DNA of 64,000 bases from Duganella zoogloeoides (GTDB lineage: Bacteria; Pseudomonadota; Gammaproteobacteria; Burkholderiales; Burkholderiaceae_D). The position numbers were made by a program, and so were the translations under genes. Shown in pieces: positions 1 through 64,000 of the stretch. Location of the stretch: contig NZ_CP140152.1 in NCBI RefSeq assembly GCF_034479515.1, positions 5,642,001 through 5,706,000 of the forward strand. The letters run 5' to 3'. The notes beneath the pieces were generated by a model, which saw nothing but the letters and a program-made list of their open reading frames with translations, ran no database searches and was not told the origin of the DNA. Every line of letters begins with the position of its first letter. Within the stretch, counting starts at the first letter, position 1.

Positions 1-365
1 ATCTCGGGATAGGCGCGGGTGAAGTCGGCGATGCGCGGCATGACCAGGTGGCGGCCTACCGCGCCGGGCAGGTCCACCCGCAATTTGCCGCGCGGGCGCT
101 GCAAATTCTGTCCCCGAAAAGTACTTTCGGCGTCTTCCACCGCCTCCAATATGTCCAGGCACTTCTTGAAGTAGTCGGCGCCGTCGGGCGTGAGCGACAG
201 CCGGCGCGTGGTCCGGTGCAGCAGCCGGGTGCCGAGGAACGCTTCGAGCCTGTTGATGGTGGCGGTGAGCGCGGCGCGCGGCAGGTCGAGCGTTTCGGCA
301 GCCTTGGTATAGCTGTTGGCTTCGACGATGCGTACGAAGGTCTGCATGGCCTTCAATTTGTCCAT
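1..365 (-). CDS. LysR-family transcriptional regulator (N-terminal part, cut by window edge)
   Basis: The translation begins MDKLKAMQTFVRIVEANSYT and continues through a typical LysR winged helix-turn-helix (about residues 1-60, with the AAETLDLPRAALTATINRLE recognition region and the GTRLLHRTTRRLSLTPDG wing), then the linker helix and the first strand of the effector domain. About 121 codons are present and the frame is open to the edge, so the effector domain is missing only because the window stops. The gene is divergent from the MFS transporter that starts 104 bases away, the classic arrangement of a LysR regulator next to its target. A palindrome with T-N11-A spacing lies just upstream of the start. 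The ligand cannot be told from this fragment. Confidence 0.9.
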   Translation of the reverse strand, partial: MDKLKAMQTFVRIVEANSYTKAAETLDLPRAALTATINRLEAFLGTRLLHRTTRRLSLTPDGADYFKKCLDILEAVEDAESTFRGQNLQRPRGKLRVDLPGAVGRHLVMPRIADFTRAYPE

Positions 366-383
366 GATTGTTCACATTAAATG

Positions 384-400
384 AATGGTATATGACCATT
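384..400. promoter_or_regulatory. Candidate LysR operator
   Basis: AATGGT-ATATG-ACCATT is a perfect inverted repeat with a 5-base centre, and it contains the T-N11-A signature of LysR-type boxes. It lies 18 bases upstream of the regulator's ATG and 68 bases upstream of the transporter's ATG, so one bound regulator could control itself and the MFS gene. Binding is an inference. Confidence 0.5.
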
Positions 401-468
401 ATGCCCTGATTATCTTTGGCCGCAATCGGCCTACACTGGGTTCATCGTTATCTCCACCGGAGTTCATC

Positions 469-1689
469 ATGAATCAGACAGAAGACAAAGACATCAGCAA
501 TGGCATGGTCATGCTGCTGGCCGCGGCCACCGGCCTGATCGTCGCCAACCTGTACTACGCCCAGACCCTGGTCGGGCCGATCAGCGCCGCCACCGGGCTG
601 TCCGCCGAAGCGGCGGGCCTGATCGTCACGCTCACCCAGATCGGCTACACCATCGGCCTGCTGTTCATCGTACCGCTGGGCGACCTGCTGGAAAACCGCC
701 GCCTGATCTTTACCGGCCTGTTGTTTACCTCGGCGATGCTGGTCATCGCCGCGTTTTCCACCAGCGCCTGGCTGTTCCTGGTGGCCGCATTGGGTATCGG
801 CTTGGGTTCCGTGGCGGCGCAGATCATCGTGCCGTTTGCCGCCCACCTCTCGAAAGAGGCCACGCGCGGCCACACGGTCGGTAAGGTGGTCAGCGGCCTG
901 CTGCTGGGGATCATGCTGGCGCGCCCGGTCGCCAGCCTGGTGGCCGACGCCACCAACTGGCACGTGGTGTTCGGCGGCGCCGCGCTGATCGTGCTGGTCG
1001 TGGCCCTGGTCCTGCGCGCCAAGCTGCCCGAACGCGTACCGGTATCGAGCATCACCTACCCTGCCCTGCTGGCATCGCTGTGGCATCTGTTTGCGACCAC
1101 GCCGGTGCTGCGCCGCCGTGCCGCCTACCACGCCGGCCTGTTCGGTTCGTTCAGCCTGTTCTGGACCGTGGCGCCGCTGATGCTCGCTGGTCCGCAGTTC
1201 CACCTGTCGCAAACCGGCATCGCCATCTTTGCCCTGGTGGGCATGGCCGGTGCGGTAGCGTCGCCGATCGCCGGACGCCTGGCCGATGCAGGCCACACCT
1301 TGACGGCCACGGCTGCGGCCCTGGCGCTGGGCGTGATCGCGTTCGCTCTGCCGATGGCAGCGCCCGAATCGGCGGCCATGCGCAACGTCTCGCTGGGAAT
1401 ATTGGTGGTGGCGTCCATCGTGCTGGACATGGGGGTGGCGGCCAACCTGGTGCTGGGCCAGCGCGCGATCTTCTCGCTGGGCGCCCATGTGCGCAGCCGT
1501 TTGAATGGCGTGTACTTCGCGCTGTTCTTCGCCGGTGGCGCGCTCGGTTCCGCCCTGGGCGGCTGGATGTACGCCGCACATGGCTGGCATGCGGCGCTGC
1601 TGACCGGGATGGCATTCCCCGGCCTGGCACTGATTTACTGGATTACCGAGTATGCCGCCCACACCTCGGCACAGCGCAAACCGGCATAA
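469..1689 (+). CDS. MFS transporter, probable drug/metabolite efflux
   Basis: This 406-residue protein starts at the ATG of MNQTEDKD. A frame open further upstream (from 385) is rejected because it crosses the operator region and lacks a ribosome site. Twelve hydrophobic segments are readable, the first at about residues 12-34. The loop after the second segment carries a major-facilitator signature, GDLLENRRLIFTGL. Members are 12-helix inner-membrane secondary transporters, mostly proton-driven efflux pumps. The divergent LysR gene suggests induction by a small aromatic or toxic compound, but the substrate is not readable. A 12-bp inverted-repeat element begins at the last base of the stop codon. 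Confidence 0.85.
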   Translation: MNQTEDKDISNGMVMLLAAATGLIVANLYYAQTLVGPISAATGLSAEAAGLIVTLTQIGYTIGLLFIVPLGDLLENRRLIFTGLLFTSAMLVIAAFSTSAWLFLVAALGIGLGSVAAQIIVPFAAHLSKEATRGHTVGKVVSGLLLGIMLARPVASLVADATNWHVVFGGAALIVLVVALVLRAKLPERVPVSSITYPALLASLWHLFATTPVLRRRAAYHAGLFGSFSLFWTVAPLMLAGPQFHLSQTGIAIFALVGMAGAVASPIAGRLADAGHTLTATAAALALGVIAFALPMAAPESAAMRNVSLGILVVASIVLDMGVAANLVLGQRAIFSLGAHVRSRLNGVYFALFFAGGALGSALGGWMYAAHGWHAALLTGMAFPGLALIYWITEYAAHTSAQRKPA

Positions 1690-1771
1690 CATAGCCTTCA
1701 TGGCGGCGTTGCAGCGCCTCGCCGTACTATCGTACTGTCTTCGTCGCTACGACCTGCTCTGAAGGCTATGT
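1689..1771. repeat. Inverted-repeat element between convergent genes
   Basis: Perfect 12-base arms (ACATAGCCTTCA at 1689-1700 and its complement at 1760-1771) enclose 59 bases that contain a second near-palindromic core, GTACTATCGTAC. The element fills the whole gap between the convergent MFS and TonB-receptor genes, so it could act as a transcription end or be a dispersed repeat. There is no T tract, so it is not a standard intrinsic terminator. No second copy occurs in the window. Confidence 0.6.
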
Positions 1772-1776
1772 CGATT

Positions 1777-4479
1777 TTAGAAGTGGTAGTTCACTTCCAC
1801 CCAGCCCTGCCGTCCGACCGGGCTGTAGTTTCCTACCGGGTAGTACGGCCAGCCGCCGCTCACATCGCTCTTGACCTTGTTGAACAGGTTGTTGACCGAG
1901 ACCGACACCGTGGCGTGCTCATTGAGGCGGTACACCACGCTGGCGTTGACCAGGGTGGTCGGCGTCAGGTAGGCGTCACCGGCGCCGTTGGGCACCTTGC
2001 CATAGCGTTGCAGGAACACGGTGTTGGACCAGCCCCCCCGGTTCCAGGTCAGGCTGGCATTGAGCTTGTCGCGCCAGTCGTAGTTGCCCAGGTCCGCCAG
2101 GTCGTCGTTGAGCGGATCGCCGGCGAACTGGCGCGAATGCTTGTTGAGCGTTTTCGAGTAATTGAACTTGGTGGTGAACACACCGTAGCCGGTGGTGCGC
2201 AGCGCATAGCGGCCGCTCACATCGATGCCATCGACGCTGGTGGAGGCGGCGTTGATCGGGTTGACCAGGATTTCGCGGATTTCGCCGGGGCGGTTGATCG
2301 CGGTGAGCGGATAGCGTGAAATGCGGCCGATGGTGTCGGCGCAGGTGGGCGAAATCAGGTCGCCGGCGATGCGGCACTGGGCTTCGTCGCGCAGCAGTTG
2401 GTCGGCGCTGAGGTTGGTCACCAGGTCGTCGATCTTGATGTTCCAGTAGTCGAGCGTGACGTCGAAGTCGGCGCTGGGCGACCAGACGATGCCGAGGCCA
2501 CTCGAGCGGCCCTTTTCGGAACGCAGGTCGCGGCTGCCGGTCTGCACGTAGTTCGATCCCGGCGAGACGTTGGCGAAATCGCAGTCGGCCACCGGCTGGC
2601 CGGCCTGTGCGCAGCGGTAGTAATCGGTGGTTTGCGAGTAGTAGCCGGTGCCGCGCGCCTTGTAGATGTAGTTCATGTCCGGCGCGCGGAAGCTGGTGCC
2701 GTAGGTGCCGCGCACCAGCAACTGCTTGAGCGGACGCCATTCGATGCCGCCGTTGTAGGTGGCTTTGCCATCGTGGCGATCGGCAAAGCTGTAGCGGTCG
2801 TAGCGGCCGGCCAGCGTGGCCGACAGCGTGGCCAGGATCGGCACATTCGCTTCCAGGCCCAGCGCGTAGCGCTCGCGGGTGCCGGCCGTGACGTCGGACG
2901 TGCCGGCCAGATTGAAATAGCCTTCGTTGATGCGCCCGTCCGGGCGGTTGGAAAAGCCCTGCTTGCCTACTTCGGCCACCGTGGCCAGCCGCAGCGGACC
3001 GGCCGGCAGCGCGAACGCTTCGCCGTTGGCCGTCAGGCTCAGGGTATTGGTCCAGGACTTGTCGTTGCTCACGGTGCGGCCGGTGATGCTGTCGAATTCC
3101 GCCGGCGTCAGGCGCTGCGCCAGGCTCGCCGGATCGGGCGCATAAATCGCCACGCCGTTGGCGTCCACGCCCTGCTGCGGGCCGAGGAAGAAGCTGTCGA
3201 TATTGGCCAGCGCGCGCGGGGTGGTGCCCTGGCTCTTGTACAGCGAGGCGGTGTAGCCGGCCTCGTACTGCCAGCCGGTGCCGGGAATGTCGCCCCTGGC
3301 GCCCAGCGACAGCGAGCTGGCCTGGTCGTCCCAGCGCCGGTCATAGCGTTCCACGCCGCCCATTTCCTCGGGTGAGATATAGCGGCTCCAGGCCTCGTAG
3401 GCACTGGTGTTGCGGTTCCAGAAGTAGGCGTCGCTCACCGAGCGCGAGGTCCACGACGGGCCGCGCGTGTTGTTGGAGGTGCGGTTATGGCCGAACAGCG
3501 CTTCCGCATACAGCGTGGTGGTCGGCGACAGCGCGTAGTTGGCGCCGCCGAACACGTTCTGGCTGCTGTTTCTGGTCTGGGTGGTCCAGTAGGTGGGTCC
3601 CACCTTGGGGCTGGCGCAATAGCTGCCGTTGCGCGCCGTGTACTTGACGGTGCTGCCGCCGAACAGGTCGCCCAGTGCGGCGCAGGTGTCGCCCGGATCG
3701 ATGTAGCGGTTGGCGGTGACGTCGCGCCGGCCCAGCAGCGACGTGGGCGCCACGCCGGTACGCGTGGCCATGAAATCGCGGTCGGCGCTGGAGAGCGGAT
3801 CGCGTTCGAGCAGCTCCACGCTGAACAGGGTGTTGAGCTTGCCGAAGCTCTGGCCGCCGGAAAACTGCAAGCGCTGGTTGGCTGCGCCGCCGCGCGATGT
3901 GCCGCCGGCCTTGAGGTTGATGTCGTAGCCGCTGTACTGCTTTTTCAGGATGATGTTGACCACGCCGGCAATCGCGTCCGAGCCATAGATGGCGGACGCG
4001 CCGCCGCTGAGTATCTCGATGCGCTCCACCACGCTCGACGGAATATTGGCCAGGTTGGTGAAATTGACCGTGCCTTCGTAGGCGATCGGGAAGTCCGCCA
4101 TGCGGCGGCCGTTGAGCAGCACCAGCGTGTGATTCGGCCCGAGGCCACGCAGGCTGATGGCGTTGGCCGATGGCGTAAACGTGTTGCCGTAGTCGGCGCC
4201 CTGGGTAAAGCCGCTGTTCTGCGACTGGTTCGACAGCGCATCGAACACATTGGTAAACCCCTGTTTCGTCAGATCGGCAGCGGTGATGATGGTGACGGGG
4301 GACGGTCCTTCCAGGCTGGCGCGCGGGATGCGCGAGCCGGTGATGACGACCTCGGTGGCCGCAGGGGTGGCGGCGGGAGCGGCAACTCCCGTTTGTGCCA
4401 GGGTAGCTGGGCTCGCCACACTGCACAGCAGCGCGATAGCGCCCGCTGCCAGCGGTTTCAATTCGAATTGTGTTGTCAT
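1777..4479 (-). CDS. TonB-dependent outer-membrane receptor
   Basis: This 900-residue protein has a signal peptide (hydrophobic stretch at about 11-28), a segment reading EVVITGSRIPR that resembles the family's N-terminal box, and a plug domain (about 55-180) with the conserved SLRGLGPNHTLVLLNGRRM and VERIEILSGGASAIYGSDAI motifs. A long beta-barrel follows, ending in an aromatic strand (WVEVNYHF), as expected of BAM substrates. The GSRIPR type is abundant in Oxalobacteraceae and Xanthomonadales and often takes up plant-derived oligomers, peptides or siderophores, but nothing here names the ligand. It is transcribed alone, divergently from the AAC(3)-like gene. No Fur box or sigma-regulator gene is adjacent. 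Confidence 0.9.
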   Translation of the reverse strand: MTTQFELKPLAAGAIALLCSVASPATLAQTGVAAPAATPAATEVVITGSRIPRASLEGPSPVTIITAADLTKQGFTNVFDALSNQSQNSGFTQGADYGNTFTPSANAISLRGLGPNHTLVLLNGRRMADFPIAYEGTVNFTNLANIPSSVVERIEILSGGASAIYGSDAIAGVVNIILKKQYSGYDINLKAGGTSRGGAANQRLQFSGGQSFGKLNTLFSVELLERDPLSSADRDFMATRTGVAPTSLLGRRDVTANRYIDPGDTCAALGDLFGGSTVKYTARNGSYCASPKVGPTYWTTQTRNSSQNVFGGANYALSPTTTLYAEALFGHNRTSNNTRGPSWTSRSVSDAYFWNRNTSAYEAWSRYISPEEMGGVERYDRRWDDQASSLSLGARGDIPGTGWQYEAGYTASLYKSQGTTPRALANIDSFFLGPQQGVDANGVAIYAPDPASLAQRLTPAEFDSITGRTVSNDKSWTNTLSLTANGEAFALPAGPLRLATVAEVGKQGFSNRPDGRINEGYFNLAGTSDVTAGTRERYALGLEANVPILATLSATLAGRYDRYSFADRHDGKATYNGGIEWRPLKQLLVRGTYGTSFRAPDMNYIYKARGTGYYSQTTDYYRCAQAGQPVADCDFANVSPGSNYVQTGSRDLRSEKGRSSGLGIVWSPSADFDVTLDYWNIKIDDLVTNLSADQLLRDEAQCRIAGDLISPTCADTIGRISRYPLTAINRPGEIREILVNPINAASTSVDGIDVSGRYALRTTGYGVFTTKFNYSKTLNKHSRQFAGDPLNDDLADLGNYDWRDKLNASLTWNRGGWSNTVFLQRYGKVPNGAGDAYLTPTTLVNASVVYRLNEHATVSVSVNNLFNKVKSDVSGGWPYYPVGNYSPVGRQGWVEVNYHF

Positions 4480-4655
4480 TGAAAATGGTTCTATAAAGTA
4501 AAGACTGCCACCTTAGCAACGATCACTTCAGTCGTGAACGAAGGTTTTCGCGCATGCTTATGCATTATTTTGGTGCACTCGTTTGCGCTACCTCCTGCCC
4601 TGCCCTGGCAGCGCTGCTAACTTGGATACTCGTCCGTCCACTTTCTCCGTCGATC

Positions 4656-5495
4656 ATGGCAACCTCGCTGCGCAACGATTTACTGCAAATGGGCATCGCT
4701 CCCGGCGACGTGGTGCTGGCGCGGGCTGCGTACCGCGCCGTCGGCCGGGCGGGTGCAGGCGGCGGCGATTTTCTGGCCGAGCTGCTGGATTTGCTGGGCG
4801 ACCAGGGCACGGTGGCCTGCCTGGCGTTCACCCGGGGCGGCTGGTGGTGGCAGGCAAGGCGACTGGCGCCGTTCACGCCCGCCACGCCTTCGTACGCGGG
4901 CGCCCTGCCCAACGCCATGCTGGCCCACCCGGATGCCTGCCGCAGCACGCACCCGCAATGCTCGATTGTCGCCATCGGCCGACATGCGCGGGCGCTCACT
5001 GAAGGGCACGGCCCCGCCGATGGCGCCTACGAGCCGATGCGCAAGCTGATCGCGCTCGACGCCAAGATGCTGGTGGCCGGCTGCGTGGCCGTCAACCCGG
5101 GCTTTACCACCACTCACCTGGCGGAAGTGGACCTTGGGCTGCACCGGCGCCGCATCTTTCCCTGGCTGTCGGTGAGCCGCTACCGCGACGACCAGGGCCA
5201 GGTGCGCGTGTTCCACCGGCGCGATCCCGGCTGCTGCTCCAACTCGTACTGGAAGTTTTATGGCGCCTATGTGCGGCACGGCATCCTCACCACAGGCCGA
5301 GTCGGCAACGCCTATGCCATCTGCGCGCCGGCCGCGCAGTGCTACGCCATCGAGCATGCCATCCTGTCGCGCGACAGCCGCTTCAACCTGTGCGATGCGC
5401 CCGACTGCCTGACCTGCAATGCGCTGCGCTGGGACCGCATTCACCGCTGGCCCCTGTGGCTGTGGCGGCGGGTGCGCCGCCAGTCCTACACCTGA
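4656..5495 (+). CDS. AAC(3)-family N-acyltransferase-like protein
   Basis: This 279-residue protein starts MATSLRNDLLQMGIAPGDVV, matching the usual N-terminus of the aminoglycoside 3-N-acetyltransferase (YokD) family. The frame is also open from an ATG at 4554 preceded by AAGG, which would add a 34-residue hydrophobic leader, so the start is uncertain. Family landmarks are the HPQCSIVAIG segment and the FTTTHLAEVDLG segment near the active site. The C-terminal third is unusually Cys-rich (GCCSNSY, CDAPDCLTCN). Its stop lies 15 bases before the deacetylase ATG, so the two are probably one operon. AAC(3)-fold proteins also acylate amino groups on sugars, which fits a glycan-modifying pair better than antibiotic resistance. 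Confidence 0.75.
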   Translation: MATSLRNDLLQMGIAPGDVVLARAAYRAVGRAGAGGGDFLAELLDLLGDQGTVACLAFTRGGWWWQARRLAPFTPATPSYAGALPNAMLAHPDACRSTHPQCSIVAIGRHARALTEGHGPADGAYEPMRKLIALDAKMLVAGCVAVNPGFTTTHLAEVDLGLHRRRIFPWLSVSRYRDDQGQVRVFHRRDPGCCSNSYWKFYGAYVRHGILTTGRVGNAYAICAPAAQCYAIEHAILSRDSRFNLCDAPDCLTCNALRWDRIHRWPLWLWRRVRRQSYT

Positions 5496-5510
5496 CGCTG
5501 GAGGCCTTTT

Positions 5511-7019
5511 ATGAATGACGCTCTCGAGATCGTGGTGCCAGCGGCCTGCCGCCAGCCTGCGCAATGGGTGCTGCGGTGGATCTTCGACGAGGTGCTGGGC
5601 GTGCCGGCGCGCTTCGTGGAGCACGCCGAACAGCAGATCGGCGGAAAGCAGGCCGGCGGTAATGCAGGCGGCCAGTTTGCATGTCGCTGGCGCGGCCGGA
5701 TGCTGACGCTGGAGAACGACTTCTTCCGCCGGCACCAGGACCTGTGGCAGCAACCGGCGGCATTGCTGCTCGATCCGCCACGCCAGTGGATCAATGTGCG
5801 CGCCATGCTGGACGTGCTACTGGAAGATCCATCGGTGCCGGTGCTGTGGGGCGCGCCGGGCCTGGTCCACACGCCACGCGGCGCGCACCTGGAACTCGAC
5901 GTGATCGGCGCGATTTTCTTCCTGCTGTCGCGCTACGAGGAAGTGCTCAGCCCCGCGCGCGACCAGTACGACCGCTTTCCCGCTGCCGCTTCGCTGGCAG
6001 TGCAGCGCGGCTTCCTGCAACGTCCGCTGGTGGACGAATACATCGAGATCCTGTGGGCGGCGCTGCGCTGCGTCTGGCCCGGCCTCACCCGCAGGCAGGC
6101 CGGTGGCGCCATGCGCGTGAGCTGCGATGTCGATGAACCGTACGAGCGCTGGATCCGCAATCCGTGGCTGCTGGCGCAGGGCGTGGCCGGTGCACTGCTG
6201 CGCAAACGGTCGGTCGCGGGCGCAACGGCGCGGCTGAAAAACGCGTGGCAAAGCCGCCGGGGCGACTATCGCCACGACCCGCACTGGACCTTCGACTGGT
6301 ACATGACCCAGCTCGAAGCGTGCGGCACCAGGGGCGCGTTCTACTTCATCGCCACGCCGGGGCGCACGCGCTACGACTGCGCCTACGCGCTGGAGGAGCC
6401 GAGGATGCAGGCGCTGCTGGCGCAGATCGCCGCGCGCGGCCACGAAATCGGCCTGCACGGGAGCTTCCATACTTACCGCGACGGCGCGCAACTGGCTCGT
6501 GAGCGCCAGCGCCTGGTGGCCGCTCGCGCTTGTGCACGCGCCGGTGCTGGAACAGGTACCGGTAGCGGCACGCGAGCCAGTGTGGGGGCGGTTACAACGG
6601 CGGGGATCGTGCTCGCTACCGCAACCGCCGACAACACCCAGGTGCGCGGCAACCGCCAGCACTACCTGCGCTGGGATGCGGCCATCACGCCGGACCTGCT
6701 GGAGCAAGCCGGCTTCGACTACGATGCGACCGGTGGCTTTCCGTACGATCCGGGCTTTCGTTATGGTACGGCCCGCGAATTTCCGATGTGGAGCTGGAAA
6801 AAACAGGGGCCGCTGCGTTTGCGGCAGCGGCCCCTGATTCTGATGGAAAGCGCGGTGCTGGGCGACTCGGCCCGGGCGGACCCCGAGTCGGCGCTGGACA
6901 CCATGGTGCGGCTCAAGCACACCGCGCTGCGCTACGGCGACTTCAACCTGCTATGGCATAACTCGCGCTTCACGGAGCCGGGCGACCGCGAGCTGTTCCG
7001 CAAAATCCTCGAAGCGTAA
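5511..7019 (+). CDS. Polysaccharide deacetylase with N-terminal DUF7033-type domain
   Basis: This 502-residue protein has an N-terminal domain (about 1-190) resembling DUF7033, which precedes NodB-type deacetylases in exopolysaccharide loci. The NodB-like part has the metal-binding SCDVDEP motif (Asp206/Asp208) and a second motif at HEIGLHGSFHTY (His316, His320). Such enzymes remove N-acetyl groups from glycans. No signal peptide is visible. Residues 339-376 are a low-complexity Ala/Gly/Thr insertion between the second motif and the QVRGNRQHYLRW block, probably a surface loop. The gene follows the AAC(3)-like gene by 15 bases and converges on the IOR gene with a 10-base gap. Deacetylation followed by re-acylation of an amino sugar is an attractive but unproven pathway. 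Confidence 0.8.
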   Translation: MNDALEIVVPAACRQPAQWVLRWIFDEVLGVPARFVEHAEQQIGGKQAGGNAGGQFACRWRGRMLTLENDFFRRHQDLWQQPAALLLDPPRQWINVRAMLDVLLEDPSVPVLWGAPGLVHTPRGAHLELDVIGAIFFLLSRYEEVLSPARDQYDRFPAAASLAVQRGFLQRPLVDEYIEILWAALRCVWPGLTRRQAGGAMRVSCDVDEPYERWIRNPWLLAQGVAGALLRKRSVAGATARLKNAWQSRRGDYRHDPHWTFDWYMTQLEACGTRGAFYFIATPGRTRYDCAYALEEPRMQALLAQIAARGHEIGLHGSFHTYRDGAQLARERQRLVAARACARAGAGTGTGSGTRASVGAVTTAGIVLATATADNTQVRGNRQHYLRWDAAITPDLLEQAGFDYDATGGFPYDPGFRYGTAREFPMWSWKKQGPLRLRQRPLILMESAVLGDSARADPESALDTMVRLKHTALRYGDFNLLWHNSRFTEPGDRELFRKILEA

Positions 7020-7029
7020 GCTGCGTGCG

Positions 7030-10000
7030 TCAGGCCACGTGCGCCTGCCGCACCAGCTCAATCACCTTTTCAGCCGGCTGTTCAAAAGCGGCAATCAAGC
7101 CCGCCTCCTTCTGCCTGGCCGCCTTCAGGTGGCGTTCCTTGACGTGGCCATAACCGCGGATATCTTCGGGAATGCTGGCAATCGCCACCGCCTGCGCCAG
7201 GTTCGCTACCGTCAGCTTGGGCAGCAGCGCACGTACGGTCTCGCGGTACTGGCCGATCAGGGCGCGCTCGGTCTTGCGCTCTTCGGTGTAGCCGAAGATA
7301 TCGAGGGCCGTGCCGCGCAAGCCCTTGAATTTGGCCAGCACGCCAAACGCCTTCATCATCCACGGACCGAACTCCTTTTTCACCAGCTGGCCCTGGGCGT
7401 CGTGCCTGGCCATGATCGGCGGCGCCAGGTGGAACTTGAGCGTGATGTCGCCCTCGAACATGGCGGCGATCTTTTTCTGGAACGCGCCGTCGGTGTACAG
7501 GCGCGCCACCTCGTACTCGTCCTTGTAGGCCATCAGCTTGTAGTAGTAGCGCGCCACGGCTTCGGCCAGGCGCGTGCCCTTGCCCAGTTTCGCTTCGGCG
7601 GCGCGCACGTCGTCCACCAGCGCCAGGTACTGCTGCGCGTACGCCGCATTCTGGTACGCGGTGAGCAGTTCCATCCGTTTGGCAATGACGTCGTCGAGCG
7701 TCTGGATGCGCTTGAACTCGATCACCTTCGCTGGCGCGGTCAGGCGCGTGACCGAACCGAGGTCGTGCGCGGCCGTGCGGCCCCAGGTAAACGCGGCCTG
7801 GTTGAACGCCACCGACACGCCATTGAGTTCGATCGCGCGCACAATCGATGATTCCGACAGCGGCACATGGCCCTTCTGGAACGCATAGCCGAGCATGAAC
7901 ATATTGGTGGCGATCGAGTCGCCCATCAGCGCGGTGGCGATCTGGCCGGCATCGACGAAGTCGGCCATGTTCTCGCCGCAGGCGCGCACGATTTCGCTGC
8001 GCGAGCTGGCGTCCGGGAACTGCCAGTCCGGGTTCTTGACGAATGCCGCCGTCGATGAGCCGGTGGAGTTGATCATGGCGTGCGTGCGGTTTTCTCCCAT
8101 GCGCGACAGGGCGTCGCGGCTGGCCGTGACGATCAGGTCGCAGCCGATCACCAGGTCGGCGCTGCCGGTGCCCACGCGGGTGGAGTGCAGGTCGGCTTGA
8201 CTGTCGGCCAGGCGCACGTGCGACATCACCGGGCCGCCCTTTTGCGCCAGGCCACTCATGTCGAGCACGATGGCGCCCTTGCCCTCCACGTGCGCCGCCA
8301 CGGCCAGGATCTGGCCGACCGTCACCACGCCGGTGCCGCCGATGCCGGTGATCAGGATGCCGTACGGTTGCGCGGTCGAGGGCAGTACCGGCGTCGGCAG
8401 CACCGCAGGCGGGGTTGCGTTACCCGCAGCATCCTTGCCGGCAGCAGCCTTCTTCGGCTTTTTCAGGGCGCCGCCTTCCACCGTCACAAAGCTCGGGCAG
8501 AAACCGGTGGTGCACGAAAAGTCCTTGTTGCACGACGACTGGTTGATCTGGCGCTTGCGGCCCAGTTCCGTCTCCAGTGGTTCGACCGACAGGCAGTTCG
8601 ACTGCACCGAACAGTCGCCGCAGCCTTCGCACACGGCCTCATTGATCACGGCGCGCTTGGCCGGATCGGGGTACTCGTTGCGTTTCCGGCGGCGGCGTTT
8701 TTCCGACGCACAGGTCTGGTCATAGATCATGGCCGACACGCCCGGCTGGTCGCGCAGTTCGCGCTGCACGTCCATCAGTTCCGAACGGTGGCGCACGGTC
8801 ACGCCTTCAGCCCACTTGTAATCGGACGGGTATTTATCGGGTTCGTCGGTGACGACGATGATCGGCGTGACACCTTCGGCGGCGATCTGGCGCGAGATCA
8901 TGCCGGGATCGAGCGGACCGTCGAACGACTGGCCGCCGGTCATGGCCACCGCGTCGTTGAACAGGATTTTATAGGTGATGTTGACCTTGGCCGCGACGGC
9001 GGCGCGGATCGCCAGGATGCCGGAGTGGAAATACGTGCCGTCACCGAGGTTGGTAAACACGTGCTTCTCGTTGGTGAACGGCGCCTGCCCCACCCAGGTG
9101 ACGCCTTCGGCGCCCATGTGGGTAAACGTGGACGTTTCGCGGTCCATCCACAGCACCATGTAATGGCAGCCGATGCCGGCCAGCGCGCGCGAGCCTTCCG
9201 GCACCTTGGTCGAACTGTTGTGCGGACACCCCGAGCAGAAGAACGGCGTGCGGTCGGTCTGCGGATTCGGTTTTGCCGGCAGCGTGGTCAGCGCCAGCTC
9301 CTTCGCCTCGAGGAAGGCGATGCGCTGCTTGACGCGCTCCGCCACCGGGTGGCCATCGCAGTAATGGGCGATGCGCGAAGCGATCGCGCGGGCGATCTGC
9401 GCGGGATTGAGTTCGTACGTGGCCGGCAGCAGCCAGTCGCCGTGGCCGGTCTTGCCCTTGTTGCTCCACTCGCCCGTGTCGTCGAATTTGCCCACCACGC
9501 GCGGACGTTCGCCGTCGGGCAGGTTGTACAGCTCTTCCTTCAACGCGTATTCGAGGATTTGCCGTTTTTCTTCGACCACCAGGATTTCGTCGAGGCCCTT
9601 GGCAAATTCGTGCACGCCGTCCGCTTCGAGCGGCCAGGTCATGCCGATTTTGTACAGGCGGATGCCGATGTCGGCGGCGGCCTGCTCGTCGATGCCCAAG
9701 TCGGCCAGCGCCTGGCGCGTGTCGAGGTACGACTTGCCGGCGGTGATGATGCCGATCTTGGGCTTGGGGCTGTCCCAGATGATCTTGTTGAGTTTGTTGG
9801 CGCGGCAGTACGCCAGGGCCGCGTACCACTTGTAGGTGTTCATCCGTACTTCCATGTCAAGCACGGTGTCGGGCCAGCGGATGTTGAGGCCCCCGGCCGG
9901 CAGCTCGAAGTCCGTCGGCAGCTCGATCTTGACGCGGTCCGGGTCGAAATCGACCACCGCGCCCGACTCGATGATGTCGGTGACGCACTTCATCGACACC

Positions 10001-10632
10001 CACAGGCCGGTGTAGCGGCTCATGGCCCACGCGTGCAGCCCGTAGTCGATGTACTCCTGCACCGAGGCCGGGTACAGCACCGGGATGCCGCAGGCATTGA
10101 GGATGTGATCCGACTGGTGCGCAGTGGACGACGACTTGGCGGCATGGTCGTCGCCGGCCAGTACCAGCACGCCGCCGTGCTGTGCGGAGCCGGCGTTGTT
10201 GGCGTGCTTGAAGACGTCGCCGCAGCGATCGACGCCCGGGCCTTTGCCGTACCACATCGAGAACACGCCGTCGTACTTGGCGTCCTTGAACAGGTTGGTC
10301 TGCTGGGTGCCCCAGACGGCGGTGGCGGCCAGGTCTTCGTTCATGCCGGGATGGAACTTGACGTGGTGGGCGTCGAGGTATTTCTTGGCCTTCATGGCCG
10401 TCATGTCCACGCTGGTGACGGGGGAGCCGCGATAGCCGGTGATGTAGCCGGCGGTATTGAGGCCGGCCTGCAAGTCGCGTTCGCGCTGCATCATCGGCAG
10501 GCGGATCAGGGCCTGGGTGCCGGTCATGAAGGCGCGGCCGCGTTCGAGCGTCCACTTGTCGTCGAGCGAGAATTCAGGTACATCCGTCGGGATGGCCGGA
10601 TCCAGTAGCAAACCCTTTTGAGGTGCGTTCAT
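7030..10632 (-). CDS. Indolepyruvate ferredoxin oxidoreductase, fused alpha/beta type
   Basis: This roughly 1200-residue protein starts at the ATG of MNAPQKGLLLDP, preceded by GGAGA. It decarboxylates aryl-pyruvates (indolepyruvate, phenylpyruvate, hydroxyphenylpyruvate) to aryl-acetyl-CoA with transfer of electrons to ferredoxin or a similar carrier. The order is an N-terminal pyrimidine-binding half, a TPP-binding half with FCSGCPHNSSTKVPEGS and GDGTYFHSG, an iron-sulfur segment CEGCGDCSVQSNC plus CNKDFSCTTGFCPSF, and a C-terminal gamma-type domain starting ITGIGGTGVVTVGQ. Such long fusions are common in aerobic proteobacteria. It lies 107 bases downstream of hpd on the same strand, which points to a shared role in phenylalanine/tyrosine/tryptophan breakdown. 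Confidence 0.92.
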   Translation of the reverse strand: MNAPQKGLLLDPAIPTDVPEFSLDDKWTLERGRAFMTGTQALIRLPMMQRERDLQAGLNTAGYITGYRGSPVTSVDMTAMKAKKYLDAHHVKFHPGMNEDLAATAVWGTQQTNLFKDAKYDGVFSMWYGKGPGVDRCGDVFKHANNAGSAQHGGVLVLAGDDHAAKSSSTAHQSDHILNACGIPVLYPASVQEYIDYGLHAWAMSRYTGLWVSMKCVTDIIESGAVVDFDPDRVKIELPTDFELPAGGLNIRWPDTVLDMEVRMNTYKWYAALAYCRANKLNKIIWDSPKPKIGIITAGKSYLDTRQALADLGIDEQAAADIGIRLYKIGMTWPLEADGVHEFAKGLDEILVVEEKRQILEYALKEELYNLPDGERPRVVGKFDDTGEWSNKGKTGHGDWLLPATYELNPAQIARAIASRIAHYCDGHPVAERVKQRIAFLEAKELALTTLPAKPNPQTDRTPFFCSGCPHNSSTKVPEGSRALAGIGCHYMVLWMDRETSTFTHMGAEGVTWVGQAPFTNEKHVFTNLGDGTYFHSGILAIRAAVAAKVNITYKILFNDAVAMTGGQSFDGPLDPGMISRQIAAEGVTPIIVVTDEPDKYPSDYKWAEGVTVRHRSELMDVQRELRDQPGVSAMIYDQTCASEKRRRRKRNEYPDPAKRAVINEAVCEGCGDCSVQSNCLSVEPLETELGRKRQINQSSCNKDFSCTTGFCPSFVTVEGGALKKPKKAAAGKDAAGNATPPAVLPTPVLPSTAQPYGILITGIGGTGVVTVGQILAVAAHVEGKGAIVLDMSGLAQKGGPVMSHVRLADSQADLHSTRVGTGSADLVIGCDLIVTASRDALSRMGENRTHAMINSTGSSTAAFVKNPDWQFPDASSRSEIVRACGENMADFVDAGQIATALMGDSIATNMFMLGYAFQKGHVPLSESSIVRAIELNGVSVAFNQAAFTWGRTAAHDLGSVTRLTAPAKVIEFKRIQTLDDVIAKRMELLTAYQNAAYAQQYLALVDDVRAAEAKLGKGTRLAEAVARYYYKLMAYKDEYEVARLYTDGAFQKKIAAMFEGDITLKFHLAPPIMARHDAQGQLVKKEFGPWMMKAFGVLAKFKGLRGTALDIFGYTEERKTERALIGQYRETVRALLPKLTVANLAQAVAIASIPEDIRGYGHVKERHLKAARQKEAGLIAAFEQPAEKVIELVRQAHVA

Positions 10633-10738
10633 TGTGTTTGTCTCCACTATTCTTGCAGTGCGCGCCTCGTGAGCGCGCACGGAATGTGCTTCAGTGCCGG
10701 CGCGCCAATCTGTGAGGCGCTGCCGGCGAAAATAACGA

Positions 10739-11851
<1,113 letters not shown>

Positions 11852-11917
11852 TTGTATCTCCTCCTGGTTTTGTTATGCGAATTTATCGCCCAGTATAGAC
11901 CCGCCTTCCCGGCATTT

Positions 11918-11964
11918 AATTGCAAACAATTCCCCGACATGGCGAATGTGCGCAATAATATTGC
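11918..11964. promoter_or_regulatory. Candidate Lrp/AsnC operator pair between hpd and its divergent regulator
   Basis: Two A/T-rich palindromes stand out in otherwise GC-rich DNA. AATTG-CAAA-CAATT lies at 11918-11931 and GCAATA-A-TATTGC at 11952-11964. Their centres are about 34 bases apart, close to three helical turns, as expected for an oligomeric Lrp-type protein. The second palindrome ends 26 bases before the regulator's ATG. The first is 66 bases from hpd, just upstream of a TATACT hexamer (11892-11897, minus strand) that could be the hpd -10. Confidence 0.5.
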
Positions 11965-11990
11965 CTTAACGCTGATTTATTGAGGTAATT

Positions 11991-12521
11991 ATGACCAAAG
12001 TTGCATTGGACAAAACCGATCGCAAAATTCTGTCCATTTTGCAAGCCGACGGCCGGCTGTCCAACCAGGATGTTGCCGAGATGGTGGCGCTGTCGCCATC
12101 GCCGTGCCTGCGCCGCATCAAGCGGCTCGAAGAGGCTGGCGTGATCCGCCAGTACGTGGCGCTGCTCGACCCCGACAAGATCGGCCTGGGCCTGCTGGCC
12201 TATGTGAACGTGCGGCTGGAAAAGCACAGCGACGCCGGCGCCCACAGCAACGCGCGCGCGCTGGGCGCCCCCAATGCGCCACCGTCGCCGCGCGCCGACT
12301 TTGCCGACTCGGTGGGACAGTGGCCCGAAGTAGTGGCCTGCTATGCGATGACGGGGGAGATGGATTACCTGCTGCGCGTGCACGTGGAAGACATGGAGCA
12401 CTTCTCGCGCTTCATGATGGCCACCCTGCTGCGCCACCCGGCGGTGCTCGACGTGAAATCGAGCTTCGCCCTGCAGCGCATCAAGGATACGACCGCGCTG
12501 CCGCTGACCAGCCAGCCGTAA
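11991..12521 (+). CDS. Lrp/AsnC-family transcriptional regulator
   Basis: This 176-residue protein has an N-terminal helix-turn-helix (about residues 8-55, DRKILSILQADGRLSNQDVA followed by SPSPCLRRIKRLEEAGVI) and a C-terminal RAM ligand-binding domain (GEMDYLLRVHVEDMEHFSRF). Between them is an Ala/Pro-rich insertion, HSNARALGAPNAPPSPRADF, that ordinary Lrp proteins of about 155 residues lack. Position opposite hpd and palindromes in the shared promoter suggest it senses an aromatic amino acid or its keto acid and controls hpd and IOR. It converges on dsbD with a 6-base gap. Confidence 0.9.
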   Translation: MTKVALDKTDRKILSILQADGRLSNQDVAEMVALSPSPCLRRIKRLEEAGVIRQYVALLDPDKIGLGLLAYVNVRLEKHSDAGAHSNARALGAPNAPPSPRADFADSVGQWPEVVACYAMTGEMDYLLRVHVEDMEHFSRFMMATLLRHPAVLDVKSSFALQRIKDTTALPLTSQP

Positions 12522-12527
12522 CCACTG

Positions 12528-14426
12528 TTATGGGAAGTGACGGTTCAGATGATTTAAAAACGGCTCGGCTTTCATGAAGCCGATCACGCGGCTGCCCGGC
12601 ACTTCCTGGCCATCCTTGAACAGGATCATGCCGGGCGGGCCGAACAGGCCGAAGCGTTTCATCAGCGCCTTGTCGTCGGCGTTATTGGCCGTCACGTCCA
12701 CCTGCAGTACGCGAATCCTGGCCATCTTGTCCTTCACTGCCTGCTGCGAAAACGTGAAGCGCTCCATCTCCTTGCACGACACGCACCAGTCGGCGTAGAA
12801 GTCCAGCATCACCGGGGTCCTGGTGGTGGCCAGGACCTGGTCCAGCTCCGCCACGGTTTTGATGCGCGGGAAGTGCGCGTCGGCCGCCGCCGGCGCGGCG
12901 CCTGCGTCACCACCGCGCGCCGCCAGATGACCGAGCGGCTGCAGCACATCGCGGCCACCGCTGGCGGCGCCCGTCAGTTCCAGCACACCGACCAGCAGCA
13001 GCGCCATGCCCAGCGCCTTGCCCACGTACGTGCCCAGTCCGGCCCCCTTGGGCGCGGATTCGAACACGTTGAGGAACGCGGCGCACAGCAGCGCGAACAC
13101 ACCCCACAGCACCATGCCGGTCGTGGCCGAGAAAACCGGCGTGATCATCCAGATCGCGGTGGCGATCAGCAGCAGGCCAAACAGCTTTTTCACGCCATTC
13201 ATCCAGCCGCCGGCGCGCGGCAGCAGGCTGCCGGCCGAGATCCCAGTCAGCAGCAGCGGCACGCTCATGCCCACGGCCATCGAGAACAGCGCCCAGCCGC
13301 CGGTCCAGACGTTGCGGGTCTGGCTGATGTACAGCAGCGCACCGGCCAGCGGACCGGCCACGCACGGCCCCACGATCAGGGCCGACAGCGCCCCCATGAC
13401 AAACACGCCGGCGAACTTGCCGCCGCCCATATTGCCGCTGGCGGAACTGAGGCGGCTTTGCAGGTTGCTGGGCAGCTGCAACTGGTACACGTCGAACATC
13501 GACAGCGAGAGCACGAACAGCAGCGCGCCAAAGGTCAGCAGCACGGCCGGTTTTTGCAGCGCTGCCGCCAGGCCTTCGCCGGCCAGGCCCGCCGCCACCC
13601 CGAGCGAGGTATACACGAGCGCCATGCCCAGGCTGTAGGCCAGCGCCAGCGCGAAGCCGCGGCCACGCGACGGATTGCCTTCGCCGACGATGATCGACGA
13701 CAGGATCGGCACCATCGGCAGCACGCAGGGCGTAAACGACAGCAGCAGGCCGAAGACCAGGAAGGCGAGGCCGATGCGCCAGGCGCTGCCGCTCTCCAGC
13801 GTGCGCTGGGCAATCGAGCTGTCGTCCTCATGCACGGCCGGCGCCGCAGTCGCTGCACCTGCCACCGCTAGCGGCACGGCCGGTGCAGCGCCAGCTGGTG
13901 CAGCGCCAGCCGGTGCCGCCGGCACAGCCTCGCCATCGGCCGGCAGCGCCGTCAGCACGCCGGTTTTGGCCGGGTCGATGGCATAGCTGGCACTGGCCGG
14001 CGCGTAGCACAGGCCCGCGTCGGCGCAGCCCTGGTAGTTCACGGTCAGCTTCATCGGCTTGCCAGACGCCAGCGGCAGATCGACCACCAGCTGATCCTGG
14101 TACGTCTCCATCTCCTTGTTGAAGTTGGTGTCGAACTTGCGGATGCCGTCCGGCAGGCGCGGCGTGGCCAGTGCCACGCCGTCGGCCTCGAAGCTCAGGC
14201 GCTCGCGGTACAGGTGGTAGTCGGGCGCAATCTTCCATGCCAGGCGCACGGTGCGGGCGTCGGTCTGGGTGGCGGTGAGCTTGAACGCCTGCTCGGGTTC
14301 GAGGAAGTCGGCGGCACGCGCCGGGTTGGCCATGCCAATGATCAGTGCCAGCAGCATGGCCAGGGCGGCCACCATCATGGCAGCCGGCATTTGCATGCGG
14401 CGCCACAGCCATTGTTGTGTTTTCAT
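12528..14426 (-). CDS. dsbD: Thiol:disulfide interchange protein DsbD
   Basis: This 632-residue protein moves electrons from cytoplasmic thioredoxin across the inner membrane to periplasmic thiol proteins. After an N-terminal membrane anchor/signal (about 15-38) come the periplasmic alpha domain with Cys134/Cys140 (GCADAGLC), an Ala/Pro-rich linker (about 168-197), a membrane beta domain of about eight helices with Cys234 (FTPCVLP) and Cys355 (GPCVAGP), and a C-terminal thioredoxin-like gamma domain with WCVSCK (Cys548/Cys551). All six redox cysteines are present. It is the last gene of the TlpA/DUF4266/DUF3570/ApbE cluster, one base after the apbE stop, and probably supplies reducing power to TlpA and partners. 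Confidence 0.95.
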   Translation of the reverse strand: MKTQQWLWRRMQMPAAMMVAALAMLLALIIGMANPARAADFLEPEQAFKLTATQTDARTVRLAWKIAPDYHLYRERLSFEADGVALATPRLPDGIRKFDTNFNKEMETYQDQLVVDLPLASGKPMKLTVNYQGCADAGLCYAPASASYAIDPAKTGVLTALPADGEAVPAAPAGAAPAGAAPAVPLAVAGAATAAPAVHEDDSSIAQRTLESGSAWRIGLAFLVFGLLLSFTPCVLPMVPILSSIIVGEGNPSRGRGFALALAYSLGMALVYTSLGVAAGLAGEGLAAALQKPAVLLTFGALLFVLSLSMFDVYQLQLPSNLQSRLSSASGNMGGGKFAGVFVMGALSALIVGPCVAGPLAGALLYISQTRNVWTGGWALFSMAVGMSVPLLLTGISAGSLLPRAGGWMNGVKKLFGLLLIATAIWMITPVFSATTGMVLWGVFALLCAAFLNVFESAPKGAGLGTYVGKALGMALLLVGVLELTGAASGGRDVLQPLGHLAARGGDAGAAPAAADAHFPRIKTVAELDQVLATTRTPVMLDFYADWCVSCKEMERFTFSQQAVKDKMARIRVLQVDVTANNADDKALMKRFGLFGPPGMILFKDGQEVPGSRVIGFMKAEPFLNHLNRHFP

Positions 14427-14427
14427 G

Positions 14428-15324
14428 TCAGAGATTCCTGTAAAGCGTCTGTCCGTGCTCGTCGATGGCCAGGTAGCCCATGTCGGAGGTCTTGAGAAAA
14501 GTGTGTCCTTCGTGTTGCTTGAGCATGGCGATGGTGGAGCAGCTGCCCGCCGCCACCGCCATCGGCGCCATCACGCTCACCGAGCGCCAGTACCGCACCG
14601 GCATGCCGGTGCGCGGATCGAGGATGTGGCAGTAGCGCACGCCATCGAGCTCGAAAAACCGCTCGTAGTCGCCGCTGGTGGTCAAGGCACCGGAGCTGAT
14701 CGGGATGCTGGCAATTGTGGCGCCGGGGTCGCGCGGGTCCTGGATGCCGATGCTCCACGGCCGCCCGTCCAGGCGCGGGCCGATAAAGCGCATGTCGCCG
14801 CCCAGGTTTACGTATCCGTGCCGCACGCCGGCCTCGATCAGCACCGCCGCCGCGCGGTCGGCCGCATATTCCTTGCCGAAGCCGCCGAAGTCGATCTCCA
14901 TGCCCGGTTGCAGCAGGTACACCTGCTGCCGCTCGCAATGGACATGGCGCCAGCCCACCAGCGCCAGCAACGGCCCCAGGGTATCGGCATCGGGCACGCG
15001 CGGCTTGCCGAAGTCCCAGGCCCGGCGCAGTACGCCCGACGTGATGTCGAACAGGCCGCCGCTGGCCGCAAACAGCGCGGCCGCGTAATCGATCAGCGCC
15101 ATGGTCTCGCTGTCGCACGCCACCGGCGCGCGGCCGGCAGCAGCGTTGATGCGCGAGACGATGCTGTCGGGCCGGTAGCGCGAATACTTGGTCTCGATTC
15201 GCCGCACTTCGGCGATCGCGCGCGCCGCCAGCGCTGCGGCCGCCGCCGCGTTCGGCGCCGACAGGCGCAACTCGCAGCGGCTGCCCATGGCGTCGAACTG
15301 CTGGCGGTGGATGGCCGCTACCAT
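14428..15324 (-). CDS. apbE: ApbE-family FAD:protein FMN transferase
   Basis: This 298-residue protein belongs to the family that attaches FMN to Ser/Thr of target proteins. Readable motifs are DFGGFGKEYAAD (145-156), SGALTTSGDYERFF (211-224) and HILDPRTGMP (233-242). The segment equivalent to the usual A-D-A-x-x-T metal site reads AGSCST (259-264), so the metal-binding Asp appears replaced. No signal peptide or lipobox is visible, unlike many ApbEs. The ATG overlaps the DUF3570 stop region by 7 bases and dsbD starts one base after its stop, so it is translationally embedded in the cluster. The likely substrate is the neighbouring DUF3570 protein. Export of the protein or action in the cytoplasm is unresolved. 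Confidence 0.88.
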   Translation of the reverse strand: MVAAIHRQQFDAMGSRCELRLSAPNAAAAAALAARAIAEVRRIETKYSRYRPDSIVSRINAAAGRAPVACDSETMALIDYAAALFAASGGLFDITSGVLRRAWDFGKPRVPDADTLGPLLALVGWRHVHCERQQVYLLQPGMEIDFGGFGKEYAADRAAAVLIEAGVRHGYVNLGGDMRFIGPRLDGRPWSIGIQDPRDPGATIASIPISSGALTTSGDYERFFELDGVRYCHILDPRTGMPVRYWRSVSVMAPMAVAAGSCSTIAMLKQHEGHTFLKTSDMGYLAIDEHGQTLYRNL

Positions 15325-16469
15325 GTGCGGTTGACCGCCAGCTGGATGGTGCGCGCGCGCAGCGGTTCGAGGCCCGGGCTGCCCGAGCCGAACGCGCGCC
15401 AGCTGCCGCGTTGCTGGTAGGCCGAGACCTTGGCATCGACCGACCAGTCCTTGTCGATCTGCTTGCTCACCTTGAGGCCCAGCGTCACCGCGCCGAAGCC
15501 CGAGAGCCGGTAATCGGCCGACGCGAAGTTGCTCGGACTGTAGCCCGGCGGGAACGGCTGGCCCAGCGCCTGGTCGTACACGGGATCGAAATAAAAGTCG
15601 GCCGCGCGCTGGCTGTACAACCGTACTTCCGGCGTGACGGTCCAGCCATCGGCCAGCGGCTGCACAAACTCCTGGCCCAGCGTGTGGCCGCGCACGCCGA
15701 AGCTGTCGCGGTAATAGCGGTACGACGTGCGGCTGGTGCCGCCGGTCGCTTCCACGTAATGGTTCCAGCGCAGCAGCAGCGTGCTTTCGTCGCGGCTGCG
15801 CGGGCGGTTATCGGGAAACTTGTACGGATCGTTGAAGTATCCCTTGCCGATATCGTGGGCCAGCGTGACCTGCACCACGTCGGCCTTGCCCAGCACCTGC
15901 GTCACGCCGAGCAGCAAGTTGGTGCTGTGTTTGCGCTCGTCCCGGACGATCTGGTTGGTGGGGTTGATTTCATCGTTGGCCCGGCCGATGCCGGCCGACC
16001 AGGTGGTGTTGCGGTCTTCGCTCTCGAAGGTACCCGACAACGACACTGCGCGCGACAGGTAATCGTCCTCGGACGAATATGCCGCCCCCACGGTCAGGCT
16101 GCCGCGGTCGAAGTAGCGCTTGACGGCAACGTCGCCGGCCGTGCGATGGTCGCTCATGCGCGAGGCGCCCGATACCGCGCTGTGGTAGCGCGGGGTAGCG
16201 CCCGAGACGTCGTCATTCACGGCCGAAGCGCTGATGCTCCACACGCCGGCCACCGGGGCCATGACAGACACCGACGGCGCCTTCACGTGGATGCGGTCGA
16301 GGCCCGACTGGCTGTCCTTGTAATCGAGGTAGCCGATGCTGATCACGCCATTGGTGGGCAGTGCCTCGGCCTGCGCCTGCACGCCGGGCAGCAGCAGCGC
16401 GGCAGCGAGGATGGCGGAGGCCGCGAAGGGAGACGTAGCGGACGGGGTTTCGGTCTTGATAGGTTCCAT
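15318..16469 (-). CDS. DUF3570 outer-membrane beta-barrel protein, candidate flavoprotein
   Basis: This 383-residue protein starts at the ATG of MEPIKTETPS, chosen because AGGA lies 8 bases upstream. An ATG two codons earlier is too close to it. The signal peptide ends at about residue 34 (GVQAQAEA). The rest reads as alternating beta-strands ending in an aromatic residue (LAVNRTW), typical of a barrel. Near the mature N-terminus is D86-D-V-S-G-A-T92, which matches the D-x-x-(S/T)-G-A-T motif flavinylated by ApbE in NqrC/RnfG, followed by a second SAVSGAS at 97-103. DUF3570 genes commonly sit with DUF4266, ApbE and a thioredoxin-like gene, as here. Function is unknown; flavin-based electron transfer at the outer membrane is an inference. 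Confidence 0.85.
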   Translation of the reverse strand: MEPIKTETPSATSPFAASAILAAALLLPGVQAQAEALPTNGVISIGYLDYKDSQSGLDRIHVKAPSVSVMAPVAGVWSISASAVNDDVSGATPRYHSAVSGASRMSDHRTAGDVAVKRYFDRGSLTVGAAYSSEDDYLSRAVSLSGTFESEDRNTTWSAGIGRANDEINPTNQIVRDERKHSTNLLLGVTQVLGKADVVQVTLAHDIGKGYFNDPYKFPDNRPRSRDESTLLLRWNHYVEATGGTSRTSYRYYRDSFGVRGHTLGQEFVQPLADGWTVTPEVRLYSQRAADFYFDPVYDQALGQPFPPGYSPSNFASADYRLSGFGAVTLGLKVSKQIDKDWSVDAKVSAYQQRGSWRAFGSGSPGLEPLRARTIQLAVNRTW

Positions 16470-16479
16470 GTGCATAGTC

Positions 16480-16695
16480 CTAGTTGCAGCCGCAGCCGCC
16501 GCCACCGACGCCGGCGCCGCCCGAAGACGATTCGCGGCTGGTGTAGATATGGTCGTCATAGCGGTTGAACACCCCGCTGTCGTTGAAGGTCATTTCGGGC
16601 TTGGCCAGGTTGCCCTTTTCCCACGGCTGCACCTGGCCGAAGCCTGCACAACCGGTCAGCCCTGCGGCCAGCATGAGCACGAACACGAGCTTCAT
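16480..16695 (-). CDS. DUF4266 small lipoprotein with Cys-rich C-terminus
   Basis: This 71-residue protein begins MKLVFVLMLAAGLTGCAGFG, a clear lipoprotein signal with lipobox L-T-G-C and lipidated Cys16. Residue 17 is not Asp, so outer-membrane sorting is expected. The middle carries PWEKGNLAKPEM and DDHIYTSRE, and the last residues are GGGGCGCN, giving two further cysteines (68 and 70). The start overlaps the tlpA stop by ATGA, so translation is coupled. DUF4266 has no known biochemical role. The terminal C-x-C could be a redox, metal-binding or modification site and a TlpA substrate, but that is inference. Confidence 0.88.
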   Translation of the reverse strand: MKLVFVLMLAAGLTGCAGFGQVQPWEKGNLAKPEMTFNDSGVFNRYDDHIYTSRESSSGGAGVGGGGCGCN

Positions 16696-17198
16696 TTGGC
16701 CGCTCCCAGGGCGGCGACGATCTGCGCCTCCAGGGCGGCGCGGTCGCTGTCGCGGAAACCGGAATGCTCGGCGATCACCTTGCCGTCGGCGCCTACCAGC
16801 ACGCTGCTGGGCATGCCCTTGATGCCGTACTGGCGCGGGGTGGCACCCTTGGGATCGAAAGCGATGGTGAACCTGGCCGGCGTGGTGGCGAGGAATTTGC
16901 GCGCCTCGTCGCTGGTGGCGTCCACGTTGACGCCCACGATCTGCAAACCGCGCGCGCCGTACTTGGCCTGCATCTCGTTCATCCAAGGGAACGACTGGCG
17001 GCACGGACCGCACCACGATGCCCAGAAGTCCACGTACACCACCTTGCCCTGCAGGCTGGCCAGCTTGACCTCGCCGTCAGCGCCCGGCAGCGTGAACTGC
17101 GGTGCGGGCGCCCCCTTGTCCAGCGCCAGCACCAGCGCGGGCGCTGCGGCCAGCGTAACGGCCAGTGCGGCCGCCGATACCATCGATAACATCTTCAT
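16692..17198 (-). CDS. TlpA-like periplasmic thioredoxin-fold protein
   Basis: This 168-residue protein has an N-terminal signal or anchor (about 1-26) and an AhpC/TSA-type thioredoxin fold. The redox motif is WASWCGPCRQSFPWMNEMQ, with Cys63/Cys66, in a protein of normal TlpA/ResA length. The ATG is preceded by GAGGAGC. It is followed by DUF4266 with a 4-base overlap and preceded by the cytochrome/JDVT-CTERM gene after 67 bases. TlpA-type proteins reduce specific disulfides in the periplasm and are kept reduced by DsbD, encoded at the end of the same cluster. The C-x-C of DUF4266 or the haem-binding CxxCH of the cytochrome are plausible clients. Confidence 0.92.
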   Translation of the reverse strand: MKMLSMVSAAALAVTLAAAPALVLALDKGAPAPQFTLPGADGEVKLASLQGKVVYVDFWASWCGPCRQSFPWMNEMQAKYGARGLQIVGVNVDATSDEARKFLATTPARFTIAFDPKGATPRQYGIKGMPSSVLVGADGKVIAEHSGFRDSDRAALEAQIVAALGAAK

Positions 17199-17265
17199 TG
17201 CTTAGCTCCTCGGTTGGTGTTGGGCGGGCCGCCGCGTGGCGGCCCGGTATGTCATGCCGGCGCGA

Positions 17266-19398
17266 TCACGTGCTGCGCTTGCGGCGCCAGAAGATCACGC
17301 CGCCGGCCAGCAGGACCAGGAAGGCCAGCATCGGGTCGTTGACGTCTTGCGAGGCCGAGCAACCGCCGCCGCCGGTGTTCTGCGGCGTGGCGTTGGCTGC
17401 CGGTGCTGCAGTGGCCTGGCCGGTCAAGGCGATGGTCGAGCTGCCGCCGGCCACGTTCGCATTGAGCACGATGGAACCGCTATTGCTGCCCGGGTTGACC
17501 GGGGTATAGCGCACCACCAGGTCGCAGGTGGCGCCGGGATTGAGCGTGAGCGGGAACGCGGCGCAGCCGGTGCTGTCGGTCACCTGGGCGAACGGACCGC
17601 TGAAGGTGGCGCCGGACAGTGTGAGCGCAGCCGAACCGCTGTTGGTCAGCGTGAAGCGGCGCGTTGGCGTGGCGCCGATGGTGACAGCGCCGAAGTCGAA
17701 GCTTTGCGGATTGACGCCAAGCGCCGGCGCACCGGCTGCCACAGCCACGCCATTGCCGCCCAGCGCCAGCGAGAACTGCGCGCCGCCGTCGGTGACGACC
17801 ATCAGCGTGGCGCTGCGGGCGCCAGTTGCCGTCGGACGCAGCGCCGTGGTCAGGGTGCAGCTGGCGCCGGCGCCCACCTGGGCGTTGGCCACGCAGGTGC
17901 CGCCGAGGACGAAGTCGCCGGGATTGGCGCCGCCCAGCGTGAGCGTGGCGATGCGCAGCGCAGCGGTACCGGCGTTATTGAAGGTGGTCGTGTGCACGGC
18001 GGCCGTGGCGCCCACCTGGGTGTCGGCAAACGCGATCGGTCCGGCTTCGGACAAGACCGGTACGCCAACCGCCTGGGCGCTGCCGGTGCCGGTGACCGCC
18101 ACTTGCAGCGGCGCAGCGTTCGAGGTGACGGCCAGGGTGGCGGCAATGGCGCCAGGGGTGGTCGGTGCAAAGCGCAGCGGCACCGAGCAGCGCGCGCCCA
18201 CGGCCAGCGTGCTGCCGCAATCGCTGCCCGCGATGGTGACGCTGGCAGCGCCGGTGACGCCGATGCTGGCGATGTTCAGGACCACGTTGCCGGTATTGGC
18301 CAGTACCACGGTCTGCGCGACGGCCGGCGTGTTGACGGTCTGCGCGCCAAAGGCGATGGCCGATGGTGTAGCAGTCACCGCCGGGGCGGCGGCGCTGGCG
18401 GTGCCGCTCAAGCCCACGCCGGCGCTGCCATTGGCAGCGTTCGACGCCAGCGTCAGCGTGCCGGCAAAGGCGCCGGCGGCGGTTGGCGTGGCGGTAACGG
18501 TCACGGTGCAACTGGCGCCGGCGGCCACCGGGGTGGCGGTGGCGCAGGTGCCACCCACCGTGAAGAAGCCGGCGTTGGCGCCGCCCACGGCGATGCTGCT
18601 GAACGTGAGCGCGGCCTGGCCGCTGTTGGTGACGGTGACGGCAGATGGCGCGGACGCAGCGCCCGTCAGCTGGGCGCCAAAGTTGATGGTGGCAGCCGAC
18701 AGGCCGATGGTGGCTTGCGGCGTGCTGTTGCCGGTGCCGGAGAGGGCCACGCTGCTGCTGCCGCCTGTGGCGTTATGGGTGATGGTGAGCGTGGCGGCGC
18801 GGCTGCCGGCGGCAGTCGGACGGAAACTGGTTTGCACGGTGCAGCTGGCGCCGGCGGCAACCGCCGCGCCGTTGGCGCAGGTGCCGCCGCCGATGCTGTA
18901 ATCGCCCGCAGCGGCACCGCCCAGTGCGATGGTGCCGATGTTGAGCGCGGCGCTGCCGGTGTTGCTGAGCGTAGTGGACAGCGGGCCGCTGGTCAGGCCG
19001 ATGGCGGTGCCGGTAAACGTCAGGCTCGCCGGCGCCAGCGAAGCTGCGGGCGCGGCCGTCACATTCGGGTTGCCGATGAACGCGGCCAGGTCTTCCAGTT
19101 CGGTGGACGAGAACCGGCCCGTGAACAGGCTGCCCATGCCGCCGCGATTGTTGGCAATCGCATTGGCGATCACGGACGGCTGGTTGGCCGCGCGCGTGAT
19201 GCCGTTGACATTGGCCGCCGGCGAGGCGCCGTGGCACGACGCGCAACTGGCGCCGCCGGTCACCGGGCCGTTGAGATACAAATTCCTGCCGTTGAGCGCA
19301 TCGGCGGCGCCTGCATGCGGCGCAGCTGCTGCCGCCCCGATGATCAATGCCGCCCCGGCCATACGCGCCGCCAATCCCGTCCCCATTGTCCCGCCCAT
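17266..19398 (-). CDS. c-type cytochrome with choice-of-anchor D (Ig-like) repeats and JDVT-CTERM sorting tail
   Basis: This 710-residue exported protein has a signal peptide (about 12-31) and a small cytochrome c domain with CASCHG (Cys52, Cys55, His56) and a likely axial Met88 (NNRGGMG). It then has about five repeats of roughly 100 residues of the ASPM/SPD-2/Hydin (choice-of-anchor D) type, each ending in a Cys-containing GASC or GATC turn. The last 35 residues are a sorting signal: GGGGCS (Cys680), a short Asp-rich linker, a hydrophobic helix and RRKRST. This matches the JDVT-CTERM pattern. The cognate-looking protease gene is immediately upstream. The mono-haem domain suggests that this surface protein takes part in electron transfer. 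AGGAGA precedes the ATG. Confidence 0.88.
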   Translation of the reverse strand: MGGTMGTGLAARMAGAALIIGAAAAAPHAGAADALNGRNLYLNGPVTGGASCASCHGASPAANVNGITRAANQPSVIANAIANNRGGMGSLFTGRFSSTELEDLAAFIGNPNVTAAPAASLAPASLTFTGTAIGLTSGPLSTTLSNTGSAALNIGTIALGGAAAGDYSIGGGTCANGAAVAAGASCTVQTSFRPTAAGSRAATLTITHNATGGSSSVALSGTGNSTPQATIGLSAATINFGAQLTGAASAPSAVTVTNSGQAALTFSSIAVGGANAGFFTVGGTCATATPVAAGASCTVTVTATPTAAGAFAGTLTLASNAANGSAGVGLSGTASAAAPAVTATPSAIAFGAQTVNTPAVAQTVVLANTGNVVLNIASIGVTGAASVTIAGSDCGSTLAVGARCSVPLRFAPTTPGAIAATLAVTSNAAPLQVAVTGTGSAQAVGVPVLSEAGPIAFADTQVGATAAVHTTTFNNAGTAALRIATLTLGGANPGDFVLGGTCVANAQVGAGASCTLTTALRPTATGARSATLMVVTDGGAQFSLALGGNGVAVAAGAPALGVNPQSFDFGAVTIGATPTRRFTLTNSGSAALTLSGATFSGPFAQVTDSTGCAAFPLTLNPGATCDLVVRYTPVNPGSNSGSIVLNANVAGGSSTIALTGQATAAPAANATPQNTGGGGCSASQDVNDPMLAFLVLLAGGVIFWRRKRST

Positions 19399-19419
19399 GC
19401 CTGTTCTCCTGAAGTGAAT

Positions 19420-19785
19420 TTAGTTACTGCAAACGGAGATCGCAAAGGCATTCATGCCGCTGTGCGCCAGTGCGCACCAGCGCCAGCTGCGGGTGCGCGC
19501 ATACAGCATCGCCAGCACCACTCCCGGCCCCAGCACCGCCAGCGCCACGTGCCAGCCGCTGCCCAGGTGCAGCAGGCTGAAGGCGCCGGCCGACACCATC
19601 ACCGGCCACACCGAAGCCGGCCAGCGCCGCATCAGCCACTCCTGCAAACCGGCACGCACCACGAGTTCTTCGAGCACGGGCGAGAGCAGCAGCAGGCGCA
19701 GGAAGTCCCACGCCGACGGGGCATACAGGTGCGCGCCGCACGCGGCGTCCCAGGTCCAGGGCAGGATCGATGAAATCAGCGACAC
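19420..19785 (-). CDS. mrtJ: CPBP-type glutamic intramembrane protease of a JDVT-CTERM sorting system
   Basis: This 121-residue membrane protein carries all three CPBP (Abi/CAAX-like) motifs: EELVVR (Glu39-Glu40-Arg44), FSLLH (His73) and HSGMN (His108/Asn112), on hydrophobic helices. Proteases of this family process C-terminal sorting tails, and the gene lies 21 bases upstream of a protein ending in a JDVT-CTERM tail. The symbol is given from memory of the dedicated family. The only start in frame is GTG at 19785, because a stop lies about 50 bases further upstream and no ATG intervenes. The protein is therefore slightly short and may have lost N-terminal residues. A 161-base inverted-repeat element begins about 140 bases upstream. 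Confidence 0.8.
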   Translation of the reverse strand: MSLISSILPWTWDAACGAHLYAPSAWDFLRLLLLSPVLEELVVRAGLQEWLMRRWPASVWPVMVSAGAFSLLHLGSGWHVALAVLGPGVVLAMLYARTRSWRWCALAHSGMNAFAISVCSN

Positions 19786-19926
19786 GGTAAGTGAGAGCCT
19801 CGCTGCCAGTTGCGTATCTTGTCGGACCGTTCATTCCGGCCCGGGCAGCAAAGGTTCTAGAAAGGCACTACTTTTTTTTCGGCTGGCGCAATGTCAGACG
19901 CTCGAGCCATTTCAACGCGGCGCGTT

Positions 19927-20087
19927 GAGAACCTATTTCAGCAGGAATGAGGCAGCGGATTGCGATGCATCGGTGGCGGGGCCAAGGCGCGAGGAAGAAG
20001 CATGGCAGGCCATGCGATGACGAGCAACGCCGGCCCCGCTGCCGAGGCGCGCAAGCAGCGCCTCATTTCCTGCTGAGATAGGTTCTT
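19927..20087. repeat. MITE-like 161-bp inverted-repeat element overlapping a gene end
   Basis: The outer arms are near-identical: GAGAACCTATTTCAGCAGG at 19927-19945 continuing to GAATGAGGC, against the complement of 20061-20087. They differ by only a few bases over about 27. Inner parts also pair (CGGGGCC/GGCCCCG), and the centre has a GCATGGCAGGCCATGC hairpin, so the whole element can fold as one long stem. It contains no transposase. The right arm encodes the last eight residues (LRTYLSRK) and the stop codon of the GNAT gene. Confidence 0.7.
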
Positions 20088-20716
20088 AAGGCCTTGAAGG
20101 TGTAGTCGAGAGTGGCGAATTGTTCGTCGAGCGCTTCCTGCATCACGCTGGAAGGGTCGGCCGGCAGCAGCTTGAGGTAGGCGTCGGCCTCGCCGTATTC
20201 GCGGTGGATTTCCATGCCCGCCTTTTTGGCGATGTGCATCATGGTCTTGTTGGACGACAGGCAGTGCATGTACAGCGTATCGACATCGTTGTTGCGGCAG
20301 TGGATGGCGGCGCGCTCGAACATCTTCGAGCCGACGCCGATGCCGCGCGCGCTGCGGCTGACCGACACGCCGAATTCGGCCACGCGCGCCTTGTCGGTCA
20401 CCGCGTCCTGCGCGGCGTCGCGCGGGGCAAACGCCAGGTGGCCCACCGCCACCAGCCGGAACACGCGGTTGTACACGCCGAATACGATGTCACGCGAAAA
20501 ATCGATGGCAGCGACGTAGCGCTCGATCTGCTCGTCGGGCAGTTCGGTACCGAAGCGCAGCAGGCGGTCGGCCGGTTCGAGGTCGAGGAAGTGACGGCGC
20601 ATGCGGCGCCGGTCGCGCGGGTGCAGCTGCTTGACCGGCACGCGCGGGCGGTATTTGCCGTCGGGGGTTTTGCTGCGCGCGCGCAGCGGATTCTGGAACA
20701 GGTCGATGGGGGCCAT
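20063..20716 (-). CDS. GNAT-family N-acetyltransferase
   Basis: This 217-residue protein has a GNAT fold at about residues 55-175. The acetyl-CoA-binding loop reads SRSARGIGVGSKMFERAAIH, and the fold ends in LYMHCLSSNKTMMHIAKKAG. The first 45 residues are basic (RRRMRRHFLDLEP). It probably transfers an acetyl group to an amine or protein lysine; the substrate is unknown. The final LRTYLSRK and stop are supplied by an inverted-repeat element, so the native C-terminus has probably been replaced. It lies 33 bases downstream of cca on the same strand, so the two may share a transcript. Confidence 0.85.
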   Translation of the reverse strand: MAPIDLFQNPLRARSKTPDGKYRPRVPVKQLHPRDRRRMRRHFLDLEPADRLLRFGTELPDEQIERYVAAIDFSRDIVFGVYNRVFRLVAVGHLAFAPRDAAQDAVTDKARVAEFGVSVSRSARGIGVGSKMFERAAIHCRNNDVDTLYMHCLSSNKTMMHIAKKAGMEIHREYGEADAYLKLLPADPSSVMQEALDEQFATLDYTFKALRTYLSRK

Positions 20717-20749
20717 CGCTAACCCCGCACCCCGGCGCGGCCGTGCCGG

Positions 20750-22000
20750 TTAAACGGCGGCGTCGTCATCGTCGGCATTGAGCGCGATCTTGACCGCCTT
20801 CACGCGCTCCCGATGCACGAATTCAGGGATGCGTTGCGGGTTGTCGAGGCACCTTTGCGCAATTTCGCCCGCGTTCACCGCGCGCGCGGCCGCCATCGCC
20901 GTCTCCAGGTACGCCGCTTGCGGGAACGGCGCATCCTGGTAACTGGCCGACGGTCCGATGCGCCCGCGCGAATCGCACTCGGTCGCCAGCAGCATTTGCG
21001 AAAACCGCGCCGGCTTGCGGAACGCATCGCAGCGCTCCAGCAGCTTCACGATGGTGTTGGGCCGCAGTTGCAGCGCGCGGCCCACGTTGCCATGCTCGCG
21101 CGCGGTCATCACGGCCAGGTCGCGGCAGTCGGTGGGCACGCGCAGGCGCTTGCACACCTGCTCCACCAGTTTGACGCCGAGTTCCTCGTGGCCGTGGTGC
21201 GCCGGCCAGTTGTCGGGCGGGGTCACGCCCTTGCCCAGGTCGTGCATCAGGCAGGCCACGCGCGCAGGCAGCGCCAGGTTCGCGCGGGCGGCGCAGTCGA
21301 TCACTTGCAGGATGTGGGCGCCGGTGTCGATCTCCGGGTGCCATTTTTCCGGCTGCGGCACGCCCCACAGTACGTCGAGTTCGGGCAGGATGCGCGCCAG
21401 TGCGCCGCAGTCGCGCAGCACCTCGATCATGCGCGACGGCTGCTGCTCCATCAGTCCGCGCGACAGTTCCTGCCACACGCGTTCGGCCACCAGCGCATCG
21501 ACCTCGCCCTGCTCCACCATCTGCCGCATCAGCGCATTGGTTTCGGGCGCCACGCGAAAATCCGGATAGCGCGCGGCAAAGCGGGCCACGCGCAGGATGC
21601 GCACCGGGTCTTCGGCGAACGCATCGGACACGTGGCGGAAGATGCGCGCGGCGATATCGCGCTGGCCGCCGAACGGATCGGTGAGCGTGCCATCGTCGGC
21701 GCGGGCAATCGCATTAATGGTCAGGTCGCGCCGTACCAGGTCTTCTTCCAGCGTCACCTCGGTGGACGTGTGGAAGACAAAGCCCTTGTAGCCGGGCGCG
21801 GTCTTGCGTTCGGTGCGCGCCAGCGCGTATTCCTCCTGCGTCTTCGGATGCAGGAACACCGGGAAATCCTTGCCCACCGGGCGGTAGCCCTGCGCCACCA
21901 TGTCATCGGGCGTGGCGCCCACCACCACGTGGTCGTGGTCCTTGACCGGCAGACCAAGCAACTCGTCGCGCACGGCGCCGCCTACGACATAAATCTTCAT
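20750..22000 (-). CDS. cca: Multifunctional CCA tRNA nucleotidyltransferase
   Basis: This 416-residue enzyme adds and repairs the 3' CCA end of tRNAs. The polymerase head shows GGAVRD (7-12) and the metal-binding D21-H-D23, followed by the RRDLTINAIA segment. The C-terminal HD domain (LPARVACLMHDLGKG) identifies the longer gammaproteobacterial/betaproteobacterial type with phosphatase/phosphodiesterase activity. The ATG at 22000 gives the canonical MKIYVVGGAVRD start. The ATG immediately before it overlaps the GST stop as TGATG, so either may be used and translation is probably coupled. Confidence 0.95.
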   Translation of the reverse strand: MKIYVVGGAVRDELLGLPVKDHDHVVVGATPDDMVAQGYRPVGKDFPVFLHPKTQEEYALARTERKTAPGYKGFVFHTSTEVTLEEDLVRRDLTINAIARADDGTLTDPFGGQRDIAARIFRHVSDAFAEDPVRILRVARFAARYPDFRVAPETNALMRQMVEQGEVDALVAERVWQELSRGLMEQQPSRMIEVLRDCGALARILPELDVLWGVPQPEKWHPEIDTGAHILQVIDCAARANLALPARVACLMHDLGKGVTPPDNWPAHHGHEELGVKLVEQVCKRLRVPTDCRDLAVMTAREHGNVGRALQLRPNTIVKLLERCDAFRKPARFSQMLLATECDSRGRIGPSASYQDAPFPQAAYLETAMAAARAVNAGEIAQRCLDNPQRIPEFVHRERVKAVKIALNADDDDAAV

Positions 22001-22002
22001 CA

Positions 22003-22719
22003 TCAATCCGGCAGCTCGGCGTCGTGCTTGGGCGCCGTTTCGGTTTCGGCCAGTGCTTCGGTCACCCAGCGCGCCACGGCCGGATGGGCCAGCACGCGCT
22101 GGCAGTAGGCTTCCAGCGCCGGCGCCAGCGAGACGCCATAAGTGCGGAAGCGCGCCACCACGGGTGCGAAGTACGCATCCGCGATCGAGAAGTCGCCAAA
22201 CAGGAATTGGTGGTGGCCAAAGCGCGACAGGCATTCTTCCCAGATCTCGCTGATGCGGCCGATATCGGCCTGCGAGCCATTGGTGCGGCCCTTGCCCGGC
22301 AGGCTGGCGCTGATATTCATCGGCATCGAATTACGCAGGTCGGTGAAGCCGCAGTGCATCTCGGCGCAGATCGACCGGGCCATGGCGCGCGCGGCCACGT
22401 CCTGCGGCCACAGGTGCAACTCGGGGAATTGCTCGGCCAGGTATTCGACGATGGCCAGGCTGTCCCAGATCGTGATTTCACCGGCCAGCAGCACTGGCAC
22501 CCGGCCGCACGCCGAGTAGCTGCAGATGCGGTTGGCGGTGTCGGGCTGGTCGAGTTCAATGCGCACTTCCTGGAACGGGATGCCGAACGCGGTCATCGCC
22601 ACCCATGGCCGCATCGACCACGACGACAGGTTCTTGTTGCCGATGACGAGGGTGAGGCCGGGCGAACGGGCGGCAGCCAGAGCGTTGGACAGGCTGGGAT
22701 CGAGTTGGGTGGTCTGCAT
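22003..22719 (-). CDS. Glutathione S-transferase family protein
   Basis: This 238-residue protein has a thioredoxin-like N-terminal domain with LSSWSMRPW near residues 31-39 (Ser as likely catalytic residue), the glutathione-binding RVPVLLAGEITIWDSLAIVEYL (cis-Pro then acidic-Ser equivalents, about 72-94), and an all-helical C-terminal domain with FGDFSIADAYFAPVV. This type is usually annotated as a general detoxification GST. The stop codon overlaps the start of cca, suggesting one transcript with cca. Confidence 0.88.
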   Translation of the reverse strand: MQTTQLDPSLSNALAAARSPGLTLVIGNKNLSSWSMRPWVAMTAFGIPFQEVRIELDQPDTANRICSYSACGRVPVLLAGEITIWDSLAIVEYLAEQFPELHLWPQDVAARAMARSICAEMHCGFTDLRNSMPMNISASLPGKGRTNGSQADIGRISEIWEECLSRFGHHQFLFGDFSIADAYFAPVVARFRTYGVSLAPALEAYCQRVLAHPAVARWVTEALAETETAPKHDAELPD

Positions 22720-22757
22720 GATGGTTTAAATGGATGAATAATCTGGTCGCCGCCGGT

Positions 22758-24734
22758 TCAGCGGGCGAAGGTCGCTTCCTGCTCTTCCTGCAGGGTGTAG
22801 CCCTTGGGCGTGACCACGCCGATGCGCGCCTTGAGCGACTGCGGCCGCCCCTCGAACAGCGCGGCGTAGTAATTGGCGTTGGACATCACGTTCTTGACGT
22901 AGGTGCGCGTCTCAAAAAAGGGAATCGATTCGATGAACACGGCCGACTCCATCGGCTTGTCCAGCGACGCGCGCCAGGTGCGCGAGCGTCCCGGGCCGGC
23001 GTTGTAGGCGGCGGTGGCCAGCACCTGCGAGCCGTCCATATTCCCGAGCACCATGTTCAGGTAGTTCGTGCCCAGCATGATGTTGGTCTTGACGTCGGAG
23101 AGCATGTCCTGCGCGAAGTCGGTCAGGCCCAGCTTTTTCGCCACCCAGCGGCCGGTGGACGGCATCACCTGCATCAGGCCCGACGCGCCCGCGTGCGACT
23201 GCGCGTCCATGATGAAGCGCGACTCTTGCCGGATCAGGCCATACACCCACGCCTTGTCCAGGCCCAGGGTCTTGGTGGCCGGGTGCATGATGTCGTCGTG
23301 CGGCGACGGGAAGCGCTGGGTGTAATCGACCAGCACCCGGGTGCGGTCCGACGTGTTGACCATGCGGTCGAGGATGTGGTTCTGGCGCGCGTATTCGGCG
23401 GCAGCCAGGTGTTCGCGTTCGCTCAGGCCGCGCAGGCCCCAGTTCCACTCGCGCGTGCCTTCGAAGCGCAGGCGCATGCTGAAAAATTTCAGCGCGCGCT
23501 GGAAGTTGGGATTGGCGGCAATCGGGGCGATTTCGGCGGCGGTGATCGGTGCGCCCGGCGGCGGAATAGCGACCAGGCGGCCGGTTTCCTCGCGCGCCAG
23601 CTGGCCATAGAAATTGGGCTGGTCGGCGATGCTGTTGAACAGCCGCAGCGCCTCGCCCGACGGCGGGCTGGTGTCGCTGCCGTCGGCCATCAGGGCGCGG
23701 CCCTTCCAGTAGATCCAGGTGGGATCTTCGCGCAGGATGGCCGGCATGGCGTCGATATTCTTGTGTACCTGGCGCCAGTCGCCGTTGCGCAGCGCGATGC
23801 GCGTGCTCCACTGGGCCTGGTCGATCGACAGCGGCGCGCCGTCGGCACGCTTCCAGTAACCGGTGGTGTCGTCCGACAGCGAGTACGACGATTGCAGCGC
23901 AATTGCCGCCCAGGCGGCGCGCTGCTCCTGCGCTGTCAGCCTGGACGCGGCCTTGTTGAGCGCCAGCGTGGCCAGCTTGATGCTGGTCTTGGCCAGGCGG
24001 CCCACGGCAACGATGAAGATTTCATGTTCGGTGCGCCCGTTACCCGGCCCCTTGGCCACGGCCACTGCGGGCAGATCGATCGCCTGCACCACTTTTTTAT
24101 CGGGCCCGCCGAGCAGGGCGACGATGCGCCGCGCCTGGCCGGTGGAATTGAACTCGCCGGACAGGCGCAATTGCGTGTACAGGTCGTCGGCGTCGAACTG
24201 GCGGGCCTGGTACAGGGTGCCGATCAGGCCCGCGCACGGTTCGCCGTAGCCGTTGGGGGAAATCAGCAGCGCGCGCGCCTCGCTGGCGACGTTCTGGCCC
24301 TTGATCGCGCGCGATTGCAGCGCATAGCATTTGAGCTGGGTATCGTCGTTGAGGACGAACAGCGGCAGTTGTTCGTCGAAGGTAGTCCAGTCGCGGGTGC
24401 GGCCCAGCTCGAGCAGCCAGTCGTTGCGCAGCCGGTCGACAATGGCCTGGCCCTGGTAGCGCTGCATGAAGCCGCGAATTTCCGCCTGCGAAGCGTCGCG
24501 CAGGCGCGCTTTGAGCCGATAATAGTCGACGTACGACGGAATCGAATAATTGGCCAGGCGCGCGGCGTAGAAATCGACCTTGGACGTCTCGTCCTTGCGC
24601 ACGGCGTCGCGCATGAGCAGGAAGGCATCGTCCTCGCGCCGGGTTTCAGCGCCGATATCCTCGGATTGGGCAGAGGCGGTGACAGCCACCATGGCGATAA
24701 CGGCGCCGGCGATCCATTTCGAAACGGAAATCAA
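22758..24734 (-). CDS. slt: Soluble lytic murein transglycosylase (Slt70 type)
   Basis: This protein of about 658 residues cleaves the MurNAc-GlcNAc bond of peptidoglycan to give 1,6-anhydro-muropeptides. A signal peptide (KWIAGAVIAMVAVTASAQS) is followed by a long alpha-helical superhelix typical of Slt70. A C-terminal catalytic domain contains QESRF with catalytic Glu504, GLMQVMPSTGRWVAKKLG and ATAAYNAGPG. No ATG precedes the signal peptide. The best start is TTG at 24734, with GAGAG about 7 bases upstream. A more distal TTG at 24785 would nearly touch the divergent fau start. Confidence 0.9.
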   Translation of the reverse strand: MISVSKWIAGAVIAMVAVTASAQSEDIGAETRREDDAFLLMRDAVRKDETSKVDFYAARLANYSIPSYVDYYRLKARLRDASQAEIRGFMQRYQGQAIVDRLRNDWLLELGRTRDWTTFDEQLPLFVLNDDTQLKCYALQSRAIKGQNVASEARALLISPNGYGEPCAGLIGTLYQARQFDADDLYTQLRLSGEFNSTGQARRIVALLGGPDKKVVQAIDLPAVAVAKGPGNGRTEHEIFIVAVGRLAKTSIKLATLALNKAASRLTAQEQRAAWAAIALQSSYSLSDDTTGYWKRADGAPLSIDQAQWSTRIALRNGDWRQVHKNIDAMPAILREDPTWIYWKGRALMADGSDTSPPSGEALRLFNSIADQPNFYGQLAREETGRLVAIPPPGAPITAAEIAPIAANPNFQRALKFFSMRLRFEGTREWNWGLRGLSEREHLAAAEYARQNHILDRMVNTSDRTRVLVDYTQRFPSPHDDIMHPATKTLGLDKAWVYGLIRQESRFIMDAQSHAGASGLMQVMPSTGRWVAKKLGLTDFAQDMLSDVKTNIMLGTNYLNMVLGNMDGSQVLATAAYNAGPGRSRTWRASLDKPMESAVFIESIPFFETRTYVKNVMSNANYYAALFEGRPQSLKARIGVVTPKGYTLQEEQEATFAR

Positions 24735-24787
24735 TGTGCAACTCTCTATTAGTCTTGAACCTGTCTTGAACCTGAGTAGAACCAACC

Positions 24788-25387
24788 ATGACCAGCGACC
24801 CTAGAATACCACGCAGCGAGAGCGAAGCAATAGCCCCGTCCGCACCGGGCAAGGCAGAATTAAGGCAGCAACTGCTGGCCGCGCGGCGCGCCTTCGATGC
24901 GGCGTCGCGGGCGCAGTGGGACCGGGACATCGGCCGCCAGGTGGTGGCATGGTGGCAAGCGGCGCAACCAGCCACATTGGGCGTGTACTGGCCGCTGCGC
25001 GGCGAGCCCGATCTGTCGGCCGCTTACGCGGAGCTGGAACGCCTGGGGGCGCGGCTGCTGCTGCCGGTGGTGGTCGCCCGCGACGCGGCGCTGGAATTTG
25101 CCGACTGGCGCCTCGGCGAGGCGATGGTCAAGGATGGCATGGGCGTGGCGGTGCCGGCCGATTTGCGCTTGCGTGCGTATCCGGCGGCGTTGCTGGTGCC
25201 GTGCCTGGGGTTTAATGCGGGGGGGTACCGGCTCGGGTATGGCGGAGGATTTTATGACCGCACGCTGGCGCGGGTGCCACGGCCGGTGACGGTGGGGATT
25301 GCCTATTCGGCGTTGCAGGTGGGGTTTGCGGCGGACTTGCACGATGTGGCGCTGGACCGGATGATCACCGAACCAGCGCCACGCTGA
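24788..25387 (+). CDS. fau: 5-formyltetrahydrofolate cyclo-ligase
   Basis: This 199-residue, ATP-dependent enzyme converts 5-formyl-THF to 5,10-methenyl-THF, salvaging folinic acid into the one-carbon pool. The family motif GYGGGFYDRTLAR is intact near residues 151-163, and the basic N-terminus (KAELRQQLLAARRAF) matches the nucleotide-binding helix. Length is normal. It converges on metF, another folate enzyme, with a 3-base gap, and is divergent from the lytic transglycosylase. Confidence 0.93.
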   Translation: MTSDPRIPRSESEAIAPSAPGKAELRQQLLAARRAFDAASRAQWDRDIGRQVVAWWQAAQPATLGVYWPLRGEPDLSAAYAELERLGARLLLPVVVARDAALEFADWRLGEAMVKDGMGVAVPADLRLRAYPAALLVPCLGFNAGGYRLGYGGGFYDRTLARVPRPVTVGIAYSALQVGFAADLHDVALDRMITEPAPR

Positions 25388-25390
25388 CAG

Positions 25391-26218
25391 TTATACCAGC
25401 CGCTGCCACAGCGCCGTGGTCGGCGCCGCCTGGTTCATGCTGTAAAAATGCAGTCCCGGCGCACCGCCGGCCAGCAGGCGCTCGCCCAGCTGCGTCACCA
25501 CGTCGAGCCCGAATGCCTTGATCGAGGCCGAGTCGTCGCCGAAGCTGGCCAGCTTCAGGCGTACCCAGCGCGGAATCTCGGCGCCGCACATGTCCGAAAA
25601 GCGCATCAGCTGCGTGTAGTTCAGAATCGGCATAATGCCCGGCACGATCGGCACATCGATGCCCAGCTTGCGGGTCTGCTCGACGAACTGGAAGTACGCG
25701 TCCGCATTGTAAAAATACTGGGTGATCGCGGCGTCGGCGCCGGCCTTGATCTTGCGTTCGAACGCCAGCAGGTCGTCCTGCGGCGATTTCGCCTGCGGGT
25801 GCACCTCGGGATAGGCTGCCACTTCGATGCGGAACCAGTCGCCGGTTTCCTGGCGGATGAACTCGACCAGCTCATTGGCGTAACGGAATTCGCCTGCCCC
25901 GCCGTAGCCGCTCGGCAGGTCGCCGCGCAGCGCCACGATGCGGCGGATGTTGTGCGACTTGAACTCGGCCAGGATGGCGCGGATCGAGTCACGCGAACCG
26001 CCCACGCACGACAAATGCGGCGCGGCGTCTTCACCGGCGGCCAGGATTTCCACCACCGTGTCGAGCGTGCCGCGCTGGGTGCTGCCGCCGGCGCCGAAGG
26101 TCACGGAAAAATATTTGGGTTTCAGTTCGGACAGCTTGGCGCGCGTGGCGCGCAGCTTGTCCGCTCCTTCTGCCGTCTTGGGCGGAAAGAATTCAATACT
26201 GAAATTATGATTAGCCAT
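25391..26218 (-). CDS. metF: 5,10-methylenetetrahydrofolate reductase
   Basis: This 275-residue FAD-dependent TIM-barrel enzyme reduces methylene-THF to methyl-THF for methionine synthesis. Motifs visible are FSIEFFPPKT at the N-terminus, SVTFGAGGSTQ, LRGDLP and ITQYFYNADAYFQFV. Its start overlaps the end of the upstream membrane-protein gene by 8 bases, indicating translational coupling. It sits with ahcY and metK on the same strand, making a methyl-cycle group. Confidence 0.95.
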   Translation of the reverse strand: MANHNFSIEFFPPKTAEGADKLRATRAKLSELKPKYFSVTFGAGGSTQRGTLDTVVEILAAGEDAAPHLSCVGGSRDSIRAILAEFKSHNIRRIVALRGDLPSGYGGAGEFRYANELVEFIRQETGDWFRIEVAAYPEVHPQAKSPQDDLLAFERKIKAGADAAITQYFYNADAYFQFVEQTRKLGIDVPIVPGIMPILNYTQLMRFSDMCGAEIPRWVRLKLASFGDDSASIKAFGLDVVTQLGERLLAGGAPGLHFYSMNQAAPTTALWQRLV

Positions 26219-26561
26219 CTGCGTTCTTCAAAAGTAAGGTAGACAGGGCCCAGGAAATAATGCTGTACAACAGCGCGCCACCGACGGCCGACATGAAGCT
26301 GTCAACGCTAAAGCCGGGCACGAATTGCGCCGCCAGCCAGAACGAAAAGCCATTGATGATGAAGATAAACAGGCCCAGCGACACCACGGTCACGGGCAAT
26401 GTCAGGATCAGCAGCACGGGGCGGATCAGCGTATTGACCAGGGCCAGTACGAGCGCGGCAAAGAGGGCGGCGCTAATGCTTGTGACATTAACGGAATGCA
26501 TCAGGTAAGGGATTGCCAGCAGGGCAACCGCATTGATTAACCAGGTAAGGACCAAACGCAT
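26211..26561 (-). CDS. Small four-helix membrane protein, phage-holin-family IV type
   Basis: This 116-residue protein is almost entirely hydrophobic, with four predicted helices (about 4-22, 27-49, 54-80 and 88-112). It matches the widespread four-TM 'phage holin family' group (MRLVLTWLINAVALLAIPYL at the start and LALVNTLIRPVLLILTLP in the middle). Despite the name, chromosomal members are not tied to phage lysis and their role is unknown. In Burkholderiales the gene is commonly placed between ahcY and metF, as here. Overlap with metF shows co-expression. Confidence 0.8.
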   Translation of the reverse strand: MRLVLTWLINAVALLAIPYLMHSVNVTSISAALFAALVLALVNTLIRPVLLILTLPVTVVSLGLFIFIINGFSFWLAAQFVPGFSVDSFMSAVGGALLYSIISWALSTLLLKNADG

Positions 26562-26589
26562 AGTGAAATCTCGCTGCTAAGAAATCGAT

Positions 26590-26621
26590 AAAAAACAGGG
26601 CCGGCAAACTCCGCCGACCCT
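26590..26621 (-). terminator. Intrinsic terminator after ahcY
   Basis: Read on the minus strand, AGGGTCGGC pairs with GCCGGCCCT (one G-T pair) around a 7-base loop, followed by one base and six Ts. It lies 17 bases past the ahcY stop, so most ahcY transcripts should end before the membrane-protein/metF pair. Confidence 0.8.
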
Positions 26622-26637
26622 ATTCAACCAGCGCTAA

Positions 26638-28068
26638 TTAATAGCGGTATGTGTCAGGCTTGTAAGGACCGTCGACGGACACGTTGATGTAGGCCGCTTG
26701 CTCCGGGGTCAGCTCGGACAGTTGGGCGTTGAGCTTTTTCAGCTGCAGGCGCGCGACTTTTTCGTCCAGGTGCTTCGGCAGCACGTACACGCCGACCGGG
26801 TAGTTGGCGGTGTTGGCAAACAGTTCGATCTGGGCGATGGTCTGGTTCGCGAACGACGAGCTCATCACATACGACGGGTGGCCGGTACCGCAGCCGAGGT
26901 TCACCAGGCGGCCTTCGGCCAGCAGGATAATGCGCTTGCCCGACGGGAAGATCACGTGATCGACCTGTGGCTTGATGTTTTCCCAGGTGTATTTCTTCAG
27001 CGCAGCAACGTCGATTTCGTTGTCGAAGTGGCCGATGTTGCAGACGATCGCCTGGTCCTTCATCTTGAGCATGTGCGCTTCGGTCAGGATGTGATAGTTG
27101 CCGGTGCAGGTCACGAAAATGTCGCCGTGTTCGGCAGCGCAATCCATGGTCACCACGCGGTAGCCTTCCATCGCAGCCTGCAGCGCGCAGATCGGATCGA
27201 TCTCGGTCACCCATACTTGCGCCGACAGCGCGCGCATGGCCTGGGCCGAGCCCTTGCCCACGTCGCCGTAACCGGCGATGACGGCCACTTTACCGGCGAT
27301 CATGACGTCGGTCGCGCGCTTGATGCCATCGACCAGCGATTCGCGGCAGCCGTACAGGTTGTCAAACTTCGACTTGGTGACGGAGTCGTTGACGTTAATC
27401 GCCGGGAAGGCCAGCTTGCCGTCCTTGTGCATCTGGTACAGGCGGTGCACGCCGGTGGTGGTTTCTTCGGTCACGCCCAGGATGTGCGGCAGGCGCTTGG
27501 AGTACCAGGTCGGATCGATCGCCAGCTTGGCCTTGATGGCGTTGAACAGGCAGATTTCTTCTTCCGAGGTTGGGTTGCCAACCACCGAGATGTCCTGCTC
27601 GGCGCGCGCGCCGATGTGCAGCAGCAGGGTGGCGTCGCCGCCGTCATCGAGAATCATGTTCGAGTACACGGCATTGCCGGCAGCGTCCGCTGGCCACTCG
27701 AAGATGCGGTGGGTGTAATCCCAGTATTCGTCCAGGGTTTCGCCCTTGACGGCAAACACCGGGGTGCCGGCGGCAGCGATGGCGGCAGCGGCGTGGTCCT
27801 GGGTCGAGTAGATGTTGCACGAAGCCCAACGCACGGTGGCGCCCAGCGCTTCCAGCGTCTGGATCAGCACGGCGGTCTGGATGGTCATGTGCAGCGAACC
27901 GGTGATGCGCGCGCCTTTCAAAGGCTGGGCTGCGGCGAATTCGTCGCGGATGGCCATCAGGCCCGGCATTTCGGTTTCAGCGATCTTGATTTCCTTGTCG
28001 CCCCACGGGGACAGGGAAATATCGGCGACCAGGTAGTCTTGCAGAGGTTTGAGTACGGCGTTCATCAC
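26638..28068 (-). CDS. ahcY: Adenosylhomocysteinase (S-adenosyl-L-homocysteine hydrolase)
   Basis: This 476-residue, NAD-dependent enzyme hydrolyses SAH to adenosine and homocysteine, removing the inhibitor produced by every SAM methyltransferase. Signatures are [14 protein letters not shown], the substrate-binding [13 protein letters not shown], the Rossmann [15 protein letters not shown] and the C-terminal KPDTYRY that completes the NAD site of the neighbouring subunit. Length is normal for proteobacteria. Translation is set by AAAGGAGG upstream. Expression is very likely controlled by the SAH riboswitch immediately upstream. Confidence 0.97.
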
Positions 28069-28094
28069 GCCCTCCTTTCAGTTAGAAAAAAGTA

Positions 28095-28154
28095 ACGTGA
28101 GCGCGGTTGCAGATTCCGAGCCTGGCGAAAAGGATTCGTCGCAGCGCTCCTCGG
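28095..28154 (-). promoter_or_regulatory. SAH riboswitch upstream of ahcY
   Basis: On the minus strand the leader reads CCGAGGAGCGCTGCGAC, a variable loop, GCCAGGCTCGG, then CAACCGCGCTCACGT. These are the conserved blocks of the SAH riboswitch. CCGAG pairs with CTCGG, and GAGCGC pairs with the downstream GCGCTC to form the pseudoknot. A TAGAAT hexamer (28162-28167) just upstream is a likely -10. The class turns ahcY on when SAH accumulates. The element ends 26 bases before the ATG, so control of ribosome access is likely. Confidence 0.92.
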
Positions 28155-28247
28155 AAGGGGCATTCTAGCATCGTTGCGCGCCGGTGACGACGTGCAACGT
28201 GCTAAAACATGCAGGGCAGCATCACCACCCTGGCAGAAACGACAAGC

Positions 28248-29414
28248 TTATTTCAGGCCGGCCGCATCGCGCAGGATCGCCGCCTTGTCGGTGTGCTCCC
28301 ACGTGAATTCCGGCTCTTCACGGCCGAAGTGGCCGTACGCGGCGGTCTTGGCGTAGATCGGACGCAGCAGGTCCAGCATCTGCACGATGCCTTTCGGACG
28401 CAGGTCGAAGTGCTCCATCACCAGCTTGGCGATTTGCTCGTCAGGGATCACGCCCGTGCCTTCGGTGTACACGGTGATGTTGATCGGACGGGCCACGCCG
28501 ATCGCGTACGACACCTGCACCTGGCACTGGCGCGCCAGGCCGGCAGCGACCACGTTCTTGGCCACGTAGCGGGCGGCATACGCTGCCGAACGGTCAACTT
28601 TGGTCGGATCTTTACCGGAGAATGCGCCGCCGCCGTGCGGGCTGGCGCCGCCGTAGGTGTCGACGATGATCTTGCGGCCGGTCAGGCCGCAATCGCCTTG
28701 CGGACCGCCGATGACGAAGCGGCCGGTCGGGTTGACCAGGTACTTGGTGTCGGTCAGCCATTCGCGTGGCAGCACCTGCTTGATGATCTCTTCGATCACC
28801 GCTTCTTCGATCTGTTTATGCTGCATTTCCGGCGCGTGCTGGGTGGACAGCACCACGGTGTCCACGGCCACCGGGCGGCCATTGACGTAACGCAGCGTCA
28901 CTTGCGACTTGGCGTCCGGGCGCAGCCATGGCAGGCGGCCGTCCTTGCGCAGCTGCGACTGGCGCTCGACCAGGCGGTGAGCGTAGTGGATCGCCGCTGG
29001 CATCAGTTCCGGGGTTTCGTCGCAGGCGTAGCCGAACATCAGGCCCTGGTCGCCGGCGCCCTGGTCGAGGTCGATACCTGCGCCTTCGTCCACGCCCTGG
29101 GCGATGTCCGGCGACTGCTTGTCGTAGGCGACCAGCACGGCGCAACCACGGTAGTCGATACCGAAGTCGGTATTGTCGTAACCGATGCGCTTGATGGTTT
29201 CGCGGGCAACTTGAATATAATCCACATTGGCGTGGGTGGTGATTTCACCCGCGAGCACCACCAGGCCGGTGTTGCACAGGGTCTCGGCGGCAACGCGCGC
29301 TTTCGGATCCTGGGTCAGGATGGCGTCCAGGATCGCATCGGAGATCTGGTCCGCAACTTTGTCGGGGTGGCCTTCCGAGACAGATTCGGAAGTGAAGAGG
29401 TAATCATTAGACAT
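28248..29414 (-). CDS. metK: S-adenosylmethionine synthetase
   Basis: This 388-residue enzyme makes SAM from methionine and ATP. Conserved blocks include [19 protein letters not shown] at the N-terminus, [12 protein letters not shown] and the phosphate-binding [19 protein letters not shown]. The ATG follows CCAGGAG. The leader contains a TATAAA-like -10 (29484-29489, minus strand) and, downstream of it, an imperfect hairpin (about 29443-29470) of unknown role. It is divergent from the lipid A acyltransferase genes, with ahcY downstream on the same strand. Confidence 0.97.
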
Positions 29415-29613
29415 CGCAACTCCTGGAAATGGCGGTAAAAATGGTTGTCGCGCACCAACGGGGGTTGCGACGCTTTAGCGATATTTATATCCCGCATCGC
29501 AAGTTGTCATTAACTCAGCGGTTCCTACTAACGTGTTATTTTACGCTTTTTTAAAAAAACTTGCTTCTCGTCCAGTGACCAGGCAAGCATAAACACAGGC
29601 ACACAACACTTTC

Positions 29614-30463
29614 ATGCTCGTACCCATTTTTCGTTTCCTTTCCGTATTTCCCTTGTCCTTCCTGCATGCCGCCGGCAGCGCGCTGGGATGGGTGGTGTAC
29701 CTGGCATCCCCGTCGTACCGGCGCCGCATGCGCGACAACATGGCCCAGGCCGGCTACTCGCAACACCTGTCGGCCGCCATTGCCGAGGCTGGCAAAAGCA
29801 TCATCGAATTGCCCTTCATCTGGTGTGCTGCACCAGAGCGCGTGTCGCGCCACGCCACGCTGGAAAACTGGCAACTGGTACAGACCGAGCTCGACGCCGG
29901 GCGCGGCATCGTGTTCCTCACGCCCCACCTGGGCTGCTTTGAAATCGTGGCCCAGGAAATCGCCCTGCGCACCGAGCTGATGGTGATGTACCGCCCGCCG
30001 AAAAAAGAGGCCTTGAAGCCGCTGATCGAAGGCGCGCGCGCGCAAGAACCTGCTGCTGGCGCCGGCCAATATGAGCGGCGTGCGCATGCTGGCCAAATTC
30101 CTCAAAAAAGGCCAGCCGATCGGCCTGCTGCCCGACCAGGTGCCGCAAGAAGGCGAAGGCGTATGGGCCACCTTCTTCGGCCGCGACGCCTACAGCATGA
30201 CCCTGCCCGCCAAGCTGGCGCAGATGGGCAACGCCACCGTGATCGTCACGTATGCCGAGCGCCTGCCGGGCGGAAAGGGCTACGTGATCCACTTCGTGCC
30301 GTTTACCGAATCGCTGGCCGGCGACACCGCCAGCCAGGCGCAGGCGATCAACACCGCGATGGAGCACCTGATCGCGCGTAATCCCACCCAGTACTACTGG
30401 AGCTACAACCGCTACAAGGTACCCCACGGCATCGATGCGCCACAGACTGGAGAAGCAGCATGA
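29614..30463 (+). pseudogene. Lipid A biosynthesis lauroyl acyltransferase (LpxL/HtrB family), frameshifted
   Basis: The first 142 or so codons encode an LpxL-type acyltransferase: an N-terminal membrane helix, FIWCAAPERV and the catalytic H-x4-E motif HLGCFE (His105/Glu110). Around 30032-30043, a (GC)6 tract, the frame changes. The rest of the protein (KNLLLAPANMSG, GLLPDQVPQEGEGVWATFFG, YWSYNRYKVPHG) continues to 30463 in the +1 frame. Restoring one GC unit gives a seamless G-A-R-A-R-K-N-L. Without it, translation runs on as nonsense to 30381. Possible causes are a sequencing error, a recent mutation or dinucleotide slippage. The downstream paralogue is intact and its start overlaps the true stop (ATGA). 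Confidence 0.85.
30032..30043 (+). repeat. (GC)6 dinucleotide tract at the frameshift
   Basis: Six uninterrupted GC units sit exactly where the acyltransferase reading frame breaks. Seven units would put both halves in frame. Confidence 0.85.
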
Positions 30464-31338
30464 AGTTAGTACTCGGATTGATGTGGCTGCTGCACTGGCT
30501 GCCCTTGCCCGTGCTGGGCCGCTTTGGCAAGTTCACCGGCAGCCTGCTGTTTATCTTGCTGCGCGCGCGGCGCGAGATCACGCTGACCAACTTGCGCCTG
30601 TGCATGCCGGAGCTGACCGAGGCCGAGCGGGTAACGCTGGCGCGCCAGCACTTCCAGGCCTATGCACGCAGCATCTGGGAGCGCGGCATCCTGTGGTGGG
30701 CGTCGGAAGCGCGCCTGAACCGCCTGATCACCGTGGAGCCGGGCCCGGTGCCGGTGGCGGAGATGACGGCCAAGCCGACTATTTTGCTGTGCCCGCATTT
30801 CGTGTGCCTGGACGTGGCCGGCGCGTCGATCGCGATGGTGGCCAGCGCGTCATCGATGTACGTGACGCAAAAGAACGCTGCGTTCGACCAGGTGCTGCGC
30901 GCCGGCCGGGCCCGCTTCAAGCCGGTGAAACTGTTCACGCGCCAGGACGGCATCAAGCCGATCCTGCGCGCGCTGCGCGACAAGCTGCCGTACTTCATGC
31001 TGCCGGACATGGACTTCGGCGAGAAAGACGCCGAGTTCGTACCGTTCTTCGGCATCGACGCGGCCACCCTGACCGCCACCGCGCGCATCGCCGCCACCAC
31101 CGGCGCCCAGGTGATGCCGGTGATCGCCACGTTCCTGCCGAATTACCAGGGCTGGCGTGTCAAATTTTACCCGGTGTGGGACAATTACCCCGGCCCCGAC
31201 ATGGTGGCCGCCACCCGCCGCATGAACGAGTTCATCGAGGAGCGCGTGCGCGAAGCACCGGCCGAATATTTCTGGACGCACAAGCGCTTCAAGACCCGCC
31301 CGAATGGCGAACCATCGTTGTATCCACGTCGTAAATAA
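30460..31338 (+). CDS. Second lysophospholipid/lipid A-type acyltransferase
   Basis: This 292-residue membrane-anchored acyltransferase of the LpxL/LpxM family has an N-terminal hydrophobic helix (about 3-35) and catalytic H-x4-D motif HFVCLD (His113/Asp118). It also has the family's YFMLPDMDFGEKDAEFVPFFG block (near 178-198) and a WFWTHKRFK-like end (YFWTHKRFKTRP). It would add a secondary acyl chain to lipid A on the cytoplasmic face of the inner membrane. It starts within the stop of the frameshifted paralogue (4-base ATGA overlap) and is followed by dapF after 3 bases, so all three should be on one transcript. Confidence 0.9.
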   Translation: MKLVLGLMWLLHWLPLPVLGRFGKFTGSLLFILLRARREITLTNLRLCMPELTEAERVTLARQHFQAYARSIWERGILWWASEARLNRLITVEPGPVPVAEMTAKPTILLCPHFVCLDVAGASIAMVASASSMYVTQKNAAFDQVLRAGRARFKPVKLFTRQDGIKPILRALRDKLPYFMLPDMDFGEKDAEFVPFFGIDAATLTATARIAATTGAQVMPVIATFLPNYQGWRVKFYPVWDNYPGPDMVAATRRMNEFIEERVREAPAEYFWTHKRFKTRPNGEPSLYPRRK

Positions 31339-31341
31339 ACT

Positions 31342-32205
31342 ATGAAACTCAAATTCACCAAAATGCACGGCGCCGGCAACGACTTCGTGGTCATCGACGG
31401 CATCAACCAGCACATCGACTTCACCCCGGCGCAGTGGCAGTTGCTGGGCGACCGCCGCTTCGGCGTGGGCGCCGACCAGATCCTGCTGGTGGAAAAGCCG
31501 ACGCAACCCGGTTGCGATTTCCGCTACCGCATCTTCAACGCCGACGGCGGCGAAGTGGAGCAATGCGGCAACGGCTCGCGCGCCTTCGTCAAATTCGTGG
31601 CGGAAAAAGGCCTGACCGACCAGCGCAGCATCACGGTGGAAACCAAGGCCGGCATCATCGCGCCGCGCCTCGAACTCGATGGCAGCATCACCGTGAACAT
31701 GGGCGCACCCGTGCTGGAGCCGGCCAGGGTGCCGTTCGACGCCGAGGGCTTGCAGGGCGAAGCCCAGGCGCAGGATACGCTGTGGCCGCTGCTGCTGGAA
31801 CTGGGCGGCGCGCGCGAAACCGTGCTCATTTCGGCGGTCTCGATGGGCAACCCGCACGCGGTGCAAATCGTCGATGACGTCGAGACGGCGCCGGTGGAAC
31901 TGACCGGCCCGCTGATCGAGCACCATGTGCGTTTTCCGAACCGCGTCAATGCCGGCTTCATGCAGGTGCTCGACCGCCAGCATGTCAAACTGCGCGTGTT
32001 CGAGCGCGGCGTGGGCGAAACGCTCGCTTGCGGCACCGGCGCCTGCGCGGCCGCGGTGGCCGGTATCCGCCGTGGCGTGCTCGACAGCCCGGTACGGGTC
32101 GATGCGCGCGGCGGGCAGCTGTCGATCAGCTGGGCTGGCGAGGGTGAGCCGGTGCTGTTGACGGGGCCGGCGGTGACGGTGTTCGAGGGCGAGATCGAGA
32201 TTTAA
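31342..32205 (+). CDS. dapF: Diaminopimelate epimerase
   Basis: This 287-residue, cofactor-independent epimerase converts LL- to meso-diaminopimelate for lysine and peptidoglycan. Both catalytic cysteines are in canonical contexts: Cys75 in [12 protein letters not shown] and Cys230 in [14 protein letters not shown]. The N-terminal [17 protein letters not shown] is standard. It is the last gene of the acyltransferase-dapF run. In many Burkholderiales DUF484 and xerC follow directly, but here a SEL1 gene and a porin intervene. Confidence 0.97.
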
Positions 32206-32242
32206 CTAGCCAGGCTGCCAGCGCTGCGCATGCCTTATGAGC

Positions 32243-32322
32243 TTCAAGCCGTTGAACCTCCAGCAGGTGGGTTTCAAGTTGGCGGTTTCAAGTCGATGGT
32301 CTTCAAGCCGGCCGGTTTCAAG
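32243..32322. repeat. Degenerate short tandem repeats (TTCAAG-centred)
   Basis: TTCAAG recurs at 32243, 32273, 32287, 32302 and 32317. Spacings are 30, 14, 15 and 15 bases, within similar flanking words (GGTTTCAAG, GTCTTCAAGCCG). The last copy includes the stop codon of the SEL1 gene, read on the minus strand, so the array trails that gene. Nothing indicates coding function. Confidence 0.6.
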
Positions 32323-33559
32323 CCGTCGAAGGTTCGGCCGCCAGCGCCGGCAAGCAGGTCTTGAGGCGGTACAAGCGCTGGCGGTAATTCCCTTCCAGGC
32401 AGCCATCAAACCGGTCGAACTGCGCCACCACCTGGTCCAGCAGCTGCCGGTCCTGCGCCGTGCGCAGCGCAATCAGGCGGCGCTTGCTGCGCCCATAACT
32501 GGCGCGGATATCGACCACCAGGCAATGGCCGTGATCGGCCGTTTTCACATCAAGTAACAACGCCTCGGCCCGGTTCAAACCGAAGGCGCGCGCCAGTGTG
32601 AGGCGCGCTGCCAGCAGCGGCTGGCGCATGGCCAGCGTGTGCAATGCTGCCGGCGCCAGGGCCAGCAGTGCCTGGCCCCACGCGTCCGCATGCGGCGCCA
32701 GGGCGATGCGCTCCAGCTGCCGCTGTGCCTGCTCGCAACCCTGGGCCGCCGCTTTCTGCAGCCAGTACATCGCGCGCACGTCGCCATCGGCTGCGTGGCG
32801 GCGGTGACGCCACGCATAGAGGCCGCACTCGCGCTGCGCGTTTCGATGGCCCAGCTCGGCTGCACGCTCCAGGCAGACCTGCGCTTCGGCCACGCTGCGC
32901 TGCGAAAACTCCGGCTTCATGTAGATGCGCGAGAGCGCAAACCAGGCATCGGAATCGCCCTGTTCGCCGGCCAGCGTGAGCCAGCGGATCGCGCGCTTGA
33001 AGTTGACGGTGGCGATGCCATCAAGCTGCCGGCTGCCATCGCGCTGCAGGCGCGCAAACCACAAGCCGAGCGATAGTTGCGCCGCGCGCTCGCCCGCCTG
33101 CGCGGCCCGTTCGCGGTTTTCTGCGGACGGTTCTTGCGGCACTGCGGCGAGCACGCGACGATGCAGCGGCACCAGCCCATCCCAGGCAGACCCGTCGGGT
33201 AGCACGTCAAAGCGCGCCTTGCGTGGCAAGGCCTCCTGCATGTCGATGTAATTCGGCGGCGCCAGTTGCGCCAGCACCAGTCCCGCCTGCTCGACCCCGG
33301 CCGCAAAAGCGCGCTCGTACCACGGCAACACCTCGTCCACGCAGTGCCGCGCATGCTCGAACGGCACGTGGCTGCCGATCAGCATCCACGCTTCGGCCTG
33401 CTGCTGGCGGGCCGCGCGGTTAAGCCAGTGCAGCGCGGTGGACATGTTGCGCGGCAGGCTGGCGCCGCCGAACAGGTACAGCTTGCCCAGGGCCAGCTGG
33501 CAAGCGGGATCGCCGGCGCGCGCGCCACGGATGACGCCTAGTTCAGCTCGATTGACCAT
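32318..33559 (-). CDS. SEL1/tetratricopeptide-like repeat protein
   Basis: This 413-residue protein starts MVNRAELGVIRG. SEL1-type helical repeats (G-x(n)-A-x-(L/Y)-x-L-G-x-(L/M)-Y) are readable, for example ACQLALGKLYLFGG, TLAGEQGDSDAWFALSRIYM, AAELGHRNAQRECGLYAW and KAAAQGCEQAQRQLERIAL. No signal peptide is visible. The frame stays open 33 codons further upstream, but that part has no repeat character. A 13-base duplication spans the start codon. SEL1 proteins are usually protein-interaction scaffolds, and the partner is unknown. The gene is isolated between dapF and a porin, facing dapF. Confidence 0.75.
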   Translation of the reverse strand: MVNRAELGVIRGARAGDPACQLALGKLYLFGGASLPRNMSTALHWLNRAARQQQAEAWMLIGSHVPFEHARHCVDEVLPWYERAFAAGVEQAGLVLAQLAPPNYIDMQEALPRKARFDVLPDGSAWDGLVPLHRRVLAAVPQEPSAENRERAAQAGERAAQLSLGLWFARLQRDGSRQLDGIATVNFKRAIRWLTLAGEQGDSDAWFALSRIYMKPEFSQRSVAEAQVCLERAAELGHRNAQRECGLYAWRHRRHAADGDVRAMYWLQKAAAQGCEQAQRQLERIALAPHADAWGQALLALAPAALHTLAMRQPLLAARLTLARAFGLNRAEALLLDVKTADHGHCLVVDIRASYGRSKRRLIALRTAQDRQLLDQVVAQFDRFDGCLEGNYRQRLYRLKTCLPALAAEPSTA

Positions 33560-33575
33560 CGTGATTGACCATCGT
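33550..33575. repeat. 13-bp tandem duplication over the SEL1 start codon
   Basis: GATTGACCATCGT occurs twice back to back (33550-33562 and 33563-33575). Each copy contains an ATG on the minus strand, in different frames. The upstream ATG (33572) opens a 9-residue frame that ends at 33543 and overlaps the true start. Confidence 0.85.
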
Positions 33576-33980
33576 TTAGGCGGGGAAAGATTGATCAGGA
33601 ACAGAAGGTTGGGAAGTGCGGAGTTGTCGTCCAGTGTAGCGTGCGATCCACGCCACATCCTAGGAAAACCGCGCCACGGCTTGATCTCTCACAAATCGAG
33701 CACCCCGCCCGCGCTTGTAGGCTAGAGCTGTTTTAGTGCCCGATTGAAAGGAGTTAGCGTAACCCCTTGCAAAGAAAGCGTGACCTGGCGGGCGCACACC
33801 CGCGTTTCAAAAAAACCACAAGCAGCTGTCGTTGCGGGGCTTTCAACCAAGACTGGCCTCCTCAATCGACCACTCCCGCGCAATTATCCCGGCAAGCCTT
33901 TAAGGTTCCGAACCAAGGACCTACCAGTACCGATACAGCGGCGGACGCTTGTTCGATCTACTTAAAAAAGGAACCTATCA
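33576..33980. other. 405-base intergenic region ahead of the porin
   Basis: This region separates the divergent SEL1 and porin genes. It has no convincing protein frame, no tRNA and no long inverted repeat. The porin ribosome site (AAAAAAGGAACC) lies at its end. A long untranslated porin leader, as is common for sRNA-regulated porins, is possible, but no clear promoter could be fixed. Confidence 0.4.
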
Positions 33981-35042
33981 ATGAAAAAATCTCTCGTGGC
34001 CCTGGCACTTACCGGCACGCTCGCTGGCGCCTCATGCGGCGTGCATGCGCAATCGTCGGTGTCCATTTACGGCACGCTCGATGCCGGCATTGCCAATCGC
34101 AGCGGCCCCAACACGCCCACCGTGGTGGGCAAGCGCGACAACAATAAGCTGGGTTTTCGCGGCGTCGAAGACCTGGGCAGCGGCCTGAAGGCCCTGTTCC
34201 AGCTCGAGATCCGCTACGAGCCCGATACCGGCACCATCGAAAGCAACTCCCGGCCGCTGTTCCAGGGCCAGTCGCGGGTGGGCCTGCAAGGAGACTTCGG
34301 CACGGTGCGTCTCGGCCGCGGCCTGACTGCCTTCCAGGAAACCAGCACCGGGTACGAACCCTGGAGCGGCATGCCTGCCGTGGCCGGTTACCAGACCGAC
34401 CTGCAAGTGGCCGGCTACACCAGCGACCCGCTCAGCCCGGCCGGCAACTCGCTCAACCGCTTCTCCAACGCCGTGTTCTACAACACGCCGCTGATCGCCG
34501 GCATCTTCCAGCTCAACGTCACGGTGGCGTCCAAGGAAGCCAACAACAACCCGGCCATTATCGGCCGGGGCACCGCGCTGGCGCCGCAATTCCCGGCCAA
34601 CAGCCAGGCGGCCGTGGTGCCATACTCGGTCAGCGCCACGGCCACACAAGGCAAGTTTTCCGCCTACGCCGCCTACGAGCGCAACGCGGTGGACACCACG
34701 CTGTGGTCGGTGGGCGGCTGGTTCAAGCCGATCGAGCCGCTCAAGCTGATGGCCACGTACCAGAAGCAGGACCAGGAAGAAAGCGTGCTCATCAATCCTG
34801 AAACCAAGGGCTGGGTGCTGGGCGCCAACTACGTGCTCGGTGCGGGGCTGATCCGGGCCGGCTATGGCCAGAAACGTCCGGACAACCAGTTCAATGATCC
34901 GGGCATCGCCAAAACGCGCCAGTACTCGATCGGTTACGACTACAACCTGTCGCCGCGTACGTACCTGTATGCGGATGCCACGCGCAAGAAAGCGGTCACC
35001 GCGTTCAACTTCGTCAGCGTCGGCATCCACCACAACTTCTGA
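33981..35042 (+). CDS. Gram-negative porin (betaproteobacterial Omp type)
   Basis: This 353-residue protein has a signal peptide (MKKSLVALALTGTLAGASCGVHAQ) and mature start SSVSIYGTLDAGI, the standard opening of 16-strand betaproteobacterial porins. LGFRGVEDLGSGLKALFQLE and GDFGTVRLGRG follow, and the terminal strand ends VSVGIHHNF with C-terminal Phe. It forms trimeric diffusion channels in the outer membrane. A strong ribosome site precedes it and an intrinsic terminator follows, so it is a single-gene transcript. Confidence 0.95.
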   Translation: MKKSLVALALTGTLAGASCGVHAQSSVSIYGTLDAGIANRSGPNTPTVVGKRDNNKLGFRGVEDLGSGLKALFQLEIRYEPDTGTIESNSRPLFQGQSRVGLQGDFGTVRLGRGLTAFQETSTGYEPWSGMPAVAGYQTDLQVAGYTSDPLSPAGNSLNRFSNAVFYNTPLIAGIFQLNVTVASKEANNNPAIIGRGTALAPQFPANSQAAVVPYSVSATATQGKFSAYAAYERNAVDTTLWSVGGWFKPIEPLKLMATYQKQDQEESVLINPETKGWVLGANYVLGAGLIRAGYGQKRPDNQFNDPGIAKTRQYSIGYDYNLSPRTYLYADATRKKAVTAFNFVSVGIHHNF

Positions 35043-35060
35043 CGGCTGCACGGGCAAGCA

Positions 35061-35090
35061 CGGACAAGGGCAACCTTGTCCGTCTTTTTT
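35061..35090 (+). terminator. Intrinsic terminator after porin
   Basis: CGGACAAGG-GCAA-CCTTGTCCG forms a 9-bp perfect stem with a tetraloop, followed by TCTTTTTT. It lies 19 bases past the porin stop. Confidence 0.93.
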
Positions 35091-35146
35091 GCCCGGGTCG
35101 GGTAGAATGGTCGGCTAGTTCCCACCCCGATTTCGATAGAGCAGCC

Positions 35147-35815
35147 ATGACCGTCCCACTGGATTCCACACTAGTCGCGCAGTACCTCACCGAGCATCCG
35201 AATTTCTTCGTCGAACACGCCGATTTGCTCGGTGAAATCAAGCTCGCCAGCCCCATGATGGGCCGCACCGTCTCGCTGCAGGAACGGCAAATGGAAGTGA
35301 TGCGCGAGAAATACAAGACGCTGGAACTGCGCATGAGCAACCTGATGCGCCTGGCGTCGGAAAACGAAGCCATCGCCAACAAGTTCCACCGCTGGACCAA
35401 GGTGCTGCTGGAAGCGGAAGATGTGGGTTCCATGCCACACTCGGTGGTCAGCGGCCTGAAATCCGCGTTCGACGTGCCGCAAGTGACCGTTCGCCTGTGG
35501 AATACCGCGCCCGACTACGCCGACGAATGGTTCACCAAGGGCGTGACCGAAGATGTGCGCATCTTCGCCAACAGCCTGCTGTCCCCTTACTGCGGCAGCA
35601 ACAAGGATTTTGAAGCCGTACGCTGGCTCGATGACTCGGCCAGCGTGGTTTCCACCGTGATCATCCCGCTGCGCAAGACCGGCGACAAGCAGGCTTTCGG
35701 TCTGCTGGTGATGGGTTCGGCCGATGCCAACCGCTTCACCTCGCTGATGGCTACCGACTTCCTGGTCCACATGGGCGAAACCAGCAGCACCGCCCTGGCC
35801 TGGCTGCTGGCCTGA
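35147..35815 (+). CDS. DUF484 family protein
   Basis: This 222-residue protein opens with the diagnostic QYLTEHPNFFVEHADLLGEI segment, then a coiled-coil (RQMEVMREKYKTLELRMSNL) and a GAF-like domain to the end. DUF484 proteins of unknown function are normally encoded directly upstream of xerC, as here (2-base gap). No enzymatic motif is visible. A ligand- or partner-sensing role is only inferred from the GAF-like fold. Confidence 0.92.
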   Translation: MTVPLDSTLVAQYLTEHPNFFVEHADLLGEIKLASPMMGRTVSLQERQMEVMREKYKTLELRMSNLMRLASENEAIANKFHRWTKVLLEAEDVGSMPHSVVSGLKSAFDVPQVTVRLWNTAPDYADEWFTKGVTEDVRIFANSLLSPYCGSNKDFEAVRWLDDSASVVSTVIIPLRKTGDKQAFGLLVMGSADANRFTSLMATDFLVHMGETSSTALAWLLA

Positions 35816-35817
35816 CC

Positions 35818-36879
35818 ATGGCGGGCGCGCGCGCCGTGGGGACAGCGCAGGTACAGGCCGCCGAGACTGCCGGTCCGACGGCAAACCCCGCGCCTGCCGC
35901 GCCCGGCGCACCTGCTGCGGCGCCTGCCGCTGCCCCAGCAGCAGACTGCGACCGGATCGCCGACTACCTGGCGCACCTGCGCCACGGCCGGCAATTATCG
36001 GCCAACACCACCGCCGCCTACGGCCGCGACCTGGTCGAACTGCGCACGCTGGCCGAGGGCCGCGACTGGACCGATATCGATCATTTCCTGGTTCGCCGCC
36101 TGACGTCGAAGCTGCATGCGCGCGAACTCGATCCGCGTTCGATTGCCCGCAAGCTCTCGAGCTGGCGCGGCTTTTTCGACTGGCTCGGTACCCAGACCAC
36201 CCTCGCCGCCAACCCGGTGCAAGGCGTGCGCGCCCCCAAGCGCGCCAAGACTTTGCCACGGGCGCTGTCGGTGGACGACGCCGTCCAGCTGGTGGCGCCG
36301 TCCCCTATGCAGCTGCGCGCTGCCGGCAGCGATGGCAAGGGCGGCGCAGAACCGGCCGAACTCTGCAACCGCGCCATGTTCGAGTTGCTGTATTCCAGCG
36401 GCTTGCGGGTATCGGAAATGGCCGGCCTCGACATCACGCCTGGCAAGGATGCGCTCGGCTGGGTAGTGCTGGAAAACCGTGAAGTAATCGTGACCGGCAA
36501 GGGCAACAAGCGCCGCGTGGTGCCGGTGGGCAGCGCGGCAATGACCGCACTGGCGGCCTGGCTGGCGGTGCGCCCCGCTCCCGCCGACGGCAGTGCCGCC
36601 TTGTTTTTAAGCACGCGCGGCACCCGCGTATCGCCACGCGTGATCCAGCAGCGCTTGCAGGCGCACGGCGTGGCCAGCGGCGCACCGGTGCACGTGCACC
36701 CGCACATGTTGCGCCACTCGTTCGCCTCGCACGTGCTGCAATCGTCGGGCGACCTGCGGGCGGTGCAGGACATGCTGGGGCATGCCAGCATCAGTTCCAC
36801 CCAGGTATACACGGCGCTCGACTTCCAGCACCTGGCCGAGGTGTACGACAAAGCGCATCCGCGCGCCAAGATCAAATAA
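35818..36879 (+). CDS. xerC: Tyrosine recombinase XerC
   Basis: This 353-residue site-specific recombinase acts with XerD at dif to resolve chromosome dimers. All catalytic residues are present: Arg197 (SSGLRVSE), Lys228 (TGKGNKRR), His296/Arg299 (HPHMLRH), His322 (LGHASI) and Tyr331 (STQVYT). The SAM-like core-binding domain spans about 44-125. The first 42 residues are an Ala/Pro-rich extension not usual for XerC, so a start nearer residue 44 cannot be excluded, although no suitable ATG is seen there. DUF484 directly upstream marks this as the housekeeping gene, not a phage integrase. Confidence 0.93.
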   Translation: MAGARAVGTAQVQAAETAGPTANPAPAAPGAPAAAPAAAPAADCDRIADYLAHLRHGRQLSANTTAAYGRDLVELRTLAEGRDWTDIDHFLVRRLTSKLHARELDPRSIARKLSSWRGFFDWLGTQTTLAANPVQGVRAPKRAKTLPRALSVDDAVQLVAPSPMQLRAAGSDGKGGAEPAELCNRAMFELLYSSGLRVSEMAGLDITPGKDALGWVVLENREVIVTGKGNKRRVVPVGSAAMTALAAWLAVRPAPADGSAALFLSTRGTRVSPRVIQQRLQAHGVASGAPVHVHPHMLRHSFASHVLQSSGDLRAVQDMLGHASISSTQVYTALDFQHLAEVYDKAHPRAKIK

Positions 36880-37012
36880 GCTGCTCGACGTACTGACGCG
36901 CCTCAATCGGACGAAACATGGTTCCGATTAATTTTCCGGCATAATCAGCGATTGCATTTTTGCACTTGATCCCCATCTAGGGGGCCCACACACCAGACTG
37001 GCGCGCGCGCAT

Positions 37013-38074
37013 ATGATACCTACCACGATCCTGACCGGCTTTCTTGGCGCCGGCAAGACCACGCTGCTCAACCGCATCCTGCAGGAACCGCACGGCATGC
37101 GCATTGCCGTGATTGAAAACGAGTTCGGCCAGGAAAACATCGACAATGAAATCCTGGTCCAGGACAGCGGCGAGCAAATCGTCGAAATGAACAATGGCTG
37201 CATCTGCTGCACCGTGCGCGGCGACCTGATCGTGGCGCTGTCCAGCCTGGCGCAGAAGCGCGAAGCCGGCGAGCTCACGTTTGATCGGGTGGTCATCGAA
37301 ACCACCGGCCTGGCCAATCCGGGTCCGGTGGCGCAAACTTTCTTCGTGGACGAAGAAGTAGGCGCTCACTTCATGCTCGACGCCGTGGTCACGGTGGTCG
37401 ATGCGCGCCACGCGATGGACCAGCTGGACCAGCACGAGGAAGCCCAGCGCCAGGTGGGTTTTGCCGACAAGCTGCTGCTCTCGAAAACCGACCTGGTCAC
37501 GCCGGAAGAACTGGCCACGCTGACCGCGCGCCTGAAACGCATCAACCCGCGCGCGCCGATCAGCACCGCCGACTTCGGTCGCGCGCCGCTGGCCGAGGTG
37601 ATGGACCTGAAAGGCTTCAACCTCAACGACAAGCTCGAGCTCGATCCGGATTTCCTGGCCACCGACCAGACCCATGACGACGACCACGTGCATGACGAAC
37701 ATTGCGGCCACAACCATGGTCATGACCACGGCCATGATCACGGGCACGAGCATAACCACCATCACGGCCACCATAGCGACGACATCGCCGCGTTTGTCTT
37801 CAAGAGCACGCGCCCGTTCGACACTGCCAAGCTCGACGAATTCCTCGGCGGGCTGGTCAATGTCTATGGTCCTCGCATGCTGCGCTATAAAGGCGTATTG
37901 TTAATGCAGGATGCCGATCGCAAGGTGGTGTTCCAGGGCGTGCACCAGATCATGGGCAGCGACCTTGGCGCCAAGTGGGGCGAAAACGAGGTCCGTGGCA
38001 GCAAAATGGTATTTATAGGTAAAAATCTGCCAAAAGATATCTTTATTAGCGGATTAGAACAATGTCTGGTATAA
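37013..38074 (+). CDS. CobW/COG0523-type GTPase, probable zinc metallochaperone
   Basis: This 353-residue G3E GTPase has the Walker A motif GFLGAGKTT (9-17) and the metal-binding C-x-C-C motif CICC (63-66). NKxD is present as SKTD. A His/Asp-rich loop at about 225-256 has many His (HNHGHDHGHDHGHEHNHHHG) and a CobW C-terminal domain follows. Such proteins (ZigA/ZNG1-like) insert Zn or another metal into client enzymes. dksA follows 146 bases downstream, also a metal-related gene in many bacteria. No convincing Zur box was found in the 133 bases upstream. Confidence 0.9.
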   Translation: MIPTTILTGFLGAGKTTLLNRILQEPHGMRIAVIENEFGQENIDNEILVQDSGEQIVEMNNGCICCTVRGDLIVALSSLAQKREAGELTFDRVVIETTGLANPGPVAQTFFVDEEVGAHFMLDAVVTVVDARHAMDQLDQHEEAQRQVGFADKLLLSKTDLVTPEELATLTARLKRINPRAPISTADFGRAPLAEVMDLKGFNLNDKLELDPDFLATDQTHDDDHVHDEHCGHNHGHDHGHDHGHEHNHHHGHHSDDIAAFVFKSTRPFDTAKLDEFLGGLVNVYGPRMLRYKGVLLMQDADRKVVFQGVHQIMGSDLGAKWGENEVRGSKMVFIGKNLPKDIFISGLEQCLV

Positions 38075-38220
38075 ACTATCCGGGTTTTGTGGGGATAGCA
38101 TAAACACCACACCATCTGCAAGCTGGCAAGCCCACTGGCGGATACCGGTGCAGCGCAACGGCCTGGGGCCCTTCTGCTGATCAATTTGAAAACTCTGTCG
38201 TATCGAAGGTAAGCGAAGTT

Positions 38221-38664
38221 ATGACCACTAAAACTAATAAATCGACCGCAGCCGAACGCATCCTGACCGAAGAAGAAATTCTCAAGATGGATGAGAAGGA
38301 CTACATGAACCCGGCGCAGATGGCGTTTTTCAAGGCGAAACTGCAACAGCTTGAAAAAGAGCTGCTCAAGAACGCCGGCGAAACCACCGAGCACCTGCGC
38401 GAAACCGTGCTGGTCCCCGATCCGGCCGACCGCGCCACCATCGAGGAAGAGCACGCGCTGGAACTGCGCACGCGCGACCGCGAGCGCAAGCTGCTCAAAA
38501 AAGTCCAGCAATCGATCGTGGCCATCGACGGCGGCGACTACGGCTGGTGCGAAGAGACCGGCGAGCCGATCGGCATCCCGCGCCTGATCGCCCGCCCGAC
38601 CGCCACGCTGTCGCTGGAAGCGCAGCAGCGCCGCGAACTGAAGCAAAAGCTGTACGGCGATTAA
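38221..38664 (+). CDS. dksA: RNA polymerase-binding transcription factor DksA, Cys-poor type
   Basis: This 147-residue coiled-coil factor enters the RNA polymerase secondary channel and works with (p)ppGpp. The coiled-coil tip motif D67-x-x-D70-x-A72 is intact. The zinc-finger region reads GWCEETGEPIGIPRLIARPT ATLSLEAQ. Only Cys110 of the four canonical zinc cysteines remains, so the protein should fold without Zn. This pattern is common in beta- and alphaproteobacteria and resembles the zinc-independent DksA2 of Pseudomonas. It lies between the CobW-type chaperone and hslVU and is followed by a strong terminator. Confidence 0.95.
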   Translation: MTTKTNKSTAAERILTEEEILKMDEKDYMNPAQMAFFKAKLQQLEKELLKNAGETTEHLRETVLVPDPADRATIEEEHALELRTRDRERKLLKKVQQSIVAIDGGDYGWCEETGEPIGIPRLIARPTATLSLEAQQRRELKQKLYGD

Positions 38665-38684
38665 CCGCCGAGCAACACCTACCC

Positions 38685-38717
38685 AAGCACGCGCCTAATC
38701 CCCGCGTGCTTTTTTTT
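38685..38717 (+). terminator. Intrinsic terminator after dksA
   Basis: AAGCACGCG and CGCGTGCTT form a 9-bp perfect stem around a short loop, and the stem runs into eight Ts. It separates dksA from hslVU. Confidence 0.92.
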
Positions 38718-38822
38718 GCCCTGGCGCCGTGCAGGGCCCGGGGATTGCAATTGCGTTTTCCGTCCCCATTTCCCCCTTCAAGACGCAGTGCGGCATCAAC
38801 CAACTGAACATTCGAGGTCAAC

Positions 38823-39365
38823 ATGGAACAATTTCACGGCACCACCATCTTGTGCGTGCGGCGCGGCAAGGAAGTCGCGCTCGGCGGCGATGGCCAGGTC
38901 ACGCTCGGCAACATCGTCATGAAGGGCACGGCCCGCAAGGTGCGCAAGGTGTATAACGGCAAGGTCCTGGTCGGCTTCGCCGGCGGCACCGCCGACGCCT
39001 TCACCCTGCTCGACCGCTTCGAAGGCAAGCTGGAAAAACACCAGGGCAACCTGCTGCGCGCCTCGGTCGAACTGGCCAAGGACTGGCGCACCGACCGCGT
39101 GCTGCGCCGCCTCGAAGCGATGCTGCTGGTGGCCGACAGCGAATCGACCCTGGTGATCACCGGTAACGGCGACGTGCTCGAGCCCGAAGACGGCGTGGGT
39201 GCGATCGGCTCGGGCGGCACCTACGCCCAGTCCGCCGCCAAGGCGCTGGTAGAAAATACGGAACTCTCACCTGCGGAAGTAGTCAAAAAATCACTGACGA
39301 TCGCCGGCCAGTTGTGCATCTACACCAACTTAAACCACATCATCGAAACACTGGAACCCGCATGA
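38823..39365 (+). CDS. hslV: ATP-dependent protease subunit HslV
   Basis: This 180-residue proteasome-beta-like peptidase forms double hexamers with HslU. The N-terminal MEQFHG is removed to expose the catalytic Thr (TTILCVRRG). GDGQVTLGN and the [11 protein letters not shown] segment are typical. The stop overlaps the hslU start (ATGA), so the two subunits are translationally coupled. Heat-shock control is expected from the family, but no sigma-32 promoter was fixed. Confidence 0.97.
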
Positions 39366-40708
39366 ACATGACTCCCCAGGAAATCGTCGGCGAACTCGAC
39401 AAACACGTGGTCGGCCAGGGCAAGGCCAAGAAGGCAGTGGCGATCGCCCTGCGCAACCGCTGGCGCCGCCAGCAGGTCGAAGAACCGCTGCGCCACGAAA
39501 TCACGCCCAAGAACATTCTCATGATCGGCCCTACCGGCGTCGGTAAAACCGAGATCGCGCGGCGCCTGGCCAAGCTGGCCGATGCGCCGTTCATCAAGAT
39601 CGAAGCCACCAAGTTTACCGAAGTCGGTTACGTGGGCCGCGACGTCGATACCATCATCCGCGACCTGATCGACATCGGCATCAAGCAAACCCGCCTGGCC
39701 GAAATGGCCAAGGTGCGCGCACGCGCCGAAGACGCGGCGGAAGACCGCGTACTGGACATCCTGCTGCCGCCGCCGCGCGACTTCGGCTTCCAGCCTAGCA
39801 ACAGCACTGCGGCCGACGCACCGAAGGAAGGCGACAGCACGCGCCAGACCTTCCGCAAGCGCCTGCGCCAGGGTGAGCTCGACGACAAGGAAATCGAAAT
39901 CGAGATTGCCGACGCCGGTCCGCAAATGGAAATCATGGCGCCGCCGGGTATGGAAGAAATGACCGAGCAGATCAAGTCGATGTTCTCGGGCATTGGCAAC
40001 ACGCGTAAAAAAGCACGCAAGGTCAAGATCCGCGAGGCGATGAAGTTCCTGGTCGACGAAGAAGCCGCCAAGCTGATCAACGATGAGGAAATGAAGCAGA
40101 AGGCGATCCAGAACGTCGAGCAGAACGGCATCGTGTTCCTCGACGAAATCGACAAGATCGCTACCCGTTCCGAAATCGGCGGTGGCGATGTTTCGCGCGC
40201 CGGCGTGCAGCGCGACCTGCTGCCGCTGGTGGAAGGCACCACGGTCAACACCAAGTACGGCATGATCCGCACCGACCACATCCTGTTCATCGCGTCGGGC
40301 GCATTCCACCTGGCCAAGCCATCGGACCTGATCCCCGAGTTGCAGGGCCGCTTCCCGATCCGGGTGGAGCTGGAATCGCTGTCGATTGCCGATTTCGAAC
40401 GCATTCTGACCAGCACCGATGCGTGCCTGACCAAACAGTACGAGGCGCTGCTGGCCACCGAAGACGTTAAAATCGAGTTTTCGCAGGAAGGCATCACGCG
40501 CCTGGCGGAGATCGCGTTCTCGGTCAACGAGCGCACCGAAAACATCGGCGCGCGCCGCCTGTACACGGTGATGGAAAAGCTGCTGGAAGAAGTGTCGTTC
40601 TCCGCCAGCGAAACCAGCGGCAAGGTCGTCACGATCGACGCCGCCTATGTCAACGAGCGGCTCGATGCGCTGGCAGTCAACGAAGACCTTTCCCGCTACG
40701 TCCTGTAA
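39362..40708 (+). CDS. hslU: HslU ATPase subunit of the HslVU protease
   Basis: This 448-residue AAA+ unfoldase starts [20 protein letters not shown]. Walker A GPTGVGKT lies at 56-63 and Walker B is in [12 protein letters not shown]. The I-domain insertion lies between them, and the sensor-2 region is near [15 protein letters not shown]. The C-terminal DLSRYVL ends in the hydrophobic tail that docks into HslV. Length is normal. Confidence 0.97.
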
Positions 40709-40709
40709 C

Positions 40710-40761
40710 ATGGAAGCTCGCAAACCTACTGCGCGGCCCGCTACGGTTTTCAAGCTTCCAT
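40710..40761 (+). repeat. Imperfect inverted repeat between hslU and a small gene
   Basis: Arms 40710-40726 and 40745-40761 pair over 17 positions with about three mismatches (ATGGAAGCT and AGCTTCCAT at the outer ends) around an 18-base loop. The hairpin ends immediately before the AGGAG ribosome site of the next gene and has no T tract. It may be a processing or translation-control structure rather than a terminator. Confidence 0.55.
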
Positions 40762-40773
40762 AGGAGTTAAGTG

Positions 40774-40986
40774 ATGGCGAACAAAGCACTGGCAACGCGG
40801 CAAAAGAAACAGATCGCGCCCACGCGGGTGCCGCCATCGCCGCCGCCGCGCAATCCGGTGGCGGTCGCCGCCAAGGCGCGCGCCGGTGGCGCCGGGCCGC
40901 ATGCCAAGCCGCAGTCCACCGAGCGCCAGGCGGCCAAGCGGCTGCTGGCCAAAATCGATCCCAAGGCGGACCCCGACCAGGCATAA
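40774..40986 (+). CDS. Small basic hypothetical protein
   Basis: This 70-residue protein begins MANKALATRQKKQIAPTRVP and is rich in Ala, Pro, Lys and Arg, with no helix long enough for a membrane segment. AGGAG lies 7 bases before the ATG, and the GTG one codon earlier is less likely. It is probably read through from hslU. Composition suggests a disordered, nucleic acid-binding protein, but no family is recognised. Confidence 0.6.
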   Translation: MANKALATRQKKQIAPTRVPPSPPPRNPVAVAAKARAGGAGPHAKPQSTERQAAKRLLAKIDPKADPDQA

Positions 40987-41021
40987 AAAAGGCCTCGAAA
41001 CACGTTGCCGTGTTCGAGGCC
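40985..41021 (-). terminator. Intrinsic terminator for minus-strand transcription
   Basis: GGCCTCGAA(A)CACG pairs with CGTGTTCGAGGCC over 13 bp with one bulged base and a TTGC loop. On the minus strand it is followed by six Ts, whereas the plus-strand side has no T tract. It lies 10 bases beyond the stop of the small minus-strand frame at 41032-41145, implying real transcription of that strand. Confidence 0.75.
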
Positions 41022-41031
41022 CTTGCTGGAA

Positions 41032-41145
41032 TTAGTCTGGATCTGCGGCGGACGCCGGTGCTGGCGTCGGCTCGCTATCCATGCAAGCAGTGTCCTCCCA
41101 TTTCCTGCCCAGTCCTAGCGGATTGTCCCAGGCATCACTTTTCAC
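41032..41145 (-). CDS. Possible 37-residue small protein
   Basis: A GTG-initiated frame encodes MKSDAWDNPLGLGRKWEDTA, a Cys, then an acidic Ser/Pro/Ala tail ending in Asp-Pro-Asp. A weak AGG lies 5 bases upstream, and a strong terminator follows the stop on the same strand. The frame is open further upstream but becomes unlike a protein start there. No family is recognised. It could equally be the body of a small RNA. Confidence 0.4.
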   Translation of the reverse strand: MKSDAWDNPLGLGRKWEDTACMDSEPTPAPASAADPD

Positions 41146-41152
41146 TACGCCT

Positions 41153-41171
41153 GGTATCGTGCTACGATACC
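41153..41171. promoter_or_regulatory. 19-bp perfect palindrome, candidate operator
   Basis: GGTATCGT-GCT-ACGATACC has 8-base perfect arms and a 3-base centre. It lies 23 bases upstream of the XRE regulator's ATG and 7 bases upstream of the divergent 37-codon frame, as expected of a site for autoregulation. Confidence 0.6.
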
Positions 41172-41194
41172 TTATCAAACCGACCAGGCGGACC

Positions 41195-41938
41195 ATGAGC
41201 TCTCCCGAATTGCTGTTGCAGGTGTTGCGCACGCAGATGCGCACCGCCGGCGTCACCTACAAAATGCTGGCCGAGCGCATCGGCATGAGCGAATCGAGCG
41301 TCAAGCGCATGTTCGGCCAGCAAGATATGGCGCTCTCGCGGCTGGCCCAGATCTGCAAGGCTGCCGGCGTGCCGATGGAAGACGTGCTGCGCGGCGCCGC
41401 CGACGCCACCCCGCAAACCGACGCCCTCACCCTCACCCAGGAAAAAGCGCTGCTGGCGCACCCGCATCTGCTCCTGATGGCGATCTGCTGCCTTGGCCAC
41501 TGGACCGTGGAGCAGGTACTGGAAACCTACACCCTCACCGAACCCGAATGCATCATGCTGCTGGCCGAACTGGACCGGCTGGGCGTGATCGAATTGAAAC
41601 CGCTGAACCGCTACCGGCTGCGCGTTTCGAACGCCTTCCGCTGGCTGCCGGACGGCCCGGTGCAGCAATTCTTCCGCGACCACGCGGTCAGCGATTACTT
41701 CAGCGGCAGCTTCGACGGCGCCGGCGAAACCCTGCTGTGCCTGCCTGCGCGGCTATCGCTGCCAAGCGCCCAGGAACTGGTGGGCCGCATCCAGCAACTG
41801 GCCGGCGAACTGGCCCGCCTGCACCAGGGCGACCGCAAACTGGCGCCAGGCGACCGCGACGGTTTCACCCTGCTGGTCGGTTTCCGGTCATGGGAATTCG
41901 CCGCCTTCACCGCCCTGCGCCGCGCCGAAACCCGCTAA
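41195..41938 (+). CDS. XRE-family helix-turn-helix regulator
   Basis: This 247-residue protein has an N-terminal HTH (about 5-62: LAERIGMSESSVKRMFGQQD, SRLAQICKAAGVPMEDVL) and a C-terminal domain of about 180 residues. The C-terminal part has a winged-helix-like segment (TLTEPECIMLLAELDRLGVIELKP) and no recognised ligand motif. The ATG at 41195 lies downstream of the palindrome. An upstream frame is rejected because it runs through the palindrome. The gene is monocistronic and ends at an inverted repeat shared with the convergent patatin gene. Confidence 0.85.
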   Translation: MSSPELLLQVLRTQMRTAGVTYKMLAERIGMSESSVKRMFGQQDMALSRLAQICKAAGVPMEDVLRGAADATPQTDALTLTQEKALLAHPHLLLMAICCLGHWTVEQVLETYTLTEPECIMLLAELDRLGVIELKPLNRYRLRVSNAFRWLPDGPVQQFFRDHAVSDYFSGSFDGAGETLLCLPARLSLPSAQELVGRIQQLAGELARLHQGDRKLAPGDRDGFTLLVGFRSWEFAAFTALRRAETR

Positions 41939-41939
41939 G

Positions 41940-42021
41940 TTCGGGGTCAGTGCCGACATTTGGACACGAGCACAGCTTATAGCGCTTGAGGCCGTGTCCG
42001 AATGTCGGCACTGACCCCGAA
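41940..42021. repeat. REP-like 82-bp inverted repeat between convergent genes
   Basis: Arms of 28 bases (41940-41967 and 41994-42021, TTCGGGGTCAGTGCCGACAT at the outer end) match with a single mismatch around a 26-base loop. The element fills most of the gap between the XRE and patatin stops. There is no T tract. It resembles an extragenic palindromic repeat, and no second copy exists in the window. Confidence 0.75.
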
Positions 42022-42032
42022 GTCGGATGCAC

Positions 42033-44408
42033 TTACCATACCGGGCCCAGGAACAGGTAGCCGCTGGTGCTGCCGTCGCGGGTCTTGCCGGCGCCGAAGT
42101 ACAGCGGGCCGAACCGCGTATCGACCGAGATGAAGGCGCTGGCTGCCTGGCGCAGGGTGTTGCGGTGCAGGGAGGCGCTGTCGCTGTAGGCGCCGCCGGT
42201 TTCCAGTGAAAACCCTACCCGTACGTCGCCACCCAGGGCGGCCGGCATGCTGCCGATGCTGCGTGCTGTCACCACCCGCGCCAGCACGGTGCGCGCGCCG
42301 GCCACCGATTCGGGCATGGTGCCCGACAGGCGCAGGAAACCGCCCAGGCTAGACGTGGACGAGGCGCCCCGGTTGCGCGACCATTCGCCATAGACGTGGC
42401 CGGCCCAGCGGTCGAGGTGGAATGCTTCGAGCCATTGCACCCGATGCTGGGTGGCGACGGCAGCGTTGGCGTCGCCGTTTTCGCGGCCCTGCCACTCGAT
42501 GTTGAACAGCCGGCCCCGGGTGGGAAAGGCAATCGTGTCGAGGCTGTCCACGCTGTACGACAGTGCACGCACGGTTTCGCGGTCGCTGGTGCTCTGCGAC
42601 TGGTAGGGAATGGTTTGCTGGTAGTTGGCGCGCTGGCGCGACACGCTGTAGCGCAGGTCGCCCCAGCGGCTCAGTTGGCGGCCGATCGCAAAGGTGGCGC
42701 TGTGGGCATTGTAGCCGTAGCGCGCCTGGCGCAAGCCGCTGCTGTCGAAGATGTCGCGCGTGACGATGCCGTGTTGCAGCGACGGCGCCACGTACCATTG
42801 CGAGCCCGCGCCCAGCGGTTGCCAGAACTGCGTGCCGAACGCGCGCTGGGTGCCAAGGTTGACCACCGTGCGCAGCTCCGCGCCCCAGTCGTTGACCGAC
42901 GACAGCACGTGCATGAACTTGAACTGGAAGGTGTTGTTGTCGTGCGAATCGCTACTGAATTCGAGCCCCACGCGCAGGCGGCTGCGGGCCCAGTCGGCCT
43001 CGGTCGGCTTGATCAGCACGCTGCGGCCATCGCCATCGTCGCGCACCTCGGTTTCCACCCGTGCCAGGTCGCCGCGCCCGAACAGCGAATTGCCAGCGCG
43101 CTGGGCCTGCTCGCCGGTGACCATCTGCCCGACTTTCAAGCCTGACTGCACGGCCAGTTCGGTGGGGTTGATGTGGCCGCTCGGCGCAACCTCGAGTTTG
43201 GCCAGGCGCATCGGCTGGTCGATCGGCACCGGCGCCGACAGCCGGCTCAATTCATACGCTGCGTACTGCCCCTCGGGCAGCGCCAGGCCGACCAGCTTGT
43301 CACTCATGGCGCGCACCGCCGCCTCGCCCGCCCGCATGGCGCGGTCGTGGCGGGTAAAGTCGAGAAAGCCGATGCCGCCGAGGTCGGGCGCCAGCAGGAT
43401 GTCGTCGGGCCGCAGTTCCTTGAGCGAGCGCTGGACGTTCTGCTCGGTAAGGATTTGCAGCATCTGCTGCGCCACGCTCACCGCACTGACCAGTTCCTTC
43501 TCCTGCGCCAGCGGCGTGCCGACGTTGACGGCAATGATGATGTCGGCGCCCATCTCGCGCGCCACGTCCACCGGCAGGTTGCGCACCAGGCCGCCATCGA
43601 CCAGCAGCCGGTCCTTGATGCGCACCGGCGCAAACACGCCTGGCACCGCCAGCGACGCGCGCATGGCCAGGAACAGCGGCGTGTCGGACAGCTCGACCAA
43701 TTCTCCCGTCACCAGGTCCGACGCCACCGAGCGGAACGGCAGTTGCAGCAGGTTGACCGGCTTGTCGCGCGCGCCGTGCGGCAGTACCCGCGTCAAGGCC
43801 AGCTCCAGCGCCTCGTTGCCGGCAGCCGCCGGCGGCAGGGTTACGCCGTCCCACTTGGCGCCCAGCTCGATGCGCGAGGGCAGCAATAAATCTTCCTCGC
43901 GGCGGCGGAACACCAGCTCATCGCGCGGCGGGCGGTCGGCCACCACGGCCGCCCAGTCGGTACGGCGCACCAGCAACTCCAGTTGCTCGACCGAGCTGCC
44001 GGCAGCGTAGGCGCCACCAACCACGCTGCCCATGCTGGTCCCCACCACGATATCGACCGGCACGCGCAATTCCTGCAGAGCCCTGAGCACGCCGATGTGG
44101 GCGAAGCCGCGCGCGCCGCCGCCCGAAAGTACCAGCGCTATCTTGGGACGGACCGTTGACGCCACAGGCGTGGCAGGCAGCGCCGGGCCGGGAACTACCG
44201 GTGCGTCGGAACCGCCGCTGCTACTTTGGCTGGGGCTGCGGCTGACGCTGCTATTGGCGTTGACGTTGGCGTTGGCGTTGGCGTTGGCGTTGGCAGTGTG
44301 CTGCGGCGCGGCGCCGGCGGCGCCAGCAACCGTCGCGGACAAGAAAAAGCCGCAGCACAAAGCTGCGGCCAGGAGGCGAAAACCTGTCATCGGATGAACC
44401 CGGTTCAT
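42033..44408 (-). CDS. Patatin-like phospholipase fused to outer-membrane barrel
   Basis: This 791-residue protein has a signal peptide (about 8-33) and an Asn-Ala repeat linker (39-52). The patatin domain has GGGARG (96-101), GTSMG with nucleophile Ser125 and catalytic Asp271 in DGGLVRN. A POTRA-like segment (about 400-480) and a C-terminal BamA/Omp85-like barrel ending in Trp follow. It resembles type Vd autotransporters of the PlpD class. The start overlaps the gspC stop (ATGA), with a second possible ATG at 44390. Translational coupling to the T2SS operon suggests a linked role. Confidence 0.88.
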   Translation of the reverse strand: MNRVHPMTGFRLLAAALCCGFFLSATVAGAAGAAPQHTANANANANANVNANSSVSRSPSQSSSGGSDAPVVPGPALPATPVASTVRPKIALVLSGGGARGFAHIGVLRALQELRVPVDIVVGTSMGSVVGGAYAAGSSVEQLELLVRRTDWAAVVADRPPRDELVFRRREEDLLLPSRIELGAKWDGVTLPPAAAGNEALELALTRVLPHGARDKPVNLLQLPFRSVASDLVTGELVELSDTPLFLAMRASLAVPGVFAPVRIKDRLLVDGGLVRNLPVDVAREMGADIIIAVNVGTPLAQEKELVSAVSVAQQMLQILTEQNVQRSLKELRPDDILLAPDLGGIGFLDFTRHDRAMRAGEAAVRAMSDKLVGLALPEGQYAAYELSRLSAPVPIDQPMRLAKLEVAPSGHINPTELAVQSGLKVGQMVTGEQAQRAGNSLFGRGDLARVETEVRDDGDGRSVLIKPTEADWARSRLRVGLEFSSDSHDNNTFQFKFMHVLSSVNDWGAELRTVVNLGTQRAFGTQFWQPLGAGSQWYVAPSLQHGIVTRDIFDSSGLRQARYGYNAHSATFAIGRQLSRWGDLRYSVSRQRANYQQTIPYQSQSTSDRETVRALSYSVDSLDTIAFPTRGRLFNIEWQGRENGDANAAVATQHRVQWLEAFHLDRWAGHVYGEWSRNRGASSTSSLGGFLRLSGTMPESVAGARTVLARVVTARSIGSMPAALGGDVRVGFSLETGGAYSDSASLHRNTLRQAASAFISVDTRFGPLYFGAGKTRDGSTSGYLFLGPVW
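44253..44294. repeat. Hexanucleotide repeat encoding an Asn-Ala tract
   Basis: Five perfect GTTGGC units and two variants lie in tandem. On the coding strand they specify Asn-Ala pairs in the linker after the signal peptide of the patatin protein. Gain or loss of units keeps the frame. Confidence 0.9.
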
Positions 44409-45064
44409 TGTTGGCGGCCGAAGCCGGGGACCGGGCCGATCGCGTTGGGGTTGTTGGGCGTGTTGGGGTTATTGGTGTTGCCGGGGACGCCAGGGTTGTT
44501 CTGGGGCCGGGGATTTTGCTGGCCGGCCGCCGGCGGCACCGTGCCGGGCGGTTGCATGGCCGGTGCCGGCTGCATTTGCACCTGCGGCGCCGGCATGGCC
44601 GGTGGCGGCGTCTGCACCGGCTGGATTGCCGGCAGCGCCGGCGCGGTGCTGGTGGCGCCGGCATCGCTGGGCAGGTCCACCCGCTTGATGGCGCCGCCTT
44701 CGGACAGCAGCACGAACTTCGGATGGATTTCCTTGACCGTCACGCCGGGCGACACTTCACGGCCCAGGCCGTAGGCTTGGGCGGGCTGGTTGTCCATTGC
44801 CAGGATGGCGGCGCTGTCGCGGCCGTTGCCGCTGCCAACCGCCGCCACCACGCCCTTGAGCTGGTAGTTGCTGGCGGCGGCCACCGTGATCTGGCCGCCG
44901 AACAGGCCCTTGGCGGCATCGAGGTTGAGGGCGGCAGGCGGCGCCGGTGGCGGCGCGGCAATCGCGCGCTGGCGGGGCTGGTTAAACTGCAGCACCCAGT
45001 AGGCCAGCGACGCCGACAACAGCGCCACGGCCAGGACGGTAACAAACAGGGGCAAACGCTTCAT
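44405..45064 (-). CDS. gspC: Type II secretion system protein C
   Basis: This 219-residue inner-membrane protein links the assembly platform to the secretin. It has a short cytoplasmic start (MKRLPLF), one membrane helix (about 8-26) and a homology-region domain (about 48-150: LFGGQITVAAASNYQLKGVV, AILAMDNQPAQAYGLG, VKEIHPKFVLLSEGG). A long Pro/Gln/Asn-rich tail replaces the PDZ or coiled-coil of classical GspC. This short form is typical of betaproteobacteria. It is the last canonical gsp gene, and the patatin gene overlaps its stop. Confidence 0.88.
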   Translation of the reverse strand: MKRLPLFVTVLAVALLSASLAYWVLQFNQPRQRAIAAPPPAPPAALNLDAAKGLFGGQITVAAASNYQLKGVVAAVGSGNGRDSAAILAMDNQPAQAYGLGREVSPGVTVKEIHPKFVLLSEGGAIKRVDLPSDAGATSTAPALPAIQPVQTPPPAMPAPQVQMQPAPAMQPPGTVPPAAGQQNPRPQNNPGVPGNTNNPNTPNNPNAIGPVPGFGRQQ

Positions 45065-45079
45065 AACGGTCTTTCCGGG

Positions 45080-46300
45080 TCAGCGCACAAGCTGGTTGAT
45101 TTCAATAATAGGCATCAGCACCGCCAGCACGATCAGCAGCACGACCACGCCCATGGCGAGGATCAGCGCGGGTTCGAGCAGGCCGGCGATGGTGAGCGTG
45201 CGACGCTCGAGGTCGGCTTCCTGGGCGGCAGCGGCACGGTCCAGCATGGCCGGCAGCTCGCCGGTGATTTCGCCGGCGCGGATCATGTGCACCAGCATGG
45301 GCGGGAAGTGGCGCTGGGCCGACAGCGACCGCGCCAGGCTCACGCCTTCGCGCACGGCGTCGCTGGCCTCCTCCACCAGTTCGCGCATGGCGACATTGGA
45401 CAGGGTGTCGCGGCTGGTTTCCAGCGCGCGCAGGATCGGCACGCCGGAGCCGGTGGTGATCGCCAGCGTGCTGGCAAAGCGCGCCGTGTTCAGGCTGCGC
45501 TCGAACTTGCCGTACAACGGCGCGGTCAGCAGCCAGGTGTGCCAGCGCCGCTTGAGCGACGGATTTTCCAGCGCCCGGCGCCAGGCGAACCAGGCGCCGA
45601 TCAGCGCGATCGCCACCACGATGCCGTAGTTGCGCACGAAGTCGGAAATGGCCAGCATGACGACGGTGAGCAGCGGCAGTTTTTGCTTGGTATTGGCAAA
45701 CACCGAAACGATCTGCGGCACCACGTAGGTGAGCAGGAAGATCACGATGGCAAACGCCACCACGGTCACGATCGCCGGATAGGTGAACGCCAGGCGCACC
45801 TTTTGCACCAGCGCATTGCGGCGCTCGATGTAATCGGCCAGGCGCGACAGCACGCGCGAGAGCTGGCCGATCTGCTCGCCCGAGGCGACCAGCGCCCGGT
45901 AAATTTCGGCGAAGTCGCGCGGGTGGCGGCTCAGGGCATCGGACAGCGCGGCGCCGCCGATCACCTCGGCGCGGATCGAGGCGATCAGGTCGCGCAAGTA
46001 CGCACGTTCGGCCTGTTCCAGCAGCGCGGTGAACGCCTGTTCGAGCGGCAGCCCCGCTTCGAGCAGGCTGGCCATCTGGCGCGTAAACAGCGCCAGCTCG
46101 GTGGTGGACAGGCGCTCGCCAAAGCCGCGGCGCTTGGCCACGCCGGCCGCATCGACCTGGGCGGCAATCGCGTCCACCTTGAGCGGCACCAGGCCCAGCG
46201 TGCGCAGCTCGGCGCGCGCCGAGCGGGCGCTGTCCGAGTTGAGCACGCCTTTCTTGGTGGCGCCGCCGGCATCGACGGCTTCGTAACGGAATGCTGGCAT
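45080..46300 (-). CDS. gspF: Type II secretion system inner-membrane protein F
   Basis: This 406-residue polytopic protein has two T2SSF domains. The first half begins after MPAFRYEAVDAGGATKKGVL, and both halves carry the conserved ARMLSTTELALFTRQMASLLEAG-like and LLEAGEIT/RAGEITGELP turns. Three membrane helices lie at about 175, 225 and 380. It anchors the GspE ATPase and the GspL/M platform. It starts one base after gspE ends. Confidence 0.95.
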   Translation of the reverse strand: MPAFRYEAVDAGGATKKGVLNSDSARSARAELRTLGLVPLKVDAIAAQVDAAGVAKRRGFGERLSTTELALFTRQMASLLEAGLPLEQAFTALLEQAERAYLRDLIASIRAEVIGGAALSDALSRHPRDFAEIYRALVASGEQIGQLSRVLSRLADYIERRNALVQKVRLAFTYPAIVTVVAFAIVIFLLTYVVPQIVSVFANTKQKLPLLTVVMLAISDFVRNYGIVVAIALIGAWFAWRRALENPSLKRRWHTWLLTAPLYGKFERSLNTARFASTLAITTGSGVPILRALETSRDTLSNVAMRELVEEASDAVREGVSLARSLSAQRHFPPMLVHMIRAGEITGELPAMLDRAAAAQEADLERRTLTIAGLLEPALILAMGVVVLLIVLAVLMPIIEINQLVR

Positions 46301-46301
46301 C

Positions 46302-47723
46302 TTAGTCTTTCGTCACGCGCAGCAGCTCGGCCTGGGTGGTGACACCGCTGGCCAGCCAGCGCTCGCCGTCCTCGCGCATGGTGATCATGCCGCTGGCGAC
46401 CGCAGCGGCCTTGACCTCCGCTTCCGACGCGCGGTTGTGGATTTGCGCGCGGATCTGCTCGGTCGTTTCGAGGAATTCGTACACGCCCACCCGGCCGGTA
46501 TAGCCGGTATGGCCGCAATGCTCGCAGCCGACCGGCTGCCACAGGTGGCCGTCAAAGCTCTTGCAGTGGCCGCAGAGTTTGCGCACCAGGCGCTGGGCCA
46601 GCACACCCAGCAGCGACGACGACAGCAGGAACGGTTCGATCCCCATGTCCAACAGACGGGTGACGGCAGCGGCGGCGTCGTTGGTGTGCAAGGTGGCCAG
46701 CACCAGGTGGCCGGTAAGCGATGCCTGCACCGCGATCTGCGCGGTTTCCAGGTCGCGGATCTCGCCGATCATGATCACGTCCGGGTCTTGGCGCAGGATC
46801 GCGCGCAGGGCCTTGGCAAAAGTCATGTCGATGCGCGCGTTCACCTGGGTCTGGCCTACGCCATTGAGGTCGTACTCGATCGGGTCTTCCACCGTCATGA
46901 TGTTGGTGGTGCTGGCGTTCAACAGCGAAAGCGCCGCGTACAGCGTGGTGGTCTTGCCGGAGCCGGTCGGACCGGTCACCAGCACGATGCCGTGCGGCTG
47001 GTTGATCAGCGCGTCGAACTTGGGCAGCATGGTCGCGCTCATGCCCAGGTGGTTCAGATCGAGGCGCCCTGCCTCCTTGTCCAGCAGACGCAGCACGGCG
47101 CGCTCGCCGTGGCCGGTCGGCAAGGTGGAGACGCGCACATCGACCGGTTTGCCGCCAATGCGCAAGGTGATGCGGCCGTCCTGCGGCAAGCGCTTCTCGG
47201 CAATGTCGAGCTGGGCCATGATCTTGATACGCGAAATCAAGGAACCATGGATCGCCTTGCGCGGGCGCACCACGTCGCGCAGCGCGCCGTCAACGCGGAA
47301 GCGCACGACCGAGGTCTGCTCAAACGGCTCGATGTGGATGTCGGACGCGCTGTCGCGCAGTGCTTGCGTGAGCAGCGCATTGATCATGCGGATCACCGGG
47401 GCATCGTCGGACGATTCGAGCAAATCCTCAATGGCCGGGACGTCCTGCAGCAGCTTGGTCAGATCGAGGTTGGCGTCGAACTCGTCGGCCACCATCGAGG
47501 CGTTGCCGCCGGCGCCCGCGTACGCGGTGGCAATGGCGATCTCGAGGTCGGCGCGGGTGAGGTTCTTGAGCTGGATGCGGCCGAACCGGCGCGACACCTC
47601 GGCAATGGCGGCCGGCGCGGTGGCGCCGCACACCAGCACGTCCACCGTGTTCTCGGCGGTATCGCTCGGCTGCGCCAGCACCACGTAATCGCGGGCAAAG
47701 GCGAAGGGCAAAAGGTTGTTCAT
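46302..47723 (-). CDS. gspE: Type II secretion ATPase E
   Basis: This 473-residue hexameric ATPase drives pseudopilus assembly. The start is the ATG of [16 protein letters not shown], 13 bases after gspD. Motifs are Walker [11 protein letters not shown], the Asp box with [11 protein letters not shown], Walker [15 protein letters not shown], the His box [11 protein letters not shown] and the zinc-binding [20 protein letters not shown]. All functional residues appear intact. Confidence 0.96.
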
Positions 47724-47736
47724 TGCAGGCGTTCCA

Positions 47737-50076
47737 TCATTGTTGCGGCTGCGGTTGATAGAGCGGCTGCGGCAGCTGCGGCTGCGCTTGTGGCTGCCCC
47801 GGCGGCTGCGGCACGAGATTCTCGGCGCGGCCCGGCACAACTTGCGACGGCACGGTCTGGATCGGCCGCGCCAGCGTACCGCTGGCGGTCGGCTGGCCGC
47901 TCTGCATATTCGGCAGCATCGGCTGGCCCAGGTCCTTGACCAGGATGCTGTCCGGCGGTTTGATCGCCTCCTGGGCGCCGCGCATGTAGTCGTAGCGGTC
48001 GGTGGCCAGGCTGGTGCTCTGCTCCTTGCTGCGGATCACGACCGGGCGCAGGAACACCATCAAATTGGTTTTCTTGCGCGACCGCTTCTGGTACTTGAAC
48101 AGGTTGCCCAGGATCGGGATATCGCCGAGGCCACGGGTTTTATCGACGCTGTCACCCTCGGTGTCTTCGATCAGGCCGCCCAGCACGATGATCTGGCCGT
48201 CGTCGGCCACCACGTTGTTTTCGATCACGCGCTTGTTGATGGTGATGCCGGCTGCGGCGGACAGGGTCGACTGGTCCACGCTCGAGGTCTCGTGGTAAAT
48301 CGCCAGCTTGATGGTGCCGCCTTCCGAAATTTGCGGCCGCACCTTGAGCGTCAGGCCCACTTCCTTGCGGTCGATGGTCTGGAACGGGTTGGTGTTAGTG
48401 CCCGAGGTGGTGGTGAACTGGCCGGTCAGGATCGGCACGTTCTGGCCGACCGAAATGGTGGCCAGTTCATTGTCGAGCGTGATCATGTTCGGCGTGGACA
48501 GCACGTTGGCATTGCCGTCCGACTCCAGCGAACGGGCCAGCACGCCCAGGCCCAGGCCGCCGGCAACCTGCTTGAAGATGCCCACGGTCAGGCCGGCGCC
48601 GGGCAGGTTGGCAGCCGTGGCGGTGGACGTATTGCTGAGCGCCTGCGCCACGCCGAGAATGTTGTTGTTGGCGCCGGCCACGCTCGACGACTGCAAACCG
48701 CCCAGCCGGTACTTGCTGTTGGCGTCGCCGGTGGCGCCCAGCCACTGCACGCCGAACTCTGACGCCTTGTCGGACGACACTTCCACGATCAGCGATTCGA
48801 TGTACACCTGGGCGCGGCGCACGTCGAGCTGGTCGATCACGGCGCGCAAGTTGCGGTAGATCGATTCGGGCGCGGTGATGATCAGGGTATTGGTGGTGGC
48901 GTCGGCCTGGATGAAGCCGGCCTGGCCACCGCCGCCCTGTTGCTGCTGGTTGTTATTGCCGGTCAGCAGAGGGTTGGTGGGACCATTGGTGCCGCCGGTG
49001 TTGCTGCCCGAGCCAGAGTTGTTGCCGGTGTTGCTGCTCTGGCCGCCGAACGAATTGTTGTTCATGCCCTGGCCGCTGCTATTGCTGGTGCCGCCGCTGT
49101 TCTGGTTGGGATTGGACGTGTCGCCCGATACCAGCGAACGCAGGGTTTGCGCCAGCTTGACGGCCTCGGCATTTTTCAGGTACACCACGTGGACATTGCC
49201 CAGCTCCTGGGTAGGCTGGTCGAGCTTGGCGATCAGCGACTTGGCCAGGTTGGCGCGCGCCAGCGACGGCGCCCGCAGCACCAGCGAATTGGTGCGCGGA
49301 TCGGCCAGCACATTGACGCGGCCGGCATCACCACCGCCAGCGGCAGCCCCGCCACCGCTGGCATCCATCAGCTTGTTGATCATGGCGGCCAGGTCGCTGG
49401 CAATCGCGTAGCGCACCGGGATCACGTCGAGGTCGGCCGTGGCGGGTGCGTCGAGCGCGGCGATGATTTTCGCCAGGCGCTTGAGGTTGTCCGCGTAGTC
49501 GGTAATCACCACCGTGTTGTTGCCGGGGTTGGCGTTGATGGTGTTGTTGGGCGAAATCAGCGGGCGCAACACGGTGACCACGTTGTTGGCCGACTCGTAG
49601 TTGAGCTGGAAGATCTGGCTGACGATCTGGTCGCCCTTGATCTGGGTGGGCGCCGAGCCCACTTGCGTGGGCGACGATTGCAGCTTGGCGTCCGCCTCCG
49701 GCACCACCTTGGCGTAGCCGTCGCCGCTCACCACCGCAAAGCCCTGCAGGCGCAGCGCCGAGGTCAGCAGGCTGAACGCCTGCGACTTGGTGATCGATTT
49801 TTCCGACACCAGCGTCAACGTGCCCTTGACGCGCGGGTCGATCACGAAGGTGATGTTGGTGTAGTGGCCCACGGCCTTGATCACCGATTCGATGTCGGCG
49901 CCGACAAAATTGAGCGCGGCGGCGTCATCGTTACCGCTGCCGGCGGCGGCCTTGGCGGCGTGCGCGACGCCCGGCAGCAGCGCCGTGGCGGCAGGCGCCA
50001 CCAGCGCACAGCACAGCATCGCAGCAGCGTTCAGGCGACGCAGCGCGGGAAGTTGGGTTGGGCTCTGTTTTTTCAT
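47737..50076 (-). CDS. gspD: Type II secretion system secretin D
   Basis: This 779-residue outer-membrane secretin has a signal peptide (about 18-40), an N0 domain ([20 protein letters not shown]) and three N1-N3 repeats (for example [20 protein letters not shown] and [18 protein letters not shown]). A Gly/Asn/Ser-rich linker lies in N3, and the secretin core has VPILTGQ and [15 protein letters not shown]. The C-terminal tail is Pro/Gln-rich. It is preceded by gspN and followed by gspE. No pilotin gene is seen nearby. Confidence 0.95.
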
Positions 50077-50088
50077 GGGGCTGAACTT

Positions 50089-50865
50089 TTAAGAATGGAA
50101 CTCTAAAGCGATGATGGTGCGGTCACTACCGGGACGGCGCTGGCCTAGCAAACTCAACAGGTTGGCCAGAACGTCGTCGTATCCTTGTGCTGCTTCGGCC
50201 TGCCCGGAAAAATTCAGGCGGCCACGGTTCAGGTTGCCACTGCCGCTGAGCAGCAGGGGACCTTTGACGGAACTCAGCGTGAGCGCCGCCTGCTGGCCGC
50301 GCCAGTCGAGCGCCAGCGCATAACTGCCGAGCGGGCGCACCGGCGCCAGCCGCGACGACATGTCCGTCATCTCCAGCGTGGTGCGGCCGTTGATGGCGAT
50401 CTGTTGTTTGTCCAGCACCAGCTCGAGCCCGGTCCACGACAGGCGCATGCTGCCGCTCGGCGCCAGCGTATTGAGCGGCGCGCCGAGCCCGGACAGGCCC
50501 TCGGCCGGCAGCAGCAGCGCCGACGCGCTCAGTTGCCACTGCGACCAGTTGCCCTTGAAGGTGACCGGCTGCGCCAGCGCCTCCGGGTTCTCCAACCGCA
50601 GATCGACCATGCCGATCAGCGCCAGCGGCGAGATGGTCCACGTAAACCGTCCCGGCAGCAGCGGCGTGACCGGGCCATTGCCGCCGGCCGCGCCGCCGAT
50701 GAAGGCGGAACCGCGCCACAGCGTACCCTGCGCGTCGCCCAGGGTCAAACGCCCACCGGTGCGCTGTTCGACCAGCGAACCGAGCCAGGCGGCGGGGAAG
50801 AAAATAGCCAGCGTCAACAGCACGCTGAGCACGCAGGTGGCCACCCACAGCAGGGCGCGCTTCAC
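50089..50865 (-). CDS. gspN: Type II secretion system protein N
   Basis: This 258-residue protein begins with GTG (VKRALLWVATCVLSVLLTLA), giving a normal membrane-anchored start 22 bases after gspM. One N-terminal helix is followed by a beta-rich periplasmic domain with LTLGDAQGTLWRGSAFIG and SPLALIGMVDLRLENPEA, typical of GspN. GspN is accessory and its exact role in secretion is not settled. Confidence 0.88.
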   Translation of the reverse strand: MKRALLWVATCVLSVLLTLAIFFPAAWLGSLVEQRTGGRLTLGDAQGTLWRGSAFIGGAAGGNGPVTPLLPGRFTWTISPLALIGMVDLRLENPEALAQPVTFKGNWSQWQLSASALLLPAEGLSGLGAPLNTLAPSGSMRLSWTGLELVLDKQQIAINGRTTLEMTDMSSRLAPVRPLGSYALALDWRGQQAALTLSSVKGPLLLSGSGNLNRGRLNFSGQAEAAQGYDDVLANLLSLLGQRRPGSDRTIIALEFHS

Positions 50866-50887
50866 GGACGGGCTTTCGGGAAGATCG

Positions 50888-51418
50888 TCATTGCAGGCTC
50901 TGGCGCAAGGTGATATTGCCGTTGACCATGCCAGCCACGTCCTGCGCGACAAAATTGGCGTCCTGCACGGCGATGCGGCTGTCCATCCGCGCCGTTTCCA
51001 GCCAGGTCACCACCGCCGCGAACGGCACGTTGGTGAGCTGGACCTTGGCGTACTCGCCGGTGATGTTCACCGTGGGCGAACCGAGGCCCTGCGCCGCCAT
51101 GCTGGCCGCCAGGCTTTCGCGCGTCATCGCTGGCGGGGCGACACTGGTCTGGCCGCGCAGCGCCACCGCTTCGCGCGCAAGCGATTGCATTTCGGCGGCC
51201 TGCTGGCGCTTGAGCGGCAATTCGGTGGCCAGCCGGGCGCGCCCGGTCAGCGCCGGGTCGAGCAGCACGCCGTAGAACAGGCCGAGGCCCAGCACCACGC
51301 CGCCCACCGCCAGGAACTTGCGCTCCTGCTCGGTGCGCGCCAGCCAGAAAGTGGCGGCGCGGCCGCGGGCGTCTTGCAGTTTCTGTTGCAACTTGCTCAT
51401 GTTACTCATGCTGCTCAT
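50888..51418 (-). CDS. gspM: Type II secretion system protein M
   Basis: This 176-residue protein has a basic start (MSSMSNMSKLQQKLQDARGR), one membrane helix (about 36-53) and a small periplasmic ferredoxin-like domain containing PTVNITGEYAKVQLTNVPFAAVVTWL. It pairs with GspL in the assembly platform. Its ATG overlaps the gspL stop as ATGA. Confidence 0.92.
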   Translation of the reverse strand: MSSMSNMSKLQQKLQDARGRAATFWLARTEQERKFLAVGGVVLGLGLFYGVLLDPALTGRARLATELPLKRQQAAEMQSLAREAVALRGQTSVAPPAMTRESLAASMAAQGLGSPTVNITGEYAKVQLTNVPFAAVVTWLETARMDSRIAVQDANFVAQDVAGMVNGNITLRQSLQ

Positions 51419-52671
51419 GCCTTCGCCGATGGTTTGGGGGTGGCCTTGCGGCGGATCTGCCAGGTGCCCGGCGTGGTTTCCGACAGCTCCAGCTGGCGCG
51501 CTTCCAGCGCGGCGCGCACCTGCGCCATGGCGGCGCCATCGACCATATTGGGTTTGACCTTGACCTGCAAGGCGCGTTCCCGGTAATCGATGCTGGCGAC
51601 CACGTCGCGCCTGGGCAGCGTGGCCAGTACTTCGCCCACGTCCACCGACAGCGCCACGAAGCTGTCGTTTGGCGCCTGGCCGTCGCCGCCCTTGGCGCGC
51701 TCCACGTTCTGGCGCATTTGCCGGATCGGATCGACACTGAGCGGCTGGTTCGGATACGCCGACTGGAACGCCTGCGCCATTGATTGCTCGACGGCGGCTA
51801 GGTCGCGCTTCTGGCCCAGGTAATCGATATTGAGGCCCACCACGTTGACCAGCAGCGCCAGCGCGGCCAGGCGCAGCGGCCAGCGCCAGCGGCGCCACTC
51901 GCGCGCGGCGGCGCCCGAGGCGCCGAGCGCCGGCGCCAGGTCGAGGCCGGCGGCACGGGCCGACGCCACCCAGTGCTCCCAGCGGTCTTCTTCCAGCGTC
52001 AGGCTGTCGCCGTTCTGGTTGACGTCCACCAGCAGCGGCGCGAAGCGCTCGATCTCGTCGGCCGGCAGGTACAGCGTGACCGGCTCGGCGCCGGCCAGCG
52101 CGCGCACCGTGTGCAGCGCGGCCGACGGCTGCGCCGGCAGGGTCAGGCCCAGGCCGTCGAACTGGTCGCGGCGCATGGTCAATTCGAAACCGGCATCGTT
52201 GGTCTGCAGGCTGGCGGAAACAGAGCCGGGCTGGAACGGCAGGCACAACTGCGCCGGCACCGCCGACACGCTGTGCGCACCCTGGGCGATCAGCGCCTTG
52301 ACCAGCACCTCGAGCCAGGCGCGCTGCACCACGGCCACCGTGCGCAGGCCGTCGGGACCGTTACCGGACGCGGCCAGCACGCAGTCGGCGACATCGCCCA
52401 GCACGTGTTCTTCCACCAGCGCCGGCAGCGCCGCCTTCAGGCGCGCGGGCGCCAGCGGCGGGGTTTTCACGCGCAGCAGGGTGACGTCGGACGCGGCCAG
52501 CAGCAAGGTCACGCGGCGCGCGGACGCCACCATGGCGCCCAGGTTGCCCAGCGGTGCGTTGCCCTGCTGTTGCACGGCGCCGCCGTCGGCCACCAGCGCG
52601 AATGCGCAGGTCTGCGCGGCGCCGCTGTCGACGCTGGCCTTGGCCGGGTAGCGGATAAATAAAGTAGTCAA
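51415..52671 (-). CDS. gspL: Type II secretion system protein L
   Basis: This 418-residue protein has a cytoplasmic actin-like domain that binds GspE, a membrane helix (about 267-285) and a periplasmic domain resembling GspM. The start is TTG within TTGA, overlapping the gspK stop. This gives MTTLFIRYPAKASVDSG, a typical GspL opening. No ATG fits. Use of TTG with full overlap implies tight translational coupling. Confidence 0.9.
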   Translation of the reverse strand: MTTLFIRYPAKASVDSGAAQTCAFALVADGGAVQQQGNAPLGNLGAMVASARRVTLLLAASDVTLLRVKTPPLAPARLKAALPALVEEHVLGDVADCVLAASGNGPDGLRTVAVVQRAWLEVLVKALIAQGAHSVSAVPAQLCLPFQPGSVSASLQTNDAGFELTMRRDQFDGLGLTLPAQPSAALHTVRALAGAEPVTLYLPADEIERFAPLLVDVNQNGDSLTLEEDRWEHWVASARAAGLDLAPALGASGAAAREWRRWRWPLRLAALALLVNVVGLNIDYLGQKRDLAAVEQSMAQAFQSAYPNQPLSVDPIRQMRQNVERAKGGDGQAPNDSFVALSVDVGEVLATLPRRDVVASIDYRERALQVKVKPNMVDGAAMAQVRAALEARQLELSETTPGTWQIRRKATPKPSAKA

Positions 52672-53735
52672 AATTCTCGCTTTCGTTGATCGCCGTTCTC
52701 GTTTTCCCGTATCCACAACACCGTGCTCTGCCCGGAAGTAGGGTTCCGCTGCAGCAGCGACACCGCATCGAGCGCCGCCCGGTCCAGCCGCACCCGGCTG
52801 TAGACCAAAAAGAAATTGCTCTTCACACCGAAAAGCAACCCTTGCACAGGCTTACGATTGGCCGTTCCGAGTTGCGGCAGGTTCGTATAGTCTGCCGTAT
52901 CACGGTAAAACCCGCCGCGCTTGCGCGCGTTCACCATCACGTTGGCATCGGCCAACGGCAGATTGGGCGACAGCGCAGCAAGTAATTCCGGCGGCGCCGT
53001 GTTGACGTTGAGCTCGGTGCGCTGCGGCAGGATGATCAAAAAGTCCCGCAGCCGCTCCATCGCCTGCGGCGTGAACCCGCTCACCGACAGTAAATCGTCC
53101 ACCCGCACCAGCCCCATCGGCTCCGTGCCGCCGCTCGCGCCCGACTGCGCCGCAGTCGTGCTACCGGTGCCGGTGCCGGTTTCAGTTCCAGTACTGGTGC
53201 CAGTACCTGCGCCGGTCGCCGGCGTGGGCGCTGGCTGCGAGCTTGCCACCTGCCTGGCCAGCGGCAGCGCCAGGCTGGGGTTGAGCTGCAACTGGGTCAG
53301 CAGGCGCTCGAACATCGCCACATCGGTCGGGCTGATCACGCGGCCCTCTGACAGATTGGTCAGATTGTAACGCGACTGCGCATCGACAATCTGGCCGGAC
53401 AGCGTGGCATTGAAATTCTCGCTCTCGCGCTGTTCGCGTTCGATGTAATCGTCGATCCTGGTTTCTTCGAGCGGCTGGGCCCAGATGCCGTTTTCAATGG
53501 TCAAGCCGCCCTTGCTGAAGAAGTCCACCTGCAGGATCAGCCTGCTCAAGCTCAGTGCGCCGCGCACGATCCAGCGCGTCTGGAATTGCAGGCGCTGGTT
53601 TTCCATCGAACGCACCTGCACCTGCTGCTGCCAGAACAGGCTGGCCACGATGGTCACCGCCAGCGTGGTCAAAAGCAGCGCGGTCACCACCGCGACACCG
53701 CGCTGGCGCAGGAGTTGGCGGGGGCGGCCGGCCAT
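52668..53735 (-). CDS. gspK: Type II secretion minor pseudopilin K
   Basis: This 355-residue protein has the start MAGRPRQLLRQRGVAVVTAL with a hydrophobic N-terminal helix. Cleavage follows Gly in RQRG, and the usual Glu5 is absent, as is normal for GspK. The globular part includes DAQSRYNLTNL and the helix-hairpin LLSVSGFTPQAMERLRDFLI. A Thr/Gly/Ser-rich low-complexity insert lies near residues 195-225. It caps the pseudopilus tip with I and J. The start overlaps the gspJ stop by one base (TGATG). Confidence 0.92.
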   Translation of the reverse strand: MAGRPRQLLRQRGVAVVTALLLTTLAVTIVASLFWQQQVQVRSMENQRLQFQTRWIVRGALSLSRLILQVDFFSKGGLTIENGIWAQPLEETRIDDYIEREQRESENFNATLSGQIVDAQSRYNLTNLSEGRVISPTDVAMFERLLTQLQLNPSLALPLARQVASSQPAPTPATGAGTGTSTGTETGTGTGSTTAAQSGASGGTEPMGLVRVDDLLSVSGFTPQAMERLRDFLIILPQRTELNVNTAPPELLAALSPNLPLADANVMVNARKRGGFYRDTADYTNLPQLGTANRKPVQGLLFGVKSNFFLVYSRVRLDRAALDAVSLLQRNPTSGQSTVLWIRENENGDQRKREF

Positions 53736-54367
53736 CACAGTTCCCCCAGCAGGTAGGATTTCACCAGCGGCACTTCCTGTCCGCGCACCATCAACGTCAC
53801 TTCCAGCCCGGTCGGCATGCCGGTGCCGCTGACGGGCGCGGTGCCGCTGGCCGGCAGCCACTGGTTGTCGGCCCAGTAGCGCATGGTCATCGCCTGCACG
53901 CCCGACTGCAAGGCTACGCTGGCGGACGTGCCGGTATCGCTCAGCGCAGCCTGCCACAGGGTGTCGAGCTCGCGCAGGTCGCGGGTGGCGTTCGACTCGC
54001 GGCGCACCAGCACGCCATCGTCGCGTACCCGGTATGAGACCACCAGCAGCCGCGTAGGTTCATTTTCCAGCATCGCCATGCGTACCAGCGTGATGCGATC
54101 GTTCTCGGCCGCGATCATCGGCCGGCGATTCAGATAGCTGGAGTTGGCCAGGCTGGACAAGTCGCTTTGCAGCTGGGCAAACGCCAGTTGCAAGCCACGC
54201 GTGTAGGCCATTTCCGTGGTCAGCGCATCGCGCGAGCGGATGATGCCGTCGAGCCCGCGCCAACCGAGCACCGCCACAAACGCCAGGATGGTGATTGCAA
54301 CAAGTAACTCGATCAGGGTGAAGCCGCGCGGGCGCGGCCGGAGCTTCGGCATCGACTGCGGCATCAT
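53735..54367 (-). CDS. gspJ: Type II secretion minor pseudopilin J
   Basis: This 210-residue protein starts MMPQSMPKLRPRPRGFTLIE. The prepilin cleavage site is G-FTLIELLVAI with Glu5, followed by the pilin helix and a beta-rich domain. The ATG overlaps the gspI stop (ATGA). It forms the tip complex with GspI and GspK. Confidence 0.93.
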   Translation of the reverse strand: MMPQSMPKLRPRPRGFTLIELLVAITILAFVAVLGWRGLDGIIRSRDALTTEMAYTRGLQLAFAQLQSDLSSLANSSYLNRRPMIAAENDRITLVRMAMLENEPTRLLVVSYRVRDDGVLVRRESNATRDLRELDTLWQAALSDTGTSASVALQSGVQAMTMRYWADNQWLPASGTAPVSGTGMPTGLEVTLMVRGQEVPLVKSYLLGEL

Positions 54368-54744
54368 GGACTGAGCACCTGCGCCAGCTTGATGATGCGG
54401 CGTTCCGGGTTGGCCTGGTCGTACACGCTCACCTCCACCCGGCGAAAACGCGGATTGGCCGTGGCGATCACGGCCTCCTCGCACATCAGCTTGAGGTCGC
54501 CCTGCGGGCATTCGAAGGTTTGCTTGCCGATGGCCGGATAGGTGCGGGCCAGGCTCAGTTGCACCAGCCGGTTCTCGGCCGACCACGTGGCCATCATCGA
54601 GGCGCGCAGGCCGGCGCTGTTCTGGGTGAGGCTGCCCACGGCGCGCAGCGAGGCGCCCAGCGCGGTGCCCACGATCACCAGGGCGACCAGCACTTCGAGC
54701 AGGGTAAAGCCGGAGGAATTAGCTGGAGAGCGGCGCATGGTCAA
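54364..54744 (-). CDS. gspI: Type II secretion minor pseudopilin I
   Basis: This 126-residue protein has prepilin site SSG-FTLLEVLVALVIVGTALG with Glu5 and a short globular domain of normal GspI length. Start and stop overlap gspH and gspJ by four bases each, so it is fully embedded in the coupled gsp array. Confidence 0.94.
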   Translation of the reverse strand: MTMRRSPANSSGFTLLEVLVALVIVGTALGASLRAVGSLTQNSAGLRASMMATWSAENRLVQLSLARTYPAIGKQTFECPQGDLKLMCEEAVIATANPRFRRVEVSVYDQANPERRIIKLAQVLSP

Positions 54745-55211
54745 TCCACCGTAAAGTGACCGACGCCATCGGCGCGGATGGCCACGCTGCTGCCGTCATT
54801 GCTGGCCATGGTCAGCACGAACGGCTTGTCCACCGGTTCGCGGCCAAACACGATGCGCATCACGCCTTGCTGAAAATTGGGTTGCGGGTCGAGCAGCAGG
54901 GTGTAGGGGCCGCGCTTGAACTCGCGCGCACGCAGCAGGTCGTCCTGCACCGCCACGTCCCACTGGCGGCCGTTGCGGATCAAAAAGCGGTAACCGTCGC
55001 TGCTGGCCTCGAACGCCACCTGGCGGTTGCGCACGATGGCCTCATCGCGCGCCATTTGCAGCAGCAGCGCAATGCGCTGGGCTTCCTGGTGCACGGTCTG
55101 GCGCTGGTCCGGCATGGCGTTGAGCGAGACGATCCCCAGGGTAATGCCCAGGATAACCATCACCACCAGCAGTTCGATCAGCGTGAAACCACGCGCGCGG
55201 CCCGCAACCAT
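54741..55211 (-). CDS. gspH: Type II secretion minor pseudopilin H
   Basis: This 156-residue protein has prepilin site ARG-FTLIELLVVMVILGITLG, followed by EAQRIALLLQMARDEAIVRN and a beta-sandwich domain of GspH/FimT type. The ATG of MVAGRARG was chosen because the cleavage site then sits near residue 8. It follows gspG after 29 bases. Confidence 0.92.
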   Translation of the reverse strand: MVAGRARGFTLIELLVVMVILGITLGIVSLNAMPDQRQTVHQEAQRIALLLQMARDEAIVRNRQVAFEASSDGYRFLIRNGRQWDVAVQDDLLRAREFKRGPYTLLLDPQPNFQQGVMRIVFGREPVDKPFVLTMASNDGSSVAIRADGVGHFTVD

Positions 55212-55240
55212 GGGCGTGTCCTTAAAATAATACCGGGTGC

Positions 55241-55684
55241 TTACTCGTCCCAGGAACCGATGTCGGCATCGTCGCCGGTGCCGCCCGGCTGGCCGTCGGC
55301 GCCCAGCGAGTACACATCGACCTCGCCCTTGACGCCCGGCGACAGGTACTGGTACGGCGCGCCCCATGGATCCTTCGGGGTTTTCTCGATGTAGCCGCCC
55401 GCTTTCCAGCCGTTGGCGGCCGGGCCGCTGGTGGGCTTTTCGCGCAGCGCCTGCAAGCCCTGCTCGGTGGTCGGGTAGCGCTGGTTGTCCAGCTTGTACA
55501 GCTTGAGCGCCTGCATGATGGTGGCGATGTCCACCTTGGCGGCGGCGACTTTCGATTCGCCGGTGCGGCTGAGCAGCTTGGGCACGACCAGCGCGGCCAG
55601 CACACCCATGATGACCACGACCACCATGATCTCGATCAGGGTGAAGCCACGGGCAGCGCGTCGGGAAAGAGATAACTTTTTCAT
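55241..55684 (-). CDS. gspG: Type II secretion major pseudopilin G
   Basis: This 147-residue protein starts MKKLSLSRRAARGFTLIEIM. The prepilin site is RG-FTLIE, and the conserved GspG calcium-loop region includes KDPWGAPYQYLSPG and the acidic end GTGDDADIGSWDE. It is the first gene of the gspGHIJKLMNDEFC operon. A weak TTG four codons upstream is also in frame. No prepilin peptidase gene (gspO) is in the window. Confidence 0.96.
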   Translation of the reverse strand: MKKLSLSRRAARGFTLIEIMVVVVIMGVLAALVVPKLLSRTGESKVAAAKVDIATIMQALKLYKLDNQRYPTTEQGLQALREKPTSGPAANGWKAGGYIEKTPKDPWGAPYQYLSPGVKGEVDVYSLGADGQPGGTGDDADIGSWDE

Positions 55685-55879
55685 AATCTGGTGCAATAAT
55701 TAGTGAGTGCAGAGTATAAGGCCGAAACACGGTCATCGACCGGATCGCGACCACGATTTTTGCGCGCCGGTGCTTAGAAAACTCTTAACCGGCGCCGGTA
55801 TTTACGCTGTTTTACCGGTTTCCGAGTGCCGGTAACACAGCGGTCACGGTGCTGTCACGCACGCGTCACAATCGTGACA

Positions 55880-58012
55880 TCAATCGTGCTTGCGGGCGCT
55901 GCCCTCGATCCGTTGCAGCGCGCCGTCGTTGCCGCCGCCACCCACCGACTGCCCCGAGCTGGCCGCCAGCGCCGATTGCTGCACCACCGGCGGCGCCGTC
56001 TCGACAAACGACTTGATGCCCAGCGCGGCGTCGATCTGGTTCGGGTAAATGATGAAACCGCGCGTGATCACCGCCGACACCTTGCGCACGTCGCGGATAT
56101 CCGTGGTCGGATCGCCATCGACCAGCACCAGGTCGGCCAGCTTGCCCGGCACGATGCTGCCGCGGTCGTTGCTGGTGCGGGTGTAGCGGGCGCCATTGCG
56201 GGTGGCCACCTGCAGCGCCTGCGCCGGCGTCAAGCCGGCCTTGACCAGCAGCGCCAGCTCCGAGTGCAAGGTAAAGCCCGGCACATCGTCGGTACCGGCC
56301 ACGATCGGCACGCCGGCGCGGTACATCACGCCGACGAAATCGACCATCCGGGCATACGATTTTTCGTAGCGCTGCACCTTGTCGGCCGGAATCTTCATGG
56401 TGCCCACCGAGAAACCGCGCTTGACGTCGGGCGGCATGTAGTCGGCAAAATCGGCATACGGCTCGTTGACGTCGCCGTCCCGCTGCTTGAGGAAGGCGAA
56501 CGCCGACAGGGTCGGGTCGATCGAGATCTGTTTTTTGGCCAGCTGCGCCACGAAATCCTTGACCGGCTTCGAGTTGAGGTCGAGGTCGGCCACTTTCTCG
56601 GCCGGCAGCACGAAGCGGTTCAGGTTGCGGGTTTCGGTATCGGGCTTGACGAAGAAATTGAGCATCACCTGGTTGATGTGCTGGATTTCGTCGTAGCCGG
56701 CGTCAAGCGCCTGCTGGGCGCGCAGGCCGGCCGGCACATGGCCGGATACGCGCATGCCACGGCTGTGGGCATACGCCACCGTGTCCTTCAGGATGTCTTT
56801 CGGGAACGAGTTATAGATCTTCAGTTGCGGGTAGCCGCGCTGGGCGTACCAGTCGATGGCGTTCTTGGCGCCCTCGAGGTCCTTGACCAGGAAGCCGCCA
56901 CTGGCGCTGTACGGGCTTTCGCCCTCTAAAAAGCCGGTGGGCACCACTTGCGGCGCCAGCAGCTTGCCGGCGGCGGTTTCATCGAGCATCGCTTGCAGCT
57001 GGGCGTTGTCGTTGCCCATGTCGCGCACGCTGGTCACGCCGGTGGAGATGTTCAGGGCGCCCGACCAGCGGTCGACGTGGCCGTGCATGTCGAACAGGCC
57101 CGGCAGCACGATGCGCCCGCCCGCGTCGATGATGTTTTTCGCCGCGCGCGTGGGCGAGCCGGCCGGCAGCACGGCGGTAATGCGGCCGCGCAGCAGGTAG
57201 ATGTCCGAAGGCTGGCCCACGGTGGCCTTCTCGCTGTCGAACACGCGGGCGTTGCGCACTACGCTCAAGCCATCGAGCGGGTGTTGCAGCCTGGTGGCGA
57301 CATCGGTGAGCATCTGCGCTTCGGCCGCTTTTTGACGCCGGGTCAGGTCGGGAATGGCGTCCTGCCAGCCCTGCTCGAGCATGGACAGGGCGCCGGGGAT
57401 GATCACCGCGAACAGGCGCGGCTGGTCACCCGTGGTGGCCCAGTAGAACGATGGCGACAGGCCGATGCCGGTCAGCGCCAGCAACTGCACGGTCTGCTTT
57501 TCGCCCCTGGCATTGGTCACTTGCGCCGTTTCCAGCTTGGTTTGCGACAGCGTGCCGGTAGGCAGCAGCGCGATCTTGCCGTCTTTGGATGCGGCCAGCG
57601 CGGTAATCGCGGCAGACACCACCTCGAACGAACTGTTGAGCGGCACATAGCTGGCCGGCGCAGCCAGCGTGGCGCGGCCCTGGTCCGAGGTGGTGGTCCA
57701 TTCGGCCACGTTGCCCTGGCGCGTAAAACGCTCGTCCACCACGGCGCCAAAGGTGGAATTGCCCTTGACCTGGTACTCGGTCATCAACAGGTCGGGGCCG
57801 AGGCGGAATTGTTCGGTCAGCTCGGGACCGCGGCCGTTGTTCTTGTAGGTAAAGCGCACGGTGGTGCGGCCGTCGTCCTGGCGCTCGACCACCTGCTCGC
57901 CCATCTGCTTGTTGCTTTCGTTGAGGATGAGGAAAGTCGTGGTTGTGGCGGCATGGGCGCCTTGGGCCAGCAGGGCGGCAGCCAGGGCCAATGGTAGTGC
58001 GCGTTTCAGCAT
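55880..58012 (-). CDS. Exported amidohydrolase-family protein
   Basis: This 710-residue protein has a signal peptide (LALAAALLAQGAHAATT). An N-terminal beta-rich domain of about 240 residues precedes an imidazolonepropionase-like amidohydrolase barrel. Metal ligands are visible in LPGLFDMHGHVDRW (His-x-His), in MRVSGHVPAG and IQHINQ, and in VAGTDDVPG (Asp). Related secreted enzymes hydrolyse cyclic amides or dipeptides. The substrate here is unknown. It is 195 bases downstream of the gspG start and 21 bases from moeB, so it may belong with the moeB-ctpA group or be transcribed alone. A periplasmic location is expected. Confidence 0.85.
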   Translation of the reverse strand: MLKRALPLALAAALLAQGAHAATTTTFLILNESNKQMGEQVVERQDDGRTTVRFTYKNNGRGPELTEQFRLGPDLLMTEYQVKGNSTFGAVVDERFTRQGNVAEWTTTSDQGRATLAAPASYVPLNSSFEVVSAAITALAASKDGKIALLPTGTLSQTKLETAQVTNARGEKQTVQLLALTGIGLSPSFYWATTGDQPRLFAVIIPGALSMLEQGWQDAIPDLTRRQKAAEAQMLTDVATRLQHPLDGLSVVRNARVFDSEKATVGQPSDIYLLRGRITAVLPAGSPTRAAKNIIDAGGRIVLPGLFDMHGHVDRWSGALNISTGVTSVRDMGNDNAQLQAMLDETAAGKLLAPQVVPTGFLEGESPYSASGGFLVKDLEGAKNAIDWYAQRGYPQLKIYNSFPKDILKDTVAYAHSRGMRVSGHVPAGLRAQQALDAGYDEIQHINQVMLNFFVKPDTETRNLNRFVLPAEKVADLDLNSKPVKDFVAQLAKKQISIDPTLSAFAFLKQRDGDVNEPYADFADYMPPDVKRGFSVGTMKIPADKVQRYEKSYARMVDFVGVMYRAGVPIVAGTDDVPGFTLHSELALLVKAGLTPAQALQVATRNGARYTRTSNDRGSIVPGKLADLVLVDGDPTTDIRDVRKVSAVITRGFIIYPNQIDAALGIKSFVETAPPVVQQSALAASSGQSVGGGGNDGALQRIEGSARKHD

Positions 58013-58033
58013 GACGGTTTTCTCCGGTGAGTG

Positions 58034-58783
58034 TCAGGGGTGCCCGCACACGGGGCAATGCTCGTTGCGGGCCACGGCAATGCTGGTCCATTCCATGTAC
58101 AGGCCGTCGAGCATCAGCAGCCGGCCGGCCAGCGACTGGCCCACGTGCAACAGCAGCTTCAGGGCTTCGGCCGCCTGCATGGCGCCAACCACGCCGACCA
58201 GCGGCGCGAACACGCCCATGGCAGCGCACGCCACGTCTTCGAACTGCTGGTCTTGCGGGAACAGGCACGAATAGCACGGCTGGTCGCCGCCGCGCGGATC
58301 GAACACGCTGACCTGGCCGTCGAAGCGGATCGCCGCGCCCGACACCAGCGGCTTGCGCTGCGCCACGCAGGCGCGGTTGACCGCGTGGCGGGTGGCAAAA
58401 TTGTCGGTGCAGTCGAGCACCACGTCGGCCGCCGCCACCAGCTGCGCCAGGCGCGCATCGTCCACCCGCTCGGCCAGCGCGGTGATGCGAATGTCGGGAT
58501 TGATCTGCGCCATGGTGGTGCGGGCAGAGAGCGCCTTGGACTGGCCCACGCGTTCGGTGGTGTGGGCGATTTGCCGCTGCAGGTTGGTCAGATCGACCTC
58601 GTCGTCATCGACGATGGTGATGTGGCCCACCCCGGCCGACGCCAGGTACATGGCCGCTGGCGATCCGAGGCCGCCGGCGCCGATCACCAGCGCATGCGAC
58701 GCCAGCAGGCGCTGCTGGCCCTCGATGCCGATCTGCTCCAGCAGGATGTGGCGCGAGTAGCGCAGCAGTTGCTCGTCGTTCAT
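58034..58783 (-). CDS. moeB: HesA/MoeB/ThiF-family adenylyltransferase
   Basis: This 249-residue, E1-like enzyme adenylates the C-terminal Gly-Gly of a sulfur-carrier protein (MoaD or ThiS). Nucleotide binding is through GAGGLGS (35-41) and DDDEVDLTNLQRQIAH. DCTDNFATRHAVN and the zinc cysteines CYSC and CPVC are intact. It lacks the C-terminal rhodanese domain of the longer forms. A separate rhodanese-like gene is found 4 kb away. MoeB versus ThiF cannot be separated with certainty. It lies 17 bases after ctpA. Confidence 0.88.
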   Translation of the reverse strand: MNDEQLLRYSRHILLEQIGIEGQQRLLASHALVIGAGGLGSPAAMYLASAGVGHITIVDDDEVDLTNLQRQIAHTTERVGQSKALSARTTMAQINPDIRITALAERVDDARLAQLVAAADVVLDCTDNFATRHAVNRACVAQRKPLVSGAAIRFDGQVSVFDPRGGDQPCYSCLFPQDQQFEDVACAAMGVFAPLVGVVGAMQAAEALKLLLHVGQSLAGRLLMLDGLYMEWTSIAVARNEHCPVCGHP

Positions 58784-58800
58784 GTTCGGCCGCCAGCCGT

Positions 58801-60429
58801 TTATTGCGCGGCCGGCTGAAGGGGTGAGGATTGCGGGGCGGCGGCTTCCGGCTTGGGCTTGGGCAGCTGCAGCGGCTTGTCGTTCGGCTTGTTGGCAGGC
58901 TTGTCGGTGGACTTGTCGCCCGGCTTGGCCGGCTTGTCGCCCGCTTTAGCGTCCGGCTTGCTGTCCAGCTTGCTGTCAGACTTTGTTTCGCCACTGGCCG
59001 CGCCCGGCGCCTCTATCGGTTCCGCCTTGGACAGTTGGACCGGCAACCCCTTGAAATGGTTCAATGCCTGGGTCAACTGGAAGTCGTCCTTGGTGCCGAA
59101 TTCGACCGGCTTGATTTTCCTGGACAGTGCGACCAGGCGCTGTTCTTCTTCCAGGCTGTCGCGGCGGGCGTTGAGCGCCTTTTGCTCGGCGGCTTCGGCG
59201 GCCGGGTCCTTGTCGTTGCCCAGGTGTTTTTGCAGGTCCGACTCGCGCATGCGCAGGCTGTTCAAGCCATCGCCCTCGGCGGTTTCATCGACCATCAGGT
59301 CGGGCACGATGCCGCGCGCCTGGATCGAACGGTTTTTCGGCGTGTAGTAGCGCGCGGTGGTGATCTTGACGGCGGTATCGGCGGTCAGCTGGCGCAGGGT
59401 TTGCACCGAGCCCTTGCCGAAGGTCTGCGTGCCCATGATGGTGGCGCGCTGGTAATCCTGCAGCGCGCCGGCGACGATTTCGGACGCCGACGCCGACCCG
59501 GCATTGACCAGCACCACGATCGGCACATCCTTGACGCCGGCCGGCAGCTTGGCCAGCGGGTCGCCCTTGCCGCCCGGGGCATAAAACTCGGGGCGGGCAT
59601 AGAAGGTTTCCTTGGCGCTGGCCAGCTGGCCGTTGGTGGACACCACCGCCGCATCGCGCGGCAGGAAGGCGGCCGAGACGCCGATGGCGCCCGGCACCAC
59701 GCCACCGGGGTCGTTGCGCAAGTCCAGCACCAGGCCCTTGAGCTTGGGTTCCTTGGCGTACAGCTCATTGATCTTCTTGACCATGTCGTCCAGCGTGGGT
59801 TCCTGGAACTGCGAAATGCGCAGCCAGGCGTAGCCCGGCTCGATGATCTTGCCCTTGACGCTCTGCACGCGGATTTCCTGGCGCGTGATGGTCATGGTGA
59901 GCGGCTTGTCCTCGTCCTTGCGGCTCAGGGTCAGAGTAACCTTGGAGCCGGGCTCGCCGCGCATCTTTTTCACGCTCTCGTCGAGGTTCATGCCCTTGAT
60001 CGGCGTGCCGTCGATGCGGGTGATCAGGTCGCCGGCCTTGATGCCGGCCTTGAACGCAGGCGTGTCCTCGATCGGCGACACCACCTTGATGTAGCCGTCT
60101 TCGGCGCTCACCTCGACGCCGATGCCGACGAACTTGCCGGACACGGTGTCGCGCATTTCGCGGAACGCGCGTTTATCAAGGTACACCGAGTGCGGATCGA
60201 GCGAGGACACCATGCCGGCGATGGCGTCGGTAACGAGCTTCTTGTCGTCAACGCTTTCCACGTAGTCGGTCTTGATCAGCCCGAACACATCGGACAACTG
60301 GCGCAATTCGGCCAGCGGCAATGGCGCGCCGGTGACTTTTTGTGCAATGGCGGAAAATTGCAGGGAAGCGGCAACGCCCGCCACCATGCCGATACCGATC
60401 AGACTGATACTCTTGAACTTGTTTGCCAT
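58801..60429 (-). CDS. ctpA: S41 carboxy-terminal processing protease
   Basis: This 542-residue periplasmic serine protease has an N-terminal signal (about 8-29). A PDZ domain (about 100-185, KFVGIGVEVSAEDGYIKVVS) precedes the S41 catalytic core with Ser316 (SASASE) and Lys339 (TFGKGSVQ). The final 75 residues are a Lys/Pro/Asp-rich low-complexity tail. Ctp enzymes trim lipoproteins and peptidoglycan hydrolases. Neighbouring envC, an amidase activator, fits an envelope-remodelling role. It starts 7 bases after envC. Confidence 0.94.
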   Translation of the reverse strand: MANKFKSISLIGIGMVAGVAASLQFSAIAQKVTGAPLPLAELRQLSDVFGLIKTDYVESVDDKKLVTDAIAGMVSSLDPHSVYLDKRAFREMRDTVSGKFVGIGVEVSAEDGYIKVVSPIEDTPAFKAGIKAGDLITRIDGTPIKGMNLDESVKKMRGEPGSKVTLTLSRKDEDKPLTMTITRQEIRVQSVKGKIIEPGYAWLRISQFQEPTLDDMVKKINELYAKEPKLKGLVLDLRNDPGGVVPGAIGVSAAFLPRDAAVVSTNGQLASAKETFYARPEFYAPGGKGDPLAKLPAGVKDVPIVVLVNAGSASASEIVAGALQDYQRATIMGTQTFGKGSVQTLRQLTADTAVKITTARYYTPKNRSIQARGIVPDLMVDETAEGDGLNSLRMRESDLQKHLGNDKDPAAEAAEQKALNARRDSLEEEQRLVALSRKIKPVEFGTKDDFQLTQALNHFKGLPVQLSKAEPIEAPGAASGETKSDSKLDSKPDAKAGDKPAKPGDKSTDKPANKPNDKPLQLPKPKPEAAAPQSSPLQPAAQ

Positions 60430-60436
60430 GGTTTCC

Positions 60437-61993
60437 TTAGAACTTCACCCAACCCGACGGATCGAAAGCCGCGCCGCGCAGGCGAAGCTCAAAGTATAGC
60501 CCCGATTCTTCGTTGCCACCGCTGTTGCCCACGCTGGCAATCGCATCGCCGGCCTTGACCACGTCGCCGGGACGCTTGAGCAGCGACTGGTTGTTGCCGT
60601 AAATGCTCATGTACTGGCCGCCATGATCGACAATGATCAGGTTGCCGAAGCCGCGCAGCCACTCGGCAAACACCACCCGGCCACCGGCCACCGTGTGGAT
60701 TTCGGCGCCTTCGGCCGCCTTGATGAACACGCCCTTCCAGGCCGGACCGTCGCCGCGCTTGCTGCCATATTTGGCCGCCACGCGGCCATTCACGGGCGCG
60801 CGCATCTGCCCCTTGAGGCTGGCAAAGGCGCCGGCCGGCGCCGCCGGTGCCAGTGCGATATCGGCGGCCCTGGCCGGCGGCTCCTTCGGTTCCGGCGGTA
60901 CCGGCGTGGCAGCGACTTTCGGTTCGTCGGCGTCGATCGGATCGAGCTTGACCGGGGGCGGCGGCGTGACCGGGGTGGCTGGTTGCTGCGGCTTGATGGT
61001 GCCCGATTTGCCAGCGTTGGCCGTGGCGGCAGCCTTGGCCGCGGCCTCCCTGGCGGCAGCGGCGCGCGCCAGGCGCTGACGCTCGGCTTCGGCCGCCCTG
61101 GCTTTGGCCAGCGCGCGTTGCTCGGCTTCGGCCTTGGCCTTGGCGGCGGCGCGGGCGGCGGCCAGTTGCTCCTGGCGGCGCTTTTCGGCAGCGGCAGCGG
61201 CCGCCTGCTCCTCGATCAGCTTGTTCAGGCGCGTGACCAGGCCGCCGAGGCGCTGCTCGTCGCGCTCGACATTCCCGACTTCCTTGCGCTGGGCCACCAG
61301 TTTGCTCGAGAGCTGGGCCAGCAGCGCCGCGCGGCGTGCTTTTTCCTGCTCCAGCTTGCTCTTTTGCTGCAATTGTTCCTGGGCGATCTCGCCCAGTTCG
61401 TCCTTGGCGTTCTGGGTGGCGGCCTGGTTGTCCTCGACCGCCTTGAGGCTGGTGCGCAAACTTTCCAGCAATTTCGCCTGTGCTTGCGACACGTACGACA
61501 GCATTTGCAGGTCGCGGTTGATGCGGTTCGGGTTGTCGCCGGACAGCAGCAGCTTGATGCGGTCCTCGTTGCCGGCCACGTAGTGCTGGCGCAGCATTTG
61601 CGCCAGTTGCTGTTGCTGGTCCTTGACGGTCACGCTCAGGCGCTCGCGCTCGGCGCCAAGCGCGGTCAGCTTGCTGTTGGTATCGTTCTGCTCTTGCTGC
61701 AAGTCGCGCAGGGCGCGGTTGGCGTCCGAAATCGCCGCTTCCGATTCGGCCAGGGTATCGGCCGCGTCTTCCTTGGCGCTCTCGGTCTTGCCGATGTCTT
61801 TCTTGAGGGCGGTGAGTTTTTGCTGCAAGCTCGCGCGTTCGGCCTCGGCCAGCGCCTTTTGCTTGCTGCGCTCGGTCGGCTTGCCCGGCGCGGCGTGCGC
61901 CACCGGGACCGCCATCGAAGTTGCCAACGAGGCGGTGACCAGCAGCGCGGCACAGGCGCCGCGCCAGTTATTACTAAGCTTGGAAGAAGACAA
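60437..61993 (-). CDS. envC: EnvC-type murein hydrolase activator (degenerate M23)
   Basis: This 518-residue protein has a signal peptide (about 14-35, SMAVPVAHA) and long coiled coils (about 36-300) with Ala/Lys/Glu-rich heptads. A Pro-rich linker and a C-terminal LytM domain (about 395-518) follow. The LytM zinc ligands are missing (AAKYGSKRGDG in place of H-x-G-x-D, and GLYFELR in place of H-x-H), so it should activate amidases rather than cleave. The start is a TTG one base after the gpmA stop, since the first in-frame ATG falls inside the signal peptide. It acts at the septum. Confidence 0.92.
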   Translation of the reverse strand: MSSSKLSNNWRGACAALLVTASLATSMAVPVAHAAPGKPTERSKQKALAEAERASLQQKLTALKKDIGKTESAKEDAADTLAESEAAISDANRALRDLQQEQNDTNSKLTALGAERERLSVTVKDQQQQLAQMLRQHYVAGNEDRIKLLLSGDNPNRINRDLQMLSYVSQAQAKLLESLRTSLKAVEDNQAATQNAKDELGEIAQEQLQQKSKLEQEKARRAALLAQLSSKLVAQRKEVGNVERDEQRLGGLVTRLNKLIEEQAAAAAAEKRRQEQLAAARAAAKAKAEAEQRALAKARAAEAERQRLARAAAAREAAAKAAATANAGKSGTIKPQQPATPVTPPPPVKLDPIDADEPKVAATPVPPEPKEPPARAADIALAPAAPAGAFASLKGQMRAPVNGRVAAKYGSKRGDGPAWKGVFIKAAEGAEIHTVAGGRVVFAEWLRGFGNLIIVDHGGQYMSIYGNNQSLLKRPGDVVKAGDAIASVGNSGGNEESGLYFELRLRGAAFDPSGWVKF

Positions 61994-61994
61994 A

Positions 61995-62741
61995 TTACTT
62001 GGCCTTGCCCTGGTTGGCCACTGCCGCTTGCGCTGCCGCGATGGCGTCGGCGTCGCCGAGGTAGTAGTGGCGGATCGGTTTCAGGTCGGCGTCCAGTTCA
62101 TACACGAGCGGCTGGCCGTTCGGGATGTTGAGGCCGACGATGTCGTTGTCGCTGATGCCGTCGAGCATCTTAATCAGTGCGCGCAAGCTGTTGCCGTGGG
62201 CCGAGATGATGATTTTTTTGCCGGCGCGGATGGCCGGGGCGATGTCCTCGTCCCACACCGGTACCACGCGGGCCACGGTGTCTTTCAGGCATTCGGTCAG
62301 CGGAATCTGTTCTTTCGACAGGCCGGCGTAGCGCGGGTCGTTGTACGAGACGCGGTCGTCGGAGACTTCGAGCGCTGGTGGCGGCGTGTCGTAGCTGCGG
62401 CGCCAGACCAGCACTTGCTCGTCGCCGTACTTGGCGGCGGTTTCGCCCTTGTCCAGGCCTTGCAGGGCGCCGTAGTGACGCTCATTGAGGCGCCAGTCGT
62501 TCTTGATCGGCACATACATCATGTCCATTTCGTCCAGCGCCAGCCACAGCGTGCGCACGGCGCGCTTCAGTACCGAGGTGTACGCCAGGTCGAAGGTAAA
62601 GCCCGACTCCTTGAGCACTTTGCCGGCGGCCTTGGCTTCGTTGATGCCTTTTTCGGTCAGATCGACGTCGGTCCAGCCGGTAAAGCGGTTCGACAAGTTC
62701 CAGGTGGATTCGCCATGGCGCATGAATACGATTTTGTACAT
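61995..62741 (-). CDS. gpmA: 2,3-bisphosphoglycerate-dependent phosphoglycerate mutase
   Basis: This 248-residue glycolytic enzyme interconverts 3- and 2-phosphoglycerate. The catalytic RHGEST (His9), [20 protein letters not shown] and the second His in [13 protein letters not shown] are all present. The ATG of [10 protein letters not shown] is used, and an in-frame TTG five codons earlier is not needed. envC follows directly, and the divergent rhodanese gene starts 87 bases away. Confidence 0.96.
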
Positions 62742-62791
62742 GTGAATAATCTTCAAAGAAAGGTGAGTAAGAACGATCGCTGCTTCTATTT

Positions 62792-62797
62792 TATAAT
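62792..62797 (+). promoter_or_regulatory. -10 hexamer of the rhodanese gene promoter
   Basis: A perfect TATAAT lies 31 bases upstream of the GTG start, in the divergent gap from gpmA. No good -35 is seen at 16-18 bases, so the assignment rests on the -10 alone. Confidence 0.45.
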
Positions 62798-62827
62798 GCG
62801 CGGATTCATTTAAACCATTGGAACCCT

Positions 62828-63286
62828 GTGAAATTCTTCATTGACAATATTTTCCTGATCGCCGTGGTGCTCGTTTCCGGCGGCGCCCTGCTGTTCCCGA
62901 TGCTGACCCAGCGCGGCAAGCGCGCCAACCCGGCCGACGTGACGCTCTTGATTAATCGCAGCAAGGCCACCATTGTAGATGTACGCGAGGCGAAAGACTT
63001 CGCGCTCGGCCACCTGCCGGACGCGAAGAACATCCCGTTTGCCGAATTCGACCAGCGCATCGGCGAACTGGACAAGTTCAAAAGCCGTACCATGGTCGTT
63101 GTGTGCCAGACTGGCGGCATGCGCGCGTCCACCGCCGCCAGCAAGCTCACCAAGGCCGGTTTCACCGCCGTGGTGACCCTCGATGGCGGTATTGCCGCGT
63201 GGAAAAAAGCCAACCTGCCGCTGGCAAAGCCCGCACAGGCCAAGCCATCGCTGGCGAAAACGCCGGCGAAACCGCAAGCCAAATAA
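62828..63286 (+). CDS. Membrane-anchored rhodanese-like protein
   Basis: This 152-residue protein has an N-terminal membrane helix (about 5-24), a rhodanese domain with [15 protein letters not shown], and active-site Cys93 in [11 protein letters not shown] Lys/Pro/Ala tail follows. It begins with GTG. It probably carries persulfide sulfur on its catalytic Cys, but acceptors are unknown. In Burkholderiales this gene typically precedes grxC and secB, as here (gap of 12-15 bases to grxC). Confidence 0.92.
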
Positions 63287-63301
63287 CTGGAAGGAAGCAT
63301 G

Positions 63302-63562
63302 ATGACTGCCGAAGTGACGATGTACACCACCGCCGTATGCCCCTATTGCATCCGCGCCGAACGGTTGCTGGAAGCGAAGGGCGTGACCGACCTGAAAAAA
63401 GTCCGCGTGGACCTCGATCCGCAGCAACGCATGCTGATGATGGAAAAAACCGGCCGCCGCACCGTGCCGCAGATTTACATCGGCGACACCCACGTCGGCG
63501 GCTTCGACGACCTGTATGCACTGGACCAGGCCGGCAAACTGACGCCCCTGCTCAACGGCTGA
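63302..63562 (+). CDS. grxC: Glutaredoxin 3
   Basis: This 86-residue glutathione-dependent oxidoreductase has the active site CPYC (Cys13/Cys16), the TVPQIYI cis-proline segment and GGFDDLYAL for glutathione binding. An ATG directly before (63299) is also in frame, with GGAAG as ribosome site. It lies between the rhodanese and secB genes. Confidence 0.96.
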   Translation: MTAEVTMYTTAVCPYCIRAERLLEAKGVTDLKKVRVDLDPQQRMLMMEKTGRRTVPQIYIGDTHVGGFDDLYALDQAGKLTPLLNG

Positions 63563-63614
63563 TTGAACTTTTCAGTCAACTGCGAGACCAAATACAACGC
63601 CGGGCCAGAAAGTC

Positions 63615-63642
63615 TTGGTTGCGATGATGGTTTTGATACAAT
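63615..63642 (+). promoter_or_regulatory. Predicted promoter of secB
   Basis: TTGGTT (63615-63620) and TACAAT (63637-63642) are separated by 16 bases, 98 bases upstream of the secB ATG. A GAACGGC-TAC-GGCCGTTC-like hairpin (about 63697-63714) lies in the untranslated leader. Confidence 0.4.
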
Positions 63643-63740
63643 TGCCTTCGCGTTGATTTGAGCTGTAGCATTGCCCATACCAAGCACAACTTATATTGAA
63701 CGGCTACGGCCGTTCTTGTTCACCATAACGAAAGCGCTCC

Positions 63741-64000
63741 ATGTCTGAAGAAAATCTGCAACCAGTATTCCAAATCCAACGCGTCTACCTGAAAGACATG
63801 TCGCTGGAACAACCGAACTCGCCAGCTATCTTCCTGGAGCAGGAAGCGCCAAGCATCGAAGTCGCCCTGGACGTCGGCGCCGAGCCACTGGCCGAAGGCA
63901 TCTTCGAATCGACCGTGACCATCACCGTGACCGCCAAGGTCAACGACAAGGTCGCTTTCCTGGTCGAAGGCAAGCAAGCCGGTATCTTCGAAGCCCGTAA
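63741..64000 (+). CDS. secB: Protein-export chaperone SecB (5' part, cut by window edge)
   Basis: The first 86 codons begin [20 protein letters not shown] and continue [20 protein letters not shown], the canonical start of SecB, followed by strands [20 protein letters not shown]. SecB holds precursors unfolded and delivers them to SecA. About half of the protein is present, and the frame is open to the edge. Confidence 0.96.

Follow-up and report, generated by a model that had tools for sequence, protein, structure and literature searches.

A JDVT-CTERM cytochrome gene linked to a DsbD-type flavinylation system: a seven-gene cluster possibly exporting electrons to the cell surface

The window analyzed here is a DNA stretch of 64,000 nucleotides from a Duganella-type genome. 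Its minus strand carries, between positions 12528 and 19785, mrtJ, a JDVT-cytochrome gene, tlpA, the genes for a DUF4266 and a DUF3570 protein, apbE, and dsbD, all of them present as open reading frames with profile matches (Table 1). The arrangement on one strand described in the original prediction was confirmed, each of the seven products matching its family according to the profile scores. The spacing amounts to 21 bases between mrtJ and the JDVT gene and to 67 bases between the latter and tlpA, while the predicted ATGA overlap of tlpA and the DUF4266 gene, the 7-base overlap of the DUF3570 gene and apbE, and the gap of 1 base between apbE and dsbD were all recovered. The gap of 10 bases predicted between the DUF4266 and DUF3570 genes is true for the second ATG of the latter (16469), the first one (16475) being 4 bases away. 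A promoter and terminator scan of the cluster gave no signal above that of shuffled sequence.

Table 1. Features of the cluster and the type II secretion secretin gene of the window.
Feature	Position	Strand	Characteristics and basis
mrtJ	19420..19785	-	CPBP glutamic-type intramembrane protease for the JDVT-CTERM signal; NF033192 94 bits (cut-off 75); EExxxR and HxxxN
JDVT-CTERM monohaem cytochrome-like protein	17266..19398	-	five Ig-like choice-of-anchor D stretches; NF012200, NF033191; PF13442 just below cut-off
CASCH, haem c attachment motif (residues 52-56 of the JDVT protein)	19231..19245	-	sequence
JDVT-CTERM sorting signal	17275..17373	-	GGGGC...NDP, membrane helix, RRKR; sole match in the genome
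tlpA, thioredoxin-like	16692..17198	-	WCGPC, hydrophobic stretch at N-terminus; PF08534, PF00578 (Redoxin/AhpC-TSA)
DUF4266 small lipoprotein	16480..16695	-	LTGC lipobox, end GGGGCGCN; PF14086 80 bits (cut-off 27)
DUF3570, predicted 16-strand outer-membrane beta-barrel	15318..16475	-	flavinylation substrate family; PF12094 196 bits (cut-off 25)
DUF3570 flavinylation motifs SGAT (91-94) and SGAS (102-105)	16161..16205	-	end of strand 3 and loop after strand 3
apbE, FAD:protein FMN transferase	14428..15324	-	PF02424 260 bits (cut-off 25.6)
dsbD, transmembrane thiol-disulfide electron carrier	12528..14426	-	NF001419 573 bits (cut-off 330)
gspD, type II secretion secretin, outside the cluster	48007..49914	-	TIGR02517 626 bits (cut-off 351)

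The JDVT protein adjoins mrtJ and carries its sorting signal, including the invariant Cys, at the extreme C-terminus (NF033191, 53 bits; cut-off 27). Haem is read from the CxxCH motif of this protein, its cytochrome domain PF13442 scoring 26.4 bits with a cut-off of 27. Since a genome-wide profile search returned a single MrtJ above the cut-off and a single JDVT-CTERM, MrtJ is not a redox component, as originally assumed for this cluster; its role is very likely that of a protease dedicated to sorting the cytochrome. By analogy with MrtX of Myxococcus, as described in the available part of PMC11980579, the JDVT protein would be cleaved, lipid-anchored, and displayed at the surface. Type II secretion, represented in the genome by gspD, is presumed to be its route.

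To evaluate the prevalence of this arrangement, 64 MrtJ loci of the window's family were examined, of which 58 were located in the cluster on the same strand, each with a CxxCH-bearing JDVT protein. The 64th locus (G666, 70.5 bits) is below the MrtJ cut-off, and three further sub-cut-off loci (G671 C59, G609, and G748 C58, 57.7 to 58.1 bits) were left out of the set. The linked loci span five genus codes, and the same set of genes on one strand was found in 58/58 of them, apbE aside, which is present in 50 and absent in 8; the flavin, thiol, and haem motifs were likewise intact throughout (58/58), and the JDVT proteins also share conserved cysteine pairs. As the linkage stems from few origins, these 58 loci do not represent 58 independent events. 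Outside the family, none of 53 other MrtJ loci (class sample, 52 of 369 genomes) was detected beside a DUF3570 match (E ≤ 1e-18; compared by eye), some contigs of the class sample being short enough for a link to be missed. Both MrtJ and DUF3570 occur in 25 of these 52 genomes, and DUF3570 systems were detected in 93 of the 369 class genomes sampled. The association that the original prediction proposed to survey is, hence, non-random within the family but confined to this one lineage.

The six unlinked MrtJ loci of the family comprise three with GSDH and NPCBM domains and no CxxCH, two with CxxCH (G600 and G741), and G173, which is in neither count. A rule by which the JDVT protein bears CxxCH if and only if DUF3570 adjoins was rejected, because the JDVT proteins of G600 and G741, in their full length, carry the motif. 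Ten proteins outside the cluster were scanned as candidate MrtJ targets, and JDVT was above the cut-off in five. Elsewhere in the family, JDVT is found on an oxidising enzyme that resembles glucose/sorbosone dehydrogenases.

The structure model of DUF3570 comprises 16 strands (pLDDT 86.9) and has outer-membrane barrels among its fold matches, the even strand number and the aromatic end being as expected of an outer-membrane beta-barrel; the flavin sites are predicted to lie on its outward side. At least two [ST]GA[ST] motifs are present in DUF3570 of all linked clusters (58/58), and DUF3570 of Chlorobium luteolum is described in the available part of PMC8238504 as flavinylated by its own ApbE at both sites. 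Kinship to MtrB/PioB was looked for: a comparison of 102 members with Pfam (E ≤ 1) gave no match of this kind among the 25 families listed out of 28, and the DUF3570 profile had no match among PDB sequences (E ≤ 1). MtrB is absent among the fold matches listed as well, such absence saying little. For the cluster's ApbE, no signal peptide was visible in a 12-residue hydropathy window, which was used in place of SignalP and misses some cases, as judged from its controls (DUF3570 56/58, TlpA 50/58). Contrary to this pattern, two gamma clusters of the large dihaem type (L213 and L219) encode an ApbE with a signal-like stretch.

Regarding the thiol components, a thioredoxin-like protein and DsbD are encoded in 58/58 linked clusters, and the CGCN end of DUF4266 corresponds to a C-terminal CxC that recurs in every one of the 83 homologues identified among the fetched loci. 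TlpA remained below the equivalog cut-offs of ResA (96 of 170 bits), TlpA (72.8 of 230), and DsbE (70.5 of 123), the best NCBIfam model being ResA, which is of the cytochrome c maturation type. The genome holds two DsbD_TM matches, one of them the dsbD of the cluster, and also a ResB system. In 12 of the 58 linked clusters, a single open reading frame encodes both the cytochrome and TlpA, which makes the JDVT signal internal and not C-terminal. These fused frames are not confined to a single position on the tree, which was calculated with a quick method and has two long branches; accordingly, several fusion places are claimed, and not a number of gains. Among the unfused pairs, the tlpA ATG is located at -4 in 22 of 46.

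On the DUF3570 tree, the linked members form almost one clade, and the linkage may therefore have arisen once. Clusters with other cytochromes are scattered on this tree (7 changes), and locus L161, inside the linked clade, encodes a different CxxCH protein at the same site. Sister clusters feature either another CxxCH protein or a protein whose flavinylation motif is of the Dxx[ST]GA[ST] type, never both (0/45), and 8 of 47 family clusters have no visible partner, five of these being located at contig ends. The putative surface partner is exchanged between clusters, for other CxxCH proteins or possibly for a flavinylated protein; the proteins with an SGAS motif may constitute a new class of the latter. 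At the class level, 40 DUF3570 loci were fetched, picked by score and contig size, and the calling of their neighbors relied on a codon model whose training set came from other genomes. No CxxCH protein was called within about 5.5 kb in 18 of 20 classical clusters (L188 to L207), indicating that such a protein is dispensable for the core. In the linked clusters, the JDVT protein has a single CxxCH and gene calling yielded no multihaem protein; among the 16 linked loci inspected for further CxxCH frames, none was called close to the core.

The core corresponds to the DsbD-type flavinylation system (DsbD, a thioredoxin-like protein, DUF4266, DUF3570, and ApbE) of Meheust et al. 2021 (PMC8238504), the available part of which proposes a hypothetical role in electron transfer with DsbD as the electron source. 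The view that no function had been assigned consequently applies to the physiological function and, in the literature searched, to the seven-gene form, but not to these five families. Both systems have two [ST]GA[ST] motifs in DUF3570 and the CxC end of DUF4266, whereas the cluster of the window adds mrtJ and the CxxCH-bearing JDVT protein, TlpA-fused in some loci; the available part of that paper mentions neither an exchange of partners nor the topology of the barrel nor the lack of a signal peptide in ApbE. The MrtJ/JDVT-CTERM pair, in turn, appears in the available part of PMC11980579, citing Haft's J Bacteriol paper, with a neighborhood of only two genes. As there, one CPBP protease adjoins a single target featuring an invariant Cys, a membrane helix, and an Arg-rich tail; unlike there, the pair resides in a redox cluster, and the target bears CxxCH and, in the 12 fused loci, an internal signal. 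The seven genes as one unit are new, since no earlier report tying the five-gene set to a surface haem protein was found in the literature searched. Porin-cytochrome conduits of the MtrCAB type move electrons to a surface cytochrome by way of a barrel that crosses the outer membrane. The relay proposed below would also take this course, but with a single CxxCH, covalent flavins, and thiols.

In our reading, the seven genes form a single operon-like unit for electron export, which runs from thiol to flavin to haem and ends at the cell surface, for which we estimate a probability slightly above one half (about 0.5). DsbD would deliver electrons from the cytoplasm to TlpA as thiols, and TlpA would reduce the lipoprotein DUF4266 at its CxC tail. 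Placed at the tip of a glycine-rich arm, this tail would reduce the two FMN groups of DUF3570; the putative arm would be needed, because the membrane that the barrel spans is too thick for a single electron hop. From the outward FMN, electrons would proceed to the monohaem cytochrome, which would be cut by MrtJ at the JDVT signal, secreted by the type II system, and held at the cell surface. The set of genes and its linkage, the fusions, the motifs, the predicted barrel, and the exchange of partners are computed results; we infer the direction and path of the electrons, the flavinylation in this cluster, the DUF4266 arm, the cleavage by MrtJ, the surface location, and the terminal acceptor. 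The envelope electron relay originally proposed is partly supported: the conserved linkage, the JDVT-TlpA fusions, the barrel prediction, and the intact motifs strengthen it, while its endpoint is moved from the outer membrane to, probably, the cell surface. Several observations speak against the relay: the JDVT proteins of G600 and G741, bearing CxxCH with no adjoining DUF3570; the classical clusters lacking a CxxCH protein and the family clusters lacking a partner; the scatter of clusters with other cytochromes on the tree; the PF13442 score under the cut-off; the signal peptide missing from the cluster's ApbE and apbE itself missing from 8 of the 58 clusters; and the few origins of the linkage. 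For one lineage of DUF3570 systems, the tie to a surface cytochrome and its sorting protease would make the cell surface the likely direction and provide an output that can be tested.

Alternatively, DsbD and TlpA could mature the cytochrome, keeping its CxxCH reduced for haem or correcting disulfides of the Ig-like stretches, with DUF3570 and ApbE unrelated. The affinity of TlpA to ResA, the CxxCH and cysteine pairs of the JDVT proteins, and the shared frames point in this direction; we nevertheless consider it improbable, because the ResA score is under the cut-off, TlpA is retained without a CxxCH neighbor (8 of 9 SGAS clusters and most classical clusters), the genome encodes another DsbD in addition to a ResB system, and DUF4266 and DUF3570 would be left unaccounted for. 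Slightly less probable is an inward flow, in which the surface cytochrome or flavin oxidises an outside substrate and the chain either supplies electrons to thiols of the periplasm or acts as a redox sensor for the environment. DsbD proteins normally send electrons outward, and the potential of monohaem cytochromes is usually above those of thiols and flavins, which favors export. On the other hand, the gene set does not fix the direction, JDVT elsewhere in the family sits on the dehydrogenase-like protein, and reversal is possible in principle according to the available part of PMC8238504. That two independent neighboring modules, one for a sorted surface cytochrome and one for flavinylation, were co-inherited from one ancestor is the least probable explanation: although the linked DUF3570 proteins are almost one clade, and JDVT cytochromes without an adjoining core and cores without JDVT both exist, the constant gene set across five genus codes, the fusions at several tree places, the -4 starts of tlpA, and the replacement in L161 argue against it.

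Electron export to the cell surface may also be viewed within a broader and more tentative framework, doubtful as a whole, that joins a haem-free DUF3570 flavin conduit with exchangeable carriers, an RTX-type ApbE substrate, and cytochrome-TlpA polyproteins. The barrel, with two covalent FMN groups facing outward, would be charged from the periplasm via the DUF4266 thiol arm, and the extracellular carriers would be JDVT-anchored cytochromes here and other cytochromes elsewhere. If the barrel is such a conduit, the outer membrane would be crossed without a multihaem protein. As its carrier, one of the sister lineages would use a secreted protein of the RTX type, itself an ApbE substrate of a new class that receives its modification in the cytoplasm, prior to export. 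The cytochrome-TlpA frames would be polyproteins in which the nominally C-terminal sorting signal acts from within the chain, and this would alter the view of CTERM sorting signals.

All seven genes of the original prediction, namely mrtJ, the gene of a cytochrome-like CxxCH protein with a JDVT-CTERM signal, tlpA, DUF4266, DUF3570, apbE, and dsbD, were found on the minus strand, and profile matches bore out their family assignments. The mrtJ gene is the only one in the genome over the MrtJ cut-off, and its neighbor encodes the only JDVT-CTERM protein; the dsbD is one of two and the apbE one of three in the genome. The closest named MrtJ relatives found were from Duganella phyllosphaerae and Duganella sp. 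Leaf126, followed by Massilia.

The seven-gene cluster and its surroundings in the window
Feature	Position	Strand	Remark
2-oxoacid:ferredoxin-oxidoreductase-like gene (large) and 4-hydroxyphenylpyruvate-dioxygenase-like gene	7030-11851		Adjoining the cluster; presumed identities, probably aromatic amino acid breakdown
Lrp-type gene	11991-12521	plus	Convergent, 6 bases from dsbD; bounds the cluster
Seven-gene cluster	12528-19785	minus	mrtJ to dsbD
apbE	14428-15324	minus	Within the cluster
GNAT gene	20063-20716		277-base gap to the cluster on the mrtJ side
gspD (type II secretion secretin)	48007-49914		About 28 kb away from the cluster

Meheust et al. 2021 (PMC8238504) described clusters in which DsbD and a thioredoxin-like protein are encoded with DUF4266, DUF3570, and ApbE. 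They proposed that thiol and flavin chemistry are combined there in a hybrid system, its purpose uncertain, and showed a Chlorobium DUF3570 to be flavinylated at two [ST]GA[ST] sites. Later work on flavinylation structures (PMC11334425) modelled other substrate domains and makes no mention of DUF3570. MrtJ and one JDVT-CTERM protein have been presented as a two-gene neighborhood only, in beta- and gamma-proteobacteria, and the related MrtX was shown to process a surface protein (PMC11980579). A limited literature search found no publication joining the pair with the flavinylation core, although such a report may already exist.

MrtJ exceeded the cut-off in 20 of 195 genomes of the family, and the DUF3570 cluster adjoined it in identical gene order in 16 of these, once (L140) without apbE. 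In a larger draw of 392 family genomes, which included the earlier 20, 63 were over the cut-off; 44 more loci were fetched (43 over the cut-off and one, in genome G666, below), and the cluster was present in 42. The pair thus stood beside the cluster in 58 of 64 family loci (57 of 63 over the cut-off), spanning genus codes g1, g6, g12, g19, and g33. All 58 linked loci lie on a single strand and carry the MrtJ motifs, CxxCH, the JDVT signature, WCxxC, the CxC end, DsbD, and a DUF3570 with two flavin motifs and an aromatic barrel end; apbE is present in 50. In a class sample of 369 genomes, MrtJ was detected in 53 and DUF3570 in 93, but, the window's own locus excepted, none of the 53 MrtJ loci had a DUF3570 match beside it. 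The non-random association holds within the family and was not seen outside it in the class sample: the link is real, but confined to one lineage in the genomes sampled. In three family loci (L144, L145, and L146), JDVT-CTERM is carried not by a cytochrome but by an NPCBM-domain protein that resembles glucose/sorbosone dehydrogenase.

Electrons would most likely leave DsbD for TlpA and then move outward by way of the DUF4266 arm and the barrel FMN to a surface haem, with iron, oxygen, and quinones as candidate terminal acceptors. The weakest step would be the passage across the barrel, into which the glycine-rich DUF4266 tail with its terminal CxC could extend; this CxC end, pointed out in PMC8238504, was found in 83 of 83 DUF4266 proteins. 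An AlphaFold2 model of DUF3570, built from 102 sequences, had 16 strands (pLDDT 86.9, pTM 0.85), and the listed Foldseek and VIA-align matches were outer-membrane proteins, chiefly porins and transporters, including OmpG (model residues 39-385 aligned to 4-280). Loops measured 2, 12, 2, 9, 14, 4, 37, and 15 residues after odd strands and 3, 3, 5, 4, 4, 4, and 4 after even strands, so those after odd strands should be outward. Since the first flavin motif lies at the end of strand 3 and the second within the following loop, both should face outward as well. That loop is weakly predicted (residues 100-103 under 50) and may bend into the channel; with the flavin sites so placed, modification would have to come before assembly.

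The ApbE proteins of the window and the related clusters show no visible signal peptide and seem to be cytoplasmic. In the window, the ApbE domain starts 11 residues after the only possible start codon, and among 94 cluster ApbE proteins surveyed (domain-start motif found in 86), a hydrophobic stretch ahead of the domain was seen only in the over-long frame of L148. Two gamma ApbE proteins from large dihaem-type clusters (L213 and L219) do have a signal-like stretch. As DUF3570 has a hydrophobic N-terminal stretch in 56 of 58 linked loci, FMN would be attached either before export or by another ApbE. Eight of the 58 loci (L140, L256, L286, L288, and L291-L294) lack apbE with both DUF3570 flavin motifs intact, and offer a natural test of supply by another ApbE.

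In the window, 67 bases lie between JDVT and tlpA. The two form a single open reading frame in 12 of 58 linked loci, and a tlpA ATG is found at -4 in 22 of the 46 unfused ones. Where they are fused, the signal (GGGGC, DP, membrane helix, RRR) passes directly into the hydrophobic stretch ahead of TlpA, and mrtJ is retained in all 12. We infer that these frames encode precursors with two cuts, by MrtJ and signal peptidase. In four junctions inspected base by base, no ATG occurred between RRR and the hydrophobic stretch; a GTG occurred there in two (L134 and L141), and all four had an in-frame ATG within the stretch that encodes the JDVT helix, so TlpA may have a start of its own. A fused-protein query, limited to 7994 candidates, yielded at least 65 proteins with E values of 1e-20 or lower. 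In 60 of those listed, a thioredoxin motif follows the internal signal, and 57 of the 60 have CxxCH; proteins under the names Undibacterium, Duganella, Pseudoduganella, Janthinobacterium, Roseateles, and Mitsuaria are among them. Fused forms appeared at three places in a quick tree.

Partners were surveyed at 47 DUF3570 loci of the 195-genome sample, a partial match in genome G151 being left out. They were a JDVT protein (16 loci), another protein with one CxxCH (10; on the opposite strand in L157, cut at contig ends in L173 and L301), a protein here termed SGAS (9), or a two-CxxCH protein some 1000 residues long (4); eight loci had no recognised partner, five of them at contig ends. Pfam checks of five of the ten other CxxCH proteins gave a cytochrome domain over the cut-off in L151 and L169, only DUF4214 in L149 and L163, and no match in L161, so haem in this group is predicted from the CxxCH motif. 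CxxCH and SGAS never occurred together in the 45 loci compared, and genomes G187 and G188 each have one JDVT and one SGAS cluster. On the DUF3570 tree, SGAS clusters form a single clade (9 rows, 100/98), and so do the JDVT clusters (17 rows, 99/97), interrupted only by L161, where another CxxCH protein occupies the JDVT protein's site; other CxxCH clusters are dispersed (7 changes). Elsewhere in the class, a CxxCH neighbor was absent from 18 of 20 classical clusters (L188-L207) and present at L191 and L192.

The SGAS genes (L150, L152, L156, L166, L167, L168, L170, L171, and L172) lie directly 3' of apbE. Residues 1-104 of the L156 protein, used as the query, found 14 matching places in 195 genomes. 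The nine strong matches (E 2.6e-17 or better, query included) were all in DUF3570 clusters, and the other five, which were weak (E between 5.6e-11 and 3.6e-6), all lay outside them. In a 67-member alignment, D55, A60, and S61 of the DxxSGAS motif (DSVGAAS in L156) were invariant and S58 reached at least 90%; [ST][GSA]A[ST] occurred in 129 of 216 domain matches, the remainder being mostly second repeats of the same proteins. The motif, placed by a structure model in a loop linking two strands, resembles the ApbE consensus in sequence. Three of four SGAS proteins checked had Ig, RTX, and DUF4214 domains, and no signal peptide was visible in the SGAS proteins. Judged by sequence, these secreted-looking proteins, which carry the motif in an N-terminal domain, are candidates for a new class of ApbE substrate.

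A further type of DUF3570 cluster encodes a protein of about 870-1020 residues with two CxxCH motifs (L153, L160, L174, L176, L212-L222, and L225-L227), or three in L227. Both such proteins checked (L153 and L160) had an HZS_alpha domain, and L160 additionally encodes an SH3-domain protein, a small barrel-like protein, and two large TPR-containing proteins.
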